Part shown: positions 1 to 64,000 of the stretch, piece after piece
Layout: every line of letters begins with the position of its first letter
Numbering within the stretch: position 1 is the first letter of the stretch
Source: Undaria pinnatifida
Taxonomy: Eukaryota; Sar; Phaeophyceae; Laminariales; Alariaceae
DNA length: 64,000 nt
NCBI GenBank assembly: GCA_012845835.1
Contig: JABAKD010000029.1
Coordinates: 15,355,453-15,419,452, forward strand
Reading direction: 5' to 3'
The notes under the pieces: generated by a model
What the model saw: the letters and a program-made list of their open reading frames with translations, nothing else
The model's database searches: none
What the model was told of the DNA's origin: nothing
Program-made: the position numbers and the translations under genes

Positions 1-523
1 AAACGCCTCAAAAGCCAACCGAACCCCGCATCTACTTCCTGTCACAGCACACACACCATACACACCACACTACAAGCAGCCGACACGAGGTGAGCTGGTG
101 CAACTGCGGTTACAGGCGTAAACTATCCATGGTAATGCTAGGTGTGCTTTGCTTCTTAGTGGAAGGGAACCCTCTTGTTACCACCCTACTGGAAATATCG
201 ATAGAATGATGCACGTCACGTGTCATATCGATATATGCCCGAATGTGAGGCCCTGTGGGAACGGCGAGGTGCCGTGTCATTGCCTAGAGTCGTCGCTGAC
301 TGCCGCCCAAGGAGCATATTAGGCAAACGCTACCTCATTGCAAGGTAGAGGTTGTACACGAGCATGTATTCCCAGAGCAACCGAACTTTGGTTTTGCACT
401 CTAAAAAATAAATACCGCGATTGGCGATTGGTGCTGGAGACACGAGCGGCATTGATCCAATGACCCACGATCACAATTAATGATGAACGTAAATTGGTGG
501 TGTGTCCACGAGGACATCCACTC
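1..523. other. non-coding stretch, no gene seen
   Basis: No open frame in either strand has a protein-like composition, and no exon flanked by convincing splice sites was recognised. The stretch precedes a short 25-bp tandem repeat and the composite mobile element. Confidence 0.4.
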
Positions 524-648
524 CAGAGTGACCGGACCCTGTCCACTACAGAGTGACCGGACCCTGTCCACTACAGAGTGACCGGACCCTGTCCGGTCCA
601 GAGTGACCGGACCCTCTCCGGTCCAGGGTGACCGGACCCTGTCCGGTG
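524..648. repeat. 25-bp tandem repeat, five units
   Basis: Units begin at 524, 549, 574, 599 and 624, a constant 25-bp period, each carrying the core CAGAGTGACCGGACCCTGTCC with small changes in the last bases. The sequence that follows (about 640-690, ending in GTGAGAACA) resembles sequence at about 38730-38790 and 56610-56665, so the array sits at the edge of a dispersed repeat family. Confidence 0.85.
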
Positions 649-1777
649 AACACGGACTTGTTTTCGCGATTTATTATTGTGAGAACAGCATGGCAATTCC
701 TCGAGCTACAGCAGTGTACCTGTTACGTAGGCAATACCTGTTATATATACCAGGTCCACACATCTGGGGTCGGGGCGTGATGAGGGCAGTCAAGGGGCTT
801 GAACCGCATAGTACTTTGAGGCGACGCCGAGCATAGTTTGTCCTCGAGAGATCGACTCCTGGTCGTACACGAACCACCAGTAGTACCTGTTGGCGTAACT
901 CACCCACGCACCCACACCAACCCAATTAGTGCTGGTATTCAACTTGAAAAGTGTGTTGATGTGATTATTGCTTATTTGGGGGAAAAGTTGCTTGGTCAAG
1001 CATGTTCGTTGCTTATTTAAGCAAGTTCCGTGAGTTTACAAGAAAAGCGATGGCCGAAATCGGGTACACCCGATTGACATATGGCCGTCATCGGGTACCC
1101 CTTGAACACACAGTCCCACAACGACTCAGGACGACATCTCATTGGTCGAAACCACACCGCATCCGAACGCAGCCGCATGTCCATCGGGTGTACCCGATTA
1201 TGGCTGAACAAGTCCTCGACATGTACCCGACTCGCATACAAGCCACCCGATTATGGCCGGACTACTCGACCACCAGCCCACACGCACACACGCACGCGCA
1301 GAGTTCGAGGCGGGGCATTGTTTGTTCTTTCGTCTCGGAGCTCTTTTTTTCCGGAGCTTTTTTTTGTAGACCTCGAAGTCGCAGTTAGGCCATTTCTTAT
1401 GCAGTCGGATACCGCCAGTCGAAAACGGCCCTTTTCGACTGGACTTTTTTTCGACTGGATTCTTCTGGTCCTTCTTCTTATCGTCAGTCGAGCCGATTTC
1501 TTATTCTTATCGTCAATCGAGCCGATTTTATAGATTTTGTTCTCTTCCTAGAGGCGGTTGGTGTGAGGGAGTACTGCTGTACAGCAGTCGAGAGCTCTTT
1601 TTCCGGAGCTCTTTGTTGTGGCTTGTGAGACCCCGCTCCGCTCACGCCGGCGCGCCTAACCACAGCCACAGCAGTAGTGATGTGCGACAACGGCCACAGC
1701 CGCCTGGCCAGGCGCAGGCCCTCGAGGAAGGAGCGTGATTTCAAGACACGAAGAGCCTACGAACAGCCGCGGGCGAG

Positions 1778-2224
1778 ATGTTCGCCGAGGCAGGGTGCTC
1801 TTTCGTCGCCAGCAGGAAGGGCGGCGGCCGCCAAAACATGTACCTGTGTTCTGGGCACACCACAGGCTGCCAGGCACAGGTGCGAGCCTGCAACAAGCAA
1901 AGTGGAGACGAGTGGCGTGTACACACAGTCAACACTACGCACACCAACTGCTCTGGAGGTAAAACCCCGGGGAGGTCGGCTGCGTTCCAGCGCGTCGCCA
2001 ACCAAGCCTTCAACGACAACCCTCATCTCCAGGGCGTGCAACTCAAGAAGCAGATCAAGAGAGACTTAGGGGTCCCGGTCAAGCACAGAGTCGCCACTAC
2101 CATGAAGAACACCGCGAAGACGGCAAGCCAGGCCGTGGTGCTCGGAGCGAGCACCACGACCTGGCTTGCCGCCTTCGCGGTGTTCTTCATGATAGTTGCG
2201 ACTCTGCTTGACCGGGACCTCTAA
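1778..2224 (+). pseudogene. MULE-like transposase N-terminal fragment, left palindrome arm
   Basis: This open frame of 148 codons starts MFAEAGCSFVASRKGGGRQN and encodes a zinc-binding module with the order C-x6-C (CSGHTTGC), then W, then H-x2-C (HTNC). It is followed by a basic/helical segment that includes FNDNPHLQGVQLKK. That arrangement is characteristic of WRKY/GCM1-superfamily (FLYWCH/FAR1-like) fingers at the N-terminus of MuDR/MULE transposases. The frame runs through the palindrome centre into antisense sequence, so its C-terminus is not a natural protein end, and no catalytic DDE domain is present. I treat it as a truncated transposase gene. Confidence 0.6.
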
Positions 2225-2677
2225 GTCTCTCTCGATCTTTTTCTTGAGTTGCACGCCCTGGAGATGAGGGTTGTCGTTGAAGGCTTGGTTGGCGACGCGC
2301 TGGAACGCAGCCGACCTCCCCGGGGTTTTACCTCCAGAGCAGTTGGTGTGCGTAGTGTTGACTGTGTGTACACGCCACTCGTCTCCACTTTGCTTGTTGC
2401 AGGCTCGCACCTGTGCCTGGCAGCCTGTGGTGTGCCCAGAACACAGGTACATGTTTTGGCGGCCGCCGCCCTTCCTGCTGGCGACGAAAGAGCGCCCTGC
2501 CTCGGCGAACATCTTGCCCGCGGCTGTTCGTAGGCTCTTCGTGTCTTGAAACCACGCTCCTTCCTCGAGGGCCTGCGCCTGGCCAGGCGGCTGTGGCCGT
2601 TGTCGCACATCACTACTGCTGTGGCTGTGGTTAGGCGCGCCGGCGTGAGCGGAGCGGGGTCTCACAAGACACAACAA
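2066..2677 (-). pseudogene. MULE-like transposase N-terminal fragment, right palindrome arm
   Basis: This is the mirror copy of the left-arm fragment on the opposite strand, 203 codons long because the frame stays open further upstream. The zinc-finger part is nearly identical to the left copy (R replaces C in the AEAG-S segment; K replaces Q and E replaces K near QLKKKIERD). It too crosses the palindrome centre and ends in antisense sequence, with no DDE catalytic region. Near identity of both copies suggests recent formation or gene conversion between the arms. Confidence 0.6.
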
Positions 2678-3569
2678 AGAGCTCCGGAAAAAGAGCTCTC
2701 GACTGCTGTACAGCAGTACTCCCTCACACCAACCGCCTCTAGGAAGAGAACAAAAACTATAAAATCGGCTCGACTGACGATAAGAATAAGAAATCGGCTC
2801 GACTGACGATAAGAAGAAGGACCAGAAGAATCCAGTCGAAAAAAAGTCCAGTCGAAAAGGGCCGTTTTCGACTGGCGGTATCCGACTGCATAAGAAATGG
2901 CCATAACTGCGACGTCAAGGTCCACAAACCAAAAGCTCCGGAAAAAAAGAGCTCCGAGACGAAAGAACAAACAATGCCCCGCCTCGTGACGTGGTGCGAG
3001 TTCGCGCCCGCTGCGCGTGCGTGTGTGCGTGTGAGCTGGTGGTCGAGTAGTCCGGCCATAATCGGATGGCTTGTATGCGAGTCGGGTACATGTCGAGGAC
3101 TTGTTCAGCCATAATCGGGTACACCCGATGGACATGCGGCTGCGTTCGGATGCGGTGTGGTTTCGACCAATGAGATGTCGTCCTGAGTCGTTGTGGGACT
3201 GTGTGTTCAAGGGGTACCCGATGACGGCCATAGGTCAATCGGGTGTACCCGATTTCGGCCATCGCTCTTACAAGAAGTTGCTCAGTTAAGGCCACGGGGG
3301 ATTGATCGCACAGGGACATTTTGAATAGGAGCTGGTATGGAGGCATTTCGCGTACATGTAAAACCGCTTGAAATTAGACTGGTTTGTGCGAACAAGATCC
3401 TTATGTCGAAGTTGTAGAAAAAATGCAGCAAATATCGAGTAATGCAGAGCTGTTCAGGTGCCTCTAGCCCTTTTTTTGACTCCATAACTAGCCACCCCTT
3501 CGTCGAGTGTCCCTCTTTTTTTCTCCCAAGACCCACGCCAGACAACGAAGCGAGTTATATCATCCGCCT

Positions 3570-3990
3570 GGTGAGCAGCGAGCTTTTGGTGAAAACCGTT
3601 TTTTCATCGGTGATGTACCCAGTGTATTAGGCTCCCGCGCGTGAATTGAAGTAATTCAGCGATTTCGGTAGCTTTTGGTGTTGCTGGCTCGCGAGTTCGA
3701 ACCCACGAAAACATCTCGTGAGTCGCTTCTGGCTGCCTACGACTGCTGGCTGGCGCACCCGACGTCGGCATACACCCCACCAGGAGCCTCCCTCAATTTC
3801 GCGGGCCGTGGTTGCTTGTGGGGAGCTGTACGTAGCTGCCCGCTAGTGAAGTGCACACGTTCTTCTGTTGGGGGTCGTTTTTTGTGTCTCGTTTTGTGTA
3901 CCCCAAATTTCGACCACTGCAGTGCCTCAAAGTCGAAGTGTGGACCTCTGCTGAGAACAAGAGGGACACCGATCTGAAGAGACTCACAGC
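3570..3990. repeat. dispersed repeat, copy 1 (partner at 30.6-31.0 kb)
   Basis: This segment shares long collinear stretches with 30575-31010 in the same orientation. Shared landmarks are GTCGTTTCTGGCTG-like and CTACGACTGCTG motifs, then CTTCAATTTCGCGGG, GTGAAGTGCACACGTTC and CCAAATTTCGAC. There is no open reading frame in common, so this is probably a non-coding mobile element fragment. Its ends are not sharply defined. Confidence 0.7.
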
Positions 3991-4184
3991 ATCTGTGGAT
4001 TAAGCTCTTTTTTTCCTAGGTTTCCGGGTTTGTGTTCCACGAACCAGCCCAAATTCTAACCACGGCGTGTTACCCTACTAATGGCCATGTGTGCTACCGT
4101 TCCGATAAAACATCTACCAGGTAGATATTTGAGTTACCGGAAAACCGGGGACCAGGAGACGCTTGGGTCCCCCCGTGGCCGGCC

Positions 4185-4857
4185 TTAAGCATGCTTACTT
4201 GCTTATTTGCAGCAAAATTTACTGTTTTCTAATAAAGAGGAAGGCGTTTTTATGTCGGGATCGGCGCACTCCCACCACACACGGCACACAGCCAGCAAAC
4301 AGCGAACCAGCGCACACAGCCGTGACACAGCACAGCACATGGCACATAGCAAACAGACCACAGGTACCGGGTCACACCGTAGTGGTGCCTTCAGCGTTTG
4401 CGGTCGTCGGTTGGTGTAGTGAGTAGTGCCGAGAAGGGCTGCGAAGCAACGACTAGGGCCTCCGTTCAGCCAGGGCCGGCGACAACTCCAGGCGAGGGTC
4501 TGGGTGAGCGTCCCGGTGTACCTTCGGAGTCGGATGAGGACCATTTTAGTAATTTTGAAGAAGATTTTCGAGACGAAAGCAGCGACGACAGAGTGAAGCA
4601 GATCGCGAAGCCCCCTGCCCTCGCCGCTGGCGTAGCCAAGTCTAACTTCGGCGACTCGCCGTGCCGCGAAATGGCAAAAATCGAGTCAGAAAGAGTTGCC
4701 CTTGAATGTGCTGTGCCACGGCTGTGCGCTGGTTCGCTGTTTGACGGCTGTGTGCTGTGTGGTGGGAGTGTGCCGATCCCGGCATGAAAACGCCTTCCTT
4801 TTCATTGGATACAATGAGTGAATTTTGCTGCAAATAAGCAAATAAGCATGCGTAACT
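4185..4857. mobile_element. nested inverted-repeat element (~670 bp, arms ~160 bp)
   Basis: The left arm (about 4185-4345) reads GCATGCTTACTTGCTTATTT, then GGCGTTTTTATGTCGGGATC and CTCCCACCACACA. It is repeated in reverse at about 4695-4857. The interior (about 4400-4690) holds a plus-strand frame of 129 codons with an acidic serine-rich segment (SESDEDHFSNFEEDF). The arms identify a small non-autonomous DNA element that probably inserted into the larger composite element, or forms its right subterminal part. Confidence 0.75.
4398..4787 (+). pseudogene. acidic ORF inside the nested inverted-repeat element
   Basis: A 129-codon frame whose central part (residues about 40-70) is acidic and serine-rich and is followed by a lysine/alanine-rich segment. 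The last ~30 codons lie in the element's right inverted arm and are therefore not independent coding sequence. Acidic, Asp/Glu/Ser-rich N-termini occur in several transposase families, for example piggyBac, but no catalytic domain is present, so the identity is unknown. It could be a remnant of a captured or deleted transposase gene. Confidence 0.3.
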
Positions 4858-5213
4858 AAGCAACTTCTTGTAAACTTGGTCAATCACGCAACTTGCTCAA
4901 AGAGGCAACTAACATTTAACTAGGCAACTTTCCCCCCAAATAAGCAACAGTCAAATCAACCCCTTTTTTAAGTTGATTACCAACACTACACCCAAAATCC
5001 CGCCTACTTTTTAGTAGTACTGCTGCTGTACTGTTGATGTTGATTAATTGTACTGGCTGTGCTTTGACTACCAACACCAACAACCTCCCGTATTATACCC
5101 GCTGTTGTTGTCTGCACCTGACCTCCTGACCTGGTCATAACACCCCTCGCCCTTTCACCCAGTCGATCTCCTTCAAGGGAGGACAGCTTTAACCTTTCAT
5201 CACGACAGCTGGG

Positions 5214-8200
5214 ATGAAGTGCGCCGCTTTTTTGCTCGCGGGAGGGGTGGTATGTGCCCAGGCGTTCTTGACGGCACCCCTTGCTTCCACTCGTACCCCG
5301 ACAGCCGTCTCGAGCGGGGCTTCCCGGGGAGCCCGGTTGAGCATGGCGGCTGTATCGGAATTGCCGACCCAGGTAAGCGGGTATAAACTTTGCTGCTTAT
5401 AACTCGTTTAAGTCCTGCACAACAGCTGAGCAGAAACTCGTGTTTCGACTCGTTTTTATCATGTAGGCTGTCCACAGACCGCGGAGTGCTCTGCTAAAGC
5501 TCCGAATATTCCCGCCTTGGATCGTTTTAGGGTTAGCTATAGACTCCAGCAGTTGTTGTTGACATCACCCTATTACGTAGCAGCTGATTGCCATGTTCTT
5601 GCGCGTGATCGCGGCTACTGTAGGCGCGAGGAGCCCAATACACAACCAAACCCAGGTAGGTAGGAACACAAACCAACCAAAAAATAGTCGGGTTCCCAGG
5701 AAGATAGCCAACTCCACGATCTATCATAGCACAGAAACACGAAAGAGAGACAGTAAGTGCTGCAGCAGTACTGCTGTAATTCCGATGTTCGCGCGGCTAC
5801 CCCCCCCGAACTCCCCTCCCTTAACTTCCCGAGGTTGTACGATTGTAGGAGCGTTTTGGTTCCTGTGCTGTCCTATTAGTAGCGCGTTCAGCCCGTTTAG
5901 CGTTAGTGGATGTGGGGCCTTTTACACCCGTTTTATTTGCAAGCGGAACGTGTGCAAAACGCGGCACGCCCGGCTGCGACGTCTGCTGTTGGCGGCGGCG
6001 TCCTTACGGGCTGCCTGGCGTGCCGCATTTTCTGCGCCACACCAACTACTGCACTGCTGCACTACTGCACTACTGCACTAGATCAAAACAGTACCTGGTA
6101 TCAAAACAAGGGTCAAAGGCCTCGCACCCACAGAAGACAAAGGGGTTGGATGATACAGGTAAATACGCCTCCGCCACCCACTGAGCTATTAATGGCATTG
6201 GTGGTATCTATCGGGAAAATACACGGGGGTTGGATGTTAGGGATACACGATAGACACATGGACACTGAGCTAGCTAGCATCAGCAAAGACAAGGGTTTGA
6301 TATTAGAGACACACCATGACAAGGGTTGGATATTAGAGACACACCATACAACCACTGAGCTGAGCTATTAACTGCAGCCAGCGCTGACTGCTGTTCGCAG
6401 CTCAGCTCAGTGGTTGTATGGTGTACCTGGTGCATCGCTAAGAAAAGCTCACCCCGGGGTCTTGTCTGGCGGTTGAGCCTGGACCTCGGATTTGCCCAAG
6501 GGTTACGATCTGTTCAGCTAATAATAGCGCTGTCTGCTATGCTGTGCTATGCTATGCTATGCTAGCCCACTGTTATGGTGCGCACCTGCAGCAGACGAGA
6601 GTGCTCCCTTTATAGTGCCGGTATGTGCACTATAGAGGGAAATATCGGCACTATAGCGGCAACCGGCAGTACTCCGCATACTGCCACGACTGGTTGCTCT
6701 CACCTGTGTCATACGATTTCGCAAGCACTGTAGCGGGCAATCGGCACTACAGAGGAACCTTGACTGTCATTCAAAAGTGAACGCGCGAGGCCAGCGCGGG
6801 AGCCAAGAACCGCACAAAGGGGGAGTTTGAGAGGAGCCGCCGCGTGATTTTCACATCTGCAGATTGTTTCCCTTCGCCTGGTGTACTCCTATGTCCGCGG
6901 CAAGTCCGCGGTGTATTACGTTTGGGTTATAGCGCACAGCGTTATGGTGCATGGTGGTGCATGATGGAGCGGTGGTGGAGGCAGAGCCTCACTGTCATTT
7001 TAATGCTCGAAAGACTCAGTCCTCCTGTACGTATCATGTACATGGTATAATGTAATATGTAACGCTATACGAAACATCCGAAGGCAATGAGGATAAAAAA
7101 TGCATAGTTCATCCGATTGTTTAGTGAAGAACAATCTTGTTACCATCTTTAACGTATCTGAGCCTCGGATTGTTTATCTCTCGCATTCTAATGATCCTGC
7201 CATGGATAATAATAGTGATAGCTCAAGACAAAGGCGACTATTACGAGGGTCGAAAACAGAAAGCAAGACAGGATTTCCCCTTCATGATGTTGAAACCTAT
7301 ACAGTCGGTGGAAGTCTTGGTTTTGGGTGCCGCAGCAGCCAAAAACTGTTGTTCCCGCACACATCACCTCCCACCGCCGCCGATTCCTCGCACCCCAGGG
7401 CACGAGATGACGTCAAACCTTCGAGGCTGCATGCTCCACTGCTCTTGAGAGTGCTCGTTGCGAAGTTTGAGGGGCGGCGATGCGATGTGTCTTGAGTTTT
7501 TGGTCGCGACGTTGAGAGCCTGACCCATTTCTGCACGTTTATTTTTCAGGCGGAACTGGGATGGAACTGGGCTCCAGTTCCGTCTTGGAAAAACTCGTAC
7601 ATAAATGGGTCAGGCTCTCACGTCTCGAGCGATACCTCCGGCTACAGAACATCGCCGCCCCTCAAACTTGGCAGCGAGAACTCTCAGAAACGGCGGTGGA
7701 GCATACAGCATCGTACAAGGGTTGATGCAATCTCGAGTCCTGTGACGCGATACATCATCGGCGGTGGTAGGTGGTGTGTGCGATTTTGTGTTTCGGTCTG
7801 GGCGGTGAAGGGAAATAGCTCATGTTTACCGACGGCGCTGCCCTTGGGTTTCTACACGATGAAGGGAAATTATGTTTTTCTTTCTTCTGTTTTCGTCTCC
7901 CATAAAAGTCAGCCTAAGGACACAAAAAAACAACATACCAGGTACGGGGAACGGCATGTCGATGCGTTTCGTCGGGGGCAATATCACTAGTACTCTTAGC
8001 ATAAGTGGCCTTTTTCTACTCGAACCACTACGGTATTGCCCATCCTGCCAACCGCCACTAGCGATGCTACTAGTTAGACTACCATAATAATACTTGTTTT
8101 CATCGTTTATGAGAGCAAACCATCTCCCGAAATGACTGGTACAGGTTCGAAGGGATTACCTCTGTCGTTGCTACTGAAAAATTAACCTATAGTATTTCGA

Positions 8201-11200
8201 AGTAGTTTTACCCCAAACACGGGGTGCACTTGTAACGGAGATGACGCTTTTTTCACTGCAACAACTCTCCTTAGACTACACCTTGACAACTGCTGTGTCC
8301 CCAACGCGCGGAATGCTTTTATTTCGCCTCTGCAAGAATGTCCCTCACTATTTTGAAGTAATTTATACCCGAAAAGCCGGGGGGCAGTAGGCGCATTTCA
8401 GCCCCTCAGCCGTGAGCTCCAAGTTTTTTTTCGCAACTCGTATTCGCAAGCTGCGTGTTCTACTAGGATACAAGTCAACAAAGGTTGTGTTAGTATCAGT
8501 ATACCAGTAGATTCAGGGCGATGATGATAACAAATGCATAGTTCATCCGATTGCTTAGTGAAGAGCAATCTTGTTACCATCTTAAACGTATCTGAGCCCA
8601 GGGTGTTGTGCTCATCTTTTTGTCTACGTGCGTCCGTGCAAAGGTGTTTTAGTTTTCCTTTTTTTGTTTTTGTTAAGTTTGATTCTTGTTTTCTTTTTAC
8701 CGAATTTCGTGTCAACATTGAAGGCGCGGCTTTAGTGCTCTGCGAACACGCTCTTCGTTCGTTAAAACAAAAACACGTTATTGCTGGGGCTGCGCGTTGT
8801 CTAGGTATTACAGTTATCCCCTTTTAGTAGCAACAACTCTACGGTACGAGATACCAGTAGATCCGAAGGCAATGAGGATAAAAAATGCATAGTTCATCCA
8901 ATTGTTTAGTGAAGAGCAATCTTGTTACCATCTTAAACGTATCTGAGCCTTCGGTGCTTTATTTTAGCCTTTTATCTACGCGCAATCTACATGCACGCGT
9001 GCGCGTGTGTGATGCCTGTGGCGAATTTTATATTGACGTAGTGTACATAGTGTATAGTAGTGTATAGTAGTGTATGAGCCCCCCCAGTTGTGAAGGGGTC
9101 GGCGTGCGAAGAAGGTTTTACAGCAATCATGTACCAGAGGTACCAAACATGTTGGAGTTGCTCCCACCATCGACCTATTACTAGCAGCGTAGTCCCACTA
9201 TTAATAGCGCACAGGGACCCGACAAGTCCTTTCGAGCGGAGCGAGCCACTAGTTTACCGGCGCAGTCCCACTAGCACGCTCGGACCGACACATGATACCA
9301 GTGCAGTGCCACTAGCACACGCGGACCGCAACGCGACTTCGAGCGGAGCGAGCCACTTGTCTGTCTACCAGTCCAGTCCCTCCAGCATATGAGCTCGCTC
9401 TCAGCAGCACGAGCTCACACACAGCAGCACTCCAACACAGGTGCTCACACAAAGCAGTAAATGGCAACGCTCTCACACATACACATCAGCATACAAGCTC
9501 ACACCTACCGTAACTGACACAAGATAACACACCCCGGTGATAACATTTTGGGATTCGAAAATATTATCACCGGGTGTGGTATCCTGTGGGGGGTGTGATA
9601 TCTTGTGTACCACGGGTGATAAAGTGCAGCTCGCAGGGGGCCCAAGGGGGGTGTGATAAACCAGGGGGTGTGATAGGACGTCCGAACACCCACAAGGTGT
9701 GGGGGTGTGTTACGCAGATACACCACGACCAAAAATCGAAGCCACAAACCACACACAAATCTTCACTACGATATCACCGGGGTGTGTTATCTCATGTATA
9801 CCCCGGGTTATAAATCGATGGTTTGTCAGAAACGCCCAAAATTATCACCGGGGTGTCGTATCCTGTGGGGGGGGTGATTTCTTATGTACAGGTGATATCT
9901 TGTGTCAGTTACGGTACGGTATATCAATCTGGTTCTCACCGAACTTGCAACTGCTCACGTACAGTCGTATGGAAACCCTCCTAACATCGTCCGCATATGC
10001 TTTCCACTTTTTGTTCGAAAACGGCGAAAAAAAATGCGCCCTGGGCTGAAAATGCGTGTGCCCCGGTGGCATGCGCATTAAGATATTGTGGAAACCCCTA
10101 TTGTGATATTTTTGACTGCTGTTGCTGGTGGTGGTGGTGGTACTACCGCTGTTGCTGCGGCTCTCTGCTCTCTCGGCGGCTACGTCGTCGGCTCCCTTCG
10201 CCACCACTCCCACTCGGCTAACCTCGATTGGCTTCGAATCGTTCAAAGCCATGACTGTGCACAGCAGCGGCACTCCAACACGCGCGCTCACCCACGGCAG
10301 TGAACAGCCACGCTCTCACGCCTACGTACCAATGCACTCCAACGCAAACTCTCGCAGCATCGCTCTCACATCAACATACACGAGCTCACACAGCAACGCG
10401 CGCCCACACACAGCAGCACTGCAACAAGCGAGCTCACGCACTGTAGCATTGTCTTTTTTCGGTAGTGCCCGTAGCCGAGCGTAATACTCGTACACGACGT
10501 GGAACAGCGATGGGGACAGCATATACACCTTATGCTGGACGCCTAGCATGACTGTACGGGGCTCCACATTTTTGAAGGCGCCGGCGTTTTTTCTGCAAGA
10601 CGTTAGATTTAGTTTGAGACGCAAGTTATACGAAGTTGTTTGCTTCTAATGTACGGCGTACAGGTAGCACTGCAGCGCGAAGCGATATTTGTATCGCCAG
10701 GTGCAATAGGCGAGTGTAATAGGCGAGTGTGGGCTGTGACGAAGCAAAACGCATGCCAGGTATCAAGTACCAGTAGTTCATCTGATTGTGCCGTCAAGGA
10801 CTAGTCTGAGCAAATATCTGTCGCCCCTGTCTGAGCCTCAACGAAGGTGATATACCAGCATGTGATAGATACCCCCCCCCCCTCCATTTAAACGTGTACA
10901 GCAGCACCAGCTGCACCAGCAGCACCAGCAGTATTGTCTATTATCAGCATTGCTGATGGTGGAACTCAATGAGTGCAGTGTGTGAGTGTGTGAGTGTGTG
11001 TAGGGCAGCGCCGATGACAAGTATGTATACTCCAGTTTTGCTCACTATACAGCGCTGTTGAACTGGGCGCCTGTTTTTTGGGGGGCGGGGCGATTCATGT
11101 ATCGTGGAATTTTGGGACTGTAACGCGAGAAGCTTTTTATATCGCCGCGTGTATTAGACACGTAGGGGCTGTGACGACGCAAAATGCATAGTTCATCTGA

Positions 11201-14200
11201 TTTTCCAGTGAAGAACTAGTCTTAAGCAAATGTCTTTCGCTCCTATCCGAGCTCCAACGAACGAAGGTGGTAGATACAACCAATCAACCAATTCCCCCTG
11301 AAATACCGTAGCACTGCAGCAGGTCTGCTTGTCAGTTTTGTTTGTACCCGAGCGCAGTGCATGCAGAGCAGCACTGATGTCAGTATACGCCAGTTGTGCA
11401 TGCTTTACTCGCGCAGCGCTCTTGTACAGGATACGTTGTTCCTTAGAAGGCGTTTCTAATGCTATTCGAATTTGGACTGTAACAGGGCGAAATTATTTCG
11501 GTACTGGCTGGTATAGTGGCCGCGTAGGGGCTGTGACGAAGAACAATGCATAGTTCATCTGATTTTCCAGTGAAGAACTAGTCTTAGGCAAATGTCTTTC
11601 GCTCCTATCCGAGCCTCAACGAGTGAAATCTATTTGGTAGAGCTGCTTAATCTATCACACGTAGTATAACACGTATTGATAGTATTGACACGTTTCCTCA
11701 CATTTTCGGGGACGAATTTCGTTCCGTGCCTTTTTTCATGTGTAGAACGGTGTAACAGGCCTGCAGTACTGATCCTTTTTTTCAGCAGTAAAACGACCAA
11801 ACGGGATTTTGCAATACCAAACACAAAACAATTCGTGTGCTTACAGCAGTGCTGCTCGAAGCAGTGTAAAAGTTGTTATCTACCTGGTATATACGTGTCG
11901 CCATTTTGTTTGTTGCTCGTGTGGGTTTTGTTTGTAGGGCTACCTGGTAGAGATTGCCAGGATGTGGTATATTATAATGGCAGACAAATTCAGGCTGTGA
12001 CGAAGAAAAATGCATACGAAGTTCATCTGATTTTCCAGTGAAGAACTAGTCTTAAGCAAATGTCTTTCGCTCCTATCCGAGCCTTGCAGTTTTCCCATTT
12101 TTATCTGTGGCGGATTACCGCACTCCTCAAGTGCGTCAGCGCTATTCGTGTTTTTTTTGTTTCTGGTGTTGTTGGTTTGTTCTATTGATAGCGTTCGTGT
12201 AGACTTTCAATGCTTTCTTGTGCTTTTCGTTGTTCTAGAGTTGTGTACTCTTTACGTATATATGTCTGCTATCTTTCTTTGTTCTGGAGTTGAAAAAAGG
12301 AGACTGCTTCTTCCTGGTGTTGACAGAGTTACACCAAGTATCTGGCAGACTTGAGCTTGTGATGTTCTATTGAGCTATTTTCAATGCGTTAGCTGCGACT
12401 TCAATACTTTCTTTTGTAGGTATCGTCGATAGCGCACAAGTGGACTTTGTTTTTAGTGTGGGACCCCTTGGGTCTGTTGTGCCTCGGGCTTTGACGAAGA
12501 AAAATGCATAGTTCATCTGATTTTCCAGTGAAGAACTAGTCTAAGCAAATGTCTTTCGCTCCTATCCGAGCCCCGAGCCCCGTACGTGCACGCTCGAACG
12601 TTAAGGGGCAATTGTTGTACACCACACCATGGTACCTCGTATCGCAGGTCGAACTACTCTGTATGGCAGCTTTTGGCTGACGATCACTATTGGTATCACG
12701 CGCCATTTTTCAACGACAAGTCTTGGTTTCTTTAAAAACAAAATCCTTTCCGTTTTCCGACGAGCAATTTTTGATGGAGAAAACGTTTTTTTTTTTTTTC
12801 TTTGCTTGTCTGTCTTCTGTCTCGTTGGACCTCCTCCTTCTCCGTGTACCCAGGCCCAGCGGCAGCAGGCGTTGTACGACATGGTGTACGTGGAGCGGCT
12901 GCCCGAGGAGCAGCAGATGACTTCGGGGCTCTTTCTGCCTTCCAAAGAGAACCCGAGGATGCACGTTTGCAAGGTACGTCGTTCCGCACAACAGAAACCC
13001 GTCTAAAAGCACCCGATGCTAAATTGACCCGCGATACACAGCAGTATGTGGAAGTGGAGTGATGTTAAACCCTTAACTGTTAATACTAGTAATACATACA
13101 TGATAAGATGATGAGATTATGAGATGATAAGATGATGAGATGATCCCACAGTAGGAGCAGCAGATGACCCCGGGGGCTCTTGCTGACGTCCGACGCAAAC
13201 CTGCAGGTTTGACGTCAGGTTTGACGTTTGCAAGGTTCATGTGCCGCGCAAGGAAGTCGTCGTTTTGCCTGTGCAGTACGTATTGCGGTAGTATTCAAGA
13301 CGCAATATGGGTAGAAAAAACGGGGAAATATATTGGTTCGGGTGGGTATCGGGGGGTTCTGATCAAGTATGGGTAGAAGAACCGGGGAAATGCCCCGAGT
13401 ATAGGTTTTGGTGTGTATCGTGGGTTCTGCTGTTATGGTCTGTCGTAAATAGCTGCTTTATATGTACCCTGCTAGATTATGGCATGCATCTAGGACAAGC
13501 TTCGCCAGTATGGCTGAGATACGCTTGACTTTATCTTTTGAATTTCGTGGGCAACTTTCTCAGCAAGGGACATTCAGGTGTAATGGCAAGCCAATCATCC
13601 ATCCTGTAGAATTTCGCTTTCTCAGCGGTCCTTTTTTTTTCTCGGACCGGACGTCTTGTACGTTTTGGCGAGGACTATGCAGTACCAGTACTCGACCGCA
13701 CCGAACAGATTGCGAATTACCTGGTAGTCTTTTTTTTGGAGTTATAACCGATCGGGATTGCTAAAACTCTAATTGTGATCAATTGAATGATTTAATGAAT
13801 TAACTTCCGTGTTGAGGGAGGGCTAGTTGCACGAAAACATAACAGCATATCAGCCATCTTGTACATCTCGTTGCTCAACTTTTTTTTCTTCTCCGACCGT
13901 ACGATTTGGCTGTCACGTTCTCCAGGTTGTCTCCGTTGGGAATGGGCGAGAGGGAGAAAGCGGACACGTCACGCCCAACGACGCCGTTAAGCCGGGCGAC
14001 CTCGTGTTCGTTAAAGACCCCTACGGTATCGGTGAGCCCCGCCGCCCCCCGGTGAAACGCCTTTTCAATCATGAACCGGAGTACTTTTTTTTTCTTTTTC
14101 CTCATCCCATCTCCGTTTCCTGGTATCAGCTGTGCACTTTTTGGCCAGCCCCCTCTCTATTGATATAACTACTGGAATAACCTAACCCCACACTGACTCT

Positions 14201-14536
14201 AAGTAGTTTGGCCCAACAACCAGGGTGCGAAATGATGTGCGTATGCGTTTTTTGTTACCCTGTAAAACCCTAACCCTATTCTGTGCTGTTCCGTGATTTT
14301 GCTCTGTTGTGCCGCGGTTGTGCTGTGGCTTTGGCTGTGGCTATGGCTGTGGGATGGGACACGCAGGACCCCGAGACGACGAGTTCGCGGGGAGGAAGTT
14401 CTCGTTCGCTCGCCTGACCAGCATCTGCGCTGTCATCCCCGACTCCAAGGAGTTCGAAGACGCGGCAAGAGAAGCTGGCGCGTTGGCGGCAGAGATCGAG
14501 AAGGCCGCCGGCTCCGGCAGCGGTCTGGTGTTTTAA
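5214..14536 (+). CDS. plastid-targeted co-chaperonin Cpn10 (GroES-like), 4 exons, 184 aa
   Basis: Co-chaperonin that caps Cpn60 rings during protein folding, predicted in the plastid. Exons: 5214-5372, 12854-12973, 13926-14031 and 14367-14536. All introns are GT-AG with matching phases 0, 0 and 1, and the spliced length is 555 nt including the stop. Residues 1-53 form a bipartite presequence: hydrophobic signal MKCAAFLLAGGVVCAQAFL, then a Ser/Thr/Arg-rich transit part; the AQAF junction fits the stramenopile ASAFAP rule. The Cpn10 fold spans about 60-152: VYVERLPEEQQMTSGLFLP (strand 1 and mobile loop), VVSVGNG, VKPGDLVFVKDPYGIG, and a closing ICAVIP. A ~30-residue Ala/Glu-rich C-terminal tail extends past the fold. 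Only one Cpn10 domain is seen, unlike the tandem Cpn20 of plants. The first intron (7.5 kb) hosts eight snoRNA-like units. The start was chosen because it opens the signal peptide. The join of exons 1 and 2 is the least certain, because another exon could be hidden in the large intron. Confidence 0.85.
6601..6765. repeat. miniature element of the CTATAGTGCCGG family
   Basis: The segment contains several direct and inverted copies of the core CACTATAG / TAGTGCCGG (for example 6610-6622, 6630-6640, 6646-6656 and 6744-6754). It resembles the segment at 18048-18230. It is probably a miniature inverted-repeat element, but its terminal repeats are imperfect and its ends are approximate. It lies in Cpn10 intron 1. 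Confidence 0.5.
7076..7170 (+). ncRNA. C/D box snoRNA-like unit 1 (U80/snR60-like, class A)
   Basis: Terminal stem ATCCGAAGGC (7076-7085) with GCCTCGGAT (7162-7170) brings together a C box ATGAGGA (7087-7093) and a D box CTGA (7158-7161). Inside are TGCATAGTTCATC followed by a D'-like CCGA, and a C'-like AGTGAAGA. The D' guide complements GGTGAACTATGC of large-subunit rRNA. The sequence upstream of the D box (CTTTAACGTAT) does not match the usual U80 target. It lies in intron 1 of the Cpn10 gene, in the host orientation, so release by splicing and trimming is expected. Confidence 0.72.
7320..7800. repeat. fold-back element with 117-bp inner palindrome
   Basis: The core at 7508-7624 begins GAGAGCCTGACCCATTT and ends with its exact reverse complement, and its interior is also self-complementary around GGAACTGG/CCAGTTCC. 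Outside it, about 7320-7500 and 7625-7800 are a second, more diverged inverted pair (GTTTGAGGGGCGGCGATG against CATCGCCGCCCCTCAAAC). The structure suggests nested or layered fold-back elements. No coding capacity is convincing, and the whole lies in Cpn10 intron 1. Confidence 0.75.
8514..8603 (+). ncRNA. C/D box snoRNA-like unit 2 (U80/snR60-like, class A)
   Basis: This unit has a canonical C box ATGATGA (8521-8527) and D box CTGA (8592-8595). A GGGC/GCCC terminal stem flanks the boxes. The D' guide TGCATAGTTCATC and C'-like AGTGAAGA are conserved with the other copies. The D guide region CATCTTAAACGTAT is the class A variant. Its canonical boxes make it the best candidate for a functional class A RNA. 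Confidence 0.75.
8861..8955 (+). ncRNA. C/D box snoRNA-like unit 3 (U80/snR60-like, class A)
   Basis: An 8-bp perfect terminal stem, CCGAAGGC (8863-8870) with GCCTTCGG (8947-8954), flanks a C box ATGAGGA (8872-8878) and D box CTGA (8943-8946). The guide region is nearly identical to unit 2, but the D' box is degenerate (CCAA). The intact stem with a slightly non-consensus C box suggests either function or recent duplication. Confidence 0.72.
9508..9914. mobile_element. 407-bp MITE with TA target duplication
   Basis: The ends are CCGTAACTGACACAAGATA (9508-9526) and its exact reverse complement (9896-9914). Each is flanked by the dinucleotide TA (9506-9507 and 9915-9916), as expected for Tc1/mariner-type insertion. 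The interior has many sub-terminal direct and inverted copies of ATCACCGGGGTGTG and no coding potential. It lies in Cpn10 intron 1. Confidence 0.8.
10729..10841 (+). ncRNA. C/D box snoRNA-like unit 4 with internal insertion
   Basis: The C box is GTGACGA (10736-10742) and the D box CTGA (10831-10834). The D guide TGTCGCCCCTGT is a diverged version of the U80-like guide. About 22 extra bases (10754-10775, containing GCCAGGTATCAAGTACCAGTA) interrupt the segment between the C box and the D' guide. The insertion probably disables or alters this copy. Confidence 0.55.
11163..11257 (+). ncRNA. C/D box snoRNA-like unit 5 (U80/snR60-like, class B)
   Basis: The C box is GTGACGA (11171-11177), the D box is the non-consensus CCGA (11247-11250), and a five-pair stem GGGGC/GCTCC encloses them. 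The D guide GTCTTTCGCTCCTAT complements 15 bases of conserved large-subunit rRNA (ATAGGGGCGAAAGAC, one G-U pair). The D' guide TGCATAGTTCAT sits before a good D' box CTGA and complements GGTGAACTATGC. This combination is what I remember of the U80/snR60 family. Confidence 0.75.
11525..11619 (+). ncRNA. C/D box snoRNA-like unit 6 (U80/snR60-like, class B)
   Basis: The C box is GTGACGA (11533-11539) and the D box position CCGA (11609-11612), with a GGGGC/GCCTC stem. Both guides are identical in the pairing region to unit 5. About 70 bases of upstream flank also resemble unit 5 (GCCGCGTAGGGGCTG), showing that a larger segment of ~360 bp was duplicated in tandem. Confidence 0.75.
11990..12086 (+). 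ncRNA. C/D box snoRNA-like unit 7 (U80/snR60-like, class B)
   Basis: The C box is GTGACGA (11997-12003) and the D position CCGA (12077-12080), with a CAGGC/GCCTTG stem. A four-base insertion (CGAA) splits the D' guide after TGCATA, which should shorten its pairing with rRNA, while the D guide GTCTTTCGCTCCTAT is intact. Confidence 0.72.
12481..12578 (+). ncRNA. C/D box snoRNA-like unit 8 (U80/snR60-like, class B)
   Basis: A strong terminal stem, CCTCGGGC (12482-12489) with GCCCCGAG (12570-12577, one bulge), encloses a C box TTGACGA (12491-12497) and D position CCGA (12566-12569). Both guides are intact. It lies about 280 bases upstream of Cpn10 exon 2. Confidence 0.75.
13080..13150. repeat. 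GATGAGAT / GATAAGAT microsatellite
   Basis: Short irregular array of TGAGAT and TGATAAGA words in Cpn10 intron 2. No other structure is seen in this intron apart from a decayed second copy of the end of exon 2, near 13155-13240 (GAGCAGCAGATGACCCCGGG against the exon's GAGCAGCAGATGACTTCGGG). Confidence 0.6.
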
Positions 14537-14821
14537 GTCCCTTTTACACTTGTGGTCTCTGAACCCTTTTTGGAACGTTCAGAGCGAAAACGTGTCGAAA
14601 AAGGTGACAATTGCAGCATTGCAGTATCGGCAGTGCGAAGCAGTCAGGGAGGACTGCTGCGCGGTAGGGATGGTGTCCCAAGTTTAACGACAGGAGATGG
14701 AGATGTACGACGTGGTACTCGTCTGTTGCACGCTCCGTTAATTTGAAGTAGAAGATTGGAAATGGTGAGACGGCACTTGTCTATTTTTAGGTGGGCATCA
14801 ATCATAGCTGGACCCCAAACT

Positions 14822-15517
14822 CTAGTTTTCAGTTTTTCCTGCTGACCTTTTCTGTGGCGGTGGTTGGTGTAAGAAGTACACCACCACAGACAGCATTTTT
14901 ACGGTAGCAATATTTGTAGGTTGGAATTGGCCGCCGCTTCCTGAGGGGAGCGGGCGTTTGCGAGCGGGGGGGGGGGGGGGGGGGGGTTGTAGAGGAATGG
15001 ATCGGTCGGTCACGGTGTTCCGTGCTTTTCGTTCTCGGCTAGATTGTGGACGAGGTTGCTGTTGGGGGCTGGGAGTGGGTTGAGCGATGGTGGACGCCTT
15101 TTCTGGCAAATCGATTTGCTCCATCGACGGCCCTGAGGTGGGTGCTACCGTGGATTCGAGTTGAGGCATGCCCGCGATTCCTCTCCTCTGTCCCGCAGTC
15201 GTGTTCCTTCGGAAGTAGACTAGGCCACGAGCGAGTTTTTGGAGTTTTTTCCCCACATTTTTTGTCATGGGGTGTCCCCATAAACGTGGGTGTGGGTACA
15301 GTTCCACCGCCGGGGTCAAGGAAGGATCGTGCCCTCGCCCCCACGTCACTGCCTCGGCTGGTGTGCAAGAATGTAGAGCGCCGAACGAGACCTTGCATGG
15401 TGTTCGTCGTTTCGATGAACCGTGTGAGGTGATGTGCGGTGGACGGGTGGGTAGCGAAATTTGGTGTTGATAGCAGCGCGCGGTAGCTGGTGGAAATGTT
15501 TCCGTGCCGGGTAGCAA
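14822..15517 (-). other. long low-complexity ORF (231 codons), doubtful gene
   Basis: This minus-strand frame ends about 290 bases beyond the Cpn10 stop, tail to tail with it. It is rich in proline, glutamine, serine and arginine, and part of it reads through a 21-base poly-G/poly-C tract (14966-14986). I recognise no domain. It may be chance or part of an unrecognised gene. Confidence 0.15.
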
Positions 15518-16289
15518 TAGAGCTCTACGATGTTACGACAATTGTCAATGCTGCTCTTGCATGGGTTCGGCGAGCACATATTTAGATGGGTAGAAGTAAT
15601 GGTTTATTTTGAAGAACACACGCACACGCACACACGGCTGTGAATAGACGGAAGAAGAAAACTAAATATCTCGCGCTCGGGGATGGCATGTCTCTGGCCG
15701 GGACCGCTGTAATGCCACCGCTGTTGTGAGGCGATGATATTGAGCGAGAACATTGTCAATACATTGTGAATACAGTGTGAGTACATAGTGAGTTGGTTGA
15801 CGGCACGTAAGGTACAAGAGAGCACATGAGCCTCGAGCTCAAGTATAGTGCCGGTGTCAGACTGCTGACACCCCTACTCATTGTGCACGTCACGGACCCT
15901 ACAACATGCAATACCTCACACGCGAGCAGTGGCTTGAATTAAAACTTTTGTTGTGGCACGAACCTTGGGTTGAGCACAAGCTATTTATGACCATGTATGT
16001 GCATACGTTTTGTTACTGTTGCCACTATATTACTACTGGTAGTAATAACGCCGCACATTGTCGGATGGCAAAATAAAAAATAATAGATGCGCATACGTGA
16101 TAAGGGCTGGGATTCTTTTTTGGTCGCCCTCGCCTCTCCTATAATACCAGGTGTATGATATCCCAAATGTCTTAGCACGCGTCAGATATAGACGTGATCT
16201 CACAAGGTCTCATTATTAACACAGTAGTCGATGCAAACACAAGTAACTTTTTTTTTTCTCTTGATCGGCCGTTTTTTTTTTCATTCTCA
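15518..16289. other. non-coding stretch
   Basis: No exon, RNA gene or clear repeat was recognised apart from short CACACG microsatellite words near 15620 and a poly-T run before the LTR element. Confidence 0.35.
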
Positions 16290-16664
16290 TGCTATAAGGC
16301 TTAGTTTGGGTAAGCTATTGGTTAACCAGTTGCAAGTGGTCAAACGGACTAGTCTAATACCCCACTAACACCTTAACAAATGGCGTCGTCGACAGACAAT
16401 GGGTTTTTTGGGTCGTGGGTTCAAGCCCCACATCCACCATAATAAACTTTTTCAAACTTTCCCCATGTCGAACTTGAAACATGCTCGCCCCGGTATCCCC
16501 AGGAAATGCAACGGCTTGGATATTGACAGGTCCGCCCGTATATCCGGCCGATCTGCTATCCCGCCGTTTCAGGGGGGGAGTGTTATAAGGCTTAGTTTGG
16601 GCAAGCTAATGGTTAACCAGTTGCAAGTGGTCAAACGGACTAATACCCCACCAATTCCTCAACA
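16290..16664 (+). mobile_element. miniature LTR retrotransposon (TRIM)
   Basis: Two direct repeats, 16290-16378 (89 bp, TGCTATAAGG...TTAACA) and 16581-16664 (84 bp, TGTTATAAGG...TCAACA), are about 90% identical. Both start with TG and end with CA, as LTRs do. The 3' LTR is immediately preceded by a polypurine tract AGGGGGGGAG (16571-16580). Two bases after the 5' LTR there is TGGCGTCGTCGACAG, the position and TGG start of a tRNA primer-binding site. The ~200-bp interior has no coding capacity. No clear target-site duplication is visible, and LTR divergence suggests an old insertion. Confidence 0.82.
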
Positions 16665-18047
16665 CTTATCCGGCCGCCTCCCAACAGTGCTAGCGTTTTA
16701 CTGTTCCTCCATTAGCATGTACTTGTTCTAGCCGAGAAGAAAATCGGCATCAACATCGTTTACTCACTGTTACTACGGTGGCGCAACCAAAACACGAATC
16801 GGTACTAAGGGGAACAGCATGTCAACGCATACAGCTGGCGCCGCATTCACAATGAATACTTGTACTCGCTTTTCTACCTGACTGAGAAGAGTTCCCGTAA
16901 TAAAGACGAGGCAACGCAATATTTGCCGTATTTTTCGCCAGCTGCGGCCCGAGTGGCTAAACTAAAAATCTGCTCGAAAAACCGTTGGGCTTTGCCGGCC
17001 TGATTTCAACTATACGTCGACGCCAACATTGGAGGTTGCCCTGTACCTGGTACTGCTATTAACACTACAACAGTAGCCCCCCCCTCAATAATAAAGCGGT
17101 CGGGGTAACACGGGATCCCCATACAAGGCGATCAAAATCGCTCGGCGCGATTGCGGAGTTGCGAGTTGCACCAGGTACTTGGACTAATTTTCACCTGGAA
17201 TAAATCAGGCGGCTTCCCCCCAAAAGGCGCTCATATTGCTCTGTCTGGCTCGCCCCCGCCGTACTTGATGGGACACAGTATGATGGAAAGGCGGTACCAG
17301 GTAAAAGGGTAGCTCCGACGGAGCTATGATCTAAGCTGATTAGACGCAGAGCTTGCTCAGGGCGAGCATCGCTCAGGTGAGCTTAGTAAACGAACAAGAA
17401 AAGAGTTGCCTTACCCAAGAGTTGTTGGAGAGTCATCAAGAGCGCGCCGTCGTCAGAGGCGGGGCGGAAGAGTTTCCCAGCAGAGAGAATGAGTGGTGGT
17501 GTTCTTACAGCAACCCAAGAAATACGTTATACCCCGCAAGATTCATACTCACACTCATCTACCTATGAATAGGAAACCGCGGGAAATACACCCAGGAGGT
17601 CCCCTGTGGGGACCAGAGAAAGGAAGGACCAACCAAGCGTTGTCGGCCGGCCGTTTCGGGCGCGATTACTTACAATCCGTGGACTGCGGCACTTACTTTG
17701 GTGCAATCCACACGCTATTATTACGGCTCACTCTTTGCGAGCTCTCGGTCTCCAGCCAGGAGTCTAGATTGATGGGAGGATACTATATCTAATGCTATGG
17801 AGTGCTCCACGAAGTTGAGTAATCCTTTTTTCCGGTATTTTTTCACTTTGAAACCCCAAAGGGGTTTTACTTGAAAGGGGTTACTTGAAAGGGGCTTCTT
17901 GGAGGGTGCTTCGTTCGGAGTAGCAATGGTAGGGTAACTCTTCCCTGGAAACAATAGCGTGCATTCGACACGCACTGAATGGCAACTAGACGTCCTCCAG
18001 AAAAAAGCATAAATGAGCTGTTAATAACTCGGTCAGTAATGGCCACT
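16665..18047. other. non-coding stretch
   Basis: Several small open frames occur on both strands, but none shows domain-like composition or convincing splice borders. Two TACCWGGTA words occur at 17044 and 17295. Confidence 0.35.
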
Positions 18048-18230
18048 CTATAGCGCCGGCTGAGTAGTGCCGGTTGCCCACTACAACAGCCAGTGCCTGT
18101 GAAATCGATCGCCACAGAGGCGAACAGTCAGTAGTGGCCGTGTGCGGGGTAGTGCCGGTTGCCGCTGTAGTGCCGGTATTTCCTTCTATAGTGCCCATCA
18201 TACCGGCATTATATCATAGAGGGACCACTA
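18048..18230. repeat. miniature element of the CTATAGTGCCGG family
   Basis: The left end CCACTCTATAGCGCCGG and the right end, read in reverse as CCCTCTATGATATAATGCCGG, form imperfect terminal inverted repeats. The interior carries several TAGTGCCGGTTGCC copies. It is related to the segment at 6601-6765. Confidence 0.6.
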
Positions 18231-18956
18231 GTGTACTCCAATGGTGCGGGACCAAGAAATACCGGAAGGACAACACGAAAGAACACATTTCAATCTAGCG
18301 ATGCAGCCGTAAATAAAATTTACCTGGTATACCGTATATGTATAATATATAGTGTACATAGTATACAAAGTGTATCTAGTAGTATATACGGCCGTTCAAA
18401 CCGGGTTAAGACGTCGACGGGACAACGACATTCTCCAAAGCTCACAGCAGACCTGTCCATTTCTTTCGAAAAATAACACCTTTAATCGTGGCACTGCCGC
18501 CATATATACCGTGTTCGACCTCCCGTTAAATCACTCAACCTAGTCCTGATCCAATAGCAAGATGACTAATTCAAGGTAGTAGTGAATCAACAGCAACATG
18601 ACCAGCAACATGATACATTCAAAGCGGTACCGAATCACAACAACACCACAGCGGAGAAGATATAACACCGAATCACAACGCTACAAGGCCGATTCAACAT
18701 CGTACCGGATTAACAGCAACTCGCTGTTCTGTTCTGCCGCCCTCTACATAGCCTTTGCGCGTGCTCTTCAATATCTACCGGGTTTTGCAAGTCTCAAGCC
18801 TTTGCTCGAGAAACGACTACAGCCAACGGGAAGGAGCCTAGCTCCATTAACCTCCCAAAACAGCGACAGTAGCAGCAGCAGCAACAACACTAATTGACGG
18901 CCGGCCCCTACCAAGCTCTTCCCCAAGAACCTGTCGCCCCAAAGACCCAACGGTGC

Positions 18957-19285
18957 TCCCCCCCCCCCCGCCCCGTCCCGGCCTCCCACGCCAGCTTGAA
19001 CACCCCCCCCCCACTAACCTCAACAGGGACTCGGAAGTCCCCCCCCCCCCCTGGTCGGTAAAAACCCTACGTGCTCCGTCCGGGCAATGTAGGGATGCAA
19101 GGGCCAATCAATGGTCTTAGGACTATGGCTATGCATGATTTGAGTACACACCCCCCCCCCCTCTCTACCCCATCAGGACCTCCGTAGCCCCCCCCCCCCC
19201 CCTCTCCCCCCGATTCTCCACCTCAGCAGGACCCCTCGCCTCCCTCCGCCACCCCCCTCCCCCAACGAGAAGCCCCCCCCCCCCA
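18957..19285. repeat. poly-C and C-rich tracts
   Basis: Eight or more runs of 7-14 C residues are clustered just 3' of the RBM22 stop (transcription is on the other strand, where these read as G runs). The region between 18231 and 18956 shows no recognisable gene. Confidence 0.8.
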
Positions 19286-19294
19286 ACCCCACTC

Positions 19295-22200
19295 CTACTT
19301 GCCACTTGGTGAAGCAGCAGCAGCCCCAGTCACCCCTGCCGCCGAGCCCGGCGTGGGCAGTAATGGCTTCGCAGGCTGCGCGCCTAAACGGTGCGGGTCC
19401 ATGGATGCATAATAAGGAGCTGGTGGGGGGCCCGGAGGGGGCCCCGGTGGGGGCCCCGGGGGTGGCCCCCGCCGTCCCGCCCCACCTGCGTACATTGGCC
19501 CGCCACCCCTCACAGGTCCGTATGACGGGATCGGTGGACCTTGCGCGTGGTGATGGCCTAGGTATGATGGTGGCGGCGGTCCAGGCGGGGGGGCATATGC
19601 CCCCGGTGGCTGCTGGTAAGCGGACGGCGGCGGTGGCTGATACCCCTGTAGCTGGGGCATGGGTGGCATGTGGGGCACGGGGGCCACTGGAGCCCCTGCG
19701 GGAAGCCCGGGGACCGGGGGAAGCGGAACCGGGTGATACATGGAAGGAGTTTTCGCTGTTGCTTCTCCTGGTTTAGAGTCTCCGTCACCGGCATGACCAC
19801 CGTCGCTTTTGCCTTTGTCTTCGCCTTCGGCTTTAGCTTTGTCATCCGCGTCGTCCACATTCTCGTCGCCATCTGGTGCTTTTCGCTTAAGTTGTGCGGT
19901 GTCCCCATCTTTCTTGGCGTCGCGGCGGTCTTCGAGTCGCCGGCGCTCCCCCTCTGGACCGTTGAAGCCTGACGTCCCGGATTCCTCGGAACGGGTAGCC
20001 CAGTTTAGGCGCAAAAGTCTCCCCTTGATGATTAGGCACTGCCGGAGGAACGGCGTGGGGTGGGGGGGCAAAGGCGCGAATAAGGCGGTGCATTATAACA
20101 TATTACAAGCGTTACTGCTACTGAATGCATGCCGGAGTAGTTTTGGTCGTGGAGGCAATCATGATAATAATTATCAATAGAAGCTTGCATTGTTTGAGGG
20201 GCAATGAGGAAAAAAGTGGGGGGTTGGTTAACAACCAACTATGTTCGGTATGACGACATGACGACATGATGCCGTGATGACATGATGACATGATGACATG
20301 ATGACATGATGATATGATGACATGATGACATGATGACATGACGACATGACGACATGATGACATGACGACATGACGACATGATGACACGATGACACGATGG
20401 CATGATGACACGATGACATGATGACATGATGACATGACGACATGATGACATGATGACATGATGACATGACGACATGATGACATGACGACATGACGACATG
20501 ACGACATGACGACATGACACGATGACATGATGACACGATGACATGATGACATGATGATATGATGACATGATGATAAAGCTCTCAGGATAAGAAGTGGGGG
20601 TAGCAACGGTTGAAAAATGTGCAGACTATTAATAGATGCCTGCGAAAAGTACGGACACTGGGGCACCCGATAAGAAATCGTAGAGATTTAAGAGCCCCTC
20701 GGATCACCTCTTATGTCCGTACCACTCCTCAAATTATGAAAAAAAAGGTATCATACAACATCAGCCGTCGACGTATCGTCAACAACTGTAACAGAGGGTG
20801 TATTTTGGGACCGCCCGCAAAAAAACGACATCACATATTGGCAGTAGATAGGGTTGCATCCACTTTGTGCTGGGGATACACATACATAAATATGTATCGT
20901 GTGTCATACCGGATATCATATCGGGTACTGTGCAGCTTTAGAAATAGGCGCGACACTCATTTAGGTGGTAATGAAGTATAGGCATCAAGCGCGACAAGCC
21001 GATTCGACCCCTCTTCACTCCGTTTTCTTTTCTATTATACACTCTGTTAAACCGGATACCCCACTGTGCCTTAAGTCCAACTCCAAGTGAACAAGAGCCC
21101 AAAACGGGTGTGCAGTCCAACACGGGTGTGCAGTCCAAAACGGGTTAAGCGTTACCGCTCGAGCATTTTGGGGATTGATTACAGTACAGGGAAGAAACAA
21201 GGACCGAAATTGACGATCACAGCGTAAGACACACTAAGAAGCCCTTTCTGTCGAAATAGCAGAGCGATTACAGCAAAATATTGCCCCTGACCACATCCAA
21301 GGGATTCTTACTTCGAAGTACACCTTCATGAGTATCGATCCTTGAATTGATCACACTAACAGCTCACGTATTTGAAACAATTTATATGAATATATATATA
21401 TATATGTATAGGGGATGTGTTCGAAGCGCATCGCAACGACATAGACTAACTAATGCGCGAAGCATCACGACCCTTGCACTGCTGCTGCTCACTTTTCCTC
21501 GAGGGAACGTGATCACTCCTCTCGCTTTTGCACTGCCGCTGCTCGCTTTTCCTCATGTCAACGTGATGCGTCTCTGTCGCTTTCGAAGTGGTTTTTCATG
21601 GCTCACAAAAGGGTCAATCTTCACTTTACATTAACCTTGGCCTCAACGTAAACCTTAGCCGTACACCATCGAAAACAGAACAATGGACACGACTGGACAC
21701 TATTGCCGCCGCTGCTGCTGTTGTCATCACTGTCGTTGTCAACTGTCCTTGTCGGCGGCGGACGCTTGAGGTAAATCTTAAGTCACTTCCTATTGTGTAG
21801 CATCTAGCACCACCTGGTAAGAAGCACTCATTAACTCCATCTTCCATCTCGTACCTAGTAATACCTTGTACACCTGTTTGATGGTTGAGATCTGTATCAT
21901 ACGGCTCTTGCACAGTACGATATATCACACCAGCAAATATAGGATACGTCACAGATCATCTAGATCATCATCTGCGCGGTGTGTACAACATACTTCACAC
22001 CTGCAAACACAGGAGACATCACAGATGATGTAGATCGTTATCTGTGATCCGTCCGCCGTTATATACATATGTCAAATCATTATGTTATAAAAATTATATA
22101 TGATATATCACACCTTGTACAGCTGTTCCGCCGCCGCCTCCGCCGCCTGCCTGGTGGTGAACTGCACGAACGCAAAGTCTTTGCCGGGGACTATCCGAAT

Positions 22201-23995
22201 GGACCGCAGCTCCCCGTAGCTGTAGAATGCATCCCGTAGGTCCTGATCAAAACAAAAAAACAAAAAAAAACGAAAACGTTGGCAATACAAACGAGGTCAA
22301 AAACTAAATCGCTAACACGGGGGGGTGGACTGCACCAAGGCCAAGTCTTCGCAGAAGTCTTCGCAGGGCTCTATCCGGACGGATCTTACTCCCCGCAAAT
22401 GTAGAATGCGTCGCGAAGGTCTTGAAAACATACTATTAGCATAGCCAGCCTAGTCACAGCCCTACTGACTACAACATGGTCATGATATGCTATGCTCACC
22501 ATACAGTATGCGACACCAGTTAACCATGTCTCATTTTGGGCCAGGCGGAAAGAGTTGTGGAGGGCAGGGCGTGTCCTACCAGGTACAATGTTTTCAGTAT
22601 ACATCTCACCATGCTTTCATTTTCGTCTAAACCTCGAGGATGAACTTCTTAGCGGCCAAATTCTCACGTACTGTATGCTGATCACATGCTAATGACATGC
22701 TAATGATACGCTCATGATACGCGCCAGGGTATATTAAAAAAATCAAAAAACACTCCAGCTGTCTGTGAGATCGAATATTTTGTTGAAACTCATCTTTGCA
22801 AGCTGTGTGTGATACTCCGATCGCGCGTATTACGGGTTGTGTGATATATAAAGCATTGTACTTGGAGTATTCAAGACGCCAGGATCATTACCTCAGGTGT
22901 GATGTGGTCCGCCATGTTTCCAAGCCAAAGGCTACTGATGCCCTCGTCCTCAGGAGGATCTAGCTTAGGCAGTTCGTCCTGTCTTGTCATCATCTTAGCC
23001 GCCACAGGGTCATCCTGCCCATAAAAGCGATCCCGGATATTCTGGTGGGCCAAGGGGTCTGCCCTGTCTGTCGGCATCTCGTGCCTGAAAAAAAGGAGTA
23101 CAACAAACAAATGAGCTAAACCCTCACACCCCGCAGGTTCCGTTTTCGTACACAAGGAGGGTACTCATTTCATGCCTTGGCGTAGTCTTAAGGCCAGTTT
23201 TAGAAACAGACTCCCGCATTGTTACAAGGCCGGGATGAAGCACATCGGGTTTTCACCGACAAGTGTGGGGGTGTGGGGGTGTGCTTCTTCCCAGGTACTC
23301 CAAAAACAAGAGAAATATATCCGAAACAACGCGATACAATGTTCTTAAGTCGTCCAGCGATGACAGACGTCTGGTTTGACTTCTCGTGCTGACCTTTAAG
23401 AGTGTGGTTTTGTCAATTTATTTTGTCGTCTTGCTTTTTTTTTTGGTTTAGAGCGAAGAGCGACGGACGGACGATGATCCAAGTGGAAGATTGAAGGCAG
23501 GAAATCTGGCGCTTGTGGAGAGGTACAGTTGAATATTACCTGGTAATATGCAGCAGGCGCATTGGCTAGGGGACACATATTGGGTAATATAGAGCCAGTG
23601 TAGTCGAGGTTGAACTCGCATTGGGGAGGGAAACGAGCACACGACGGGTAGAATTAAGAATTCATCGGTACCATGGCACTACAGAAGCGACGCACGCGGC
23701 AGCAAACAGGAAGCCGGTTAGCAACCGACTGGCAGACACCATTGCTGTTGCTGTGAGGACCAAGGCTAAAGGGTAGCGTGAGCAAATATTGTCCAACCAT
23801 CTGCTAAGGCTGTGAGCTGGCTGGGCTTGATTGTTATTCATTGGTTGAGTGGCAGAGCAAAAAAGAAAACACCGAATCAAGTCAAAAGTCTAAGGGCAGT
23901 GGTCAGTGTTCAACCATTTGCTACCGCTGTTTCGTGGGGTATCCTTCACGGCTGTTAATAGTTATCGGTTCCGTGGCGGATAAAAGCCAACAAAC

Positions 23996-24034
<39 letters not shown>

Positions 24035-27000
24035 CTTACGTAGGTTATATTGATACTTCGAGGGTTATACATATTAACACTACTACTAGTATTAATATAC
24101 CCCACTATTATATTGGAGGCACAGCAAAATTAATACACGCGCCAGGCAGATGCAAGAAAGCAGAGTTCACGCAAAATTAACTTACAGCACGCCCAAAAAC
24201 AGTCGCGAGGAAAATAAACAATGTCGGCACTCGAACTAAGCACCCAACACACCCAACATACCAACATACCAACATTGCAAAAACGAGCGCCGCGGTTTTC
24301 AGACGTTGCCACGATGGTTGTGCTCGCGTTAGGTTATCGTTCCTAGGTGAGGCACTCACAGGAAGGGGCATTTGGCGCCCCGGTTGCACTCTCCCTTGGC
24401 GTAGAAGGAGCACTTGTGCGGCTGGTTGCGCTTGTAGTAAGGTGTCGACCGTGCCATGCGGAGCAGCTGCAGTAGGTAAAGCCGGCAGTCACACAAGGAA
24501 CACGGAGGGAGCGCGGCAAACACAGCAGCGACGGATAAGCACACACGATGCATACAGTATCTACGTCTCGTAGTTTGTGACCACAGAGCTTGTACCGTGT
24601 ATCTCTCTATTAACAGTCTCTAGGATGAGCAATCGGCACGGGCACTGGATGTGCTGGATGTCGGGGTAGGCTGATGTAGTACGAACGGGTTCATGATAAT
24701 TTCCAGCCAATCCGCAGCCCCAAATATACTATGGTATAGTATGAGATGGCAGCATACCTTCTGGTTGAGGGGCTTATTGCTGTAAGGGTTACCCCCTTCG
24801 GCGAGCTGCTTCTCGTGAACCTGCGTCATGAACTCGCGGTTCGCGTCGCTGCCGGGCACTTCCAGCCTGTCCTCCTCTGCTAGGAACTTGTCGCGAACCT
24901 CCACAGGCAACCCTGACAAGCAAAAGCAAAAGGAGGAAAACATGACACACGATACATGCACACGACGCGTATCAGACGCATGCTATCCAGCTCTAGGGAT
25001 ACACCAAACATTTTAAAGGCTGATGATGACTTGTCAAACTACTCTCACGACATGACAAACTACTCCTATCACTCGATAAACTCTAATAGTCACCCAAAGT
25101 GACTATGAATACTAGCTGGTACTGCACCACGTATGAAAGACTGAAAGTGATTCGGACGAACAATCTCACTGCCTTCATACTTACAAGTAAGGCATTCTAT
25201 CAAATTGTTTGCAACACACAAAACGGCATTCCTTTGATAGTAGGTAGTGCAGTCACAAATAATGAGTTGCTTTAGCTGATTAGTTGATTATTAGTATCAT
25301 ACCGCCGTCAGTCCATACACAGTACAGCAGTGTGGTCACAAAGAGCTACGACCTCTATCGTCGCACGGTTCGCTACAGTACTACACTACTACTATTATCA
25401 CCAACATCGTTTGACGGACATCGTTTGACGGACATCGTTTGACGAACATCGTTTGATGGACATCGTTTGACCAATATCGTTCGACCAATATCGTCAGACC
25501 AATGTCGTTCGACCAACATCGTTCGACCAATGTCGTTCGACCAACATCGTTTGACGGACATCGTTTGAGGGACATCGTTTGACGGACATCGTTTGACGGA
25601 CATCGTTTGACGGACATCGTTTGGCCAATATCGTTCGACCAACATCGTTTGACCAACATCGTTTGAACAACATCGTTTGACCAACATCGTTTGACCAACA
25701 TCGTTTGACCAATATTGTTCTACCAACATCGTTTGACGGACATCGCTTGACGGACACTTTTGACCAACATCGCTGCACGAACATCGTTGCCCACGCCCAC
25801 GTTAGACCAATGTCGTTCGACCAACATCGTTCGACCAATGTCGTTCGACCAACATCGTTTGACGGACATCGTTTGACGGACATCGTTTGACGGACATCGT
25901 TTGACGGACATCGTTTAACGGACATCGTTTGACGGACATCGTTTGACGGACATCGTTTGGCCAATATCGTTCGACCAACATCGTTTGACCAACATCGTTT
26001 GACCAACATCGTTTGACCAATATCGTTCTACCAACATCGTTTGACGGACATCGCTTGACGGACACTTTTGACCAACATCGCTGCACGAACATCGTTGCCC
26101 ACGCCTGTGAAACAAAAGCGAGCTAAAAACAGAAAGATAGGTAAATACTGGTACGTGCACACTACTTAAAGCTGATGGCGATTTCTATCGTACACACTAC
26201 TTAAAGCTAACGGCGACTGCTGTGCCGGGGAAAATCAGGCTTATACAGAGCATTGGTAGTTTTTGTGGTTTCGAGCTCAAGATCGAGACGAGACAGGGAC
26301 ACATTCGGGCACCACGACTTACCAGGTACCAAGTGTACATACACCAAGACCGACAATTGCTACAGCAACTTACTGTTATGGATCGCTTTTCATGCAAGGT
26401 AAACACACACGATAATATACTGTGCCTCCTCTTGCAACTCAACCAATCACAGCGATTTCTATCGTACACACTACTTAAAGCTAACGGCGACTGCTGTGCC
26501 GGGGAAAATCAGGCTGATACAGAGCATTGGTAGTTTTTGTGGTTTCGAGCTCAAGATCGAGACGAGACAGGGACACATTCGGGCACCACGACTTACCAGG
26601 TACCAAGTGTACATACACCAAGACCGACAATTGCTACAGCAACTTACTGTTATGGATCGCTTTTCATGCAAGGTAAACACACACGATAATATACTGTGCC
26701 TCCTCTTGCAACTCAACCAATCACACCCCGGCCCTTTTCTTGATATAAGGACACGCATTCGAATTCGGCTTAGCAACTTGGCCGACAGAAAAATATGACC
26801 AACGATACCATATACCATTCCGACCCCGCCATGCACTACCCAAGGGAAGAACACCGAGAAACGCCCTGCAGCAGACATGTTGTAAAATGCGCTGGTATAC
26901 CATATATTTATTCCGATATATTCAAATAACAAATAATTTCCTAGTGATGCACCATGGGTCGCTTCTCACCGTATTGTAGATCGAGTACGCAAGTCTGACA

Positions 27001-30000
27001 TGCGTTCTTCAGCTTGGCGCACGTTTGGCATAGCTGAGTGCTCTTGATGCGCCCCTGCGTACCAGCCTTCCAGCGAAACACTGACGATCACACGACACGA
27101 GTAGCGCAGCAGCAGTCAGCGGTGTGCACGAGAAATTGTCAAAAGATGCCATTGCGGGCGGTAGATGCAATATTAATAGTACGACAGTACGATAATACGA
27201 GGCGCAGCAGTAACGGCAAGAGTAGAACACACACTGGAGTGGCGACTCCGCGTTCCAGCGTGCCATAAGCGACACGCGACCAAGTATATGACATATTTCG
27301 TTGTCCTCCTCCTCCTCCCCCCATTCTCCCTCCTCCCCCCCCCTCCCCCCCCCCCCCCCCTCCACCCCCCCTCACCGCCCCCCCCCCCCCCCTCCTCCTC
27401 TTTCTCTCACCCCCTCCCTTCGCTCCCTTCCCTTCCGTCGTAAGACGAAGGCGGTGGTGACTGACGAGGCGATAACGGTCACATGACGTACAGACTGTAG
27501 CTGTCGATGGGCCCACGTGTTCGATTCGAAGACGTTCGATAACAACATCGTCTACAGCTGCACCTGTTCGTTCGGCTAACCAGCTGGCGGGGATGGTACT
27601 ACAGATACTAATGCAGATACTAATGCAGATACTAATGCAGATACTAATGCAGATACTAATGCAGATACTAATGCAGATACTAATGCAGATACTAATGCAG
27701 ATACTAATGCAGATACTAATGCAGATACTAATGCAGATACTAATGCAGATACTAATGCAGATACTAATGCAGATACTAATGCAGATACTAATGCAGATAC
27801 TAATGCAGATACTAATGCAGATACTAATGCACTGTCTACAGCTGCACGTTTTCGATTTCATCATACCTCGGGGCGTAGATCAATCGACAACTATCATATG
27901 TGCATCGTCTACACTTCAGCCGCACGACGTCGATTGAGTCGTGCTTCGAGACGTAGGCCAATCGACAGCGGTCACATGTACATCGCCTACACTACAGCTG
28001 CACGTCGTCAATCGAGTCATGCTTCAAGACGTGGGCCAATCCACAGCTATCACATGTACATCGCCTACACTACAGCTGCACGTCCTCGATGGGAAGTTGT
28101 TTCGAGACGCAGGCCAATCCACAGCTGTCATACGTGCATCGTCTATATAAACTGTATCGTAGCTACAGACAAGGAGTCATCGTCATTCGTCACCGCGTGC
28201 GTCGTACGTCGTCCGCGGAGTGGTTGTAATTCGTCTGAGGACGAGTGCACCGACTCTTACAGCGATTTTTGATTACTCTTGGGTACTCTTGGTTACTCTT
28301 GGTTACTCTTATTACTCTTGGTGACACTTGATTACCCTTGATTACTTCGTTACTCTTAATTAGTGTTGATTACTCTTGATTGCTCTTGATTGCTCTTGAT
28401 TACTCTTGAATACTCTTGATTTTTCTTGGTTACTCTTTGATAAGTCTTAATTTTGAATAGTGTTGATTACTCTTGACGCCAGCAAAGACAGAGGCGCACA
28501 TGTTTGTTCATCGCCTGAGGAGGTTATACTGACTACATGACAAAACACGAAAGGGCAAACCGAGGAACAATGTGACACCTTTCACACCTTTCACACCGTT
28601 CACACCGTTCACAGTACTAACTGTACCAACACAACGAATATACCATTGTAACAACGTAAAAAGCCCAAAATATGTTTCCACTAGGCGATACCATACAGGG
28701 ACACTAGTTTGTTAATCTACTATTAATAACAGTCTGTTAGTAATCTGCAAATAATATACTAATCGCCGGCGTCCCCGGTGGTTCAACATAACACTACTGC
28801 CGTGAAAGTATTGAGGACGAAGCCGTAACTTCAAATTTAACAAGGGACTATTTCTTACTAATCGACAGGCCGAAAGCGCGAGAGCGTGAGTTGGCGAAAT
28901 TCAAGGGAAATCGACGAGCGTAAAAAGCTGAAAGTGGGAGCGCATAATGAACCCTATGATACCAGATATGCGCCATAAAAACTAAGGCAAGTACCGGGGG
29001 GGGGAGGGAAGACACTTGTGACCACGACCTTGTGGCTTGTGTTGTGTCCAGACGATTGAGCTGAGGGCAAAAGCTGTTACGATATGTACGAACTGAGCTG
29101 CAGAGTAAGGAGATAAAAAGGGTAATATCAACGAAAAAATAGTGTGATAATAGCCTACCAGGTATTAGTAATATAGCTGGGGAGTGCCGTCAGTCAGAAA
29201 CATTAGGTTTTTTGTTTTTTGGCCAAACAACGCCACCCCCATCGGAAAATTAGATGTTACACCATTTTCAAAACAACAGCAAGCGTCTGTCTCTGATTCT
29301 TCTTTCCGGGAGGAGAGGAGAATCGGTTCTGCAGCCGACGACCCCACATCAGCAGCCCACACAGGGTCAACAGGTGCAGTACCAGTTTAGAGACTGCTGC
29401 ATACGAGTACAGAACCCGCCCTCTCACGACAAATCGGGATGCTGGCCCAGACTAGACATATTTTTCAACAAAGGGTGTGTTAGCATATTCCACATCATGT
29501 TCCACACCAACTTTAGTATATTCCACATCATATTCCAGACCAACTTGATTAATAATATAACCCGTTACAACCGCTGCCGAGTATGTGATTTCTGAAACAT
29601 CAGGCTGAGTTTCTTGCGGGGTTATTTGCAATGATAGTGTCGGGTAGTGTACGTACAATTCAAGTCGAATTAGAGATGAGGGCCCAGCCGGTCACCACCC
29701 TTGGGAGTCACGAAGACACTGACCACGAGCACAAAACGCCTTTAGAATTAACTGCAACTACGCTTGTCGGAACAAACGAATTGGATCTACAATAATAGGA
29801 CTTGCGGGAGTCGCAACCCCTTGCCGACTTGAGAGGTTCAGAGGGAATGCGTGTCCAAGCGAAAGACGGTAACAGGGTCTCGAGCATCGCGGATGGAGCA
29901 GAACTGAAATCCAACGCAGGGAGTTAAGATACGGCACTTGAGACGCAGGAACATGCGTGTACGGTGCGATTAAAAAGAGATGGGTCTATTAATACTTGGT

Positions 30001-33000
30001 TAATACTTGATTAATACTTGGGTCAAAGCCCTATCTGGGACAGCGTACACAAATATGCCTGGTATACACGTAACGAGTGCCGAATCAAAGATGCGTGTGG
30101 GGAGTTGTGTCATTAGCTGTCACACTCGCACCTCGAGTGGTACGTATGACATCAGTTTGACACCAGTACGAGATGTGAGACGATCACCACAGCAGCTCGC
30201 CAGTTTGGCATATCAGGATATCAGGTACGTTACAACAGCAGCAGGTGGTATAGTATCTGGGCTACGGACAAGGATGGCCACCTCTACGTCAACCCTAAGG
30301 CCGCGAGGGGCCCCTAAGGAATATTTCGTCAAGTAGGAGCGGGTAGGTGATTCGCCAAAACATGCAAACGACTTGGAGACAGACCTAGGGTTTTTACAAG
30401 CAGGATCCAGAATTCTCACATTAAAAGTGACGCGAAGTAAATCAGGAATTCAGAGCGTTTTTGACATTTTTCGCAACTTTTTTGCCAAATTCTTCGCTAC
30501 CTCAAACGGGAATGTACTGTCTGTCCGCACTTTATTCGGGTACGAATAATTAGCGCTTTAGCACATCCGCGAAAAACTCAACAAACTTTGGGTGAAAGCC
30601 GTTTTTTCGTACGTGTTATTGCCACATGGTAGTACGTACTCGAGCGCAAAATTAACCAAACGTCGATGTTGAACGTTTTTGGTGATGCTTGCTGGCAACT
30701 TTGATTCCACGAAATCACCTCGGTAGTCGTTTCTGGCTGTCTACGACTGCTGTCTGGTGCACCGATGCCCTCACACACACACGCCCATTAGGAGCGTGCT
30801 TCAATTTCGCGGGTTGCTCTTGCTTGTGAGCAGCTGTCGCTGTGCGCAAGTGAAGTGCACACGTTCAGTTGGAGGTTGTTCGGTTGTCTCCTTTTGTGTG
30901 TTCCAAATTTCGACTAACTTCGACCACCGTAGAACACCAATGCCGAGGGTAAACCTCCGTCGAGAGAGTGCACACGGCCAATCTGAACAGAATCGCGAGC
31001 TGCTATGGATTCAACCCTAAAAAAATAATGCCCGGTCTCGCTGGCACCCACCCGCTTTTGGCCCAAATGTAGGGTACGTTCAAGCGTATTTGACTGCACA
31101 GCAAAATTGTCTAGATACTAGAGTGAGCCGGAAACCCGGGGAGGGGGGGTGGATAGGATCTCCGCGGCCCTAACTTGTGCGGATGACGCAAAAGTATCCC
31201 TGAAGCACTGCTGCTCGTGGTCGTACTTTTAGTTCTTACAGTCTTCCACGTCAATAGCAACACGGTAAAAACCACAGCAGTTGAGAGTCGGCACCACTCA
31301 AGTCACATATTAGTTGTAAGTCTGACTAATAGCAAGCCGTTTCTCGGAGGTACCGACTACCCGATTCATTGGGGTTCCATACATCACATGATACTTCATA
31401 GGAAGAAGAGGCATTTTCGATTTTTGAGCGGGGCCCACGTGGCCGGGGGGGGCTGATTTGGCTCGCTTCGCACGCCTAATTTAAGTCGGAAAGTCGGCTG
31501 GCCATCAGCTGGCTTCGTCAGTCGACTTGCCAACTAAATTCAGCTATTAATAGTTGGCTAGCGGCATCTGCCGATTCGTTGTCAGCTGTGAAATCCTGCC
31601 GACTCACAGCTCTAATAACTAGTACCAGCGGCGTAACAGCAGTACGAGTATGATATCATAGTACGACCGCAACACACTCACATCGACGGAGTCACGCCGA
31701 CGTTTCCGGTTTCTCAGGTGTGGGGGGGTCGCTCGCGAAATATATTTCAAGTTTAACATTTCGATACCGTACCCAACGGCGAGTGGCGAGGCAAACGTAC
31801 CATTTGTACTGGGAGTACGTAAGAGCATACAACTACGAAATGGCAGAGCGTCTTGAGTATAACTACATGGACAAAATTGCGGCTGACGTCCTTGAAACAA
31901 TTTTATAAAATCGCAGCTGTTCCTCGGAGAAGGCTCCTCAGCTTTTCTTAGACGTGTTGTATATTTTCGAGCTCTTGCCGAGGCAGCTTGCGGTCAGGAT
32001 CACCCCTCGGCCCGAAACTCCCTCATCTTGCTCACCGACCCCGACTGTGTCGGAGGAGGCCTCGGGCGTGCTTGCACCGTGTCCGGGCTGCCGGCTGGCA
32101 GGGTGTGCTGTACTCGTTTTGTGCAACATTATTCAAATACGTCAGATGTGAGTTCGACCAATTGAGCCGTCGATACTGAGCTCCAATATTTGAGATGTCT
32201 AGATTCAACGTTGCAAGCTGCGTGATTCATGAGTCTCGCGGCCAATACAGACATAGGAGTACAGTAGGTGGCCCTATATAGTGCGGGTCATATAGTGCGG
32301 GTGTCCGATATTGTGCGGGTGAAATCGTTTGGCACAATATAGACCCCTCTATAGTGGCCGGTTTTTATATAGTGAGGGTGCCCGGTATAGTGCGGGTAAT
32401 TTTTCGTGACACATACCCGCACTATATAGGGCCACCTACTGTACTCGCATGTAGGGGAGAAGAGAGGAGATCGGTCCAGGTAGATATGGTTGGACTGCTA
32501 AAAATGATGATACAGCAGCAGTACGTTCGAGGTACGAGGTGGTTTGGCGATTACTGCTGCTGCTGTAGTAGTAGTCCTTCCATACTACCCGCCGGTACTC
32601 TTCTGTACCTGGTATATGATACGATCGTCATGGATTTTTCGTCCTCCCGACCGTTTCTTTGCATTCTCCCTTCAATATAAACTACCCCCCTCCACACTCG
32701 CTCCACTTCATGCTTGCAATACTATAAAACGACACCGTACCCCTTGGCAGAACTTCGCTTCTACAGCCCCTCTCCGCTTCGTTTATATTGCGGGCATGGG
32801 CGGAACCGCAGGCGGGCGTCAGCCCGCCGCCGCGGCGAAGCCCCCTGGTAACAGGAGTAGTAGTCCTTGTATCACAACTCGAATCAAACTATATACCAGA
32901 TATATGATAGACTGCGGAGCGCAACGCGTACTCGTATATAGAGAACACTCAAGGATGTTTGAGCATTCGAGCGTCCGAGTACTCGTCGAAAGGACAAGCG

Positions 33001-33334
33001 AGGAGCTCGCTGCTGGAGTTTTGCAGTGCTGTGAGCCGCCTCCTAAACCAAATTTCTTTTTGTCTAGGATAAATAATGGAAATCGGGGAAGTTGTGACAA
33101 AACGCAGGCTACGAGTATGTTATTCGCTGAAAATACGAAGCCACCCACCCAAGACCCAAAAGACTCACCCGTGTACGGCCTTTCGCAAATCTTACAAGCC
33201 TTGCCGTGCGGCTCCTTGGTCATGCGGACGTAGGGGTTGTCTCCCAGACACGTCTCGCAGACAATGGGGAAGTCCGACTCCTCCCATGCCTTTTTGTTGT
33301 TTGCCCCCTTCAGCTGATACCCCCGCTCCCCCAT
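19295..33334 (-). CDS. RBM22: pre-mRNA-splicing factor RBM22/Cwc2, 7 exons, 534 aa
   Basis: Core protein of the activated spliceosome that contacts U6 snRNA and the 5' splice site in the nucleus. Exons, in transcript order: 33334-33169, 27080-26970, 24912-24758, 24466-24360, 23084-22892, 22242-22114 and 20038-19295. All introns are GT-AG and all junction phases agree, giving 1605 nt including the stop. The N-terminal zinc module (residues about 20-90) has cysteines at 26, 29, 47, 50, 73, 76, 83 and 86. A CCCH finger (C163, C171, C177, H181) follows [15 protein letters not shown], then [20 protein letters not shown]. An RRM spans about 229-303, with RNP2 SLWLGNM and RNP1 KDFAFVQF. The C-terminal ~150 residues are Pro/Gly/Tyr-rich and end near [13 protein letters not shown], as in animal RBM22. 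An extra acidic Lys/Asp/Glu stretch lies at about 315-380, and the protein is longer than the human one (about 420 aa). The start is chosen at [10 protein letters not shown], which aligns with the family N-terminus. Confidence 0.95.
20250..20573. repeat. 8-bp minisatellite GACATGAT in RBM22 intron 6
   Basis: About 40 units of GACATGAT with C/T and A/G variants (GACGACAT, GACACGAT). The period of 8 keeps all three minus-strand frames open, producing spurious [12 protein letters not shown] translations that should not be taken as a protein. Confidence 0.95.
22325..22421 (-). pseudogene. decayed duplicate of RBM22 exon 6 (RRM exon)
   Basis: Within RBM22 intron 5, a minus-strand segment reads DLRDAFY-CGE and then a stop. 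It aligns base for base with true exon 6 (22242-22114) over about 97 bases, for example CTTCGCGACGCATTCTAC against CTACGGGATGCATTCTAC. The acceptor CAG|GAC has become CAAGAC, there is an in-frame TAA after CGGGGAG, and small indels follow. It lacks the last third of the exon. It is a relic of a local duplication, or possibly a poison exon if it is ever spliced in. Confidence 0.8.
22751..22834. repeat. short dispersed repeat CAGCTG...GCAAGCTG, copy 1
   Basis: The segment shares CCAGCTG, GAGATCGAA, GAAACTCATCTTTGCAAGCT and GTGTGTGA with copies at 37443-37522, 49589-49639 and 61749-61808. The ends are short inverted repeats (CAGCTG/CAAGCTG), suggesting a very small non-autonomous element or a conserved structured RNA fragment. 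Confidence 0.7.
25401..26098. repeat. 14-bp minisatellite with 308-bp higher-order unit
   Basis: About 50 units of the 14-mer CATCGTTTGACGGA and its variant CATCGTTCGACCAA alternate in blocks. The order of variants is itself repeated: the block ending TTGCCCACGCC near 25795 recurs 308 bp (22 units) later, near 26100. It lies in RBM22 intron 2. Confidence 0.95.
26177..26724. repeat. 274-bp tandem duplication
   Basis: Two head-to-tail copies (26177-26450 and 26451-26724) are almost identical, differing at a few bases (CTTATACAGAGC against CTGATACAGAGC). Any open frame inside is duplicated too. It lies in RBM22 intron 2 next to the 14-bp minisatellite and is a recent event. Confidence 0.92.
27299..27425. 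repeat. C-rich / CTCC low-complexity tract
   Basis: Near-continuous C runs with interspersed CTCC in RBM22 intron 1. It reads as G-rich on the transcribed strand and could form G-quadruplexes in the pre-mRNA. Confidence 0.85.
27597..27830. repeat. 12-bp minisatellite GCAGATACTAAT
   Basis: About 19 almost perfect units of the 12-mer in RBM22 intron 1. The period is a multiple of three, so both strands stay open (MQIL and ISIC peptides), but there is no sign of real coding. Confidence 0.97.
27831..28150. repeat. ~78-bp tandem repeat, four diverged units
   Basis: Each unit carries CTACA-CAGCTGCACG-CGTCGATTGAG, GAGACG-AGGCCAATC-ACAGC and CACATGTACATCG words, with a period close to 78 bp. It directly follows the 12-bp array in RBM22 intron 1. 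Confidence 0.85.
28268..28465. repeat. GATTACTCTTG degenerate repeat
   Basis: About 15 imperfect copies of an 11-12 bp GATTACTCTTG unit in RBM22 intron 1. No further feature is recognised between 28466 and 30574. Confidence 0.85.
30575..31010. repeat. dispersed repeat, copy 2 (partner at 3.6-4.0 kb)
   Basis: Collinear with 3570-3990 in the same orientation at perhaps 75-80% identity. Shared words include GAAAGCCGTTTTTTCGT-like, CTACGACTGCTG, CTTCAATTTCGCGGG and GTGAAGTGCACACGTTC. It sits in RBM22 intron 1. Confidence 0.7.
32262..32441. mobile_element. 180-bp Tc1/mariner-like MITE
   Basis: The terminal inverted repeats are perfect for about 29 bases (starting CAGTAGGTGGCCCTATATAG; the reverse complement ends at 32441). 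They are flanked by TA on both sides (32260-32261 and 32442-32443). The interior has further TATAGTGCGGGT copies in both orientations. It has no coding capacity and lies in RBM22 intron 1. Confidence 0.88.
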
Positions 33335-34292
33335 TCTCCTCCTGCTGCTGGGTGTGTCGCCTCAGAGAGACTCACGCCAATCGAAACAGTACCCTCCCCG
33401 CCTGCCTATTCGACGACTGCCTCCTTGCCCCTCCTGCCTCACTGGAACTGCAATGCGCGGAAACGCAGTATTATTCCTTCGGTCGAAGATTCCTAAGAGA
33501 TATCGTCGGAGGCCGTGTGTGCGGCCGCCCGGGTCGCTCCTTGCCTCGAGGCTCGTTTGGTGGACGCTGGTGTTCTAAAAATATTTAGCTTTATTTTTGC
33601 GGGATATAGGGGGTTTATGATCACCCCGCACATCGCACATTTGCCACAAGCCCAGCCCACAGCGCGCACGAACTGCCGATACGATATACCATTCTCGACT
33701 AGAAGTCTCCGCACTCTTCTTCTGCAAGTCGGACACCAGCACCCGTCAAATAGCCTACCTGGACTGTGGCCGCCCTTGGTCAGGTACGTTCATCCAGGTT
33801 GAGTGCCCAATACAAATGAGCTCTGGCGTAACGTTTATTGAATTTTATTTTTGGAGTTTTCCTTCCGTTCTTTCTTTGTTTTCGATGTACCCTCGGGAAA
33901 GTACCCTTTCTCCCTTTTCTGCTTTGCTCCGGCACTTTCTCGAGCCATGTACGTACCACCTACCATGCACCAGGTATACGATGCGTTGTCCACACACTTG
34001 GGTGGAACCAGTACATACGTATAGTCTACAGCGACAGCGCTGCTTTTGTTTGTATTAAAACTTTAGCGCACTTCAAGGTTGGACAGCTGCTGTAGCAGTG
34101 CCACACGGAACACAACAGGCAATGCGTACAATTACTGCTGTACCGGTACGGAATTCGAATTACTCTCGTACGTCGTAACCTTTAGCTTGTTCTGTGAGAT
34201 GTGTGTGTGTGTGTGTTTTCTCCAGTAGTCAACTGATCTGCAACTGATCTGTCCAACAATCTGTGCATCCAACACAACCGTTGTCCGTGCCG

Positions 34293-34418
34293 ATGCCTCC
34301 TATAGAGACGAGGTCTGTCAAGCTCTGTTACAGCTGTGGTCATAAACTACAAGGCAGAGAGGCACACGTTGCAAATACAGCAAGGCGATTTGGCCACAGA
34401 CAATGCCAATCGCCATGA
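34293..34418 (+). other. small zinc-ribbon-like ORF (41 codons)
   Basis: This short frame starts MPPIETRSVKLCYSCGHKLQ and continues to an H-x-x-C-like end (GHRQC). The Cys/His spacing resembles a small zinc knuckle, but there is no supporting context, splice signals are unclear, and chance cannot be excluded. Beyond it, no gene was recognised in 33335-35040. Confidence 0.2.
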
Positions 34419-35043
34419 AAACGAGGGCGAAACGTGGGTTCGCGACAAGCAGTTAATACAACTTGACGCACCACTGCGCACTTTCGCACCGCCCCGAGAG
34501 AGCCGCAACGGTCCGACGAACCCGCGCGATCCTCTTTAGCGCTCACCACCCAATATTCGATGCTGGACCCATCCTCGGGGCGTCCCGAACCAGTCTTTTT
34601 TTGGCCATCCCTTCATTTTCTATCATACACTTTTTCTTTTTCTTTCACCCTCCCTGTTAATAGACGTAGCTCAGATCCAGGGTCACTACTATATGCAGGC
34701 TGTTATTAATAGCTCTTACCCCCCCTCCCCAGTACGGCGCGTGCCTTCGTTTTTGTCGCGAGAAGAATTCAACCCTTTCTTCCCTCGTCGATTCGCATCG
34801 GATAGCATCTATCATACCCACGCCGCAAGGCGCTCTCACCAGTTGATTCCTTTGATTGTTATTTTTGCAAATAACCTCAAAAGTCCGACCCACGTAAGAT
34901 TCGAACTCTATTAATAGAACCAACCAGCAGCGATCGAGGACAAACACTATTAATAGACCACCGGGGCGACCGGTTACGCTGAACTCACGACTCTGTTAAG
35001 ATGATTCCAACTGCACGGATCTATATATAAGCTAAAAGGGCGG

Positions 35044-35056
35044 CAGCAGCATCTCG

Positions 35057-35114
<58 letters not shown>

Positions 35115-35117
35115 CAC
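35044..35117. repeat. CAG trinucleotide repeat
   Basis: About 22 CAG units with single interruptions (ATCTCGAAG, CAA). They are not within a recognised exon. Confidence 0.97.
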
Positions 35118-35399
35118 CAGCTTGTACCCAACAAGCTAACAAGCACATGGCATGATCATCACACATGACACATCACACACTGCTGCCAACAAATGTTGAT
35201 TATAACGTTACAGAACACGACCGTTTACAGTACAGTAAAGTACGAGTTATTTGAGGGTAAAAAGTAGAACGAACGAGCATGCGAAGTCGAACTCTGGACT
35301 AATCATAGTTAGCAGCTTGTACACACACTCTCTAGTGCGGATTGCACTTAGCCCCCCCCCGCCCCCCGGCTGCGTATTAACAAGCCACTTGTACGTATT

Positions 35400-35421
35400 A
35401 ACGGGGGGGGGGGGGGGGGGA
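35400..35421. repeat. poly-G tract
   Basis: A run of about 18 G residues shortly after a C-rich stretch (35351-35368); the two could pair as a hairpin. Confidence 0.9.
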
Positions 35422-35499
35422 GCAAAGAGTCAGTTCTTCCACAAATGCTACCAGTACCGGGGAGTAAGCTACAAAAAAGTATTTCGGATAAAAAAAAAC

Positions 35500-36160
35500 T
35501 GCAGGTACTTGGCGTACTCGCAGTATTGTATTTCGGGGTCATGTACTGCCTGCCAATACTGCGATTGCGCGCAGTAGCTCGGGGTTCTGTACTGCAGATA
35601 CTCTTGTTCAAGTATTTCGGCGATTGATACTGCTGTGGATGCCCTCAGTGCTTTGGAGTAGTTGAACTATTTTGGGGTTTGGTGCTTTGGAGTAATTGAA
35701 GTACTCGAAGTACTTCGGGGTTCTATACTTGCCAAACTAATGGTGCTTGCAGTATTTGGCTGCTACTACCAATGCTGCCAAGGTAAAGGAATACTCGGGA
35801 GTACTTCATGGTTTCATACTGCGAGGCACTGCAGGTGGCAGTAATGCTCGGAGTATTTTACTCGTATGCTTCGGTATTATTTCGGGGTTCAACTGCTCAT
35901 ACTCGGAGTACTTGGCGGTATTTCATACTCCGGAGTATGTGTGTACTGCGGGTACTACTGCTTACCAGGTATACTCGGAGTTTAGTGCTGCTCGTATTCC
36001 CTGTACTCGCTGTGTTTTGACCGGCAGTACTGCTTGTGCTCCCTGTATTCGCAGTCTTGCGGATCACACAGCAGTACTGGCAATACTCCGAGTACTTGCA
36101 CTATCAAATGCTTCAAATACTCGAAGTATACTCGGAGTATGAAGTATACTGGGAGCATTT
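35500..36160. repeat. degenerate palindrome-rich repeat TACTCGGAGTA
   Basis: Dozens of words such as TACTCGGAGTA, GTACTCGAAGTAC, AGTACTGC and CGGGGTTC recur without a fixed period. Many are self-complementary. No coding frame is convincing. The pattern suggests many rounds of short palindromic duplication. Confidence 0.7.
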
Positions 36161-37442
36161 GTGAATCCTACATATTATGCATGCAAGTATTAAAGTCAAA
36201 TATTTCGGATAGTCTGCACAGACTAGTGATTATTAATAGTTGATGACTTAATCCGACTTTCAGTTATATTCAATTCAAGAACGTTCTACGCAACGGGCCG
36301 AACGCCGGACGCCGATCGCCGAACGGTGCGACGTGGAATGGGCTACCCGATTTAAGAGCGCTTCCATATTACAGTAAGATAAAATCGGTGAAGCCGGCTT
36401 GTTATGCCTTGTGATGCCTATGCTACAACTTTTTCGTACATGTTTGTGACGCCTGTTCTCCAAAACCTGCCTGTTACCCAATCTGAGATAAGAGCAGCAC
36501 GGAGATTAGAGCGGCTGCACTGGCCTATTCTGGGGGCTCTTAAATCGGGTACCCGACTGTGTACTACTCATACTGCTATTAATAATATGTTTATACGCTA
36601 CTAATGCTATTAATACACAGAACCTAGGCCAATCGAAAGCTGTCGGCCGAAAACTTTTGCTTTTGCCGAGTTGTTATACTGGTAAACTATACCTGGTACG
36701 TACGTTTGTGTAGTAGATGACATCCTCGAGGGAGGCAGTCACGTAATTGCCGCAAAAACAGTGGACATTTAAGATATATCCCCGCTATATAGGATCGAAC
36801 CGCACAGCCTAATAGTTTGCGTGCGAGCCAGGGCCAGGCTGAAACTTTGCGTGTTCCGCATGACTTGCAGGTGCTACGCCTGTTGTTGTACAGTTAGTAT
36901 TAATAGTTGCTATTCACAACAAGAAAGAAAAACGAAAATCTAGCAGCGGCGGTCACACGAAGCAGCCCTTTCTGCTATTTATAGGGTATCAATATGGTGT
37001 CAATAGGTCACGTGTCCGAAGGACAACGTTGGGAGCTATCACGTATAAGCTACATGCCGGTACATTGCACGCGGGCAGGCAGCATGGGCGATATCATACC
37101 ATGTTAGTGCTGCTGCGCGCTGTTTATAGACGTTTGCTAACGTTGCACTTCTCGTGTATTTGGGCGATATGCGTGGAGCTATGCATGAAGATGCATGGGT
37201 TAAGTGCATGGGATGCATGGTTATAGCTTTGGGAGCCAAGCATGCTGTAGCGACGAAATAAATGACTGATAATGTTGTGGTCTATGGTTCGAACGCGCCG
37301 CACAAGTAGAAGGATACATACAACCGATACAGCCGAAGTCTCGAACAACTCCTTGCCTTGGTTTTTCGGTGCCTCTGTATTCCATCTATCCTACCCTGTC
37401 CTAGCAGCAGCAGCGGCCCTGTTGGTACTACTATTATATATA

Positions 37443-37522
37443 CACTCCAGCTGTGAGATCGAAGATTTATTCGAAACTCATCTTTGCAAGCTGTGTGTGA
37501 AACTCCGATCGCGCGTATTACT
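37443..37522. repeat. short dispersed repeat CAGCTG...GCAAGCTG, copy 2
   Basis: Nearly identical to 22751-22834, including the downstream CTCCGATCGCGCGTATTA. No other gene-like feature was recognised between 36161 and 37660. Confidence 0.75.
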
Positions 37523-37663
37523 GGGAATGTGTCTTCATTGGATGTAGGTCGGCGACTCCCCTTGGAACTACCGTGTAGCTTGTACCAGGGCCAACAGGGT
37601 GATGTTAGTCAGTCGATACTACTATTGTATTGTATTGCATTGTTTTTATTTTATTTTATTTTT

Positions 37664-37848
37664 TATAATCCTCCGGCGGATGGGGAAAAATAAAGCTTTA
37701 GCTCACCACACTTCCACGTATTTTCATACGTACAGCATTGTTTCATTACTCTATTAATGGCATCACCGATGCTGTCGTCGTCAAGTTTGAAGTACAGGAA
37801 ATAGTACTTTAGAAAGCTTTTAATTCGTAGTGGCTTGTTGATGGTCAA
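37664..37848 (-). pseudogene. C-terminal fragment of an unknown, repeated coding sequence
   Basis: The 61-codon frame ends YENTWKCGELKLYFSPSAGG plus one residue, then a stop. The last ~20 codons recur, with the reading frame and a stop preserved, at 48966-49033 on the plus strand. Preservation of the frame in two places suggests a protein from a mobile element or gene family rather than random sequence. I do not recognise the protein. Confidence 0.4.
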
Positions 37849-37993
37849 TCTTAATCTTCTAAGGTAGTAGGGTTTTCTCTCTTCCTAGGTGTGCCACCTG
37901 TGGTCCGCACACAAGACGAGACACATGCTTTCAGTTCTCGGGCTTAAGATTCAATACTATTTAGCGCCATCCACCGTCGGCATCTCTAAGCGG

Positions 37994-38070
37994 CCGGGGG
38001 GAGGGGGAAGGAGGTGGGAAGGGGGGAGGGGGGGGGGGGGGGGGAGGGGGAAAGGGGGGAAGGGGGGGCG
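37994..38070. repeat. G-rich tract (possible G-quadruplex)
   Basis: Long G runs separated by single A, AA or GAA in a 75-base stretch. On its 3' side a plus-strand frame starting MPKRPKSGSGHHRLEMCGPS runs through 38270 before entering a pyrimidine tract; it may be a gene fragment but has no identifiable domain. Confidence 0.85.
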
Positions 38071-38271
38071 TCATGCCCAAGAGACCGAAGTCTGGGTCTG
38101 GCCATCATCGTCTTGAAATGTGTGGGCCTTCCAATGGCCGTCACAAGATAGCGAAAGACCTCTCTGACTTCTTCGCCATGTTGCGTCCTCTCCCCAGTGC
38201 CATTGATGATGCACTTAATACCCTCTACGAGCCCACGGCCGTCTTTAGCCTGTTCCTAGGGTTTGCTATTG

Positions 38272-38460
38272 TGACAGTTCTCTTTTCCTTTCCTTGCTTC
38301 CTCTTCTTGTCTTGTCTTTTCTTGCTTTTCTTGTCTTTTCTTTTCTTTCTTTTCCTTTTTCGTTTTCGTTTTCTTTTTGTTTCGCTTTCTTCTCTTTTCG
38401 TTTCTTTCCTTTCCTCTATCTTCTTTTCTTCTCTTTGTTTCTTTTCTCCAATTGACTTGC
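38272..38460. repeat. polypyrimidine (CTTTT) tract
   Basis: About 190 bases almost entirely of C and T on the plus strand, with TTTTC/TTTCTT words. Apparent Phe/Leu-rich or Lys/Arg/Glu-rich translations are artefacts of composition. Confidence 0.9.
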
Positions 38461-39360
38461 GTCTGTCGTGCGTATGCGTAGTGATAGATACTACGTGTAA
38501 TACATACGTGGTAGTCTTTCTTGGGTGGCAAGCGGTATAGTTGGTTTCTCCAGGCGTGAGTAATGAGACGATGCACCGGTATGGACCTGGCACATCGTCT
38601 AGACTGACTCCGGATTTCACGTTTTATATGTTTCTGGCGGAGGCATGAATTGCGTCAGCTGTAATATGTGCGTGTAATACCTTTGGTTTGTTTGTGTTTT
38701 TCACTGGAGGTATTCCTCAGTTCCAGAATGACTGGAGCCTGTCCTGTGACCACGGAGTTGATTATGCGAGTTAATGTGAGAACAACAACAACAACAACAA
38801 CAATTAACATGAATATGAAGGTGTAACTACTATGAAGGTGTGATTTTTCGGCTCAAGCCCGAAAGGGGTTGGTAGCGACTGTAACCGTCTCTTGCCTCCT
38901 TGCAACCGCGTGCTGGCGCGACGCGAACAACCGAACCGTCTCGTTTTACACTTTGAAGTACAGCCAAAAAAATCCGTCAGTTGTGACTTCTCCCGATCGG
39001 TTGGTAATCGGTTCTAAACTTTGAAAGCTGCGTCGTGGATCGGTCGGCGCGATTCCTTCATTCGGATGCTAACCCTAACCCACGGTACTCGTATTAAACA
39101 CGCAAGACAAGGCAACACGCCTCCTCGGACAAGATTCAAAGACGATTTTCTCTACAACAGGGAGTGCCATAATATTAGTACTAGTACTAGTACTAATACT
39201 GTTACTAGTACAGTCATTGCAAGCGCCGAGTGACGCGTCTATGATGGAAAATGGGAAGATGTCGACGAGATATTCTGGAACCCGCGGTTTTTGTTGTTTG
39301 TTGCCCCCTCCCCTTTAACACGACAAAATCGAGTACTTCGGGTGTGCAATTTGATCTTGC

Positions 39361-40238
39361 AGTGCCTGTCACTGTCGTAGTTAGCTCTTTTATTTGGGTT
39401 GATTTTCCCCATCAGGGGAATTCAAATTCACCAGCGGTCTTGTTTAGTAGGTGTACAACGACGGTGGGCATCTTTCATTCTGAAATATTGTCAACAACAC
39501 ACAATTACCTGTTGAAGTACGGCCAGAAAACCGTTGGTTTTTCCTATAGGAAACGAAATCGCTAGTTTCCTACAGGAAAAAAAATGAACTTCGGATTCAC
39601 CTAGAGTGCTACAGTATCACACCCCCATATTGTCAAAACTTTTTTTTTTCGAAAGTATTTTTTCTTGACTGAAAAGTAGGAATTCGAAAAATTGTACAAA
39701 TCGAAATAAATTAGTACCAGGTAGATATTAGTACGGTTGGTTCCGATTTGTACAAATATTATTTTCTTGACTGAGGAGTAGGAATTCAACAAGTTGTACA
39801 AATCGAAATACATTACTAGATGTTAGTACGATTGGTTCCGATTTGTACAATTTTTCAAATCCCTACTCCTCGGTCAAAAAATAATATTTTTCGAAAACAA
39901 AAGAAAAGTTTTGTTTTCTTTGCAAGTACGGAGAGAGCCACGGGACACCAATATGGAGGTGTCATGCTGTAGCACTGTAGGTGAATCCGAACTTGATTTT
40001 TTTTCCTATAGGAAATTAGCGATTTTCGTTTTCTATAGGGAAAACCAACGGTTTTCTGGCCGTAATTCAACCGATACGAGTACTTATTAGTTGTTGGCAA
40101 TATTTTAGAATATAAAATGCTCACCGCTGTTGTACACCTAATGAAAAGAAAAACCGCTGGTGAATTTGAGTTTCGTGGATGGAGAAAATCAATTTCCCCC
40201 CCCCCCCCAAAAGGAGGTAATGACATTGACAGGCACTG
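39361..40238. mobile_element. ~880-bp fold-back element
   Basis: Arms at 39361-39640 and about 39950-40238 are inverted copies (AGTGCCTGTCA; AAATTCACCAGCGG; GGCCAGAAAACCGTTGG; TTCGGATTCACCTA), roughly 80% identical by eye. The central 300 bases contain a second set of repeats, with TTGTACAAATCGAAATA in direct and inverted copies. There is no transposase; it is a non-autonomous fold-back element. Confidence 0.85.
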
Positions 40239-40402
40239 TTGTTGACAGCACTGTAGTAATGTAGGCATTGGGGGGGGGGTGTTTTCTTGCATATTATGGC
40301 TTTGTATAGTGTACCTGTTACGTTACATGGGTTCCACGCTCTCCCTGCCAAAGCCCAAAACCCCACCAAAAAATCTCAAACCGCCCGTTTCACTCGTGAC
40401 AA

Positions 40403-40771
40403 CCTTGGATGACCTTGATGGCATTGATGGCATTGATGACATTGATGACATTGATGACATTGATGACATTGATGGCATTGATGACCTTGATGACACTGAT
40501 GACATTGATGACATTGATGACCTTGATGACCTTGATGACATTGATGACATTGATGACCTTGATGACCTTGATGACATTGATGACATTGATGACCTTGATG
40601 ACATTGATGACATTGATGACCTTGATGACCTTGATGACCTTGATGACATTGATGACCTTGATGACATTGATGATATTGATGACATTGATGACATTGATGA
40701 CATTGATGACCTTGATGACATTGATGACATTGATGACCTTGATGACATTGATGACATTGATGACCTTGATC
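40403..40771. repeat. 9-bp minisatellite GATGACATT / GATGACCTT
   Basis: About 40 units of the 9-mer with two main variants. Because the period is divisible by three, plus- and minus-strand frames stay open throughout (Asp/Ile, Met/Thr/Leu and Ser/Met polymers). It is not a protein gene on present evidence. No feature is recognised in 40772-41600 apart from a short GCATTCATT repeat (41174-41235). Confidence 0.95.
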
Positions 40772-41624
40772 ACGCGCGGTGCTCGTGGTAAATGACTCTT
40801 CGTAGGGCTTGTGATACTACTTGTGAATTGGCTGACAATGTACACGTCGCCAAGAGCTGTTCACCTGGTAGTTCGTTGGCTAGATAGTACAGCACATTGC
40901 AGTTAATCAATAGTTCATTGCGGAAGCGTTCTGTGACTTTGTACCTTAATTCGTGCCTTTGGTTCGCAAGTGTTTGATGTCGAGAAGAACGGAAGAAGGT
41001 AGTTTCGCTTCGCCAGCCACCTGTGTTACGAGTACTGACTATTCACGACTATTCACGACAGTTACTGAGTATTAATGTGTACCTTAATGGCTGCCGTAAT
41101 GACTACTTTACCGACTACCGTGCACTATTGATAGCCGTCAAGTCCCGCTATCTCACTGCCCTAGAAGCCCCATTGCATTCATTTATTGCATTCATGGCAT
41201 TCATTGCATTCATGACATTCATTGCATTCATTGCATCGGCTCGTTCCTATTTTCTTGTGGGACAGACCAATCGACCGACTTTACACCCTTCGGGACAGCT
41301 TGTTGCTAATTAATAATTACTTCGAGTATTTAATAATTTTGACGCTATCAATACAATGGCCACACACAGCAGGACACAGTAGGGCAGAGTGGGACAGTTC
41401 AATCGATCCGCCTCATCCCCTTTAGGAACGGAGAGGGTTCATGACATGCAGAGACCAGCATTACACACTTTACACACTTTACACACCTGCCGCCTGGTAA
41501 GGTATACCAATCGACCCCCCCCTCGCCTTTTCGGACAGGTTACACTGCGCCAAAACTAGGCACCATGCTACCACTTGACCACCAGCCTACCCTAACCTAC
41601 TGCAAACGCTAAGCCTACGCCTAA

Positions 41625-41676
41625 GTATTTCTATTACTATTACTATTACTATTAGTATTACTATTAGTATTACTAG
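41625..41676. repeat. ATT-type trinucleotide repeat
   Basis: CTATTA and AGTATT words repeat over about 50 bases, followed by telomere-like ACCCTAACC variants (41680-41716). Confidence 0.85.
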
Positions 41677-41762
41677 CCATAACCCAAACCCAACCTAACC
41701 CTGACCCTACCCCAACACGACGCCGCCGATCAGTACGCACGAGGAACTCAAGAGTCGCTAAT

Positions 41763-44700
41763 ATGTCGGTCGCGAGTGAATCGGCGTTTCGAGCGTCGGC
41801 GTCGGCGGCTATATCCCAGGCGCCGCCGGCCATATCCCAGGGGCCGCCGGCACAAGATGGGGCTCCAGTCGTGCCGGGGGAAGAAGCGGAACCGGTGAGT
41901 GGGAGAACTATTTTCTTTGATACAACATCTCACAGATCAGATAGATCAGATAGATCCTCATTTAGTGATCTACCTGATAGTTTTTTCGGGGCATATGTTC
42001 CCCTTGTGTATCCCTGATTTTAATGTCCATGATGTTCACCCCTGAATGTTTTCCCTGCGTTCGTCGCTTCGCGCCTGGTGCGCCGCGGTGTCTGCCTGGC
42101 CGGTGAAAACCCAGAATGCTTCGTCCCAGCACTGCAGGCATGCGAGGGTCATACCACTATGGTATATACATAGTTGTATTGGGTCGGACTACCGCCGTGC
42201 ATGAGAATGTCTTGTGCGTTAATTGCACCCCACCAACACTTTATGCGAGGGTCTGTAGTTGTACCGTCGTACGACTCCTACGGCTATTCCTATACTATTC
42301 CTATAATGAGTATCCCCTCCCACCCCCCCTTTGGGCGCAACTGACGAACTGACGAACTGAGCCAGCAGGCAGATCCTTATTATTGGGAGGAGGGAGGCGA
42401 CCCGAATTTGGACTGGTGGGGGAAGATCAGGCACAACTTGCACTTCGGAGGAGTCAAAGCTATTGCCGGGGCAGAGTCCATAGGCGAGGTAAGCTATCAA
42501 GATTTGTTGTTCCGACGCTTTTCACGGGTTATGGCGCGGCCAGCGGATTGGGCCGGGAGAGTTTTTCAAAAACTCGCGTTTCGAGTCGGGTCGGGACTGG
42601 ACATGTTCGAAATATCACGGTCGGATCGGATTGGGTCACGAGGTTTTCAAATGTCGCGGGTCGGGTCGCGTCGGGTCGGGTCGGATCATCCTGGCCCGAC
42701 CCGACCCGACCCGCGAGAAGTGAGCCGTCCCTTGAAAAGTGATGAACATTTCCTGTCAAGCTTACCTAGTACCATTTATTCGACGCCATGACTGAAGCAA
42801 ACTGTGTCCGAGTATGAGACGAAGGGGATTATCCCTACATTGGTTGATTGCTCTACGTTGGTTGATAATCCCTACATTGCTTGATTGCTCTACGTTGGTT
42901 GATAATCCCTACATTGGTTGATTGCTCTACATTGGTTGACGGGGTTCGATTGGAGCAGGGGTAAGGTGTAACTCTTGGTGGATGTCAGCATGTTCTCGAA
43001 CAGCATTGAACTTTTCACGACACCTCATGGCGGTCATGCTTCATGCCCATATGCATGCCCATGGCAGTTCCGTGGAAGTCCCGTGGAAGTCCTATAGCAG
43101 TCCCAAGGGCGGTCCCATAGCACCCATGACAGTCCCGTGACAGTTCCATGGCAGTGTTCAAAGTGGTCCCATGTTGGTTCCATGGCAGTCCCATGTTGGT
43201 TCCATGGCAATCCCATAGCAGTGTGTGTCCATAGCAGTCCCATGGCAGCGTCCATGCTAGTTTTTTCAGAGGTATGTTTTTTTGCTGATATCCCAAAGGC
43301 CTTGTTTACGCTTTCCAGATTCGGCTCGGGGTATAGCGCAGCAGAGCCATGGCCTACCGTATAGCACGCACATCTTTTAAAACCCTTACGATCGCGGCCT
43401 CGGACGAGTTTCCTATCTGATTTTCTCGGTAGCAGGACAGATCACGATCTACTGTAGATAGTCTACACAAGTAGATAACCTGCAATCGATAATCTAAACA
43501 AGTAGATGACCTACAATAGATCAATAGATCAATAGATCAATAGATCAATAGATCAATATATCAATATATCAATATATCAATAGATCCATCCCATAGCTGC
43601 CGTCATGATATGTTGTGTAAGATCTGTTTATGTATGTTGAGTACAGATCCAGCATCGGAAGCATGTTCTAGATCATGCAGATCGTACGGTTCCCGCCCGG
43701 AAACGCGAGGTAGACTATGCAGATATTCCTGAAATATCTAAGATCATCGAGTGGGGAGAGTGCGAACGCCGGGCGATGCGTCTATGGACTACTGTTTCAT
43801 CTCGACAACCTCTTTCCGAAGCCATCATTTTATTTTCGTGTGCCCCCCTTGTATTACCGAAGAGCTGCTCAGAAATTGAGCGCGGGGCATGTGTTCGCTA
43901 ACGTGTTACAGCAGTCGCGGTATCGCCTTAGTGCGGTACCCTCTAGTTTAGGCTCCCAGCTTTTTGTTAGTGCGGTGAAATTGTGTTGGGGGAGAATCGG
44001 CTCAGAAATTGATCGCAGGGCGTGTGATCGCCAGCGTGTTACAGCAGCCGTGCTATCGCGTTAGTGCGGTATAAGCCCTTCAGTGCGAGGCCCCAGTTTA
44101 TTTACTGCGGTGAAAATGGCTTGTCGCGACCTCGTCCTACAGAGTACCGTGCTTTAGCGCGGGTATTGTCATCTGGCGAAGGGGGCGGACTAAGGAAGGG
44201 CTACGATTGTATTCGGTAGCTGCTCGATGTCTCCTCCGCATTTGCCGCCTTGGTGGCCTTGGTGCTGGTAGCTCGTCTTTCTGATTGCATAGATTATGTG
44301 GTGCTTGTCTTACTATGATCAAACTTTTATTTGTACATTAGGTGCTGCCCAAGAATAGAGATATTTTTGGAGTTGCAATGCCTGAACCTTCCGTCGACCA
44401 CGAAGTTGCACAAGTTACAACGTCATCAACCACCACAGTTAGCCACAGTACAATCAAGACGCAGCTTCCAAGAATTATTGTCGATCATTCAACTGGTCGA
44501 ACTCACAGCTGACTTGTTTGAAATAGTTTTTGTATTATACCGCAGCCGAAGTATCGAGCAGCCTGCACAGGGGATTATCGATCGGCCAGCAGATGGTACT
44601 ACTCACTTACTCACGGCTCACGTCTTTTGAAGTAGATTTACACGCATATCCTGGCATATCCTGCTTTGTGCTGTGTAACCCCTGTCCCAACCCTGGTGCT

Positions 44701-47194
44701 TGCTGTCATGTCTGCTGCTGTCACGTCTGCTGCTGTCATGTCTGCTGCTTGCTGTGTGCTGCTTTCTGTTCTGTGTGCTGTCTGCTGTCTAACGTATGGT
44801 GTCTGCTGTCTACTATGTGGTCTGTTCTGTGTAGGTGGTGGCCAATACTCTTGGACTCAATGACTCCGAGTTCCAATACGTCATCGATGCGCTGGAGTTG
44901 GACGAAATGCGCCGGGAGCGGGAGGAAAGGGACGCCGAAGATATGCGCCAGGTACAGCATACTTCGAAGTATGATATTATACTCTTACAACCAACAGTAT
45001 GATACGCTATTTTGACCAACGTAGGGCACGACATACGACATAGCTCTCGACATATAAATCCTTGCAGGACTTCCAAACGAAAAATTGACGAACACCCCTG
45101 ATGGTTTCAGGTTCAGTCGCTGAAGGCGACGCCAGCTGCTGGCCAGGTTACGGGGTTGTGTGTGTGTTTTTGCTGTGATTTGTAGCTTTTCTGATATCGT
45201 AGCTCTCGCTCTTTACCATCCATTTACGATCCATAGGGACTCGCGCTGGGGGATGGTTATATCTGCCTCCAACTGTGTGCGCGGATGGAAGGCGCATTTG
45301 GCGAAAAAGTAGACATTTGTGTTCGGATATTCTCGGCTGCTTCGAATGTTTGGCTCGGCTCGAAATGGGCATCTACATTTTTGGCCGCTGTGTAAATCGG
45401 AAGATATAGAAACTGCCTCACTTGTGATTTGTAATACTCTACTTACGAGCGAGGCAAGGTGCTAAGTTACAAGGCCGCCTAAAACAGAGGAACCACTGTT
45501 TTTAGCGGTGTGAAGGCCGTGTAAATGGCAAGCTGGCTTCGTAATTTCTAATGCTGTAATTGCGAGCGAAGCGAGCTGCTAAGTTCCAAGGCCGTCTGAA
45601 TAATTACAGGGGCCTCTTTCTAGCAGCTGGCTCAAGGCGGAGATGTGCCGTATGGCCAAAAAACTATGTAAACGACAACAGAGTTTTTGTTGCTATTCCT
45701 TCCACCGGCGTACACAGTTGACGAATTTTTCTTCAAGTATCCACCAGCTCGAGTTCCTCGTAGTAGGCTCACGGCTGCGGAAGCCGCGGGCATTTTTCAT
45801 TTGGATTGCGGAAGCGAATGTGTTTTTTCAAGCACGATCTCATAGCCGGACATACTGCTCGAGATGTTGTTGGAGTTGTGAAAATGTGCTGAGCTTTAGG
45901 CTTCATTTGTACCCCTCCGCTTGAGGCACTTGGGTACGAAACACGAACAAAGGTCCAGAGTGTGTGTTCCTGACATCTTATGTGTAGCATACTCGTAGAA
46001 TTTGGTGAAACACCAAGTATATACAAGACGCGAGGGCCCTATGCTATCGATACGCTATCCGATAGTCCATCTCGTGAATATCAGTGGACATTTGTAAGAC
46101 TGAACACTGGACACCGTGAAATCTCCAAAGTACAGCGGCCGATTACGGATTCAAGATTGGATATCGTCAATTCTCAAACGTACCGCGGCTCAATCCGGAT
46201 GTGACGGTGACTTGAGAGGTTATCCTATAACCCCAGAGGTTGGTTTCGAATAATTCTTGAACCAGATTATTCCTGGATAGCTTATCGATTTGCTAAAACC
46301 TCGCGAGGTCTCTACCTGGTATTGTATACCATATATCATATTGCACTGTAGTGCAGCGCCAATGGATGGCGTTGACTTGCCTGTCTGTCGGTGTTCTTAT
46401 ATATGGCTGTGTGGAGGCATGTACTTGCCGGACTGGTTCATGTTGACTTCCAACACCACCTGCGTAGAGTATTGCATTTATCTGATGCATTTAGACTTTC
46501 TGTTTTAGAGACCTTATCTTGGCCCCTTAAGAAGTGCACCCACCTTTTCGTTGACAAACCGCTTGGGATTTGTGTGGGATCATTTTTTGCAGTCGTACAC
46601 ATGCGGGTTAACTCCCACGGTACCTCATAGGGAATACCGGTACCACTTTAGTACCGCTACCGGATTTATCTGGATTGTGTTAACTTGCGAGCTGGACCGT
46701 CCCCATGCCCGTGCAGATGGCGCTTCAAGCAGAGGCAGCAACAAGCAAAGCCGCCCCAAAAGCATCTGGGCTTTCTGTTGTTGAGTGCCTGCCTTTTCCC
46801 CTTTCGAACTGCATTGAGGTTTTCGGGGGCACATTAGTCGGAATTTTGTACGGCATATTGTTTGCAGTAGTAAAAAGGGCTGACACCTTCGGTACCAGCT
46901 AGGGAATACCAGCATGGCATTACTAGTAGTAGCGCTATTGGAATCTTGACCGTTTTCTATTGACGTATGACTTTGACCTTCCCCGTGCCCTTGCAGATGG
47001 CGCTTCAAGCACAGGCAGCAGCAAACAAAGCCGCCCAAGAAGCAGGAGACAGAGACGCCGCGCAGGACGCGGGGTCAATCGAACTAGGGGATGCAAGGGT
47101 GTCCCTCGACGAAGGCGACGAGGCCGCCGTGTCCTCCCGCGAAGCGAGCGCTGTCGATATCCACCCTAACTTGGGCGGCGGGTCTCCAAGCTAG
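41763..47194 (+). CDS. predicted five-exon gene, unknown 200-aa protein
   Basis: I recognise no family. Exons: 41763-41894, 42369-42488, 44835-44951, 45111-45146 and 46997-47194. All junctions are phase 0 with GT-AG borders, and the spliced length is 603 nt including the stop. Residues 1-44 are Ala/Ser/Pro-rich (MSVASESAFRASASAAISQA). Residues 45-84 are aromatic (DPYYWEEGG, LDWWGKIRHNLHF). Residues 85-123 form an acidic/basic helix (DALELDEMRREREERDAEDM). Residues 136-200 are Ala-, Asp- and Glu-rich (MALQAQAAANKAAQEAGD) and end GGGSPS. The composition suggests a soluble, partly helical protein. The 36-base exon 4 and its weak donor GTTACG are the least certain; exons 2, 3 and 5 look strongest. 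Upstream or additional exons may be missing. A second, incomplete copy of the final exon lies at 46717. Confidence 0.5.
42580..42720. repeat. TCGGG pentanucleotide array, copy 1
   Basis: GGGTCGGGTCGG words on both strands meet at about 42690 to form a hairpin-like GGGTCGGG/CCCGACCC pair. Related to 48150-48345. Confidence 0.8.
42835..42945. repeat. TTGGTTGATTGCTCTACATTGG tandem repeat
   Basis: Three imperfect units of about 37 bp (GGTTGATTGCTCTAC and TTGGTTGATAATCCCTAC) in intron 2 of the predicted gene. Confidence 0.85.
43050..43260. repeat. CCATGGCAGTCCC degenerate minisatellite
   Basis: About 15 imperfect 12-15 bp units (CCATGGCAGTCC, CCATAGCAGTCC, CCATGTTGGTTC) in intron 2 of the predicted gene. 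Confidence 0.85.
43510..43580. repeat. GATCAATA repeat
   Basis: About eight units of ATAGATCA/ATATATCA in intron 2 of the predicted gene. Confidence 0.9.
43860..44110. repeat. ~120-bp direct repeat pair
   Basis: CTCAGAAATTGAGCGC...GTTACAGCAG...TTAGTGCGGTA at about 43868 recurs at about 43998 (CTCAGAAATTGATCGC). This explains the internally repetitive open frame at 43717-44064, which I do not call a gene. Confidence 0.75.
46717..46775 (+). pseudogene. duplicate of the last exon's 5' end
   Basis: After GTGCAG, the sequence ATGGCGCTTCAAGCAGAGGC matches exon 5 of the predicted gene (46997 onward) for about 50 bases and then diverges. The preceding ~200 bases of intron are duplicated as well (GGGAATACC, GTGCCCTTGCAG-like), with a 280-bp offset. 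It is either an alternative 3' exon or a relic of tandem duplication. Confidence 0.65.
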
Positions 47195-47590
47195 CGCTAT
47201 CGATGACAACGCTAGCGGGCCTCCATCCGTCTCTGCTGCTATAGTTGTTTTGCTTTTATTTTGGGCGGTTGCGTCTCTATGCACGGAATTATCATTGGAG
47301 CTGGTGTGGAGGAGCGGTTTTCGTCAAGCTAGCGCTGTTTTGGGCGAGGGCTATTGTTGTATTTAGTTGGACATTGCTCCACTTTTGGTGCGCGATGTTT
47401 GTAGTGCTGTTGTTGTTTGTTGCGAGTTTTTGTTCTGTGGCTCTTCCGTGATTGCCAGGGGAGGCTTGGGCGGTTTTGGGCGTCGCCTGGACGTCTATCC
47501 GGTTTCCGCACACCCGCGTTAGTTCGCGTAAGGCTACAATTTTGTTTTGGGAGAAGAAAGTTGACAAACCTTTACACGCTTTGAACTCAG

Positions 47591-47728
47591 ACGCCGTTCG
47601 TTGAAAAGCAAAAGGTTGACAAGAATATTTTAGAAGCTTTGCAGCTCACGGGGACGGTTGTGACATTCTTTGAGTTGAACGGGATCGCGAAAATTCCTGC
47701 TGGGACGGAACGCGTTGACGATGTGCCG
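47591..47728 (+). CDS. probable internal exon, unknown gene
   Basis: A 46-codon segment bordered by CTCAG| and |GTATGT encodes VEKQKVDKNILEALQLTG, then TVVTFFELNGIAKIPAGTE, an unbiased, protein-like composition. Both borders are phase 0. I could not connect it to neighbours: the predicted gene upstream ends in a stop at 47194, and the next good downstream frames are in the wrong phase. It may be part of an alternative transcript or of another gene. Confidence 0.4.
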
Positions 47729-48149
47729 GTATGTGCCAGGTTCCGGTATTTGTAAAAAGTGTTGCATTGAGTGTTTTTCTGTCGAAATTCAACTACAAGT
47801 TTTACTCTCACTATATTTAAGTGTTTGTTTGATCACCATGAAATGTTGCATCACCGGAAACCTTTTGAACCCTGCTGCGACCGTTGAAGGGTCTTGAAGG
47901 GTCTTGACACCTAAGGGTGAGACTGTACCTGGTAGGTATACAATAGGTGCTATCACTCGCGTAGGAAAAGCGATCACACTGTCACAACAGTACGAGTCAT
48001 CACGCCGCGCGCGCGCCGTTCATCTTCTCTCCTTGCCTTGAAACTGGGACATTTTCCCTACCCCCCTTTGTCCCCGGGCTGCTGCTTCGTGTGGCCGAGG
48101 CTGACATCGTTAGATCCTCACTTTTCGCACGGGTTTTCACGAGTCGGGT

Positions 48150-48345
48150 CGGTTTTCGGTATCCCAGTCGGATTGGATCAGGGTGACCCGACCCGACCCG
48201 ACCCGTGAGGTTTAAATCCCCCCGAAGCGACCCGACCCGATCCGTGATATTTCGTAAACCTCTTGACCCGACCCAACTTGACCCGCGAGTTCTTGAAAAC
48301 CTCGTGACCCGACCCGCGGGCCGGATCATGACCGGATCATGACCC
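48150..48345. repeat. CCCGA pentanucleotide array, copy 2
   Basis: Clusters of GACCCGACCCG are separated by ~40-bp spacers that include GTGATATTTCG and GTTCTTGAAAACCTCGTG. The same spacers occur, inverted, at 42545-42720 (CGAAATATCACGG; CACGAGGTTTTCAA). It is therefore a dispersed element family carrying the array, not a simple microsatellite. Confidence 0.8.
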
Positions 48346-48487
48346 GTGAATAGCCTGGATTATTTCGGCCATATTTCCTTTGAAGTCCCTAAACAGGCTA
48401 GCTAACCGCCCTGCCTAACCGGGCGTCTGCTTCGCACGAGGGCTGCTTGGTCTGTCCATTTCGACACATTCATTATCTTTTATTACG

Positions 48488-48727
48488 TTGGAAGACAGCA
48501 AAGTCATTTTCGAATTTCCCACGGCGCCTAAACAACCTCAACAAATCGGGGCTCCTTTCTCGCCACGCGTGCCCGAATCTCCATGTCCCGTGCCCCCCGT
48601 CCCGTCCGACAACCGGATTCTCCCAAAACCCCCTAAAATCACAATAAATGAAACGCGAATCTCCATGTCCGGTGCCCGCCCTCCCCCGTTCGACAGCTGG
48701 AATCTCCCAAAAAATCCCAGTAGTTAA
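48488..48727 (+). other. proline-rich ORF with internal duplication, doubtful
   Basis: An 79-codon frame with two copies of a GAATCTCCATGTCC...CCCAAAA segment. It is proline-rich and has no domain. No compatible splice junction links it to the 47591 exon. Confidence 0.15.
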
Positions 48728-48965
48728 AAGAGGAATCGTTGTCGACTTTTCTGCTTTTCACCAAAACGCACACGGCTGATGACCGTTAAAGATGCCCACC
48801 GGCACGCGAGTTGCTAGCGAGAGCTACAGAATCTTTGGTTCCTCATGGGTAGTAACGAAGACCACTGATAGGGACAGCTGACGCTATACCTACAATGGGA
48901 CCCGGAGGGTGCGCCAGCCAGCGTTGGGCTGCGAAAGCAACTGAGTTCAATCGACACACGACGCG

Positions 48966-49033
48966 TATGAAAATACGTGGAAGTGTGGTGAGCTAAAGCT
49001 TTATTTTTCCCCATCCGCCGGAGGATAAAAAAA
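48966..49033 (+). pseudogene. second copy of the TWKCGELKLYF C-terminal fragment
   Basis: Inverted relative to 37664-37730 and almost identical over about 68 bases, with the YENTWKCGELKLYFSPSAGG frame and a following stop preserved. The upstream sequence has no homology to the first copy beyond this point. Confidence 0.5.
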
Positions 49034-49588
49034 AAAAAGGAAGGTTCCTCAGGATGGTGCTCGCCCGCCCGGTAAGTGGGTCACAGTCCGCCGCATCACG
49101 GAGTTGAGATGGATGCATGCTGCGACATGATGGCATATGTGTGTGTGTCAACCATAGGTCGCGTGCTACGATAGAGATGCACCACTTTTTTTGCTGAGGT
49201 TCCTCAATTTGGGAGCTTAAGACATGTCAGTCTTGACCCCAAAAAACTGCTTTGATTTGGAGAAAAAAATAAAACTGCTACGTACCGGATGAAAAATCCC
49301 ATGGCCTATTGCTACACAACGAGAATCACGCTAAAAAAAGGATTTTTTCCCGACGATTTTGGACTAAGGAACCCCCTCATCGTCATTCACAAAAACAAAG
49401 AAACGGTACCTCTATCGTAGCACGCGGCTTTATCTTGATTATAGTGTGTGCATCATGTCTGTGTGTGCATCATGTGTATGCATGATGGACATAGACTATA
49501 GGGGACGTGTGTGCACGGAACATTGCGAGGCTCCTGACCTGCGGAGGAGCGATTTTTTTTCATGTATTTCTTCTAAGTTATAAACACG

Positions 49589-49639
49589 TCAGCTGCGAGT
49601 TCGATACAATTAGGATCGATACTCATCTTTGCAAGCTGC
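49589..49639. repeat. short dispersed repeat CAGCTG...GCAAGCTG, copy 3
   Basis: CAGCTGCGAGTTCGATAC, then ACTCATCTTTGCAAGCTG; shorter and more diverged than the other copies. No gene is seen between 49034 and 49810. Confidence 0.65.
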
Positions 49640-49810
49640 CCATTCTATACCCGAAGCCTGACTTTTGAGAACAAATTATGCGCTCTTCCTCCGTTGAACA
49701 ATCCCATCGCCCATAGGTACCAAACGAACCAAAAATAATATTCACGAGAGGTAGGCACTGAGAAACCCCTTGCTAGAGAACCCATCCCCACACTCTACGA
49801 TCCCCGCCTT

Positions 49811-52048
49811 TCACCCGTGGGGGTCGCTATCGCGGCAGCGGGGCGGCTGCTCACCATCGAGTTCCCCCCTCGGTCGTTTCCGACCTTTCACGATCTCCCT
49901 CTTTACCAAACTGTCCAATACACCGCTGCTGTTGTGCCAGGTGCTTGCAGTGTCCGCGACGACGGTGATTGGCACACCCCGTGCTGGCCTTATTGTTCTC
50001 CAGTCGTCTATTGCCCGTCCGTTGCGGACATTGACCATGCCAGCCTTAGCATGTTCCTTGCAGTACGCCGGTGTCTTGATGCCCTTCACGTTGAAACCCG
50101 GTCGCTTGCGGCAGGAGTCATGCGAGCAACGCTTGCCACGGACGTCCACCATGCCCTCGTCAGAGTGCTGCCTGCAGTACACCGGCGCCTTGTAACCCTC
50201 GAAATTAAAGTATGGCTGTTTCGTGCAGGAGTCATGCGAGCAACGCTTGCTGCGGACGTCTACCATGCCGTCCTCGGCGTGTTGCCTGCAGTACTTGACC
50301 GTCTTGCTGCCTTCGACATTAAAGCTTGGCTGCCGCAAGCAGGAGTCATAAGAGCAGAGCTTTCTGCGGACATCCATCATGCCCTCTGTGGCATGTTCCT
50401 TGCAGTACGCCGACGTCTTGCTCCCCAAAACGTATATTGCCCGTCCGTTGCGGACATTGACCATGCCAGCCTTAGCATGTTCCTTGCAGTACGCCGGTGT
50501 CTTGATGCCCTTCACGTTGAAACCCGGTCGCTTGCGGCAGGAGTCATGCGAGCAACGCTTGCCACGGACGTCCACCATGCCCTCGTCAGAGTGCTGCCTG
50601 CAGTACACCGGCGTCTTGTAACCCTCGAAATTAAAGTATGGCTGTTTCGTGCAGGAGTCATGCGAGCAACGCTTGCTGCGGACGTCTACCATGCCGTCCT
50701 CGGCGTGTTGCCTGCAGTACTTGACCGTCTTGCTGCCTTCGACATTAAAGCTTGGCTGCCGCAAGCAGGAGTCATAAGAGCAGAGCTTTCTGCGGACATC
50801 CATCATGCCCTCTGTGGCATGTTCCTTGCAGTACGCCGACGTCTTGCTCCCCAAAACGTTATAGCTTGCCTGTCTCGTGCATCTATCCTGCGAGCAACGC
50901 TTGGTGCGGACGTCTACCATGCCGTCCTCTGCGTGTTGCTTGCAATATATCGCCGCCCCGCCCTCAACATTGAAGCTCGGCTGCCTCGTGCAGGAGTCAT
51001 GGGAGCAGCGCTTATTAAGGACGTCCACCATGCCGTCTTCAGCATGTTGCTTGCAGTAAGCCGGGGTCTTCCTGCCGTCCACATTGAAGCAAGGACGACT
51101 CGTGCAGGAGTCGAACGAGCAGCGCTTGTACCCCATGTTCACCATCCCGTCCTCAGCATGCTGCTTGCAGAATAACGCCGCCTTGCCTCCCTCAAAATTG
51201 AAGAGCGGCCGTTTCCTGCAGAAGTCATGCGAGCAGCGCATGCTGCGGACGTCTACCATATCCTCCTGAGCATGTTGCGTGCAGTACAGCGCGGTCCTGC
51301 TGCCTTCAACATTAAAGCTCGGCTGCCTCATGCATTCACCATGCGAGCAACGCTTGCTGACGACGTTGACCATGCCATCCTCCGCATGTTGCTTGCAGTA
51401 CAGCGGCGTCTTGCTGCCGTCCACGTTAAAGTACGGACGACTCATGCAGGAGTCAAAAGAGCAACGCTTGTAGCCAACATTCACCATGCCGTCCTCAGCA
51501 TGCTGCTTGCAGTACAACGCCGTTTTGCTGCCTTCAACATTAAAATACGGGCGTCTCACGCAGGCGTCGTGCTTGCAATACTTTTTGCTGACGTCCACCA
51601 TGCCCTCCGCGACATGTTCCATGCAGTACACCGCCGTCTTGCTGCCCTCCGGACCAAAGCTGGGTTCCTTCTTGCAGGAGTCGTATGAGCAATCCTTGCT
51701 CATGACGTTTACCATCCCGTTCTCAGCATGTTGCTTGCAGTACACCGGTCTTTTGTTGCCGCCCACGACGCAAAAAACCGCAGTCAGTTGGCACTTCTGG
51801 TAGCGGCAAGTCTTCATTTTTGCCAGGGAGGTATGAACACGAAATGCCTCACGCAGCCCAGGAGTGCTGCGAGCACAGCTGGAGATTTCCGGGCCGGTGT
51901 ATGATGCACGCACACCTGTCGGTGATGGAATCGGCGTTGAACGCGGGTGTGAGGCAGGGATACTTTTTGCTTGGTTACCGTTAGTTGCCCATAACAAAGT
52001 CAGCCGGACGCAAACTGAAAACATGCCGTAAACAAATGTGTCCCCCAT
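49811..52048 (-). CDS. EsV-1-7 cysteine/histidine repeat protein, 745 aa, intronless
   Basis: The family includes the brown-algal developmental regulator IMMEDIATE UPRIGHT; its biochemical role is unsettled, and metal-binding modules are likely. From residue 80 to about 675 there are some 16 tandem ~38-residue units of the form C-x4-C-x16-C-x2-H followed by a 12-residue linker (for example CSHDSC, NVEGSKT, YCKQHAEDGMV). Unit 8 is one residue short in the x16 stretch and unit 13 lacks its first two cysteines. The N-terminal ~77 residues precede the repeats and include a weak hydrophobic stretch; Met78 (at 51817, within AAAATGA) is an alternative start directly before the first repeat. The last ~70 residues are basic (REIVKGRKRPRGE), possibly a nuclear signal. 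A 426-bp in-frame duplication created four of the units. Confidence 0.9.
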   Translation of the reverse strand: MGDTFVYGMFSVCVRLTLLWATNGNQAKSIPASHPRSTPIPSPTGVRASYTGPEISSCARSTPGLREAFRVHTSLAKMKTCRYQKCQLTAVFCVVGGNKRPVYCKQHAENGMVNVMSKDCSYDSCKKEPSFGPEGSKTAVYCMEHVAEGMVDVSKKYCKHDACVRRPYFNVEGSKTALYCKQHAEDGMVNVGYKRCSFDSCMSRPYFNVDGSKTPLYCKQHAEDGMVNVVSKRCSHGECMRQPSFNVEGSRTALYCTQHAQEDMVDVRSMRCSHDFCRKRPLFNFEGGKAALFCKQHAEDGMVNMGYKRCSFDSCTSRPCFNVDGRKTPAYCKQHAEDGMVDVLNKRCSHDSCTRQPSFNVEGGAAIYCKQHAEDGMVDVRTKRCSQDRCTRQASYNVLGSKTSAYCKEHATEGMMDVRRKLCSYDSCLRQPSFNVEGSKTVKYCRQHAEDGMVDVRSKRCSHDSCTKQPYFNFEGYKTPVYCRQHSDEGMVDVRGKRCSHDSCRKRPGFNVKGIKTPAYCKEHAKAGMVNVRNGRAIYVLGSKTSAYCKEHATEGMMDVRRKLCSYDSCLRQPSFNVEGSKTVKYCRQHAEDGMVDVRSKRCSHDSCTKQPYFNFEGYKAPVYCRQHSDEGMVDVRGKRCSHDSCRKRPGFNVKGIKTPAYCKEHAKAGMVNVRNGRAIDDWRTIRPARGVPITVVADTASTWHNSSGVLDSLVKREIVKGRKRPRGELDGEQPPRCRDSDPHG
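50009..50860. repeat. 426-bp in-frame tandem duplication within the EsV-1-7 gene
   Basis: The copies are 50009-50434 and 50435-50860. They differ at very few positions, such as GGCGCCTTG against GGCGTCTTG (Ala/Thr). The length is 142 codons, so the frame is kept. The breakpoint falls inside a repeat unit and produces the hybrid unit that lacks the first cysteine pair (NGRAI joined to YVLGSKT). Confidence 0.95.
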
Positions 52049-53576
52049 CCCCGGTATGAAAAAAAAGGCTTCAATACATCAGTGGAAATCCTGACAAACC
52101 GGGGGTTGATGCAATTTGTTCACTCCCAATGGATTGTACTGCTTAATCCCGGTTGTTACCGAAACAACGCCTACGTAACTCCAAACGGTGAAAACACGTA
52201 GTTACCCCAACGTAATTTTATTTATTCACGTAGCATTCATCCCTGGTTTAAGGGCGTCGCAAACGTTTTTTTGTCCAACTTGCTTTCGGCCGTGTCTCGC
52301 ATTTCGCCCTCGTCAAACCGTGGCCGTGGTCACAAGTCACAAGGCACAATCGACATCCTGTACGAGTACGTAATCAAAACAAACAACAGGGACACTAGAA
52401 TGCAGCAAGGCTGCCTTCGGTACTTAGGGTTCGGTACATGTACAGCGGGAAAATCGGACTTCCGGAGGAACACCGCCATTTCATCTCCACGCACGGTATC
52501 GTACCGTGTTTTTCATAGGCGCTCAGTGTCTCACGTTAAACATCGGTTGGACAGACTTCAAGCTGGGCCAGCCATAAAACGCACGATCAATCATGCAGTG
52601 GTATCTCGTGAAGCACTGCGAGTTGGGATATGAAGTTCGAAGGGCTTACCCTGACACCTTGGCATATACCAGGTATGCAACAAATGATAACAGTTTCGCT
52701 CGATCTCGCCGAGATATGCATAAATACTCCAAAAGATGCATATTTTTCATTTCTAGCCGACTTTTAGATCCCAAAATCCTATTACAGCTCCAAAAATAGT
52801 CGTTCTCGATCAAGGGCGAAGTTTGATAGAGACGCTACTGGGTACACAGGGAGAAGATCGACATCATATTCATTGCCCAATTTGCCACCCACCACGAGAT
52901 ATGGCGAAAACAATCATCCATACTTTCATCACGTGGAACGAGAAAATGGTACTTAGTACATACTTCGATGCCCTGCTGACTTTTTCGAGTTGTGATACTG
53001 GAGACTAACACCGTATTCCTACTCGTGACGCCTGTGCGAAATAATGTCGTTTCTGGCTACTACACAAAAAAGATAATATATATATATATACTTTTCAGAT
53101 GTGAATTAGAGTCACGTTTCTTTTTCTTGGGCTGTATTTTGGTCATATGAAGCATCTTTCGACAAAAAAACAAAACAAAAGAGACGGAACGACGCGTTTT
53201 GGTTGGTACATGAACACCGTGTCAAAACTTCATGTCCTACTTCGCAAAGTTGGGCGAAGCGTGGTCGACCTCCCGTTCCGACAAGGTCTTGGCTGGCCCA
53301 GCTCGTATAAAATCCGCTGGACGATATTTTCTCTGCCGAGCTATTTTTTTTAACAACCCCGTCAAGCCTATCAGCATGATATATATCGTCTCCCTCGAAA
53401 GTGTAAATTATCGAATGTCTTGCGTTCACTCTCACCCCAACCCCCCCAACATATTTGACCAAGCAACCGAGTTTGAAAACAATCGAAAGCTACGAAACCC
53501 GACACGGATTATGCCCCAAACGAACATCATTGAAAAAAAAAATGTGTACATACATATGGTACCCTAGTTATTTATT
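52049..53576. other. non-coding stretch upstream of the EsV-1-7 gene
   Basis: This should contain the promoter of the minus-strand EsV-1-7 gene, but I see no clear TATA or initiator element. Small open frames on both strands are not protein-like. One TACCWGGTA word occurs at 52667. Confidence 0.35.
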
Positions 53577-53583
53577 ACTGTAG

Positions 53584-53640
53584 TTGGGAGGGAGGGAGGG
53601 AGGGAGGGAGGGAGGGAGGGAGGGAGGGAAGGAGGCTCCG
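53584..53640. repeat. GGGA tetranucleotide repeat
   Basis: About 11 perfect GGGA units followed by AGGAGG. Confidence 0.97.
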
Positions 53641-54139
53641 TCAGCGATAAGTGGTTGGGCTAAGAAAATACAGCCCCCATCGCAGACCTCAGCAGTGCTA
53701 CCTATCATATGGGCGGTACTTTTTGGATAAAATTTGGTCTAAATAGCGGGGCTCCTCAACCTATTAATAATATTCATATTATTAATAGTATGAATACTGT
53801 TATGAATACTATGATTAGTAGCATCGTCGGAATGTTACTTCTTGTTTCGCAGTCAAGGTGTCAAGGTACTTCGTATCATTTTTGCGAACAGCAGTAGTAG
53901 GCCATGGCATGGCATGATGGGGATGGAATGCTGGGGGTGGATTGTTCGTCGATTATCGGGTTGCACGTTCATTGTTATTACACCAATGAATCAGTTTGTG
54001 GGTGAGGTATGTGATTATGTGATTATGTTACTATTATGTTATTATCATGTTATTATGTTATTATTATGTTGTTGATAGTGTAGACCTCCTCAAGTGAGGT
54101 CTCTCAGGAAAAAAGGCTAACCTCATGTCACTTCTACCA

Positions 54140-54235
54140 TGGCTTTGATTGCTTCGATTGCTTTGATTGCTTCCATTGCTTTAATCGCTTTCATTGCTCT
54201 CATTGCATTCATTGCTTTCATTGCTATCGTTGCGA
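54140..54235. repeat. TTGCTTTGA / TTGCTTTCA 9-bp repeat
   Basis: About ten 9-bp units (ATTGCTTTG, ATTGCTTTC, ATTGCATTC) in a row. Confidence 0.85.
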
Positions 54236-54583
54236 TATCGTCATCAATATGTCCCCAGAGGTCGTGAGGTTCTATGATACAAATGCTGGTAGATAACACC
54301 TTGGGAATGGAGCATTTTCTCGCGGTCTTCTTCTACAGGTGCGAAAAGCGTACCTGGTTTGGAAGTACCCACGGGCGGGATTTTAAGAGCTGTGGTAATG
54401 CGAAGTATGTCTCCACATCGTCCCTTTTTCGATTCCGGTAGCGCGGCGACATCTCTATATAAAGAGGGAATACAACCCCTTTAGGATTTAGTTTCTCTTA
54501 TGGCTACACCTCAGACGGCTATCTTTTTTTCAAATCGTTTTTTTGTCCGCTTTTTTTACCGCGGCTGACAACCTCCACCCCAG

Positions 54584-54787
54584 GACCCCGACGGCCACGT
54601 GCTCGCGGCGGTGCCTCTGCACATGCATGCACCCGCCGTCATCTGGGAAGTCTCACGGTCCTGCTCACTGAGCTCGTCGAGCAATCCCCCGAAAAAAAAA
54701 AGTCCCGAAAAGTTGACATCACTTGCTAAAAGCCTAAGTCCATGCATTCACGGCGATCGCACCCAGTATGCTGATGCAATCCAGTAG
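54584..54787 (+). other. possible terminal exon, unknown gene
   Basis: After CCACCCCAG the frame reads DPDGHVLAAVPLHMHAPAVI with protein-like composition for about 25 codons, then becomes Ser/Lys-rich before a stop at 54787. The acceptor is reasonable. No upstream partner exon was found. Confidence 0.25.
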
Positions 54788-55746
54788 GTTCTTGGTTGTT
54801 GCTTATTATCAAGTAAAAACATTACTGATCGAACCAGTATACTGACCGCTTGACCAAGTATCTATTTCATGTCGAAATCAATCAACACAATGACACTACT
54901 AATAGTGATTCCTACACTAATACCAAGATCCTTTCTGTGACGGCTTGTTTAGACTAGCAAACTATTAATATTATTGGTTGACGGTCTAGCTTTGACCCGT
55001 CAAAACCTCTTCATATAAAAAATATCAGTTTTTTAGTGTCGGGAGGAGGTTCTTGACAGCTGTCCGTCAAGGGGCAAGAGGGCCTTCAACCGACATATAC
55101 CGCTGCTCGTCACTATGAAAATATTCCGTTTCCGACATCAACGCCCGGATCGGCTCTCTTCTCGCGTGGCTGCGATGGGAGAGGTCGCCGCCTCCGCGGC
55201 TTTTGAAAACTCATGGCCGCAAGGGTGTGGGAGATATGGGCTGAGACGGCCAGTTTCATGCCCCGCCGTCGTGGGTGCGTCGAGGGATGGGCGTTACAGA
55301 AGCGAGTGCCGAGCGAGCGCTTCGGGCGAGTTCACGTGCGATAGCACCATTTTCCCGCAAAAATGGTGATGCTCGAACGCTAGAATAAGATTGCGAAACA
55401 AGCGCTGCCCCTGCGGCTACTAGAAATCACGGTGGACGAGCGGGCTCTGTGAGGCAGAGACCAAATTGGATACACCTACGCCGCGGGAGGAGCGGTGACG
55501 TGATGGGGGTTTAAGCCGCTTGCACGAGTTTCTTATGGGGAACAGCACTGTCATCGCGTGCATGGGGTTTCGACAGCATTCTGAAGGCGTGTTCCCATCT
55601 CTTCCTATGATACTACCGGGTTGGAGGTTTGTACGCCGGTCCCAGTGGCATCGTTATTTTGTCGTACGTCGTGGTATGCGTACAGCTTTTCATCGTCAAA
55701 CATGATACGAGTATGACACCAAGATATAATACTGCCGCTGTAGATG

Positions 55747-55828
55747 CAAACAGTCAGTACACACAGCAGCAGTACCTGCACAAGAACGAGATACCTAACG
55801 ATGTGGCCGCGCGGATGTTCGAGGGTAG
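55747..55828 (+). other. possible internal exon, unknown gene
   Basis: After GCTGTAG the frame reads ANSQYTQQQYLHKNEIPNDV and continues AARMFEG to a GTAGTT donor, with even composition. The phase at its end is 1. The nearest downstream acceptors in that phase give an early stop (55998) or a basic frame (56900). I could not build a convincing gene. Confidence 0.25.
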
Positions 55829-57099
55829 TTTTTACGCTCTCACATTGGCCGAGAGCCTTGTGGTGGTCTGCAGTTCTGAATGATAGCAAACCATCGACAG
55901 GCGGTACAAGGCAGCGTTTCTCGCCCGTTTTGGGTCCGGGCTGGGGTCAGGGTTAGGGTTAGGCGCTGGGTCTACACCCGTATCTTGTTCCACCAGGAAG
56001 TGCTTCCTAGCTCGCAAGCACGAAAAGTCTACCGCCCCAAAGATCCGTGCGATCAGATCGTTAGGCGAGCTGACAACAGCAGCACAGGCAGGCGAACACA
56101 ACCAGCTTTATACAGCAGCAGCAGAAGATATTCCACGGTGCTACTGCTGGCCTTGCCCGCTGAAACACTTAGCTTGCCTGACCTCGCTAACCCCCCCCTG
56201 CTGGTCAGTCTACGTACATTATTTTGCACGTATTATCTTCTTCGTTTCGTTTTCTATTTTCTTTGAAATAATACATCCGCCGCTGCTATTGCGATGTGGT
56301 GGACTTGAAACGATCCACGGGCTGTGATGTTGTCACGGTCCACCAGCATAGTGGTACGAGCACGAGTACGAGAACTCATTTCTGTTTGTATATTATTTGG
56401 TCCCCTTGGTGGCATGCCGTGTACCAGGTAGTCGGTTTCAGCTACGAGTCTTGAAACATTTGTACCAGTATGGGCCTGATACGTACATACGCCGATTTCG
56501 GGTTTCAGTTCTTTTTTTTTTTTTTTTTTGGCGGGTGTACGCCATGCCTCGTACCACTTTGGTTTGTTTTGTTTTGTTTTTTCATGGAGTACTCTTACAC
56601 TCGAGATTGGTTGGAGCCTGTCCTGTGACAACGGACTTAATTATGCGAGTTAATGTGAGAACATATCAACAACAAAAATCAAACCCCTTTCTTTCTTTTA
56701 CGTTGCCGTGTGTACCATACCATACCAGGTACACTACTGTTTTTGCTCTTGCAGTACAGCTTGTTGCATTACAGAGTAGTAGTAGTCGTCGCGTGTACAT
56801 TTATTTTGAAGTTCCGTGCTGGCAATGCCGCCGCGTGTTGCTGATAACAAACCCGTGCTATATCTCGTGTACCATATACTACTCTGTTCTTGCTTCTTGC
56901 AGTACAACAGCTTCGTGCATCACGGTCGCGTGTACGTCGGCCTCTACGCTGTCGCCATTGGCGCAAATCGTTCTGCAACCACGCTGAAGGGTGCAAGCAA
57001 AGCGTTACGACCCATAGCAAGCTCGTCCCAGTCGCCACTGCCCAGGGGAAAAAACATGGTGGGGGTTTAGATCGAGGCTGGGGCTAACCCCGTCGATTC

Positions 57100-58900
57100 T
57101 ACCAAAATAATGAATGAGATTTTTCTTTTTAGAAAACGACAACGACGGTATCATGGTGTGGGGGTGAACTTGAGTACTCCACCGAGGGAGTCGATCTGTC
57201 CTAGGAAGGCGCGTGCGTTAAACAGTTGGCGCCTCTATATATAGGAGGCAACTAATCGTGACATTCAGACACGTAATCGGCGCGGCTCCCGAGACCGGGT
57301 GAACGGCCGTAACCGCTGAGGCAGATCCGGTGTGTGTACGTGGTTTATATATTTTTTCTGCCCTGAGCACGTCTGGCCGACCATTTTAGTGGACGATTTA
57401 CTATTAATATTAATACACACACTTTTCGTTGGTAGATATCTCGACGGGACGGGCATCAGAAGGGTAATAATGAAACTATTTTTCTTCCCTATAAAACGTT
57501 CACCCACTGGAAAAAGTTGGGTTCTGATGGGTTTCTCCCGCGGAGCAGGGTATGCAAATTTGCGGGGTTGACGGAGACTTATTCAATCTCCCGTTCATCT
57601 GCTTGATTTTAAACAGCACAGACAGGTGGTATCCGAGAGAAAACGACGGGTGGCCGTCGCCATAACAACAGTGCTTTGGATCTGGAACAGGTGAATTCCT
57701 GGTACGATTGTCATACTGGTACGGCAACGGTATGGGACACGATTTGGCACTAAAACACTGTAGCAAAGTTGTACCGAACCGATAGGGCAAGTACCCCCGG
57801 CATATGCCCGGTATACCCTTGCCGGAGTATCGGGTACCGGTTTTAAGGTCAGACCGAATTTCCCGAAGTGCTGGGTATCAGTATTGAGGTCGAACCGGAG
57901 TTACCAATATGCCCGGTACCGGTATTGAGTTCGTACAGTTATACACCCATTTAAGACCACTGAAGACTTTCGGGTAGATAAAACCCGGCAAATCGGCCTG
58001 TCTCCATTAAAACCTGGCGAAGACCGGTATGTTTCCTGTTCACCAAAACCCGGTCTTAACTCGAGAACCCCCCCCCTCCACACCTACGTACAAAACCCTA
58101 GGATAGCACGACATTCCAAGCCACGAGAGCACGGGAACCTTGCGCTGCTCCTGTACAGATGTACCTCTAGTTGTTGCCTCTGCGGCTTCAGTAATACCTG
58201 GTACATTAGCTCGTAGAGCTTACTGCACCCAAACACAAATATTAAAAAGTACCGGGTACGAGTATCAAAACATGATTTTTTACCCCGATATAAAACCGTT
58301 TTTTGGTTTTACCCAGATTTAGACCCAATACGTCTTAACACGGGACAGGTTCCAAAACGGAGGTAAGATCACCGAAAAAGGCTGTCCCAAGGTGTTCTTA
58401 AAAGGGGCATATCCCCTCCATCGATATTGCCGAAGCGTCTGGTACTGGTATTGAGGCCGTGCCGAACCTTATCGAAGAAACCTGCACGGCAATTACCGAC
58501 AAAACATCCTCAGCATACTTTGCCACATACCCTACCGAACATATCCCTGCCCAAAAAGGGGTATAGTAGTACATACTTATGGTAGCACTGAAGGGGTGTA
58601 TTCCCCCGAGTCGTGGTCAAAAGGGGGGATCATTTTGGTCCCTCCTGCGCCACGGTACCGTCAGCCTCAATAACGGTAACAACGTGCTCTGCATGGGCTG
58701 GGGGCGTCTTGCCAGCGCTTCATAACATAACTTTGGGAAAGTTGGGGCACGCGCGGGAACCTGCCTCGTACTTGATCTTCCTACCCCCCGTTTGGCTGAA
58801 AAAGGCGATTAATTTTCTATACTTGTATATAAAATGAGGCCGTTCTACGCATTGTTTGGGAATAAAGTCTGTTCATCGTGGAGTGAAAACAGGCTGCCAT
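57100..58900. other. non-coding stretch
   Basis: Rich in TACCGG/CCGGTA words, for example CGGTACCGGTATTGAG near 57912 and ACCGGTTTTAAGG near 57837, forming a loose dispersed repeat (GGTATTGAGGTCG-ACCG). No gene was recognised. Confidence 0.4.
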
Positions 58901-59099
58901 TATTTACTTACAGTAATTTGTACGTCCGCCTGTCCGTTTGCCGCTGATTGTCTTTTCGCTTTTGCTACGGTTTGAATCGTTGGTTGCGAGAGCTTCACAA
59001 GACCGATTTCCGCAAGCTCGGCTTCTACAGCAGGGGGCGAGCTTAGGCGAATTCGTAGCGCTTGTTCCGCTACACGCTGTCTCGAATTGCCGGCCTTGG

Positions 59100-60043
59100 T
59101 CCTGGTTGCCGCTGATTGTCTGGTTCTGCTGTGTTTTTTCGTGGTGGTCTGGTGCTGCTGTGCGTTTTGGATGCGGCGGGATTTTCTTCATTTTTTATTT
59201 CTTCGAAATACTGCAAGTGCGAAGCAGTCTTGCCTTGTCTACCAATCAACTAGTATTGAAGCTGTTTTCGGCCTTTCGGCGAAAAACCTCTTGTAATTGC
59301 GGGTTGCGTACACACATCTTCCATTGCTATTAAAACAGACTAGTACCCACATCTTGCTGTAGGCTCTTGGGTCTGCTCGACTTCTTGTCGGAGAATCCAT
59401 ATCATTGATTTGCGAGACGCGTAGAGGGCTCGTTCCTGAAAAATTCCGGCTTTCTAAAGAAGCGGGGAAGCCCGCGTTAACCCAAAGGGATTGGTTTTGT
59501 CACTAGCAATTTCGAGATGGCCGCGGTCGCTGTGTATCTGTGTTTGTTGCTGCCTTGCTGCTGTGTGTTTTGAATGCGGCGGGATCTCATTGCTTTTGTT
59601 GGCTTCGACCGCACACGGCCTACTGGGAGTACGAGGCGCTCTTGTCTCATTTACCGCTCTACTTGTAAAAAAGGGGCAAGATGGGGCGCGAAGAGCGAGG
59701 CCGCTTTTTGCCCTAGACGGAAAGAACGCCTCTTCATTACGGGGGGTGTACAGTGTACAGTGTACAGTGTACAGTGTACAGGCTTGCCTTATTTAAATGC
59801 CGTATAGCACGTAAGATAACACAACCGTTGAAACACAACCGTTGGGTTGAACTTTAGAGCCCGATTTTTGGAAAACTACGAACGGCATGCAGAACGAAAG
59901 TGGAAACTTCGGGAAGATTTGGTCGAGGTCTTTCCATAGTTGCGTCGCTCGGTGTTTGCAATCTCCCCGTTGTCGAGAAAGTCACATACCTGGTAAGAAA
60001 TTCCCCTTTAAAAGGGGCGTGTTATCTTGCGTGTTTTACGGTA

Positions 60044-60091
<48 letters not shown>

Positions 60092-60490
60092 GCCTGCTTG
60101 TTCGTCTGCTCGACTTATTGTTTGTGTGTCCACCGCGGTACCACTGCAGCAGACACGTATATATTCAACCTTTTCCCATAAACGCGGGGTCTACAGAAGC
60201 GGCCAAGCTTACGCGAACCCGTGAGACGTACTTCATCTCAACCCATATCACGTTCGCCGCCGTCGCCCTACTGCTGTGTTTTGCGTGGCGTTGCTGCTGC
60301 GTGCTTTGAATGACGCAGGATTTTGTTTATTTCTCTATTCTTTCACGTCGAACGCACGATCTATGTAATGCAAATACGATATACCCTTGCCCCATTCAAC
60401 ACTCTTGTAGTAATGACTCAAGGACGAGCGCGAAGCAGGAGGGCACTTTTTGGCCTACATGGTGCAAGGAAAAAACAGTCTCTTCATCGT
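59100..60490. repeat. three degenerate ~400-650 bp direct repeats
   Basis: GCTGCTGTG-GTTTTG-ATGCGGCGGGAT-type segments at about 59155, 59555 and 60295 are each followed by a TCGAACGCACG-like word and a GTACAGTG or CATCGTGGGGTG word. Open frames overlapping them share short peptides for this reason and are not called as genes. Confidence 0.6.
60045..60100. repeat. TCTG tetranucleotide repeat
   Basis: About 12 perfect TCTG units. Confidence 0.97.
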
Positions 60491-61748
60491 GGGGTGCGTA
60501 TAGGCTTTCATTATGTATTCCGCCATGTATTCCACCATGTATTCCATTATGTATTCCATTATGTACTCCACCATGTAATAACTTTGTCGGCCTGCTATGC
60601 ACTGCTGGTTGTTGTGTCTTGCACCAGAAAAGTAAGAGAGCTTTACGTACGTGACATATGTCCACGAACCCGTCGTCCACAGAAGCGGTCGAGCTTACGC
60701 CAACGCGTGGGACTTGTTCGTCACACTCCATCTCTATTAATAGTGGCCGTGGCCACCATGGTGAGGAGTGTATTTCAAGCTCTTGTACGTGAGTCATGCT
60801 TTCTTTTTCGTCACAAGGCTGCGTTTTCTTCTTTTTTACGCGTTCTTCTCGCTTACCATATGACACTACTGTACGACCGGTGACAATGGAAGGCCAAAAG
60901 TTTGAAATTCCCGAAAATCCCAGCCAAAGTCTGCCTGAACGCTTGCCTATGGACCCAATTTGGTAGAATTATTTTTCGAAACTTTCCAGAATTCCGGAAA
61001 GAAACGATTTCTCGCCGCGATCTTGGCCAACATCGGCCTGAGAATTTCTCAAGCAGATCTTGGATTAGACGCGGCGCAATTTCGTGTTCTCCACACACTT
61101 CGTTCGACGAAGTCAACGACAGCGTCGTGAACTCTGAACGTGGCGAGCCCGTTAGGGGCTCCAACCCCCCTTGGTGTACAGCGCTCACTCTACGGCCGGT
61201 GATTTATGGCGGGCGCCGATCAGGCTTCTGTTAAAAACACATTTGGTGGCTGGTGTGTAGAAAACTGAGACAAAAACTCTCTATCGTCTCCCAACGGGCG
61301 AAAAACAGAATTTTGAGAGGATGTGACGGGAGATCACAGGACAACACAAGCAATCTCTCACGCCCTAGGGCATGGATCGAGATTAACTCTGCGCTGTCAC
61401 CTACAATAATGTGGCCTTGTCCGGAACGAAGAGGAGTGACCATGGGTAGTCTCTATCTCGAGATCGAAGGTCAATCGTGTTTGGTGGGCAGTGTTGATCA
61501 AGGCTTGATGAAAAATAGACAAACTTACCTGTTGGAGTGCATGACCAAAAAAAGAGCCAGAAAAGAAATACTTTACTCCTTTTTTCCCCATAGCGACGTT
61601 ACCCAGAATATTTTAGCAAATAACCCCAAAAAAAAGTTTGGAAAGTTTTTGGCTTAACTATCGGCTTTCCATTGTCATCGGTCTAAGAGATGCAGCACAT
61701 CTTACGTGCACATCTACTCATTTGCATTTGATTAAAAAAAATAAAATA

Positions 61749-61808
61749 CACCCCAGCTGTGAGATCGAAGATTTTGTCGAAACTCAACTTTGCAAGCTGT
61801 GTGTGATA
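61749..61808. repeat. short dispersed repeat CAGCTG...GCAAGCTG, copy 4
   Basis: CCCAGCTGTGAGATCGAAGA, then GTCGAAACTCAACTTTGCAA and GCTGTGTGTGAT; very close to copies 1 and 2. Confidence 0.75.
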
Positions 61809-62378
61809 GGTAGGTACGAAATACCCTGCGCAATAGATTGGTAGTGTGGTCTACCGCACTTTTAACATATCTGCCTGTACACACCTTATATACCTTATAT
61901 ACCCTACATACCTTATACACCTTATCTATGTAGTGTATAGTCTAATTGTCATTTTTTTTCTTTCTTCGGGCACATCTCTTCGTGCTCGCACCTTTTTCCG
62001 AAACGTCTAATGGAGTGGTCACAATTCGACCGTCAAGGTCACGATGCTGGAGGTTTGGGCGCGATCCGTGCAGTGTGTCGCGCGTGGCAAGCCTTTGAAT
62101 AATTCTTGGCCTTGGGCACACTTCAGACATATCTCCGGGTTTTCGCAACATCCCCGGGGATTGGGTTTCTGCATCCCCTATCCCCGTGTACGCACGTAAG
62201 ATTTGGATGCAAACAGGGTTTCTCTGCTCGTAGAGGGTACACGTACATTTCCCTATTTTTGCACAGAGCACCACGCTACGATCCTGCCGCCCAGCAGCAG
62301 TCCAGCCCCCTAGCAGCAGCAGCCTGCAACTCTATGCGCGTGCGGTTGCTGTTGTAGTAGGTGATTGCTTTGATCGGA

Positions 62379-63270
62379 GCCTGCGATGCTCTACCCGCCT
62401 ATACGCCACTACCTCTCGCTGCTGCTGCTGTGCTGCTTCTGTCAAGTGGCATGCCGGCGTAAAGTGTAAGGATCGTTTGAATATCACATTAGTACTCGAA
62501 CGGTCCTTATGTGTATGTTCATGTTGGTGCGCTTCTTATATGATATCGTACCATACCAAGAGAGCACAACGCTACAACTCTGCCGCACAGCAGCAGCGGT
62601 AGGCAACACCATTTATGTAAGATCGCAGATGAAAGGCAGCAGACAACATGCGGAGAGCACAACGCTAGCCTGCGATGCTCTACCCGCCTATACGCCACTA
62701 CCTCTCGCTGCTGCTGCTTGTGCTGCTTCTGTCAAGTGGCATGCCGGCGTAAAGTGTAAGGATCGTTTGAATATCATATTAGTACTCCAACGGTCCTTAT
62801 GTATATGTTCATGTTGGTGTGCTTCTTATATGATATCGTACCATACCAAGAGAGCACAACGCTACAACTCTGCCGCACAGCAGCAGCGGTAGGCAACACC
62901 ATTTATGTAAGATCGCAGATGAAAGGCAGCAGACAACATGCGGAGAGCACAACGCTAGCCTGCGATGCTCTACCCGCCTATACGCCACTACATCTCGCTG
63001 CTGCTACTGCCGCTTCTACCAAGTGTCAAGTGACATGCCGGCGTAGTAAGGGTCGTTTGAATACAATAGTACTCAGACGATCTTTATATTCATGTTCATA
63101 TTGGTGTGCTTCGTATATGATATCGTACCATACCAAGAGAGCACAACGACACGACTCTGCCCCACAGCAGCAGCGGTAGGCAACACCATTTATGTAAGAT
63201 CGCAGATGACAGACAGCAGACAACATGTGGAGAGCACAACGCTACAACCTTGCTGCACAGCAGCAGCGGT
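62379..63270. repeat. ~290-bp tandem triplication
   Basis: Units start at 62379, 62668 and 62958 (GCCTGCGATGCTCTACCCGC), with a period of 289-290 bp. The third is more diverged, and a fourth partial unit follows (about 63225-63290). The first two are nearly identical. Each unit holds a CTGCTGCTG run and a CAGCAGCAG run that could pair. Open frames within (for example 62509-62892 and 62799-63179) are copies of one another and are not supported as genes. Confidence 0.93.
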
Positions 63271-63290
63271 AGGTGACACCATTTATGTGC

Positions 63291-64000
63291 GCTTGGCGTG
63301 TCCTCGTATGCTGCGGCGAGTTGCTTGTGTCGGAGCCTGTCATAATATGCCACCCCACCATACCACACGTTTCTGCTGTGCTGCCGCTCTGGGTGCGCGT
63401 GTCCATCGATGCGGAAACATAGGAACCTTTGTAATAGTAACAATTTAGATACCAACCCATCCTTATACATTTACCTCCACAAAGGCAGTTCTTCAACGAG
63501 TATTTCTTCTGTTTTTTTTTGCGAAGATTGCAGATGGCAGACAGCAGACAACGTGCGGAGAGCAAAACGCTACAAGTAGGACCATGTGCGTGCGCGTGCT
63601 GTATCCTCTCTTTACGGCGGCGAGTTGCTTTTTTTGTCATAGCATATGTCACGTGTTATTGTCCTCTTGCCCCCTCGTTCTCAATACGTGCCGCATGCCA
63701 CGCCACACGTGCCCCTTCTCGCTTCCTGGCGGTCCCTAATAAGCTGGAGTTCGAATTGTGACGTTCTTTTCAAAATCATACATATCATACGGTGTAAAAG
63801 TGTTGTGTGTTATCAAGTGGTGCTGTGTGTATTTTCTCAAGAACAGATCGGTCGTGGGCACGTCTATATCGGGCATACTCAAAAAGTGCTAAAAGTACTG
63901 CTATTGAGTACACCCAAGAAGTACTGTGGGTAAAATGCGAATTCATTATTTTCCGGGCAAGTCTTTTTTGTATGATGTACAAACAAAAATGGTCATTGCG
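63291..64000. other. non-coding stretch
   Basis: Contains further short copies of the AGATTGCAGATGGCAGACAGCAGACAACGTGCGG words of the preceding tandem repeat (63525-63570). No gene was recognised up to the end of the window. Confidence 0.4.

Follow-up and report, generated by a model that had tools for sequence, protein, structure and literature searches.

Eight short units repeated within one intron of Undaria pinnatifida raise the question of whether they belong to one snoRNA family and which of the copies could still guide rRNA modification. The window analysed was a stretch of 64,000 nucleotides, for which an original prediction had proposed eight U80/snR60-like C/D box units in an intron of a plastid co-chaperonin gene. 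As predicted, eight units were present, all in + orientation (sense to the host) and inside one host intron (Table 1).

The host intron was examined through its junctions and the encoded protein. The exon 1/exon 2 junction was in phase 0, and the Ectocarpus protein was continuous across the same junction (ELPTQ followed by AQRQ), in agreement with the placement of all units in a single intron. An intronic snoRNA cluster comprises at least two sense units in one spliceosomal intron, and eight were found here in a GT-AG intron. The host protein contained a Cpn10 domain (Pfam PF00166, 39.8 bits; cut-off 21.1), and its AQAF presequence, which we take to be plastid-directed, was common to Ectocarpus P0001. 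The host is thus a Cpn10-domain gene and probably encodes a plastid co-chaperonin, the plastid assignment coming from the AQAF presequence. A link between plastid protein folding and rRNA modification through this arrangement, as further proposed, was not supported; host genes of intronic snoRNAs have been reported to change in evolution (PMC3511168, in the sections available). The folding of four tested spacers was no better than that of shuffles (z 0.45, −0.03, −0.23, −0.33), and therefore no RNase III-like release hairpin was visible in these four.

Table 1. Features of the host gene and its intronic units (positions in the window).
Feature	Position	Strand	Description	Match
Host exon 1	5214-5372	+	signal/transit presequence with AQAF; ends ELPTQ	full-length alignment with Ectocarpus P0001
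Host intron 1	5373-12853	+	7481 bases, GTAAGC...AG, phase 0; contains all eight units	
Unit A1	7078-7169	+	C box UGAGGA, D' guide TGCATAGTTCAT, D box CUGA, altered D guide	RF00309 38.9 bits, below gathering (41)
Unit A2	8512-8603	+	C box UGAUGA and D box CUGA, both canonical, D' guide TGCATAGTTCAT, altered D guide	RF00309 36.8 bits, below gathering
Unit A3	8863-8954	+	C box UGAGGA, D box CUGA, D' guide TGCATAGTTCAT, altered D guide; terminal stem of 8 bp	RF00309 36.7 bits, below gathering
Unit X4	10727-10842	+	decayed copy: D' guide with 20 extra bases, C' box broken, D guide mismatched to LSU	no Rfam match
Unit B5	11162-11258	+	C box UGACGA, D box CCGA, neither guide interrupted	RF00309 64.4 bits, E 8.2e-9
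B5 D' guide TGCATAGTTCAT (example of shared D' guide)	11185-11196	+	pairs with GTGAACTATGC of LSU fragment	
B5 D guide GTCTTTCGCTCCTAT (example of class B D guide)	11232-11246	+	pairs with ATAGGGGCGAAAGAC	
Unit B6	11524-11620	+	both guides intact	RF00309 62.6 bits
Unit B7	11988-12088	+	D guide intact; 4 bases interrupt D' guide	RF00309 48.8 bits
Unit B8	12482-12577	+	both guides intact; 3' splice site 276 bases downstream	RF00309 58.0 bits
Host exon 2	12854-12973	+	Cpn10 domain begins here	exon alone below Pfam cut-off
Host exon 3	13926-14031	+		
Host exon 4	14367-14536	+	with stop codon	

The family assignment was obtained with the Rfam covariance model RF00309, for which the gathering score is 41 bits. 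Four units (B5-B8) reached this score, three (A1-A3) fell just below it with E values of 7e-4 to 2e-3, and X4 gave no match up to E=1. The matches spanned the full model length in seven of the eight units. By this model, B5-B8 are members of RF00309 and A1-A3 are relatives, and the proposed U80/snR60 family identity is supported. Other Rfam families appearing in the intron, mir-24 and mir-36 among them, were dismissed with scores far below their gathering thresholds. The units are RNA genes of a known kind, and the expanded single-family array is unusual.

The box elements were largely shared, with differences between the classes. A D-box position was found in every unit as had been claimed, and its letters were CTGA in A1-A3 and X4, whereas class B (B5-B8) read CCGA throughout. 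The C'-like AGTGAAGA was present in seven of eight, X4 reading CGTCAAGG instead. In class B, C box UGACGA and D box CCGA both deviated from the RF00309 consensus (UGAUGA/CUGA), and in class A the D' box had drifted to CCGA or CCAA. The k-turn letters (tandem G.A and the inner three stem pairs) were kept in all eight, with a weak outer stem in X4 and B7. D-box N6-methylation requires C at −1n (PMC5579392, in the portion available) and was set aside, G being found at −1n in 8/8 units.

The terminal stem, predicted as common to all, was clear in six units and weak in X4 and B7, where 8.6% and 12% of random intron pairs, respectively, were equally stable. For a stem model derived from the same eight sequences on which it was scored, 79.7% of cells were paired (1/500 shuffles as high), two-sided changes occurred at five of eight pairs (12/500 shuffles), and the covariation score was matched by 0/500 shuffles and 0/6 slid structures. 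The stem showed an unremarkable number of further pair types (138/500 shuffles). When the stem halves were re-paired among units, 245 of 40320 arrangements were as stable as the units' own stems, the true pairing being included in this count; re-pairing within classes gave 21 of 720.

The guides were not common to all eight units as originally stated. The D' guide TGCATAGTTCAT was intact in six and interrupted by 4 bases in B7 and 20 in X4, and class A had no LSU D guide. The D' guide matched the LSU target of RF00309, GUGAACUAUGC, and paired with the LSU fragment of the own genome. Full GTGAACTATGC occurred in this fragment and in one foreign piece (L017), and TGAACTATG in two further foreign pieces. 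The D' guide alone did not beat shuffles (44/100 as good), and its support therefore comes from family homology. For B7, whose D' guide is interrupted, a pairing of this guide with an LSU site from a foreign piece was at chance (17/40 shuffles as good) and was discarded.

The class B D guide formed 15 contiguous pairs with LSU, including one G.U, and its pairing score was reached by 0/100 shuffled guides. Its complementarity to an LSU segment was borne out in the own-genome LSU fragment and in 6/6 foreign LSU pieces covering the site, although the loci were fetched by a pattern holding most of this site and contain it by construction; their LSU identity is an Rfam result. The own-genome sequence of the target came from one isolated fragment of 276 bases; the full rDNA of the species was not found, an 18S pattern giving 0 exact matches. 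Pairing to LSU AUAGGGGCGAAAGAC was seen for B5-B8 and absent in A1-A3, and X4 was mismatched (14/100 shuffles as good). For snR60, the targets Am815 and Gm906 are given in the part of PMC3511168 at hand.

The unit bodies were more alike than their surroundings. In local alignments, B5-B8 were identical at 84/88 to 94/100 positions and A1-A3 at 76/82 to 90/94, that is, 93-96% overall. Among flanks, 4 of 56 comparisons reached the 95% null, and the right flanks of A1-A3 stood at it. Similarity between units ended close to the unit boundaries.

The computed evidence comprises the match to the family, the order of the boxes, the complementarity of the guides, placement in sense within a well-supported intron and constraint on the bodies. 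On these grounds, the intron is very probably a polycistronic snoRNA host, whose eight units arose from one snR60/U80-family C/D snoRNA by local duplication. The units would be transcribed with the co-chaperonin pre-mRNA and then released from the intron, C/D proteins would bind them at the C/D k-turn, and they would direct 2'-O-methylation of LSU rRNA. Under the '+5 rule', the target nucleotide lies opposite the fifth guide nucleotide upstream of the D' or D box. B5, B6 and B8 are accordingly predicted to guide both family sites, namely the second A of GUGAACUAUGC and the second G of AUAGGGGCGAAAGAC, and B7 the second site only. A1-A3 are predicted to guide the first site only, because their D guide has lost its LSU match. 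Judged by its letters, X4 is a pseudogene.

It is also possible, though less likely than not, that activity is confined to one or two units (B5, B6 or B8), the rest, all of class A included, being decaying duplicates. X4 is plainly broken, as is the D' guide of B7, and the loss of the LSU D guide in class A, the chance-level pairing of its replacement (described below) and the drift of its D' box point the same way. However, A1-A3 kept boxes, D' guide and terminal stem while most flanks diverged, and the C and D boxes of A2 are fully canonical. This reading is a narrower version of the duplicated guide array and is compatible with it.

A2 and A3 carry the same altered class A D guide, TTACCATCTTwAACGTAT, from which A1 departs at one base, and the guide adjoins a canonical CUGA. 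Together with the divergence of most flanks (the A1-A3 right flanks standing at the 95% null), this might suggest that class A was re-aimed to methylate another RNA (an rRNA site, snRNA or mRNA). We consider this unlikely. The best pairing in 15 rRNA pieces (14 foreign and one own fragment) was at chance level (71/100 and 62/100 shuffles as good), and the conservation could also reflect recent duplication or gene conversion. An initial run with 11 stretches likewise gave best scores at chance. It comprised 9 of the 14 Rfam-matched foreign pieces, the own fragment and all of L013, a stretch that was not identified as rRNA by Rfam and was left out of the fuller run.

A broader and similarly doubtful proposal is that, within the array, an ancient dual-guide snoRNA has diverged into subclasses that do different work, class A keeping one LSU site and gaining a D guide for another target. 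The box letters at the 3b.3n pair differ from U.U in seven of eight units, A2 alone being canonical; in class B, 3b.3n is C.C and −1b:−1n is C:G. According to the published k-turn rule, C at 3b permits folding in metal ions. From this rule and the C:G pair, the class B k-turn might be able to fold in the absence of protein, which would set it apart from ordinary box C/D k-turns.

That mobility or gene conversion of snoRNA-sized segments spread the unit bodies, with no selection on function, appears quite improbable. The loss of similarity close to the unit boundaries would fit it, and snoRNA mobility is documented (PMC3511168, in the sections available); against it stand the two-sided changes in the terminal stems and the absence of the exact D' motif elsewhere in the 511 Mb searched. 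All six exact occurrences lay in host intron 1, the count being a lower bound. Uniqueness in the genome was assessed by this motif only, and copies with an interrupted guide, such as B7 and X4, escape a search of this kind. With one mismatch, the motif occurred at three more places, none with an RF00309 match; these are no more than chance, because the real pattern and its reversed control matched equally often, 9 times each. Action in cis on host-intron splicing, for example through intron retention or the sno-lncRNAs that two snoRNAs sharing an intron can yield (PMC11028025, in the part available), is very improbable.

The duplicated guide array may be a compact natural experiment on how duplicates divide a dual-guide snoRNA, with intact, one-guide and altered-guide copies side by side in one intron. 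In class B, changes of the C box and the D box coincide at the k-turn pair controlling folding. The locus also provides a candidate for a snoRNA host gene in brown algae.

Compared with RF00309 snosnR60_Z15 (yeast snR60 and plant AtU80, vertebrate U80 being related), the array shares the full-length model match, the C-D'-C'-D order, the D' guide GCATAGTTCA and, in class B, the D guide GTCTTTCGCTCCTAT. It differs in having eight copies in one intron, a changed class A D guide and the class B box letters. Mammalian SNORD113/114 and 115/116 units sit in repeated introns of non-coding hosts, whereas here one intron is shared. In those arrays, as in the present one, a single C/D family was amplified locally and formed subfamilies, but they reach hundreds of units with orphan guides (PMC11028025, in the part available), as against eight here, most with candidate rRNA guides. 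In its available text, an Ectocarpus small-RNA study mentions program-predicted snoRNA loci without giving single loci (PMC4513859). Several snoRNAs per intron of protein genes are described for plants and Plasmodium RPS27a (PMC2656528, in part), and intronic snoRNA gene clusters of Chlamydomonas appear as a title cited in PMC5122169. The present array likewise has multiple snoRNAs in one intron of a protein-coding host. Set beside those clusters, it may be distinguished by eight units of one family and by a host that is probably a plastid-type co-chaperonin gene of a brown alga.

The bodies of the eight snoRNA-like units in host intron 1 were compared by local alignment, in which 84/88 to 94/100 positions were identical among the class B units (B5-B8) and 76/82 to 90/94 among the class A units (A1-A3), giving 93-96% over both classes. 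For the 150-base flanks, the threshold was the 95% point of random pairs drawn from positions 12901-40000 of the window (n = 300), a score of 22. Most flanks stayed under it; 4 of the 56 comparisons reached this score (A1-A3 right, 22; A2-B7 right, 25; X4-B5 left, 24; B5-B6 left, 28) versus about three expected. In the eight-pair terminal stem, 79.7% of the cells were paired (1/500 shuffles as high), two-sided changes were found in 5/8 pairs (12/500), the covariation score was reached by 0/500 and further pair types were unremarkable (138/500), with shuffles that ignore the relatedness of the units. All six slid structures scored below the true stem. When the stem halves were re-paired, 245 of 40320 arrangements, the true pairing counted, were as stable as the units' own stems, and 21 of 720 within class. 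The stems of X4 and B7 were weak.

The exact D' motif occurred at six places in 511 Mb, all in host intron 1. With up to one mismatch, nine places were found, the same number as with a reversed-pattern control; the three one-mismatch loci lay outside the intron and had no match to RF00309, the Rfam snR60/U80 family, up to E = 0.1. The D' guide TGCATAGTTCAT, originally predicted to be shared by all units, was unbroken in six of eight, being split by 4 extra bases in B7 and 20 in X4. The predicted complementarity of the class B D guide to LSU rRNA was confirmed: GTCTTTCGCTCCTAT, exact in all four units, paired with ATAGGGGCGAAAGAC over 15 contiguous positions, including a single G.U pair. Its score was reached by 0/100 shuffled guides, and that of the X4 D guide by 14/100. 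The D' guide paired at chance level (44/100), so the D' target claim rests on family homology; snR60 targets are Am815 and Gm906, as tabulated in the section on last eukaryotic common ancestor snoRNAs of PMC3511168.

Both targets were present in an own-genome LSU fragment at locus L011. Because the patterns that retrieved both this fragment and foreign loci L013-L019 contain most of the D target, its presence there is by construction. Rfam called LSU in L011 and L014-L019, and not in L013. The full D' target GTGAACTATGC was found in the own fragment and in one of six foreign LSU pieces holding the D site, and TGAACTATG in two more. The L011 fragment was isolated, with no second rRNA match within the 18 kb examined. 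Intact rDNA seems to be missing from the assembly, because an 18S pattern had no exact match.

The array offers two variations deserving a bench test. In class B units the C box was UGACGA and the D box CCGA (4/4); the two boxes read UGACGA and CUGA in X4, UGAGGA and CUGA in A1 and A3, and UGAUGA and CUGA in A2. By our own assignment, the 3b.3n position of the k-turn was C.C in class B, C.U in X4, G.U in A1 and A3, and U.U in A2. A C at 3b lets the k-turn fold in metal ions, except when 3n is G (PMC4382518), and U:U at 3b.3n is preferred by archaeal box C/D k-turns (PMC5689011). Ion folding is also favoured by C:G at -1b:-1n (PMC5689011), which all eight units had. However, 4b:4n was G:C in all eight, which counts against ion folding, as it marks the box C/D-like state contrasted with ion-folding C:G (PMC5689011). 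By analogy with other k-turns, the class B k-turn is predicted to fold without protein.

In A1-A3, the C, D', C' and D positions were kept. Covariance alignment placed their D guide, TTACCATCTTwAACGTAT, on the family guide with one loss and substitutions, and pairing with the family LSU site was lost. Against 15 rRNA pieces its best pairing was at chance (shuffles as good, 71/100 for A1 and 62/100 for A2/A3), as it was against fewer pieces (27/40 and 32/40). The class A D side may be either idle or aimed at a target that the comparison with these 15 pieces did not reveal.

Features of the window and of locus L011
Feature	Position	Strand	Remarks
Inverted repeat	1043-3269		arms 701 and 259 bases, 98% complementary
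Element-like stretch	4185-4855		inverted arms 39-61 bases, 84-92%; just upstream of exon 1
Host exon 1	5214-5372	+	184-aa open frame over exons 1-4; GT-AG introns
Host intron 1	5373-12853	+	7481 bases, phase 0
Foldback	7330-7800		between A1 and A2; RNA fold -283.7 kcal/mol, z -17.6
Host exon 2	12854-12973	+
Host exon 3	13926-14031	+
Host exon 4	14367-14536	+
EsV-1-7 open frame	49811-52078	-	755 aa
LSU fragment	L011 7790-8065	-	276 bases

The host protein contained a Cpn10 domain (PF00166, 39.8 bits; cut-off 21.1), and intron 1 separates presequence from mature domain. A plastid location is suggested by an AQAF motif in the presequence, which we take to be plastid-directed. A protein search of 1174 candidates gave 22 proteins, headed by one from Ectocarpus (77% identity across 100% of the query) that shares the exon 1/exon 2 junction ELPTQ|AQRQ; the others included proteins from Ascophyllum, Laminaria and Sphacelaria. 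Elsewhere in the window, an open frame matched the EsV-1-7 cysteine-rich motif (PF19114, E 9e-213) in 16 stretches; this family is typical of brown algae, and the protein fits such a source. Upstream of the host gene lay an element-like stretch and a large near-perfect inverted repeat, perhaps a transposon-related palindrome. Two ORFs from this repeat were compared with Pfam and had no match.

Intron 1 is most likely a polycistronic snoRNA host, and we infer transcription, release and methylation by the units. B8 ended 276 bases from the 3' splice site and the other seven lay farther off, so the inner units would need internal cuts for release. Four spacers that were tested had no special folding, while the very long imperfect foldback between A1 and A2 was very strong. 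It may represent a foldback element or an inverted duplication that would yield long double-stranded RNA.

Among the listed titles and abstract openings on brown algae, stramenopiles, snoRNA clusters or duplication and chaperonin hosts, none gave an account of this array. Program-predicted snoRNA loci are reported for Ectocarpus (PMC4513859). Plants and Plasmodium have introns that carry several snoRNAs (PMC2656528), host genes switch over evolution (PMC3511168), and mammals have tandem C/D arrays with subfamilies (PMC11028025). The units are snoRNA genes of a known family, and the expansion of the array is unusual.
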